A DNA stretch of 22,274 nt from a virus. The stretch covers positions 1 through 22,274 of IMG/VR virus record IMGVR_UViG_3300007539_007478; one strand, given 5' to 3'. The stretch's first letter is position 1. Every line of letters begins with the position of its first letter. The position numbers and the translations under genes were made by a program. Positions 1 to 22,274 of the stretch are shown here, piece by piece. The notes beneath the pieces were generated by a model that was given only the letters and a program-made list of their open reading frames with translations, ran no database searches and had not been told where the DNA came from.

Positions 1-380
1 GCGCTGTTCTGTAGTTCGACATAGTTGTTCCCAACTGTTGTGGCCAAGTCAGCGATCTGTCCCGACAAGATAGCATCTTCGCCTGCGCGAGTAGCAGCTT
101 CAGCGTCGATGTTGCTTTGGAGTACTTCATCAGCAGCCACCAAGGTCGAAACTTTGTCATTCAAGAGATCCAAGTTAACGATAGCTTTGCCATCTACACC
201 AACGTAATCACCAACAGCAAGGTCAACACCTAAATACTTTGGGTTAAACTTAGTAGGAACAAGCTTACCAACAACTTGCTTACCTGCTTCATCAGCGGCA
301 GCCATTGTTTCAAATGAATTACCTTCTCCGTCTTCAAGCTCAAAGTCAACCTGACGGATATTAATTCTAGTTTTAGCCAT
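1..380 (-). CDS. Unknown, probably virion structural protein (N-terminal part only)
   Basis: Open frame of 126 codons running off the left edge, starting MAKTRINIRQVDFELEDGEG. The ATG at 378-380 is preceded by AGGAG (plus-strand ctcct at 391-395) at a normal distance, which fixes the start. The visible part begins with a short beta-like segment. From about residue 75 it becomes an Ala/Asp/Glu-rich heptad-like stretch (VLQSNIDAEAATRAGEDAIL), as seen in trimeric coiled-coil shafts of phage fibres and other virion proteins. GC content and codon choice look richer than in the preceding AT-rich genes and similar to the major capsid gene, which suggests high expression. It lies beyond a terminator, so it belongs to the next transcription unit. 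I do not recognise the family; a tail-fibre or abundant structural role is inference from composition and position. Confidence 0.6.
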   Translation of the reverse strand, partial: MAKTRINIRQVDFELEDGEGNSFETMAAADEAGKQVVGKLVPTKFNPKYLGVDLAVGDYVGVDGKAIVNLDLLNDKVSTLVAADEVLQSNIDAEAATRAGEDAILSGQIADLATTVGNNYVELQNS

Positions 381-510
381 ATTATTATTTCTCCTTTATA
401 ATATAAAATAAAATATGTTGATTTCAAAAAACAAAATGTTTAAAAAAACCAAGAACAAGAGCGCAGAGCGCACTCATTCGCCGTAGATAGAATTGACTTT
501 TCCCAAAAGC

Positions 511-555
511 AAAAAAAAGAAGGCCCATAAACAATAAGTTTTAGGCCTTTTTAAA
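511..555 (-). terminator. Rho-independent terminator after the prkA-like gene
   Basis: Read on the minus strand, AAGGCC (544-549) pairs with GGCCTT (520-525), with a further AAAC/GTTT pairing inside the loop, and is followed by TTC and a run of eight T (511-518). It lies about 25 nt past the stop of the PrkA-like gene and closes the neck/PrkA-YhbH-SpoVR transcription unit. The rest of the 381-575 gap is AT-rich leader of the next gene. It holds a small possible hairpin with direct repeats of gagcgca at 459-472, but no promoter I can defend. Confidence 0.8.
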
Positions 556-575
556 AAGATTATTTTTTGATTTTT

Positions 576-2516
576 CTAGCTGTCTCGCCAGAGATTATTT
601 GAAGCATATTTTATAATCTCGTTAGCTGAATCTTCGTTATATCCATACTCGTCTATAAGAGTTTTAACCATTTCATTATATTTGCCTTGTTGCTTTTTAT
701 CGCGTGACTTAGACTTGGTAACAATTCTGGATATATCTCTAACTGAATCAAGAAGTTTATTTTCTATTGCTTCCTTGAGAGGACCATAAGATCTCCAATC
801 AATTGTTTCTTTTCTTCTTAATTTAGCAAACATATAAGCTGTGATATCTGCTCTGAAATTTTCTCTTGCTGAACCTACAATTCCAATTTGCTCTTCTATT
901 GAGCACAAGAAGCGTTCATCAGCAATCATTTCTTCACCAGTGACATTATCTTTAACTTTTGTACAGTTAACATAGGCTTCTGCATGGTCTAAATAATTGT
1001 TGAAAAGAGATTCTGCCTGCTCTTGATAAGCAGAAACAAAAGCCTTTGTTATTTCAAGTTCTAGAATTTTCAAGTATTCATCATGAAGTTCTTTCTGAAG
1101 GAAGGCCAAATATTTAGCTCTCAAATCTTCAACAACGACTTGTTCTTTAACTTGCTTTACCAAAGCATCTCTGATAGAAATAGGAGTAACCATATTTTTA
1201 TCTGAATCTGCCAGTGCGGAGTCGATAGCTTTCATAATAAATCTAGTAGAAATACCTGTCATGCCCTCGTCTCTAGCTTCATCTCTAAGATCATTGATAT
1301 CGATTTTTTTAATATGGCCTTTTTCAATGATTTCTTCACCATTATAGATTTTCATTTTTGTTATTGGATCTACTTTGTTTGAATCTTTCAATCTAGTTAA
1401 GACTGAAAACATTGCTGCAATCTCAAGAGTGTGAGGAGCAATATGAGCTTCAAAATCAGATTCGTCTAATAACTTTTTATAAATCTTTTGCTCTTCATCA
1501 ACTTCCAAGCAATATGGAACGTTAACTCTAACAATTCTATCCAAGATAGCCTCGTTTGTGCTTTCAGATTTAAACTTGATCCATTCTGCTTCATTGCAGT
1601 GCGCCAAAATGACTCCATCAAAATAAATCATTGCACCCTTTCCTGGGCTTGGAACGGCCTTCTCTTGCGTTGCAGTAATCATTGTATGTAAGAACTCGAT
1701 TTCATTTTTGAAAACCTCTACAAACTCTACTATACCACGATTTCCAACATTAAAAGCACCGTTCAAAGAAAGAACACGAGGATCATCTTCTGGATAAAGA
1801 TCCATCTTTGAAATATCTTCTGAACCAATCAAAATACTGGTGTCTTGCGTGTTAGCATCCATAGGAGGAACAACACCGATGCCGCGCCTTCCTCGGATAG
1901 AAAATGTTGATTCAACCACTGGAACTGATAGATAATCGCCATTGTACTCTTCCAAAAGGCGATGACGACAAACAGGACACAAATCGCCTTCTATTTTGAT
2001 TTTATAAATTTTTGAAAATTCTTCTCTCAATCCTCTAGGAACAAGATGCAAAGGCTCTTCTTGTATAGGACAATCCTTAATGTGATAAAAAGGACCAGAT
2101 CCTTCAAGTGCTCTTTTAATGTGCTCAACAAGCGCAGACTTACCAGCACCAACTGGACCGAGCAATAAAAGAACTTGGCGGCTTTCTTCTCCTCGAAGTG
2201 CTGCTGAGTGAAGATATCTCATAATCTTAGCAAGAGAACGCTCCATTCCAAAAAAGCGACTTTGGAAATAATCATATGTTCTTAACTGTTCACCATTAAA
2301 AAGATTATTACAACGAGCATCATTCTCATCAAGTCTAGTTATACCTTCTGAAGTAATGGTATTATAAAGCCTCTTGTGAGCTAACATAGCAATACTATTA
2401 TCTTTCTCAATTAATTCAAGATAATCAGAGAAGACACCTGAAAATTTTTCTTTCTGAGATGTTTTCTTGTGATTGTCAGCAATCTCTAAAAATTTATTTG
2501 TTTTTGATTTTTTCAT
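576..2516 (-). CDS. prkA: PrkA/YeaG-family AAA+ serine protein kinase
   Basis: 646 aa, the usual full length of the family (E. coli YeaG about 644, B. subtilis PrkA about 631). An N-terminal AAA+ domain carries a Walker A motif GPVGAGKS (residues 120-127), the family block NRGIVEFVEVFKNEIEFLH (about 259-277) followed by TATQE, a Walker-B-like segment MIYFDGVILAHCNEAEW (about 296-312) and LDRIVRVNVPYC (about 325-336). The C-terminal part corresponds to the kinase-like domain and looks intact. A CPVC pair (180-183) resembles the cysteine motif I recall in Bacillus-type PrkA and do not recall in E. coli YeaG. The bacterial family is linked to stress adaptation, nitrogen-starvation survival (YeaG) and sporulation (PrkA), and usually works with YhbH/YeaH and SpoVR/YcgB, both encoded just upstream here. 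The start lies 1 nt after the spoVR stop, so it is probably translationally coupled. Identity is clear; its role in a phage is unknown. Confidence 0.93.
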   Translation of the reverse strand: MKKSKTNKFLEIADNHKKTSQKEKFSGVFSDYLELIEKDNSIAMLAHKRLYNTITSEGITRLDENDARCNNLFNGEQLRTYDYFQSRFFGMERSLAKIMRYLHSAALRGEESRQVLLLLGPVGAGKSALVEHIKRALEGSGPFYHIKDCPIQEEPLHLVPRGLREEFSKIYKIKIEGDLCPVCRHRLLEEYNGDYLSVPVVESTFSIRGRRGIGVVPPMDANTQDTSILIGSEDISKMDLYPEDDPRVLSLNGAFNVGNRGIVEFVEVFKNEIEFLHTMITATQEKAVPSPGKGAMIYFDGVILAHCNEAEWIKFKSESTNEAILDRIVRVNVPYCLEVDEEQKIYKKLLDESDFEAHIAPHTLEIAAMFSVLTRLKDSNKVDPITKMKIYNGEEIIEKGHIKKIDINDLRDEARDEGMTGISTRFIMKAIDSALADSDKNMVTPISIRDALVKQVKEQVVVEDLRAKYLAFLQKELHDEYLKILELEITKAFVSAYQEQAESLFNNYLDHAEAYVNCTKVKDNVTGEEMIADERFLCSIEEQIGIVGSARENFRADITAYMFAKLRRKETIDWRSYGPLKEAIENKLLDSVRDISRIVTKSKSRDKKQQGKYNEMVKTLIDEYGYNEDSANEIIKYASNNLWRDS

Positions 2517-2517
2517 G

Positions 2518-3780
2518 TTAAAATTCCCAAAGGTCTCCCTCTATTATTGTGGTAAATACTACATCGTCTCCCCAAAGGAAACGAATATAATCATAAACTC
2601 TATTAGCGTATTGTAAATCAAGATCTCGACCATCATGCTCATGTTTAATGTACATAGTTTGCATTCTTTTATCGTACCCCTCAACCAATACAATAGGTGC
2701 CGAATTGAGCCCTATATTCTTAATTAGTGAGTTTCTTACGCTTTTCCAACCTTCTTTATCAGAAATATCATCAATTGAATAAGTGCCAGATCTTCTTTTA
2801 TAAGAATAATTAAATAAATTTAATTCTCTGCAAACAGATTCATCCAAATATTTCATTATGAATGCTTCATCATCATGTGTTTCTCTTGCGAGGAGGCAAG
2901 CATCGAAGCCTTGTTCTTCTTCTATCTTCTTAAATAAAGTATAACCCAAATGATAAGGATTGATTCTGCCTACTATTGGTCGAACAACTTGATTATGAGT
3001 CTTCAAAAAAGCTATCTGATGTTTGTCTGGAAGTTCTAAATCATGCATTATTTTTTCATGAATCATCACAGCCCAACCTTCATTCATGATTTTTGTTTTT
3101 GCTTGAGGTATAAAATATCTAGATCTAGTTTCAACCATTCCTATCAGATCTCTTTCCCAATCTTCAAGACCTCTTGCGTTGTTCTTAATAAATCCTAATA
3201 AATTATATTCTTTTTTTTCTTCTTTGCTTTCCTCATCGTCGAAATCAATTTGATTTTTGATTCCTGGAGTTCTTGGTACTTGATATTGTATCGAGTGACA
3301 AGCATCTAATATTTTCTCTACCTTATCTATTCCTATGTTTGGATCTTCGATATATTTTTGAACTCTCTTTGAGGCCGATTTAAAACGAGAAATTATATTA
3401 GCCGCGTCCGTTTCTTTAAACATTCTATTGTTTTTGAAAAAATCAGAGTGTCCAACACAATGAGCCATTGTTAGTAAGTGAGTGCTCATTGGATTTTCTA
3501 ACATAAGATAAGCAATACTTGGATTACTATTAATAATCATCTCATAAGGCAAGCCTTCCATTCCGAGATTATATCGAGTAGCTGTTTGCTCAAAAGATTT
3601 CCCGAAAGACCAATGACGATAATGAGTAGGCAAACCAGTATATGCCATCGCGGCTAACATTTCTTTATAATCAAGAATTTCATACTCAATTGGATACCAG
3701 TCTAAGCCATATTTTTCTTTGGCTATCTCACAAATCTTGTCATCCCAATCTTGCAATTCCTTAACGCTCCAGTCTTTCAT
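2518..3780 (-). CDS. spoVR: SpoVR/YcgB family protein
   Basis: 420 aa, shorter than the bacterial proteins (about 470-510). Both ends align with the family, so the difference is shortening of internal segments rather than truncation. Hallmarks seen: HWSFGK (56-61), INSNPSIAYLMLENPMS (83-99), MAHCVGHSDFFKNN (105-118), PQAKTKIMNEGWAVMIHEK (225-243), RINPYHLGYTLF (272-283) and a C-terminal FLWGDDVVF (401-409). The conserved H107, H111, E234 and H241 could form a metal site; that is inference. In Bacillus SpoVR affects spore cortex formation, and in Proteobacteria YcgB is a stress/stationary-phase protein; no biochemical activity is firmly known to me. The start overlaps the YhbH stop by 4 nt (ATGA) and the stop is 1 nt before the PrkA start, so all three should be co-translated. 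Confidence 0.92.
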   Translation of the reverse strand: MKDWSVKELQDWDDKICEIAKEKYGLDWYPIEYEILDYKEMLAAMAYTGLPTHYRHWSFGKSFEQTATRYNLGMEGLPYEMIINSNPSIAYLMLENPMSTHLLTMAHCVGHSDFFKNNRMFKETDAANIISRFKSASKRVQKYIEDPNIGIDKVEKILDACHSIQYQVPRTPGIKNQIDFDDEESKEEKKEYNLLGFIKNNARGLEDWERDLIGMVETRSRYFIPQAKTKIMNEGWAVMIHEKIMHDLELPDKHQIAFLKTHNQVVRPIVGRINPYHLGYTLFKKIEEEQGFDACLLARETHDDEAFIMKYLDESVCRELNLFNYSYKRRSGTYSIDDISDKEGWKSVRNSLIKNIGLNSAPIVLVEGYDKRMQTMYIKHEHDGRDLDLQYANRVYDYIRFLWGDDVVFTTIIEGDLWEF

Positions 3781-4985
3781 TTCCCAGAACCTCCAAACAG
3801 TTTAACAAACGAAGGCCATATTTGTGATCCTTCTGATATTTTAAGTCTTTTAAAGTTATCTCCAAGCAACCCGAGCAACATTGGCCATAATCCACCTGGA
3901 TCTTCTTCATATCCGGCACCATAAGTATTAAATAATGTTGGATTAAACGATGCTAAATTAGGATTTATCTCTGCATAACATATCATTTGATTTAGCTCTT
4001 TTAATTCCCTAAATAAATCAATTGTTTTTTTATTATCAACTGACCAGTTCTCACCATCACCGCAATAAAATGTGTAGATATTCCAGTTCGAAGGGTGATA
4101 TCTTTTGCTTATTATCTCTTTTTCCATTTCAAGCGCTGTTGACATCAACGTGCCACCAAAAGTCGATCTTTGGAAGAACTCTTCTTCATTTACTTCTTTT
4201 GCTTCTGATGAGTGAGAAATAAATACAACATCTATATTGTCATATTTGTATCTCAAGAATTGATATAACAGAAAGTAAAAACTTCTAGCTAAGTACTTCT
4301 TGTCTTTATCCATTGATCCAGAAACATCCATAAGAAAGAATATAACTGCTGAATTATTTTCTTCTTGCTTTTCTTTCATGTGTTTGTATTTTAAATCATC
4401 TTCATGAAAAGGAAATCTCTCTCCCGCTTCAGGATCATAAGTTCCAGCAGCAATAGCTCTTTTCTTTCTCTTTAATTTTCTTTTTAGGGTTTCTTTTTTC
4501 GAAAGCTTAGAACGCAAGCCTTTTTTTCTATACCCGCTTCTTTTCAGCTTCTTGTCTTTCAGAAATTTAAAGCGCTTTTTATCTAAATCTGGTAATTCTA
4601 ATTCTGCAAATAAATATTCGGCTAGCTCTTCGAGTGTTACTTCCACTTCATAATATTCTTCGCCTGCCTCATTACTGCCTTTTTTACCAGCAGCTTTGCC
4701 ACTTTTATTGCCCCTTCTTTTAAGTATCTGTCCTTTTTTAATGTCTTTGCCAGGAGCAGACCCAGCTTTAGAGTTATCTTCATTATCGCCATATACGAAT
4801 TGATATTCCTTTATTCCCTTAACTGGTATTTTAACTTTTTTGTTTCCATCTTGACCTATAATTGTTTCTTCGGCCACAACATCCTTGATGCCTTCTTGCA
4901 GAGCTTTCTCTATTTTTTTCTTATGTCTTTTTCTATCTGCTGCGCTTCGGTCAGCTATGGTTTTGTGCTCTCTAAAAGTGCTCAT
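3777..4985 (-). CDS. yhbH: YhbH/YeaH (DUF444) protein with VWA domain
   Basis: 402 aa (E. coli YeaH about 427). The N-terminal half is Lys/Gly-rich and probably flexible (to about residue 110), followed by a basic region (135-180). The C-terminal half is a von Willebrand A domain: FFLMDVSGSM gives the MIDAS D220-x-S222-x-S224 motif, and FGGT (277-280, Thr279) is the expected second metal-binding loop. The family stretches AKEVNEEEFF (262-271) and RYHPSNWNIY follow, then a GDGENW loop. DUF444 proteins are the standard genomic partner of PrkA and SpoVR and are thought to act in the same pathway. VWA/AAA+ pairs elsewhere (for example MoxR systems) work as metal-dependent adaptor and ATPase. The gene starts 1 nt after the stop of the neck gene, so it is part of the late structural operon. 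Identity is confident; function here is unknown. Confidence 0.92.
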   Translation of the reverse strand: MSTFREHKTIADRSAADRKRHKKKIEKALQEGIKDVVAEETIIGQDGNKKVKIPVKGIKEYQFVYGDNEDNSKAGSAPGKDIKKGQILKRRGNKSGKAAGKKGSNEAGEEYYEVEVTLEELAEYLFAELELPDLDKKRFKFLKDKKLKRSGYRKKGLRSKLSKKETLKRKLKRKKRAIAAGTYDPEAGERFPFHEDDLKYKHMKEKQEENNSAVIFFLMDVSGSMDKDKKYLARSFYFLLYQFLRYKYDNIDVVFISHSSEAKEVNEEEFFQRSTFGGTLMSTALEMEKEIISKRYHPSNWNIYTFYCGDGENWSVDNKKTIDLFRELKELNQMICYAEINPNLASFNPTLFNTYGAGYEEDPGGLWPMLLGLLGDNFKRLKISEGSQIWPSFVKLFGGSGK

Positions 4986-4986
4986 T

Positions 4987-5826
4987 TTATACCAACTTTA
5001 ATATTTCTAGGATTACCAAATCGTCTTCAGCGATCTCAATGTTATTATAAATAGTCCCGTCTGATATGTAAAAATCATTTTCTCCTGGTGTTTCTGAGAT
5101 TACATATCTTATACCGTTTATAAATATTGCTGCGGCTGAAAATGCTATCGGAGTTGTTACTGCCAAGGCGGCATTCAAAGGAGTATCAATCGGTACATCA
5201 CCAGTTGGAATGTAACTGTAAATGACTCTTACGATAGAATCACTTCCGCCTGTGGGGCCGGAAGATCCTCCTGAATCACCTGCTGCTGCTTCTGCTGCGG
5301 CTGCAGCCCTTATCTCTGCTACGGTAGTTTCAGGAATAACACTCAAGTCAATTATGCCTTTTCTTGTTTTGATACACGTAGCTTCTATCTGAAATAGATG
5401 CTCAACTTGTCCAAAAAGCTGTCTGCCCTCCGATAATGAAACTATTTCGAAAAATGAAGTCCCATATTGAACATAGTCACCTTCTCTTACATAGAGATTC
5501 TGATCTTCGAACAAGCGACGCTCATGGAAGCGAACTGTAATCGTGTGAGTTTTGTCTAGACCATATCCTTCTGTGACAGTTCCTATATCTCCAAATTCGA
5601 CCAAAGCATATACCCGAACTGGTGGCAAAAAGCTTTTTTCAATTGCTTCACCATATAGGGGGTGATAATTTGAACGCTCAACAGATAAAGGAAGATAAGT
5701 TATGCCTTGGCCTATTACTCTTTCAAGCAACTCATCGTTAACTTGTTTTACAAGATTTCTTTCTTTTTCACCAAGAAAAAGTGGTGGAGGAGGATTAGTT
5801 GGTTTAGACCACTTATTATTAGCCAT
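4987..5826 (-). CDS. Neck protein, T4 gp14-like, with extra C-terminal domain
   Basis: 279 aa (T4 gp14 is 256). Residues 93-160 show the pattern I recall for gp14: a strand-turn segment HTITVRFHERRLFEDQ, then EGDYVQYGTSFFEIVS (115-130), then LFGQVEHLFQIEATCIKTRKG, matching in order T4's EGDLIYFP..SLFEI and YQLGQNAIRKITAGKF. In T4, gp14 forms with gp13 the neck that closes the filled head and accepts the tail. After the core comes an Ala-rich then Gly/Ser-rich linker (172-195) and a roughly 80-residue beta-rich domain (197-279) with INGIRYVISETPGENDFYI, which looks like an appended surface or fibre-type domain. The start shares one nucleotide (TAATG) with the stop of the gp15-like gene. Assignment is by remembered motif pattern plus neighbours, not by search. 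Confidence 0.62.
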   Translation of the reverse strand: MANNKWSKPTNPPPPLFLGEKERNLVKQVNDELLERVIGQGITYLPLSVERSNYHPLYGEAIEKSFLPPVRVYALVEFGDIGTVTEGYGLDKTHTITVRFHERRLFEDQNLYVREGDYVQYGTSFFEIVSLSEGRQLFGQVEHLFQIEATCIKTRKGIIDLSVIPETTVAEIRAAAAAEAAAGDSGGSSGPTGGSDSIVRVIYSYIPTGDVPIDTPLNAALAVTTPIAFSAAAIFINGIRYVISETPGENDFYISDGTIYNNIEIAEDDLVILEILKLV

Positions 5827-6698
5827 TAATCATTTTCCCTTTCATCACCCATTATCACTCTTTCTCTGGGTATTCTTACTTCTACAGCATTTTCTCTTAT
5901 TGATATTTTTGGTCGATTATCATTCTTACCGGCTCCCAATAAATATCCCAATATTTTTAAATTGATTATTGTTTGAAATTTTCTTTCTTCTTCACCAAGA
6001 TTCGATAAGTTATTATCAAGAGTAAAGTCATTCTCAATGAATCCCTCAAACTTGTGACCATCACGGTGTATAAAGAAGTTATTGATTTGCCCAGTGGTAG
6101 TTATGAATGGAGTAAAAATCTCATTCATTTGTTGTTGATATTCTGTGTGTACAGTGACAACATAATTAGCAACCACGTAAGTTGGCACCGGCATTGTTAA
6201 AGTCTCATATACAACTTTATTGTTTTGAAAAGGAAAATTCTGTTGTCCGAATCGTCTTTGTGAATCAGCATTAGCAAAATTTCTTGTTTTATCTTGTTGT
6301 ATTCTTCTTGCTACTGTTATCGCGCCACCTCTTGGATCGTTTATTTGAGGTATATGAGACCAAGCAACACCTTTCATTGTAGGGTCTTTTATGAGAGAAG
6401 TTCTCTCTATAGTTAAAACAGGTAATGTGAAAGTGTTTTTAGAATTTCTTAAATCTTTGTTATCTTTCACTTGAAACGCGCGCTCCGGCATTGACCATAT
6501 TATGGGAACTTTTTTCCATCCCTCATTTGTAGTGCAATAAATATCCAGTGTCTCATTAATCCAGTCATTAACAGCGAAATCGATTGTCTCAATTGTCGAT
6601 GGCATAATTGATATTTCTTTCAGTTCAGGAGATGTCTTTTTATCTTCTTCTTTGAAATACGGTCTAAAACCTTTAAATTTATCTTTTTGACTAGACAT
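5826..6698 (-). CDS. Tail completion / sheath stabiliser protein, T4 gp15-like
   Basis: 290 aa (T4 gp15 is 272). The order of blocks fits gp15: KVPIIWSMPERAF (about 63-75) corresponds to RVPITYASKEHF, then TLPVLTIERTSLIKDP corresponds to TILPRINLHLVDF. Next VVYETLTMPVPTYVVANY, EYQQQMNEIFTPFITT and RKFQTIINLKILGYLL correspond to MIYELSIFTRYEDDMFQIVEQILPYF and RIEWSLTFEVNGWMY. In T4, gp15 forms the terminal hexamer at the top of the tail that locks tube and sheath and binds the neck. It sits between the gp13-like and gp14-like genes, as expected for a neck/tail-terminator block. The C-terminus (about 265-290) is charged and differs from T4. The gap to the upstream gene is 6 nt; the downstream junction is a 1-nt TAATG overlap. 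Moderate confidence because the match is by pattern only. Confidence 0.6.
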   Translation of the reverse strand: MSSQKDKFKGFRPYFKEEDKKTSPELKEISIMPSTIETIDFAVNDWINETLDIYCTTNEGWKKVPIIWSMPERAFQVKDNKDLRNSKNTFTLPVLTIERTSLIKDPTMKGVAWSHIPQINDPRGGAITVARRIQQDKTRNFANADSQRRFGQQNFPFQNNKVVYETLTMPVPTYVVANYVVTVHTEYQQQMNEIFTPFITTTGQINNFFIHRDGHKFEGFIENDFTLDNNLSNLGEEERKFQTIINLKILGYLLGAGKNDNRPKISIRENAVEVRIPRERVIMGDEREND

Positions 6699-6704
6699 TA
6701 TATA

Positions 6705-7973
6705 TTATCCCTGGAATATTATCATTGGCACCTTTTGTTGGATTGATGCTACTGCGTCTGATTTTTCAGCATCTGTCTTTGCCATCTCAGAATAAGTTAA
6801 TTGATCTAAGATTTCTTTTAATTCTTCTCTTAATTTATCTTGTTCTGTTTGGGCTTGAGACAAAAGCTCTGATGCGTTCAAAGTTACTGACTCACCAGGT
6901 ATAGGTATTGTTTGGAATTTTCCTCTGATTTGTGCTAAGGTTTCTTTAGATAAAGCAAGTGCGAATCTTCTTATCCACTGTTTTCCTATGGCATTAATAT
7001 TTTCATAAGGTATATTATCAAAAGGTATTGTATTCGCATTGTTTATTCCTTCAACTCCCGAAGAATATCCCTCTGTGTCATCCCAACTGTTTGGTATAAC
7101 CGAGAAGTCAACCCACATTTGGTTATAGTTTGACAAAACTTGTGGTTGTGGAAATATTCTTAGCATATTATTCTTAAGCTCGTAAGAATAATGAGATAAT
7201 CTCGTCCATAAGTGATCTTCAAAGGCCATGGCTTGCAATTTGTTTTGCCAAGTTGGAATTAATTCAAAAGTGGAATCATCAGTATACTGACCATAATAAT
7301 TCATATTTCCCACTACATTGAGGCCACCAAAATAACCAAAGAACCTCCACATAGCGTGCGGTGTTTTATAATAAACTTTTTTGATAATAACTCTTTTATC
7401 ACCAACGATACCAGCATATGGTACAATTTCTCCGTTTGATCCAGTTCCAGTGGCGGAAGAAGAAGAAATAATAGTCTGCAGATCATAATCTTGTTGATTT
7501 TCAACCAACTGGAAAGAAGCAGAATATATGGGTACTGTTCCACCGACACCAGCCTCAAAAGAAAACCCATCAGAAACTCTTCGAGCATATTCAAACATAA
7601 CGCGAGGATACTTTAAGTTAACTCCCGATGGACCTGTTTTTAATTCACCGTCTTGATCAAATGTACCTGTTGCTTGTCCTAAAACATCAGAAAGTATATT
7701 TTTTGCTTGATGAAGGTTTACCAAATAACTGTATTCTAGAACAGCCTCTTCGTAATTAGCATATACATTTCTGTCTTTCAATTCAATATCTAATACATCG
7801 CCACCTAGTTTTTTGTAAGTATATGCCACTTGGTCTGCTGCGCCAGATAAAAAGTCACCAGAATCAGCATAAATACCAAAAGGTAACGAACTTGCCACAT
7901 CAGACACAGTTCCAGTAACGGAAAGTATCGATTTACTCATTTGGCTTTCAGGGGTTAATGTTGGAAATGCCAC
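6705..7973 (-). CDS. Neck protein, T4 gp13-like
   Basis: 422 aa, larger than T4 gp13 (309). The start codon is GTG (plus-strand cac at 7971-7973), chosen because AGGAGGG lies 8 nt upstream and the N-terminus MAFPTLTPESQMSK follows in frame. Family-like parts are the N-terminal KKLGGDVLDIELKDRNVYAN and YEEAVLEYSYLVN segment (about 54-87), the middle beta-rich insert with many aromatic residues, and the C-terminal block WIRRFALALSKETLAQIRGK (about 332-351). The latter is followed by the sequence FQTIPIPGESVTLN and a helical tail EQDKLREELKEILDQL. This C-terminal block is, as I recall it, typical of gp13-like proteins of marine T4-type phages. The product should join the head portal to the tail with gp14. 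It is the first gene after the capsid terminator, so its level depends on read-through or a separate promoter. Confidence 0.58.
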   Translation of the reverse strand: MAFPTLTPESQMSKSILSVTGTVSDVASSLPFGIYADSGDFLSGAADQVAYTYKKLGGDVLDIELKDRNVYANYEEAVLEYSYLVNLHQAKNILSDVLGQATGTFDQDGELKTGPSGVNLKYPRVMFEYARRVSDGFSFEAGVGGTVPIYSASFQLVENQQDYDLQTIISSSSATGTGSNGEIVPYAGIVGDKRVIIKKVYYKTPHAMWRFFGYFGGLNVVGNMNYYGQYTDDSTFELIPTWQNKLQAMAFEDHLWTRLSHYSYELKNNMLRIFPQPQVLSNYNQMWVDFSVIPNSWDDTEGYSSGVEGINNANTIPFDNIPYENINAIGKQWIRRFALALSKETLAQIRGKFQTIPIPGESVTLNASELLSQAQTEQDKLREELKEILDQLTYSEMAKTDAEKSDAVASIQQKVPMIIFQG

Positions 7974-8009
7974 AATAAAATCCCTCCTAGCATTAAATAG
8001 TTTCTATAA

Positions 8010-8045
8010 GCACAAAACCCCCCCACAAAAAGTGGGAGGGCGTTA
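8010..8045 (-). terminator. Strong terminator after the major capsid gene
   Basis: On the minus strand CCCTCCCAC (8032-8040) pairs with GTGGGGGGG (8018-8026), nine pairs including one G-T wobble, with a TTTTT loop and a short T-rich tail (TTTTGTG). It sits about 30 nt after the capsid stop. Because neck and PrkA-YhbH-SpoVR genes follow on the same strand with no obvious promoter between, it probably acts as a partial terminator that lets the capsid mRNA dominate. Confidence 0.85.
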
Positions 8046-8073
8046 ATTCTCAAAATCAAGTTAATTTATTTGA

Positions 8074-9723
8074 TTATACGAGGTCAGTGACGACGACCAA
8101 GCCATACATATCTGGGCGAACCATCTTCTTAGCATAGCGGGTCATGACGCCTTTGCGAGGCACGAAGTCCTCAGTTCCAAAGATGGTAGGTGTCATCTGG
8201 AGAGGCACATAAGGAGCGTAGACGTATCCACTTTCGAGGAACGAGGAGCCTTTACGTCCACAAAGAACAACGTTTCTTGGGAAGTAAGGATCGACGTAAA
8301 CGTCGAACTTCTTGCTCAAGGAGCCAACTCTGACTGCACCAACTTGTCCACGGTCATCGTCATGAGTGACGGAGCCACGGAATCCAGCAGTGAACTCGAG
8401 GAGGTTTGCAACTTCAGGCGAAACAACAATGAAGTTAGCGCCGCCACGAAGAGTCTTTCTGTGGATCTGAGCCGAAACATCATTAATGGTCTCAACAAGA
8501 GTCTCATACCACTCACTGACGTTACCAGTGAAGTCAGGACCAACGGTACCACCTGCTGTCAAATCAGCGCCAGTTTCGCGGTTCACGAATTTGCCTGGAC
8601 GACGTGACCAATAGAGAGTGCTAGCAGTAGCGCCTTTAACGAGATCTTCGAGGATTTCTTGATCAAGTTCGAGAGCAATGTGCTCAGAAAGGACACTTGT
8701 CAACTCAACTTCAGCATCGAGATTGTGATAAGCGTTGAGATCTTGTGCCAATTCCGGAGTCCACTTAGCTTTAAGCTTCTTGGTCTTAGCGGTAACAGCT
8801 ACAGAATCAACTTTGATGTCAATTTCTGGAATAGCTTCGTTGTTTTCGAGACCCCAGGTATCAGCACCTGCGACTGCTCCAACTGCTAGGCCGGAAGTAG
8901 TGAAATTATCATCAATGATGAACTCAGCGCCATCTACTGAGACCAACGAACTAGAAGCAGCAGAGCCACTTATGCCAGTCGCGATAACTCTGTAGAGTCC
9001 GCTACCTTGATCAGTAGTTAGTCTGCGAACTTGTGCCGCGAGAGGGGCACCACCAACAGTCAACGTAATGGTGACAAGATCTTTCACGTTAAGCTGAGTA
9101 GCCGAAAGATCGATGGTGCCGAAGGCAACACCAGTTCCTGCTGCCAAGTCAGGATCAAAGCGGACAATTTCATCAACAAAACCATCACCAACAGTACCAG
9201 AATCGATACCAACCACAGAAAGGGATGCGGTGGCATTTGGCGAAGAATATCCATTATTGAGGGCGTAAAAACTTTGCTCTGCTTCATTGCCAGCGAGTGA
9301 AACGCCGCCAGTAATTTGGCTAGCAACAACACCACCACCGAATACAGATTCGCCAGCAGCATAATCTAGACGACTGTTGGTGTGAGTAAAGTCAAGGAAG
9401 AAAATGAGGCCAGATGGCAAGCTCATTGGCTGAACCGAGACAAGATCATTTGCGATCAATCCACCGAATACGCGGCGAACAATTGGGAAAGCTACGGAAG
9501 CGAAACCCTCAACATCACCTGTTGGGCTACCTGCCATAGTGGAAGCTTCACGGAGAAGTTCTTTGGCTTGGTTTTCAAGCAAAGAAGCCATACCGTGCTT
9601 TTGACGCTCATCAGCGAGTCCTTCTAGGAGGCCAGTCTTTTCCCACTTGGAGAGAAGAGCAGCACCTTCCTTAGAAAGATCACGACGAACAATACCTTCA
9701 GTTAATTTATTTAAAATAGACAT
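8074..9723 (-). CDS. Major capsid protein, T4 gp23 family
   Basis: 549 aa (T4 gp23 is 521). Recognised by SLLENQAKELL (48-58), FPIVRRVFGGLIANDLVSVQ (79-98) with PMSLPSGLIFFLDFTHT after it, the HIALELDQEILEDL helix region, VSPEVANLLE, and the C-terminal RPDMYGLVVVTDLV. These are signature stretches of gp23-type HK97-fold shell proteins. The N-terminal roughly 60 residues should be the delta/propeptide: LLRE-A at 57-60 fits the L/I-x-E rule of gp21 proteases, suggesting cleavage after Glu59 (T4 cuts after residue 65). AGGAGA precedes the ATG. GC content is visibly higher than in most neighbours: the 60 nt at 8101-8160 hold 32 G/C against 19 at 601-660. That is consistent with selection for high expression. 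A strong terminator follows. Confidence 0.95.
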   Translation of the reverse strand: MSILNKLTEGIVRRDLSKEGAALLSKWEKTGLLEGLADERQKHGMASLLENQAKELLREASTMAGSPTGDVEGFASVAFPIVRRVFGGLIANDLVSVQPMSLPSGLIFFLDFTHTNSRLDYAAGESVFGGGVVASQITGGVSLAGNEAEQSFYALNNGYSSPNATASLSVVGIDSGTVGDGFVDEIVRFDPDLAAGTGVAFGTIDLSATQLNVKDLVTITLTVGGAPLAAQVRRLTTDQGSGLYRVIATGISGSAASSSLVSVDGAEFIIDDNFTTSGLAVGAVAGADTWGLENNEAIPEIDIKVDSVAVTAKTKKLKAKWTPELAQDLNAYHNLDAEVELTSVLSEHIALELDQEILEDLVKGATASTLYWSRRPGKFVNRETGADLTAGGTVGPDFTGNVSEWYETLVETINDVSAQIHRKTLRGGANFIVVSPEVANLLEFTAGFRGSVTHDDDRGQVGAVRVGSLSKKFDVYVDPYFPRNVVLCGRKGSSFLESGYVYAPYVPLQMTPTIFGTEDFVPRKGVMTRYAKKMVRPDMYGLVVVTDLV

Positions 9724-9739
9724 GTTTGTAATCTCCTAA

Positions 9740-10723
9740 TTATTTATCTAATTTTCTAATACCTGCCAAGATCTGCATTCTTTCCGAAACCGGAGAGTCG
9801 ACATTCTTAACTGGTGCTCTTCTAGGTAAAGTGACAGAAGGCCTTTCTACAGTCTCGCGCAGTGATTGTGGATGCGCTTTACCTAAAACACTTCCCACTG
9901 CACTTTCAAGAGTCTCGAAAATAACCTTTGCTTCTTCAATTGAATCTGCTTTTGACAAAGCTTCGACAATTTTATTTTTTTGTCGCTCATTCAAGGAGTC
10001 GTTTGTCAATACGCGATTCGTGTAAATCAATCTAGCGTTCGATAGATTAACTTTATCAAAATTTTCTTTTAGTTTTTTGATAGCGTCTACCAACGCTTCG
10101 TTTTGTTCTGTTAGGCGGTCTCTGGCAGCAACAAGCTTTTGATTTTGTTCTTGGGCTTCTGTGCTTGCCAATTGAGCCAATCTCAATTCTTCTTTATATT
10201 GCATTAAAGCTTCTGGAGTACCTGCCCAGCCGCTCTTGACTGGTTCGATATCTACAACAAGCTCTTCATTTACAATTTCTTCTAAAATCTCATCTAAATC
10301 CGAGATATCTATTTCTTCTTCAAGAGTAACTTCAACAGGAACTTCTGCCACATCTCCTGCTTCTAGTGTCGCAGCATCTGCTTCTACCGGATGTGGTGCG
10401 GGCTCTCCCAGAGGATCTGCTCCGTCTTCTCTTTCATCGGCTTCTGCCAATTCTTCTGCCATAGCTTGAAGATCTTTTAAATCAATTATCATCTCTGATT
10501 CTTCGAGAGATTCTGTTGGTTCTGCTGCAAGAGGAATACTATCTTCTAGAGAATCAGAAGCACCATTGTCGGGCGCTGCTTGCTCTTCTTCTTCAAGAAG
10601 ATTTTCTACTGCTTCTCGAATATCATTTGAGTACTTATCTAAAATAGCATTCTCTGCATTTTTAATAGCGGCTTCTTTAAGAGCCGTTGCGTCAATAATT
10701 GCTTGTTCTAACAACGAAGACAT
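9740..10723 (-). CDS. Prohead core scaffold protein, T4 gp22-like
   Basis: 327 aa (T4 gp22 is 269). Residues about 40-160 are extremely Glu/Asp/Ala-rich. A long coiled coil follows (about 168-235) and then the segment SNARLIYTNRVLTNDSLNER with QKNKIVEALSKADSIEEAK after it, which I recall as characteristic of gp22 scaffolds in marine T4-type phages. The C-terminus is short and basic (SERMQILAGIRKLDK) and could contact the capsid protein. The scaffold forms the prohead core and is cut to small peptides by the gp21-type protease encoded upstream. The gene lies 16 nt before the capsid gene, the conserved gp22-gp23 arrangement. GAGGGGAA precedes the ATG. Confidence 0.82.
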   Translation of the reverse strand: MSSLLEQAIIDATALKEAAIKNAENAILDKYSNDIREAVENLLEEEEQAAPDNGASDSLEDSIPLAAEPTESLEESEMIIDLKDLQAMAEELAEADEREDGADPLGEPAPHPVEADAATLEAGDVAEVPVEVTLEEEIDISDLDEILEEIVNEELVVDIEPVKSGWAGTPEALMQYKEELRLAQLASTEAQEQNQKLVAARDRLTEQNEALVDAIKKLKENFDKVNLSNARLIYTNRVLTNDSLNERQKNKIVEALSKADSIEEAKVIFETLESAVGSVLGKAHPQSLRETVERPSVTLPRRAPVKNVDSPVSERMQILAGIRKLDK

Positions 10724-10797
10724 ATGAAATTCCCCTCATAAACTAGTTCAAAAATAAATAGTTTATTAAAAGGTAAAAAGACATATTTTATAAAATC

Positions 10798-10808
10798 CAC
10801 ATTTATAA
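10798..10808 (-). promoter_or_regulatory. Possible T4-type late promoter upstream of the scaffold gene
   Basis: The minus strand reads TATAAATG (complement of 10800-10807), one mismatch from the T4 late consensus TATAAATA. It falls directly after the stop of the 138-aa gene and about 75 nt before the scaffold start, in the longest gap of the head operon apart from 7974-8073. The gap (10724-10812) is otherwise very AT-rich with a second weaker TATAAAAT, so chance is a real alternative. Confidence 0.3.
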
Positions 10809-10812
10809 AGAA

Positions 10813-11229
10813 TTAATCTGTTAAGCCTGATCCAGTTAGTGCGATCATTTCACTGGCATCGATGCCTGTTAAGTCAGCAACCAGTTCAAAAGCACCATCT
10901 GCTGCTGCCGTCTCTAGTGAGATATATATTTCCTTACATTTGTGTTCGAGCTTTATTGAATCTCTATTTGTCGGAAGTGTAACAAAATGGTTGCCAGCTT
11001 CTACATTCCCAGCATCAAGTGAATTGTAATGAATCCTAATTGGTGTGTTGCTTCCTGTTGCATTGATAATTAAAATAGATTTTGTTACTTTCGGAAATTC
11101 TATTTTAACTTGTGAGTTGTTTGTTGCAAAGTTGGCAGATAATAAAACTGAACCAGTCATGTATGGAAAACCGGATACTTGATAGGAGCCTACATTTGAA
11201 AGACCTGCTGCGTATTTAAAAGTTGACAT
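10813..11229 (-). CDS. Small unknown protein, possibly capsid-associated
   Basis: 138 aa, predicted mostly beta. It begins MSTFKYAAGLSNVGSYQVSG and contains FPYMTGSVLL, IRIHYNSLDAGNVEAGNHFV and LTTNRDSI-like strands, ending GIDASEMIALTGSGLTD. No membrane segment or signal peptide. Its size, beta content and place between the protease and the scaffold would suit a small decoration or accessory head protein, but I do not recognise a named family. The ribosome binding site is weak (GGGAATC). The last 15 residues resemble the C-terminal part of the 138-aa product encoded at 12460-12876. Confidence 0.7.
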   Translation of the reverse strand: MSTFKYAAGLSNVGSYQVSGFPYMTGSVLLSANFATNNSQVKIEFPKVTKSILIINATGSNTPIRIHYNSLDAGNVEAGNHFVTLPTNRDSIKLEHKCKEIYISLETAAADGAFELVADLTGIDASEMIALTGSGLTD

Positions 11230-11274
11230 AAATGATTCCCGATATTTTTACAATGTAATTAGTTTTTAAAAATT

Positions 11275-11550
11275 CTAATTTCTTGTTTTTCTTTTTTTCT
11301 TAATTCTATAAGGATCATCTTTCGGATCCATAATTCTTTTTTCTTCTTCGCGAAGTTTATCAAGTATTTTTTTTCTTTTCTTTTTTTCTTTTCTTTTTAT
11401 TTCAGAGTCTTTCGTAAATACCAATGATTCACGATATTCATCTAATATTCTATATTTTTTAATCTTCTTCATGAATCTTCGAATCATTCTCTCTGGTGTA
11501 TCATTTTTACCTCGAGGTTTTTCGACAAGATTAACTGGTCTCTTGGACAT
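11275..11550 (-). CDS. rpsU: Probable ribosomal protein bS21 homologue
   Basis: 91 aa, very basic. The layout follows bS21: an N-terminal strand with valine (RPVNLVEK, 4-11), then PERMIRRFMKKIKKYRILDE (19-38) which matches bS21's P-x-x-x-A-L-R-R-F-x-R-x-x-x-x-x-G-v-L-x-E pattern, YRE...F.K (39-47), then the Lys/Arg-rich helix KRKEKKKRKKILDKLREEEK (52-71). A basic tail (84-91) extends it beyond the usual roughly 70 residues. In bacteria bS21 sits on the 30S platform near the anti-Shine-Dalgarno end of 16S rRNA and helps initiation. Phage-encoded bS21 is known, for example in pelagiphages. Here it lies among head genes, so it would be made late. The start has GGAG 6 nt upstream. Main alternative: an unrelated basic coiled-coil internal protein. 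Confidence 0.68.
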   Translation of the reverse strand: MSKRPVNLVEKPRGKNDTPERMIRRFMKKIKKYRILDEYRESLVFTKDSEIKRKEKKKRKKILDKLREEEKRIMDPKDDPYRIKKKRKTRN

Positions 11551-11623
11551 TACAACTCCATTTATTTATTGTTGTGTAACTATAAATAGGCACTCTAAAT
11601 AATAAACAATATTTTATTTAATC

Positions 11624-12430
11624 TTAGGTCAAATTAACTGTACCAGTTTTCACTGTTCCATTTGAATATTTAACTGTAAATGTTAATTTATTTAGTACTT
11701 CGTCAACATGCATAGAGACAGTGGAATTATTCATGTCGGCAGAAGGTGGAGCAGAAGGCGGAGCATGTATATAAGCACCGTCCGAAGAAATAGTTAAATG
11801 ATCTGCAGGGACGCCTGAGTCGTTCGGAGTTGTCCCAAGCACCAACTTTGATCCACATTTCGATGAATAGTTCCAATTTTGAGTGGCCCTGGCATCTACA
11901 TAAGCCTGATTAGGTCTAGGCTGATTGTGTGAGTAACCACCATATCCAATTCGACCTAAAGTTTTGCCGTCCGGCACAATTGCCCTAAAGTTACTAGTAT
12001 CAATCTGATTAGAAGAAAGAAGATTGATACCAGAGCAGTTTGTCAAAATTGATGACCAAGATGCTAATTCAAATCTCGATATGTCTGCTGGGCTTGTCCC
12101 ATAAGACCAAGCACTAAGAGTATTTGAATGCGAGGCTTCTCCTCTCTCAATATGAAATAGCCCTCTTGACATGCCTCGAGGAGTATCTTCATCAACTCCA
12201 ATTGGGACTTGTAGATCGTTACCCGCATGTTCATTGTTTGTTTTTATTGTAATTCTCGGTTTGCCATCAAGAGAACTAGAGGCATCAATAGAAAACATGT
12301 TTTCTTGACCAGGTATTGATACGTTAAACGCAGTCTCTGACACGTCTATTGATGAAACAGACAATCTACCGTCGACTGTGACGGCATCTTTTAGAGAGTT
12401 ATTGTTATTACTTGGCTTAAATTCTGACAT
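11624..12430 (-). CDS. Fibre-like structural protein of unknown role
   Basis: 268 aa, rich in Ser, Asn, Gly and Thr and nearly free of hydrophobic helices. Features include GRLSVSSIDVSETAFNVSIP near the N-terminus, a middle part with GRIGYGGYSHNQPRPNQAYV followed by DARATQNW, then LGTTPNDSGVPADHLTISSD (typical of fibre/spike terminal regions), and a C-terminal beta segment VLNKLTFTVKYSNGTVKTGT. This composition fits a trimeric fibre or spike-like virion protein. Its location inside the head-assembly operon rather than a tail-fibre cluster suggests a head-surface fibre or other capsid decoration; that is inference. GAGGAGG precedes the ATG. No enzyme motif seen. Confidence 0.72.
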   Translation of the reverse strand: MSEFKPSNNNNSLKDAVTVDGRLSVSSIDVSETAFNVSIPGQENMFSIDASSSLDGKPRITIKTNNEHAGNDLQVPIGVDEDTPRGMSRGLFHIERGEASHSNTLSAWSYGTSPADISRFELASWSSILTNCSGINLLSSNQIDTSNFRAIVPDGKTLGRIGYGGYSHNQPRPNQAYVDARATQNWNYSSKCGSKLVLGTTPNDSGVPADHLTISSDGAYIHAPPSAPPSADMNNSTVSMHVDEVLNKLTFTVKYSNGTVKTGTVNLT

Positions 12431-12459
12431 GCTTCTTCTTCCTCCTCAAATATAAAAGA

Positions 12460-12876
12460 TTAAATCATTTTTTTCCATTTATGTCCACCAGCGATTGCCA
12501 TTAAACCACTAATGTCAACACCTGGATCATTGGGGGCATAATTTGATAGTGGCCCATTTGATGGCGGCGAACTAACACTACCTCCGGAAGATAGTGGCTC
12601 TGTATTCTCAAAGATTCCAGAAAAACCTAATGACTCTTCAATTCTTCTTTTTCTTTCTTCAAGAGCCGTTCTTTGCTCTTCTTGCAATTCTACAGCTTGT
12701 CTTGAAAAATCTTGCTTTGGTTGTTCGACTCTGGTCTCGACAATAGTTTGTTGTGTACCTAGCCCAACAGCAATTTCTTTAATTAAGTTTGATAAAACTC
12801 CCTCTTCAAAGATCACCTCTTTGATGCACTCTTTGATAAGGGGCTTTAGGATTTTTTGTAGTTCTTGTTTTTTCAT
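12460..12876 (-). CDS. Small unknown protein of the prohead block
   Basis: 138 aa. The N-terminal 25 residues form a charged amphipathic helix (MKKQELQKILKPLIKECIKE), followed by a coiled-coil stretch rich in Glu/Gln/Arg (about 52-84). A Ser/Gly/Pro/Asn-rich linker (95-118) comes next, then a short C-terminal motif DPGVDISGLMAIAGGHKWKK. The ATG overlaps the stop of the protease gene by 4 nt (ATGA), so the two are probably made together. Coupling to the protease and the helix-linker-tail layout suggest a minor prohead core protein or protease partner; I do not recognise a family. Confidence 0.72.
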   Translation of the reverse strand: MKKQELQKILKPLIKECIKEVIFEEGVLSNLIKEIAVGLGTQQTIVETRVEQPKQDFSRQAVELQEEQRTALEERKRRIEESLGFSGIFENTEPLSSGGSVSSPPSNGPLSNYAPNDPGVDISGLMAIAGGHKWKKMI

Positions 12877-13490
12877 TTATCACCTAGAATATCGTTCAAC
12901 GCGCGATTAATTTTGTCAGCTTTTGTGAAAACATTTGGTTGCTCATATTTCTTGCCTTCTTGTAAATTCATAAAAGCATTTGGCGTAGAAGGCTCTGATA
13001 CAAAATCAAAACAAATAAGCTGGAAGTCGTCTTCAACAACAACTCCTCCTTGTGCGTTTTCTCTGACCGAACCCAACCCTCTTGAGGAGATACCAAGTTG
13101 ACAGCCACTCTCGACTAGCCCACGTAAAATATCTCCCGAAGGAGTATTGAGAACCTTAACAGTACCCATGACTTTTGGACCTTCGGTCCATATATTAGTG
13201 ACCATATGTGAGGCATTTTTCAAATTGATTATCGAATCATCTGGATGGTCTAGTTCGCCTAATGCTCGGCGTTCTTTGACCAACTTTTGATAAGTCTTTA
13301 CTTCTCTCATCAAAACACCTTCTGGATAAACACGACCATTACCGTTTTGGACATTACATTGCTGCATCAATCCCGTCAGGTACATGGCATTGTTTTCTTT
13401 TATATCTAGTTTCTCTTCCTCTGTGAGAAGGTCACGACAAACGCCACCCTCACACAAAGCATAATATTCTCTTAATAAAACTTTACTCAT
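12873..13490 (-). CDS. Prohead maturation protease, T4 gp21-like (family S77)
   Basis: 205 aa (T4 gp21 is 212). The motif NGNGRVYPEGVL (49-60) is followed by GELDHPDD (79-86) carrying the catalytic His82, TPSGDILRGLVESG (116-129) and QLGISSRGLG (131-140) with the catalytic serine at 135 (or 136). FDFVSEPSTPNAFM (161-174) closes the domain. These are the hallmark blocks of the gp21-type serine protease that sits in the prohead core, cleaves capsid, scaffold and internal proteins after L/I-x-E, and then destroys itself. The start has AGAAGGAAG upstream. The 3' end overlaps the following small gene by 4 nt. Confidence 0.93.
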   Translation of the reverse strand: MSKVLLREYYALCEGGVCRDLLTEEEKLDIKENNAMYLTGLMQQCNVQNGNGRVYPEGVLMREVKTYQKLVKERRALGELDHPDDSIINLKNASHMVTNIWTEGPKVMGTVKVLNTPSGDILRGLVESGCQLGISSRGLGSVRENAQGGVVVEDDFQLICFDFVSEPSTPNAFMNLQEGKKYEQPNVFTKADKINRALNDILGDK

Positions 13491-13511
13491 CTCAACTTCC
13501 TTCTAAAGTAG

Positions 13512-13565
13512 TCAACAGCCGTTTTTGCAGCGACGGACATTACGAATCATCCATCTTTTAGACAT
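13512..13565 (-). CDS. 17-codon mini-ORF with strong ribosome binding site
   Basis: Minus-strand ATG at 13563-13565, preceded by AGGAGGTG 4 nt away. That near-perfect Shine-Dalgarno is made from the last codons and stop (AGG AGG TGA) of the upstream membrane-protein gene. It encodes MSKRWMIRNVRRCKNGC and stops with TGA at 13512-13514. The peptide has five Arg/Lys in the first 12 residues plus two cysteines (positions 13 and 17) spaced C-x3-C. The ribosome binding site argues for real translation. It could be a micropeptide or a leader affecting the protease gene that starts 21 nt downstream. Confidence 0.45.
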   Translation of the reverse strand: MSKRWMIRNVRRCKNGC

Positions 13566-13567
13566 AA

Positions 13568-13855
13568 TCACCTCCTATTATCTAGATTTATGCCATTGTC
13601 ACCGAAAGTCATGTTTAAAACATAGGACGTTCCGGAACTAACTAAGCCACAAATAAAAAAATTTGCGGGCAAAAGTTCATAAGTAAATAGTTCAGTCAAT
13701 GGGCTTATTCCACATAAAAATACTCCAACCCAAAAACCAACACACATAGGACAAGTCCAGAAATAGCCCTCCGGCCTTATTTTATCGAAGATCTTTCCGT
13801 AACAAAGTAATTGTGTCATCCCATAAGCAGATAATAAAAAATATATAAGATCCAC
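13568..13855 (-). CDS. DUF1360-like small membrane protein
   Basis: 95 aa with about three hydrophobic segments (1-18, 38-50, 62-82). The cytosolic-looking loop has KIFDKIRPEG (21-30) and the motif TCPMCVGFWVGVF (34-46). This CPxC-x-GFWxG pattern is what I recall for DUF1360/YjcA-type proteins, found in Bacillus spore-related proteins and in several T4-type phages. Function is not known; the CPMC pair could bind a metal or form a disulfide. It lies between portal-side core genes and the protease, sharing one nucleotide with the gene upstream. T4 proheads are assembled on the inner membrane, so a membrane role in head assembly is conceivable, but this is inference. Confidence 0.7.
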   Translation of the reverse strand: MDLIYFLLSAYGMTQLLCYGKIFDKIRPEGYFWTCPMCVGFWVGVFLCGISPLTELFTYELLPANFFICGLVSSGTSYVLNMTFGDNGINLDNRR

Positions 13856-14406
13856 TATTTCTCCTTGGATTCTTCAAGCATGTAGCTCATCCAATATGGC
13901 TCGTAATTATAACCAGGTCTCAAAGATCCCTTTTCAGAAGCTTGTGGTACTTCTCCCAATTCTGTAGAATCTTCATCCGTTGGTGAAGTGTAATAGTTGT
14001 CTAGCATCTGTTCATAATCATCTATATAATCATAATAAGGTTTTTCTTCTTTTATGAAATTATAGACTCCATAAATCGTGTAATCTATTGTGTTAATATC
14101 TTCTGATTCTGGTTGGGCGATTTGTGCTTCTAGGGATCCATAAACATTCCCGCCACGAATCGATTCATAAGTTACAATACCTTTTCTTTTCAAGAAATCA
14201 AAAAGACGAGATTGTGATTCATAAACCGTATCGGAAAAATCATTTTTTGCAAAAGTAACAACCTTACTTTTCTTTGGCATAATCACAATATCCATTTCTT
14301 GATGGTCAAAAATCATTATATTGCCATCAAGAGATTTTCTTGCTTTTAATTCTAATGTTAATCTTGTTCTGTTTGCTTCTTTTCCAAGATATATTGTAAC
14401 AGCCAT
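13855..14406 (-). CDS. Unknown protein of the portal-protease interval
   Basis: 183 aa, soluble. The N-terminal half reads as alternating strands and charged turns (MAVTIYLGKEANRTRLTLEL, then ARKSLDGNIMIFDHQEMDIV) and contains a helix QSRLFDFLKRKGIV. The C-terminal third (about 118-183) is acidic and unusually Tyr-rich (EEKPYYDYIDDYEQMLDNYY), probably disordered, ending YWMSYMLEESKEK. It shares one nucleotide (TAATG) with both neighbours. T4 has the core proteins gp67 and gp68 in this interval, so a prohead-core or assembly role is plausible from position only; no sequence relation to them is evident to me. Confidence 0.75.
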   Translation of the reverse strand: MAVTIYLGKEANRTRLTLELKARKSLDGNIMIFDHQEMDIVIMPKKSKVVTFAKNDFSDTVYESQSRLFDFLKRKGIVTYESIRGGNVYGSLEAQIAQPESEDINTIDYTIYGVYNFIKEEKPYYDYIDDYEQMLDNYYTSPTDEDSTELGEVPQASEKGSLRPGYNYEPYWMSYMLEESKEK

Positions 14407-15227
14407 TATTCGTTTATCTCCCTAGCGAGATTCTGAATCTTTAAGATATCCTGTACGAGAACTTTATCAATGTCTCTCTTGTTGGCATTCACTAGCATGT
14501 CATATACTTTTTTAGTATTCTCTAACATCACTTCATCTGATTTTATTTCTTCTAATTTGAGAGAATCACTTAAGATCTCTTTTAATCTAGAAATCTCTTC
14601 ATTAAGAAACACTTTAAGTTCTATACCATCGTCTTCAAAAGAAGTGATATATCTTTTTAGTAATTCCTTTTGTTCATTTGCCAATTCTTGATTATATTTT
14701 TCATTAAACTTTTTAACAAATGTTTTGTAAGTCAAATTATCAATCGGCTTAAGTGAGGAATCTTTTGATTCTTCTAGGGACATCATTTTACCAACCATTT
14801 CTCTTTCAAGGAGAATTCTGTCCCTTGCTTTCATGCGACTATTAAAAATTTGTGAAATCGTAGCAAGATCTTTATAGTTCGGGACGAAGTTAGAAAAAAC
14901 GTCTGGAGATATTTCTTTATTGATTTTATTAATAATTTCAGATTGTTCTTCGAAAAGCTTTTTGTTGTCTATTGAGCTTCTCTCCATTCTAGCTTCAAAA
15001 ATCACTCTTTCAGCCAATTCCTTATCGGCGTCTTTTAGCTCCATTATTGATTTGTATAATCTCAAATCTTTTGATAACAGATTATTCCCCTTAAAGTTGT
15101 TTCTAATCAAGTTGACAATTTTCTTCTTCTTGGAAACATCGCCCTCAACAACTGCTTTGGTTAATTCTCTTACCAGAGCCTCAAAGATAAAAGCAGTATT
15201 ACGCTTTTTATTGTGCTTCATTTTCAT
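14406..15227 (-). CDS. Unknown helical protein next to the portal, possible prohead core protein
   Basis: 273 aa, almost entirely charged alpha-helix. It has a basic N-terminus (MKMKHNKKRNTAFIFEALVR), repeated Glu/Lys/Leu-rich helices, NFVPNYKDLATISQIFNSRM in the middle (about 117-136) and a C-terminal helix KVLVQDILKIQNLAREINE. I recall similar all-helical proteins beside the portal in marine T4-type phages, where they are annotated as hypothetical. A core/initiation role like T4 gp68 is possible. The chosen ATG (15225-15227) has GGAG 10 nt upstream and lies inside the portal gene, a 20-nt overlap; an ATG two codons later is an alternative. Confidence 0.75.
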   Translation of the reverse strand: MKMKHNKKRNTAFIFEALVRELTKAVVEGDVSKKKKIVNLIRNNFKGNNLLSKDLRLYKSIMELKDADKELAERVIFEARMERSSIDNKKLFEEQSEIINKINKEISPDVFSNFVPNYKDLATISQIFNSRMKARDRILLEREMVGKMMSLEESKDSSLKPIDNLTYKTFVKKFNEKYNQELANEQKELLKRYITSFEDDGIELKVFLNEEISRLKEILSDSLKLEEIKSDEVMLENTKKVYDMLVNANKRDIDKVLVQDILKIQNLAREINE

Positions 15228-17145
15228 TTATTTTAATCTCCGATTTTTCTAATTCTGATATTAAATTTCTAATTTCTGAGTTGCTCTCAAACAATAAGGA
15301 CTCTTCACTTGTATAAATAGTTTGTTTACCTTCGTAAAGACCGCGAGAAAGACTCTTCATGTCAGAGAATCCAGGTGTTATATCTTTTGGCTTTGGAACA
15401 GCAATACCTAAAAAGTTTTGCGGTCTTCCATTTCTACCATCCCCGCCTCTTTTTGATTTTGGAACGTATCTTTTTCCTTTAGACTTGTTGCTTAAAGATT
15501 TTTCTGTATATTTTCTGTCTCTGTCATCTCTCTTTGCTGGTGCTGCCAAAAGCGGACCACCTTCTTCTTCCGGAGGTGCCTCTTCTGTTTCGGTTTCTTC
15601 TGGGGCCTCCAAATCCTCTAATCCGATGCCTGCATCTAATTCTAGACCACCCTCATCAGATGGAGCGCCGAATCCTTCCGACTCATCTCCCATGTTTTCA
15701 GCAACGGCCAGTAATTCGGCTTCAAATTTTCTATCATGGAACATTTCTCTTTGATTTCTAACAAACTCTTCTTCTGATAGATCAAAAATGTTTTGAGCGA
15801 TCCACCTTCTCGAGAAGAAATTTTCTGTTGCTCCGCCAGCAATTTCAAATTTTGTTTTCCAGTGCTCCAATTCTTGCAGTTCAGCAATCTTAGAAGGATT
15901 GTTGAGTTTTAAACGAAAACTAACTAAATCATCACCTCGAAAACCAAGAGTATAGAGATGTATTATACCTATTTTCTCCAACTCTGTCAAGACGGCACGT
16001 TGAAGACGCTGAATAGTTCTAGCAAATCTGACATCTTTTTGAGCAAGTGTTGTTTTGTCTTCTTGTGTATTTTCTGAATCACTGGACAAATAAGAAGCTG
16101 GAACTTTCAATGCCGAAAATAATTTGTCTCTCAAATATTTTACGTCGTCGATGTCTCCTGTAAACTGACCACCAGCTAGAGTTTCAATCTTTGATGACTC
16201 TCCTCCACGGATAGGGATAAAGTAATCTTCCTCAACCGATAGGGGATTATAGCGAAGATCGACGCGGCCAGTATTCGCATCTACAACTTGATTTCTCTTC
16301 ATAGATGTAATTGTTTTTTGAACAAATGTCTCCACATCTTGAGGAGCGATATTGCCAACATCAATATAAAACACTCTTCTTTCGGCTGACCGAACAATTC
16401 GGTATGCCATCATTGCATCTTCCATTAAAACTAATTGACGCCAGATGCGGCGGCCAGCTTCCAAAACAGAAGTACCATATGGTGCATATTTATCATTACC
16501 AAGAATTCTAAAATGTGATATCTGCCAATTTTCAAAAGTCATCCCACCAGAATTCCATTGATATTGAACATAATTTGGATTTGTTGGATCTTCCCCTTCC
16601 ATTCTTTCAACTTCTCTTAATGGTAGTGGTATTACAGCCTTCACTCCGATTCTTTCATCAATATCTAAATATAAAATAAAGTCACCAAATTTACACATCG
16701 ATCTACACCAACCAAAAAGGTTATGATTGATGTTTAAAATATTTTCATAAAGAGATTGAAGGACTGCTTTTATTTCTTGGTTTTGGCATTGAATCCCAAG
16801 CATTGGCGACAGAGCAGAATGAGTTGTCATTTCATCAGCATAGATATCCAAAGCTGACGCAATTTCTGGCATGTATTCCATTTGCTCATAATCAACATAT
16901 CTCTCGGCACGATTCTGTTGTGCCATTATTTTAGAGTGCATCACATCAAAAGGACTATATTCTGATCTTTTGAATTGTTGACCAGAAGCTGATCGAAATT
17001 CAGTAGAATATTTATCTAATGCTGTCCTACGAATCTTTCGATTCATTTGAGTTCGCCAATTCACAATTGGGCCAGAAAATAATCTCGTAAGCCTTCTAAA
17101 AAGTTCTGATTGCGGATTGTTTGGATTCCTGTCTCTATTAGCCAT
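15208..17145 (-). CDS. Portal vertex protein, T4 gp20-like
   Basis: 645 aa, longer than T4 gp20 (524). Conserved blocks: EYMPEIASALDIYADEM (90-106), KFGDFILYLDID (152-163), APYGTSVLEAGRRIWRQLVL (221-240) followed by MEDAMMAYRIVRS, RYNPLSVEEDYFIPIRGG (298-315), GGQFTGDIDDVKYLRDKLF (325-343) and ALKVPASYLSSD (345-356). The product forms the dodecameric ring at one capsid vertex through which the terminase pumps DNA. After about residue 485 there is an extra tail of roughly 160 residues: first Gly/acidic/Pro-rich (EETETEEAPPEEEGG), then basic (about 537-570), then a helical end. The start has AAGGA in the last codons of the terminase gene. The terminal 20 nt overlap the next gene. Confidence 0.94.
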   Translation of the reverse strand: MANRDRNPNNPQSELFRRLTRLFSGPIVNWRTQMNRKIRRTALDKYSTEFRSASGQQFKRSEYSPFDVMHSKIMAQQNRAERYVDYEQMEYMPEIASALDIYADEMTTHSALSPMLGIQCQNQEIKAVLQSLYENILNINHNLFGWCRSMCKFGDFILYLDIDERIGVKAVIPLPLREVERMEGEDPTNPNYVQYQWNSGGMTFENWQISHFRILGNDKYAPYGTSVLEAGRRIWRQLVLMEDAMMAYRIVRSAERRVFYIDVGNIAPQDVETFVQKTITSMKRNQVVDANTGRVDLRYNPLSVEEDYFIPIRGGESSKIETLAGGQFTGDIDDVKYLRDKLFSALKVPASYLSSDSENTQEDKTTLAQKDVRFARTIQRLQRAVLTELEKIGIIHLYTLGFRGDDLVSFRLKLNNPSKIAELQELEHWKTKFEIAGGATENFFSRRWIAQNIFDLSEEEFVRNQREMFHDRKFEAELLAVAENMGDESEGFGAPSDEGGLELDAGIGLEDLEAPEETETEEAPPEEEGGPLLAAPAKRDDRDRKYTEKSLSNKSKGKRYVPKSKRGGDGRNGRPQNFLGIAVPKPKDITPGFSDMKSLSRGLYEGKQTIYTSEESLLFESNSEIRNLISELEKSEIKINENEAQ

Positions 17146-17148
17146 ATT

Positions 17149-18738
17149 TTATCCTTTGATTAACCAAGAATATTGTTTATATTCTTTTTGTGATTTAAAC
17201 ATTTTTTCATCTAACGATTGTTTTCTGTCGTATCCTTCCATTCCTGGGACTGATGTATTCAATTTTGTATTGACCTTTATCATTGAGTTTAAGCACGCTT
17301 TCTTGTAGTCTGATTCTTTTTGATTGACACTTAAAGCTGTGTCCTTGACCCAACAAGCGATCGCTAATGACATTATTAAGTCATCATTATATCCCCTCAT
17401 TGCTTGAGGTTTACCATTATTCCAAATAAAAGTCCGTAATTCATTAGAAAAACGAACAGAGTATACTTTAATTAGTTTGTTTCTAATGAATTCTTCTAAT
17501 TTTGCGACAATTAGAGGCCGAGTCTTAGAAGATGTCGTAAACCCAGGAACTGCCTGGTTGTCAGTTTGACCCTGGTAGCTCTCTACAAACTCATGAGTGC
17601 TTTTTATGGAATAGTATAAGTTTGGGTAATCCAAATCAATAAGCTTCTCCAGTACAGATATTCCAATTCCAACATTTTCAACCACCAATAAACAATTATT
17701 ATATTCTTTTCCAGCCTGCATTAGTACATTCGCATACATGTCTAAGTTTGGTTTACCTTGATATTCAGCTACAACTTCCATTGTTTTTAGTTTTATGATA
17801 TGGAACACAGAATAATCAGCGCCATCACCCCTAGCAACATCGGCAACTAGCAAATACGTATTTCCTGGTGTATATTCTTCCCATATCCACATATTTCTAT
17901 CAAAACTTGTTCTGTATTTTGGCTCACAAACATTGGATTCTATCCAAACAATATCATCAGGATGTATAACTGACTCACCAGAAGTATTAAAATTGCATTC
18001 AAGCTCTTGTGCTATCTCTCTTCGAGACATATTTCTGGTTTCTTTCTCAAACCACTCTTGATCTCGCTCTGGGTGAGTGTTCCATGGCAAATTTACGGGA
18101 TGAAAATCATTTGTTCCCTCATCAGCTTCAATGTATGTCTTGTGAAACCAGTTTCCTACACCATTTGGCGTACTAAGAGCAATACAACGACCACCAGTAG
18201 AGATTGTAGGGTATAAACCTGCCCATAATTCATCTAGATTCTCAATATGTGCGGCCTCATCCAAGACCAAGAGAGATAATGCCTCTGAACGACCGGCATC
18301 TCCAGAAGTTGAAGCTGCTTTTATCTGTGAGCCATTGGATAATTCAAAAGATGCCCTATTGTCAATTGATATTTCTGCCAAAATTAACCAATCTGGCAAG
18401 TTTTTTAAAATTGCTTTTACTTTTTTAACCAAGTTTGCTGCCGTTGCAAACTTAGTAGCCATTACAAGTATATTTTTATCTCGATGAAATAACATCAACC
18501 AAACAACATATCCAGCTACAATCGTTGATATACCTAGCTGTCTAGCTTTTAGAATAACATTAAATCGATAATCATTGAAATCTGTTAAGAGGTCAGTCTG
18601 ATAAGGATAAGTTTTAAAAGGTATTAGACCTTTTATCGGGTGTGATATCCTGGCATAATTATTAACAAAATAAACAGGATCTTTACCACACTTAATTATT
18701 TCAGATACTACCTCTTTCTTGGATAGTGAATGCGACAT
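17149..18738 (-). CDS. Terminase large subunit, T4 gp17-like
   Basis: 529 aa (T4 gp17 is 610). The N-terminal ATPase has an adenine/Q-motif-like YPYQTDLL (44-51), a Walker A variant ARQLGIST (65-72), Walker B LLVLDEAAH (156-164) and a coupling motif LSTPNG (188-193). The C-terminal RNase H-like nuclease has DVARGDGADYS starting at Asp300, VVENVGIG with Glu354, and YNDDLIMSLAIA with Asp452/453 as the third acidic residue. The enzyme cuts concatemeric DNA and drives it into the prohead through the portal, encoded 3 nt downstream. The ATPase and nuclease residues are all present, so it should be active. In T4 the tail sheath and tube genes separate gp17 from gp20; here they are directly adjacent. 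Confidence 0.96.
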   Translation of the reverse strand: MSHSLSKKEVVSEIIKCGKDPVYFVNNYARISHPIKGLIPFKTYPYQTDLLTDFNDYRFNVILKARQLGISTIVAGYVVWLMLFHRDKNILVMATKFATAANLVKKVKAILKNLPDWLILAEISIDNRASFELSNGSQIKAASTSGDAGRSEALSLLVLDEAAHIENLDELWAGLYPTISTGGRCIALSTPNGVGNWFHKTYIEADEGTNDFHPVNLPWNTHPERDQEWFEKETRNMSRREIAQELECNFNTSGESVIHPDDIVWIESNVCEPKYRTSFDRNMWIWEEYTPGNTYLLVADVARGDGADYSVFHIIKLKTMEVVAEYQGKPNLDMYANVLMQAGKEYNNCLLVVENVGIGISVLEKLIDLDYPNLYYSIKSTHEFVESYQGQTDNQAVPGFTTSSKTRPLIVAKLEEFIRNKLIKVYSVRFSNELRTFIWNNGKPQAMRGYNDDLIMSLAIACWVKDTALSVNQKESDYKKACLNSMIKVNTKLNTSVPGMEGYDRKQSLDEKMFKSQKEYKQYSWLIKG

Positions 18739-18743
18739 GAAAT

Positions 18744-19262
18744 CTACTTTTTATTAAATCCGCCCTCGGCGAGAAATTTATGATATTTGACCGACATAGA
18801 ATCAGAGACAGCTTCCCCAAGAGTTTCAACTCCCTGCATACCACCAATTTTGAATAATTGATGTGCCATTACGAAAGTTCTCACTCTAGAAGTGTGCTGT
18901 ACAATACACTTTGTTTCTCCTTGTGGCGTCAAGGATAATGTTTTCCCAGTTATTAATTTGAATTCTTTTCTTAAAAAGTCAGCAATATTTGACAATCTTC
19001 TTTCGCACTCTTCTTCAAATCCAGCGTCATACACATCTGAAATCTTGATGTTTGCTTCGTAGTTTATTTGTAGCATATCACCTATGATCTTTACGCCGAA
19101 TCCGTCAGATACGCGCGAATCTATAATAGGGCAACCCTCTTCGCGACTCAAGCCTAGTTCTTTTGTTTCGCCATCTTTGACAAATCTTTCATCATGTGCG
19201 CCGTCATATGCGTTAGCAGCAGCCTGGTTAATACCTTGGATAATTTCTAATGTTGTAGCCAT
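18744..19262 (-). CDS. Unknown protein immediately upstream of the large terminase
   Basis: 172 aa, soluble. It begins MATTLEIIQGINQAAANAYD and contains GAHDERFVKDGETKELGLSR, DGFGVKIIGDMLQINYEA, a helix EEECERRLSNIADFLRKEFK and a C-terminal VSDSMSVKYHKFLAEGG. It ends 5 nt before terminase and starts directly at the stop of the zinc-ribbon gene, with AGGAAAAA as ribosome binding site. The slot would suit a small terminase subunit (gp16), but I see no helix-turn-helix and no central coiled-coil layout typical of gp16. I leave it as unknown; a head or neck accessory protein is equally possible. Confidence 0.75.
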   Translation of the reverse strand: MATTLEIIQGINQAAANAYDGAHDERFVKDGETKELGLSREEGCPIIDSRVSDGFGVKIIGDMLQINYEANIKISDVYDAGFEEECERRLSNIADFLRKEFKLITGKTLSLTPQGETKCIVQHTSRVRTFVMAHQLFKIGGMQGVETLGEAVSDSMSVKYHKFLAEGGFNKK

Positions 19263-19649
19263 TTATTTTTCCTCTTTTGGTCGCCATCCAGATTTCCATC
19301 TTTCTTCTCGACCTTCTACCCACTGAATGTAGCATTTAAAACAACAATTAAATTTTGTCATGTACACGTCATCCCTAAGTTCAAAAGAATAAGAATGACA
19401 AACAGGGCAAATCCTATTGCTATCTTTAGTAAATAGTTTTTTAGATATTAAAACGCCATCAACTTCAATTTTTTCATTTTTTTCGTTATTTCTTACTTCT
19501 TTTTCGTGCAATTCTCGAATTTGTTTTTGATATTCACTTTCTTTTTCATCATTCCAATCAGCACGAGGATTTTTAGTGGCCTCTTTCCCATATTTTTTAG
19601 AAATAGCATTTTCATATTTAGCGACTTCATTTAAATCTTTTAAAATCAT
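19263..19649 (-). CDS. Zinc-ribbon protein
   Basis: 128 aa from the ATG at 19647-19649, which overlaps the upstream stop as ATGA and has GGTGA upstream. The longer upstream frame (to 19721) is rejected because it lies inside the preceding gene. N-terminal charged helical part (MILKDLNEVAKYENAISKKY), then a C-terminal zinc ribbon: CPVC at about 80-83, then NCCFKCYIQWVEGREERW with the second Cys pair. The four cysteines probably hold one zinc ion and could bind nucleic acid or a packaging partner. I recall small proteins with this CYIQWVEGREERW ending near terminase genes in marine T4-type phages, without known function. Confidence 0.75.
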   Translation of the reverse strand: MILKDLNEVAKYENAISKKYGKEATKNPRADWNDEKESEYQKQIRELHEKEVRNNEKNEKIEVDGVLISKKLFTKDSNRICPVCHSYSFELRDDVYMTKFNCCFKCYIQWVEGREERWKSGWRPKEEK

Positions 19650-20074
19650 TTTTTCACCAAATTTGTAATCACCAAAGTCGCCGCCGAACCAATCAAAAAC
19701 CCACCAAGATACCCATGCCAAGCAGCCATAGTTGGCTTTTTTGATAACAAATCATTCAAATTTTGTATTTGCTGGTCTTTGACTGATATAATTGTTTCAC
19801 ATTTTTGTCTTTCGGTATCTAAGGTTATTTGAAGCTGCTCAATTTGAAGATTAAATGTTTTTTCTTGTTTTTTTAGTTCGAAACCTAGCCTTAAATCATA
19901 TTCTTCTTTTATAAACTTATTGTTTGCTAATAGACGAGCAGTTGCTTCTGGATCAAACAAGGTGCCCACAAATGGAGAAGGTTCATTCTCTTGCAAGAAA
20001 GTAAATTTACCCTCAGAAGCATTTGCGATATTTAAAAGACTTATTGTCATTAGTATAGCAATCTTATTCCACAT
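19646..20074 (-). CDS. Secreted coiled-coil protein with C-terminal TM; possible spanin-type lysis protein
   Basis: 142 aa from the ATG at 20072-20074. In-frame starts upstream (TTG at 20098, ATG at 20086) exist, but this one begins directly at a clean signal peptide, MWNKIAILMTISLLNIANA with an A-x-A cleavage site before SEG. The mature part has a coiled coil (about 55-112) and ends in a hydrophobic segment GGFLIGSAATLVITNLVKK. So it would be exported and anchored by its C-terminus in the inner membrane. Unimolecular spanins have this order but with a lipobox cysteine, which is missing here. It overlaps the i-spanin-like gene by 11 nt, as spanin pairs often do. Lysis role is inference from topology and neighbours. 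Confidence 0.6.
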   Translation of the reverse strand: MWNKIAILMTISLLNIANASEGKFTFLQENEPSPFVGTLFDPEATARLLANNKFIKEEYDLRLGFELKKQEKTFNLQIEQLQITLDTERQKCETIISVKDQQIQNLNDLLSKKPTMAAWHGYLGGFLIGSAATLVITNLVKK

Positions 20075-20465
20075 ATTTAAACCCATATTGATTTTCAATT
20101 TCTCTTATTAATTTATCTGGTTGTAGCTTGAAGTCGCGAATATAATTCTCCACCTCTTCTTCTGAACCCTTCTTTAGATCTTCGAGAGCCCTTTCATATT
20201 CTTCTGTGATATTATTAATTTCTCTCTCATACTCTCGAAGGGCGTCCTCTCTTCTTTTTATTTCTTCTAAATGAAGGGCCTCTAAGGCAGCAATCTGTTC
20301 CTCATAACTCTCACTCATTATGTCCATATTCTTCTTCAATGTTGAATAATCGCTTTTTGAAGAAAAATATAAAGCTACCATGATTACCAAACAGATTGCT
20401 TGCCAGTTATTTGACAAGAAAGGACCAAGATTTTTAAAAATATCACCAAAATTAAAATTAATCAT
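20064..20465 (-). CDS. i-spanin-like (Rz-type) membrane coiled-coil protein
   Basis: 133 aa. A short cytoplasmic N-terminus (MINFNFGDIFKNLGPFLSNN) is followed by one TM segment WQAICLVIMVALYFSS (21-36). A long, strongly charged coiled coil follows (about 40-105; EALHLEEIKRREDALREYER), ending KLIREIENQYGFKYVE. This type II layout and size match inner-membrane spanins such as lambda Rz, which bridge to an outer-membrane partner and fuse the membranes at lysis. The ATG shares one nucleotide with the stop of the holin-like gene upstream, and the next gene also encodes an exported coiled-coil protein. A generic membrane coiled-coil protein remains possible. Confidence 0.55.
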   Translation of the reverse strand: MINFNFGDIFKNLGPFLSNNWQAICLVIMVALYFSSKSDYSTLKKNMDIMSESYEEQIAALEALHLEEIKRREDALREYEREINNITEEYERALEDLKKGSEEEVENYIRDFKLQPDKLIREIENQYGFKYVE

Positions 20466-20665
20466 TAAGCACTCTTAAATTTAACAATTGCATCGATTAT
20501 TGATTGTCCACCAATATATAAGGCACTAAGATAAAGCCAATGTTCGCTTTCAAGATTAGAGGTGAAGAGAAGGGCGGTTGCAGTGCCCCACACCAACAAT
20601 TTTCTTGATACGACTTTCTCTAACGCTTTATCTAAGGCACCTTTTGCCATTTGTGTCATCGTCAT
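20465..20665 (-). CDS. Holin-like small membrane protein
   Basis: 66 aa with an amphipathic N-terminus (MTMTQMAKGALDKALEKVVS) and two hydrophobic stretches separated by an acidic turn: LLVWGTATALLFTS (23-36), NLESEHW, LYLSALYIGGQSIIDAIV (44-61), ending KFKSA. Size, two-TM hairpin and charged tail suit a class II holin, and I recall similar LLV..TALL...L.S.HW/YIGGQ patterns in proteins annotated as phage holins. AGGAGA is 5 nt before the ATG. It leads the block of spanin-like genes, strengthening the lysis reading. No endolysin is visible in this window. Confidence 0.55.
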   Translation of the reverse strand: MTMTQMAKGALDKALEKVVSRKLLVWGTATALLFTSNLESEHWLYLSALYIGGQSIIDAIVKFKSA

Positions 20666-20676
20666 TAGTTCTCCTG

Positions 20677-22074
20677 TTATTTCTCAATTGTTATCTTGAT
20701 GTTTGCTTCATCTACACCAGCAGGAGCAGTAACAGTCACAGTTTTACTGACTGTGAAATCTTCTCTTACGGTTTCTGATATTTGATATGTGGTGTCAAGC
20801 GCTGCCCCAGTACCAGAATTATACAGTGAAGTTATTTCTGCTTGAGATAAAGCTCTCTTCCAGAATGCAAATTCATCAATTTTTTGTTCACCAGCAATAC
20901 TAGCGGGATAATCATAGCTCGATGCTGCATTAAAATGCACCCTTGCTGGGTTTGTTGACCATGTTTGAGGAACATCATTATAGCGAGATACCACTGTTTG
21001 ACTTACACCATTTATATAGATATTTACTGTCCAGTTTGAAGTATCTGAGCCGGATACAGTCATTGCGACATGAACCCACTGATCCAGAGGAAAGGAATCT
21101 TGACCACTTCCATAAATGACCCACTGATTAGTGGTTCCCCCAAGATTAATAGCATGCCAGGTTTGAAAGTTATTATTTGGAAAAGTCGCATCATTATTGA
21201 TCCACCCACCAGGGCCTACCGATGCAAAAAACCCACTCCAAACGCCACCAAGATGATCCAAGTTTGAAAAGACAGGTCTCAACAAGGAACCCTGTGCATT
21301 AGCGTTGCCATTATACGTTCTGTTGCTGGGGCTATATACCCATCCAGCAATAGTATACGAAGATCCTAAATTTAATAAATCAGAATTATTAAGATCAACA
21401 TAAGAAGCATTCGATTCAAAACTTAGTGATTTACCAATCTTTCCAGCAGGATAGCTTGTATTTCCTGAATCCTGTACAGTTCCATTGTTTGCCGCAACAC
21501 TAGAATCATTTGCGTTATCGTCGAATTTATAATAAGCAGCTAAATTAGACGAGAGTGAGTCCGTATAATCGCCAACAAGCTCGGTCACAACAACAGAAGC
21601 GTCACAACCATCATCTATAACAATTGATTCACCAGTGGACATCGTTCCAGTTGTCACCGTAGTTGTTGTCGATTGTTGTCCAAAAACTATTAAAGAAGTT
21701 TCAGAATCGAGAACCAAAGCATCGATTTGATTTGTGTCATCAGATGGTGTGCCGTCTATAAGGATTGATCCTGTTTTTGGAAATAAAAATAATCTATGTC
21801 CTGATTGAGAAGTCTGGAAATATACGTGCGTTGCCCCCGCTTCCCATTTAAAAGAAATGGACACCACAAGATTTTCAGATGTAAATGTTTGATGGCTTGT
21901 CCAAACTCCGTTAATCTTAAACCAAATGGTATAGGGAGATTGAGAATATACAAAAATACCAGTATTCCCTGATGTTTTCGATACTCCGACATCGCCACTT
22001 GGCGCATCTTGAGAGATAACTGTTGTGTCTTCTGACTCTATGAATATGTTCATTCCTTCTGATAATTCTGACAT
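20677..22074 (-). CDS. LamG/concanavalin-like domain virion surface protein
   Basis: 465 aa. The N-terminal 160 residues are beta-rich with repeated Thr/Ser stretches (STTTTVTTGTMSTGES at about 135-150). A LamG-type jellyroll follows (about 172-425), recognised by NLAAYYKFDDNANDSS (177-192), GKSLSFESNASYVDL, SYTIAGWVYSPS, the QWVHVAMTVSG strand with NIYINGVSQ, and IDEFAFWKRALSQAEITSLY (399-418). The C-terminal tail (432-465) ends in DFTVSKTVTVTAPAGVDEAN. Such domains bind sugars or Ca2+ and in phages usually occur in tail fibres, baseplate or capsid decorations, so host-surface binding is likely. No transmembrane region. AAAGGAA precedes the ATG. Its place directly before the lysis/packaging block is unusual for a main tail fibre. 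Confidence 0.8.
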   Translation of the reverse strand: MSELSEGMNIFIESEDTTVISQDAPSGDVGVSKTSGNTGIFVYSQSPYTIWFKINGVWTSHQTFTSENLVVSISFKWEAGATHVYFQTSQSGHRLFLFPKTGSILIDGTPSDDTNQIDALVLDSETSLIVFGQQSTTTTVTTGTMSTGESIVIDDGCDASVVVTELVGDYTDSLSSNLAAYYKFDDNANDSSVAANNGTVQDSGNTSYPAGKIGKSLSFESNASYVDLNNSDLLNLGSSYTIAGWVYSPSNRTYNGNANAQGSLLRPVFSNLDHLGGVWSGFFASVGPGGWINNDATFPNNNFQTWHAINLGGTTNQWVIYGSGQDSFPLDQWVHVAMTVSGSDTSNWTVNIYINGVSQTVVSRYNDVPQTWSTNPARVHFNAASSYDYPASIAGEQKIDEFAFWKRALSQAEITSLYNSGTGAALDTTYQISETVREDFTVSKTVTVTAPAGVDEANIKITIEK

Positions 22075-22113
22075 TGTTTATGATTCCTTTAAAAACTTTG
22101 TATTTGACCTATA

Positions 22114-22274
22114 TTAGCCACAGTGATAAGTACAGCCAACTAATGCTGCTTTATAACTTACTCCATTATGTTCTACTGTTTCAGTAATACTGTCCCAGTC
22201 TATTTCCTCTACGACCTTAGCAACAGTATAACTATGCAGGAGGTCGTCATCCTGAAGTTTTCCGTATCCTGGTA
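22114..22274 (-). CDS. C-terminal end of an unknown protein (partial)
   Basis: Open minus-strand frame entering from the right edge, 52 codons before TAA at 22114-22116. It ends with the sequence VEHNGVSYKAALVGCTYHCG. It shows DDDLLHSYTVAKVVEEIDWD and a Cys-x3-Cys near the very end (positions 47 and 51 of the visible part). The family is not recognisable from this fragment. The 40 nt between its stop and the LamG gene hold only that gene's leader and ribosome binding site. Confidence 0.6.
   Translation of the reverse strand, partial: PGYGKLQDDDLLHSYTVAKVVEEIDWDSITETVEHNGVSYKAALVGCTYHCG

Follow-up and report, generated by a model that had tools for sequence, protein, structure and literature searches.

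Why would a virus carry, next to its neck genes, the three genes prkA, yhbH and spoVR that form an operon in bacteria, and what might their products do together during infection? The question is raised by a 22,274-base virus record, referred to here as the window (the whole stretch of DNA that was analysed).

Gene content of the window

An initial annotation had recognised full-length PrkA, YhbH and SpoVR genes in the window, and both the assignments and the coordinates were borne out. The AAA_PrkA, PrkA C-terminal, DUF444 and SpoVR profiles all matched, with family E-values on the order of 1e-105 or better. The motifs it had listed (GPVGAGKS in PrkA; DVSGSM and GGT in YhbH; HWSFGK, FFKNN and NEGWA in SpoVR) were found and are conserved in bacteria and phages. 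Pfam profile searches also recovered the genes by which T4-like phages are recognised, namely Gp23 capsid (1e-73), Gp20 portal (Portal_T4, 2.2e-74), S77 protease (Peptidase_S77, 1e-32) and terminase (Terminase_6N, 3e-11), together with an Ad2-type connector; the virus is T4-like, infects bacteria and is probably marine. The T4-type surroundings described earlier stand for capsid and packaging genes. Of the neck genes, only the one at 6705-7973 matched a profile; those at 4987-5826 and 5826-6698 matched none and were assigned by position. The features are as follows.

511..549, minus strand: terminator-like hairpin and T run just past PrkA, putative downstream border of the unit (-13.8 kcal/mol, z -3.5)
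576..2516, minus strand: PrkA/YeaG-family AAA+ protein, 646 aa (Pfam, invariant columns, alignment)
2518..3780, minus strand: SpoVR, 420 aa, with H107, H111 and E234 as proposed metal ligands (Pfam, AF2 model, VIA-align, conservation)
3777..4985, minus strand: YhbH/YeaH (DUF444), 402 aa, vWA domain (Pfam, fold, residues)
4987..5826, minus strand: probable neck gene, its stop adjoining the YhbH start (position; homologue in Flavobacterium phage immuto)
5826..6698, minus strand: probable neck gene (position and conserved synteny)
6705..7973, minus strand: head-tail adaptor Ad2-like connector, first gene of the putative transcription unit (phrog_211, 1.8e-12)
8017..8041, minus strand: terminator-like hairpin between capsid and connector genes, putative upstream border of the unit (-20.1 kcal/mol, z -4.1)

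On the minus strand the trio is read in the order YhbH (4985-3777), SpoVR (3780-2518), PrkA (2516-576). YhbH and SpoVR share a 4-base overlap, and a single base separates SpoVR from PrkA. The connector gene carries AGGAGG ahead of a GTG start. We infer that connector, two neck genes, YhbH, SpoVR and PrkA form one six-gene unit between the two hairpins and that, in the window lineage, the module would be expressed late, with the neck genes. The late operon of the initial annotation is in this sense a reading of gene content, overlaps and the two terminators. T4-type late promoter motifs were not in excess, and TATAAATA was absent from the coding strand. Sigma-70-like sites occurred near chance level; the best of them (5072-5044), 59 bases ahead of YhbH, is possibly an internal promoter.

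Recurrence and gene order in other viruses

Two scans recovered the trio in 99 loci from 87 distinct virus contigs. YhbH, SpoVR and PrkA were each present in 98 of the 99 loci, and the trio was incomplete just where a contig ends. The phage order YhbH-SpoVR-PrkA was kept in all loci but four divergent contigs (L094-L097). Bacterial loci with a linked trio had the order PrkA-YhbH-SpoVR, with a single exception (L101, NHDW01000006.1), a 306-kb contig in a Methylococcaceae MAG on which gp23 and the phage-order module were both found. Because of this gp23 it is probably a phage contig, from a jumbo phage. A chimera or misassembly of phage and bacterial DNA, against which the initial annotation had cautioned, was ruled out by the recurrence of the trio in 87 contigs; the arrangement capsid-neck-module is repeated in ∼30 contigs.

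Three clades were distinguished. Clade A, comprising the window and about 30 contigs, has the order capsid-connector-neck-neck-module. In clade B a PLP-enzyme gene follows the module, for example a pyridoxal-phosphate-dependent enzyme gene (PF00291) directly behind PrkA at L007:14460-15437. In many clade B loci, genes for a MoxR-type ATPase and a DUF2201 metallopeptidase-vWA protein are also found 5-9 kb upstream; this pair (L007:1163-3542 and relatives) makes a second AAA+/vWA/metallopeptidase-like set in the same genome. In clade C a degenerate GroEL-like gene (GroEL match 6e-26) follows the module, downstream of PrkA, in 29 loci (L027:14443-15735, L046:14744-16087, L036:14814-16214 and 26 others). 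Its match spans GroEL residues 72-410, much of the N-terminal equatorial domain being missing. The modules of clades B and C lie outside the structural genes. Gp23 was found elsewhere on 12 of 49 trio contigs tested, most of the largest among them, so these contigs are T4-like phages too. In two near-identical contigs (L056 and L057) the YhbH frame at 5453-6653 is broken, leaving 245 aa, by a frameshift or a sequencing error.

The module as accessory cargo at the neck/tail-sheath junction

When the connector protein was used as query, 35 contigs with an identity of at least 74% (74-81%) were informative. The module follows the neck genes in 11 of these and is absent from 24. Several relatives without the module have the tail sheath gene directly behind the neck genes; in one relative that has it, neck and tail sheath genes are separated by the module and two further genes, one small and one long and fibre-like. 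No PrkA was found on the module-less relatives, whose contigs reach 161.7 kb and are mostly fragments. Since close relatives do without it, the block is accessory cargo at this junction and not a virion core gene.

This distribution weighs on the main rival to a role in host physiology, which sees the module as a chaperone of virion assembly or maturation, an AAA+/MIDAS/metal-site complex that would fold, remodel or trim structural proteins late in infection. In the window lineage, the putative cotranscription with neck genes would suit such a role, as would the GroEL-like gene behind PrkA in clade C and the setting of the trio in Thermus phage Lalka8, next to portal/terminase genes, between minor head protein and terminase. 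There is also precedent (PMC7824862): assembly of the virion has been suggested as the role of a jumbo-phage MoxR and metallopeptidase-vWA pair, and an archaeal virus reportedly requires a MoxR-vWA pair for its tail. A pair of the jumbo-phage kind is present near the module in clade B. Yet 24 of the 35 contigs with so similar a connector lack the module at this site, several pass straight from neck to tail sheath, a 161.7-kb relative has no PrkA, and the module stands away from structural genes in clades B and C. The earlier suggestion that the module assists assembly is accordingly weakened by close relatives that share the neck and tail-sheath genes but lack the module, and kept alive by the GroEL-like and portal/terminase neighbours elsewhere; we consider it somewhat unlikely.

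An accessory, mobile-block distribution is also typical of cargo that protects the infected cell or the phage from rival phages or host defence. A PADLOC search, however, gave one weak P-loop match (E 1.7e-4 over 93 residues) and nothing convincing, and a protective role seems very improbable.

Origin, co-variation and selection

The phage copies form one clade in each gene tree (support 100 for PrkA, 100 for SpoVR and 91 for YhbH), which answers the initial annotation's proposal to compare the three histories: all three genes share a single phage clade. Inside it the gene trees show few well-supported conflicts. The PrkA phage clade is nested in bacterial diversity, near Clostridia and others; PrkA of the marine phages shares 53-65% identity with Clostridia/Deltaproteobacteria/Binatota-type PrkA and 32% with E. 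coli YeaG. Pairwise distances in clade A were strongly correlated within the trio (Mantel r 0.88-0.89), less so with the connector (0.61-0.68) and least with the capsid gene (0.23-0.32), which indicates that the block travels as a single piece, in part independently of the head genes.

Median dN was 0.12 for PrkA, 0.17 for SpoVR, 0.22 for YhbH and 0.17 for the capsid gene, with synonymous sites near saturation; dN/dS was about 0.1 where computable. The trio is under strong purifying selection. That the module is passive cargo or a chimeric assembly with no function might be argued from the many close relatives without it, but this is hardly credible given its recurrence in 87 contigs, its intact frames and residues, and this selection. 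The earlier claim that the three genes act as one unit is strongly supported by their single origin in the trees, the Mantel correlations, the retention of the trio on long-enough contigs and separate captures of the whole trio. We count at least three separate uptakes from bacteria, the placement of the Thermus phages being the least certain.

Predicted properties of the three proteins

In PrkA, the AAA_PrkA (2.4e-144) and PrkA C-terminal (2.4e-79) domains span residues 29-637. K126 (Walker A), E264, E267, N308 and R327 were invariant across 40 sequences. By analogy with MoxR/Mg-chelatase proteins we take E264/E267 to be Walker-B-like, N308 to be sensor-1 and R327 to be the arginine residue. 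Residues 300-301 were dropped as Walker B candidates, both being part of the sensor-1 strand. The sole solved structural relative is 9xip.

If PrkA were a Ser/Thr kinase, it would phosphorylate host proteins, assisted by YhbH and SpoVR; phosphorylation of host targets had been suggested by the initial annotation. E. coli YeaG has been described as a kinase whose K426A mutant is catalytically defective (PMC10954441), and in the alignment the equivalent lysine, K429, is kept in the marine phages compared. Bacillus-type PrkA has Asn at this position and Thermus phage PrkA has Asp, which means that the lysine cannot be a family-wide catalytic residue. Moreover, purified Bacillus PrkA oligomerises with ATP and has neither kinase nor protease activity (PMC13001217), and the strongest motifs are of the AAA+ ATPase type. 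A phosphorylating role is doubtful on these grounds, and we regard it as improbable.

YhbH matched the DUF444 profile at 4.5e-105, with a score under the NCBIfam equivalog cut-offs. Its MIDAS is complete in the alignment (D220-x-S222-x-S224, T279, D310). The model has a vWA fold (Z up to 17), and its matches include the Rea1/MDN1 MIDAS domain (Z 14.9) and NorQD.

SpoVR matched its profile at 6.2e-116 and contains the HW.FGK, AH..GH, FFKNN and NEGWA motifs. H107, H111 and E234 are conserved in every SpoVR compared (bacterial, E. coli YcgB, Thermus phage and huge phage), YcgB having one additional residue between the two histidines. Alignments A1/A4 and the AF2 model start without the initial Met, and their numbering is one lower than in the full protein. 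In this model (pLDDT 82.8, pTM 0.83), H107/H111 lie on helix 97-116 and E234 on helix 229-247. Sequence and predicted model both fit the gluzincin arrangement of two histidines on one helix and a glutamate on a later helix. The site was predicted from sequence before the VIA-align structure search, in which the top rows were metallopeptidases of M3, M32, M1, M2 and M9 (Z 11.9 to about 7.5), although Z ∼12 is possible by chance in mostly helical models. Plain Foldseek with the model gave nothing significant (best E 0.31), and the sequence had no significant match in the PDB. SpoVR is accordingly predicted to have a gluzincin-like fold and metal site without the usual catalytic glutamate: at the position of the HExxH glutamate the compared SpoVR proteins carry Cys, Val or Ala. 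For this reason it was not classed as an active peptidase, and because the general base is missing it is likely a pseudo-enzyme or an enzyme of other chemistry. In one divergent virus contig (L094:11107-13452) an apparent intein follows NEGWA directly, the position expected of a critical site.

Proposed function

ViaA on RavA and the Rea1 MIDAS domain are precedents for adaptor and substrate docking on an AAA+ ring. As the best explanation, held with somewhat less than even confidence, we propose that a functional module was captured once from bacteria by the ancestor of a T4-like lineage and works as an ATP-driven remodelling complex on host physiology. PrkA would form an ATP-driven AAA+ ring; YhbH, through its MIDAS/vWA domain, would dock the substrate on this ring, as NorD does on NorQ, ViaA on RavA and the Rea1 MIDAS domain; SpoVR would be a third subunit whose gluzincin-like fold and metal site bind or process the substrate. 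Made late, with the neck genes, the module would most likely act on host proteins and keep a slow-growing infected host in the stressed, low-activity state promoted by the bacterial YeaG/YeaH set. Ring, adaptor and metal site are suggested by the residues and folds described above. The target is largely guessed; host physiology is preferred over virion building because the block is accessory. Managing starved hosts and remodelling targets late, both put forward by the initial annotation, are possible.

In E. coli starved of nitrogen, YeaG/YeaH put a brake on metabolism (PMC10954441), and an R. etli prkA mutant had no stress phenotype (PMC3188799); the function of this operon, widespread in bacteria, differs among species and its biochemistry is disputed. 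A wider proposal, possible but doubtful, is that PrkA, YhbH and SpoVR are an unrecognised three-part machine in bacteria generally (AAA+ unfoldase ring, MIDAS adaptor, gluzincin-fold metal subunit), repeatedly captured whole by large phages to remodel or process proteins during infection. That the three genes are retained under strong selection, reordered and separately captured argues that their products form one machine, and the predicted SpoVR metal site (H107, H111, E234) offers simple point mutants.

Comparison with known systems

Single members of the trio are already known in phages. PrkA and SpoVR are annotated in Ralstonia jumbo phage RsoM2USA (PMC8504454), and a serine kinase and SpoVR appear among the annotations of Thermus phage records. 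For the three-gene module of marine T4-like phages as such, no describing paper was found in the open-access literature. In an oxygen-minimum-zone virome, spoVR was the most abundant sporulation-related viral gene and was interpreted as serving spore formation (PMC8940887). Our results correct this reading of phage spoVR: here the gene is accompanied by PrkA and YhbH, and the window offers no sign of sporulation. Two further records were set aside. The yeaGH genes of Enterobacter phage LAU1, at the end of the record and 97.7% identical to E. coli YeaG, are probably host DNA and were left uncounted; the 'sporulation protein' of Bacillus phage CM1 is a lone vWA protein with no trio.

Like the trio, the MoxR AAA+/vWA pairs NorQ-NorD and RavA-ViaA combine an AAA+ ATPase with a MIDAS/vWA partner, NorQ/NorD being a ring of the AAA+ type with a vWA protein as its adaptor (PMC9976466). 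PrkA is nevertheless an AAA+ family distinct from MoxR, with its own C-terminal domain, and the likeness of the trio rests on gene linkage and the vWA fold. The jumbo-phage MoxR and metallopeptidase-vWA pair has a metallopeptidase-like domain too, whereas in the trio SpoVR is a separate protein and lacks the HExxH glutamate.

Three huge uncultured phages (LR745206, LR756504 and LR756511) have the complete trio, as the window does, but in the bacterial gene order, and no association with T4-like neck genes was seen in them. PrkA of LR745206 and LR756504 is YeaG-type, at 62-64% identity to E. coli YeaG; the 62-65% identity to YeaG seen for huge-phage PrkA, against 32% for marine phage PrkA, points to apparently separate captures. 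The Thermus phages phiYS40, phiLo, MN1 and Lalka8 have the trio in the order of the window, YhbH-SpoVR-(X)-PrkA. Their PrkA, at about 33% identity, groups with Bacillus-type PrkA on long branches, and their SpoVR is 20-24% identical; they apparently captured the trio separately. Thermus phages L181, L183, L188 and L189 show the permuted order of the marine phages despite the different placement of their PrkA in the tree. With the bacterial prkA-yhbH-spoVR operon (yeaG-yeaH and ycgB in E. coli; a three-gene operon in R. etli), the window shares the three families, all at full length, and their conserved residues. It differs in its order, YhbH-SpoVR-PrkA instead of PrkA-YhbH-SpoVR, in its shorter SpoVR (420 aa versus 510 aa in E. 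coli), and in having its genes overlap and sit in a phage structural operon.
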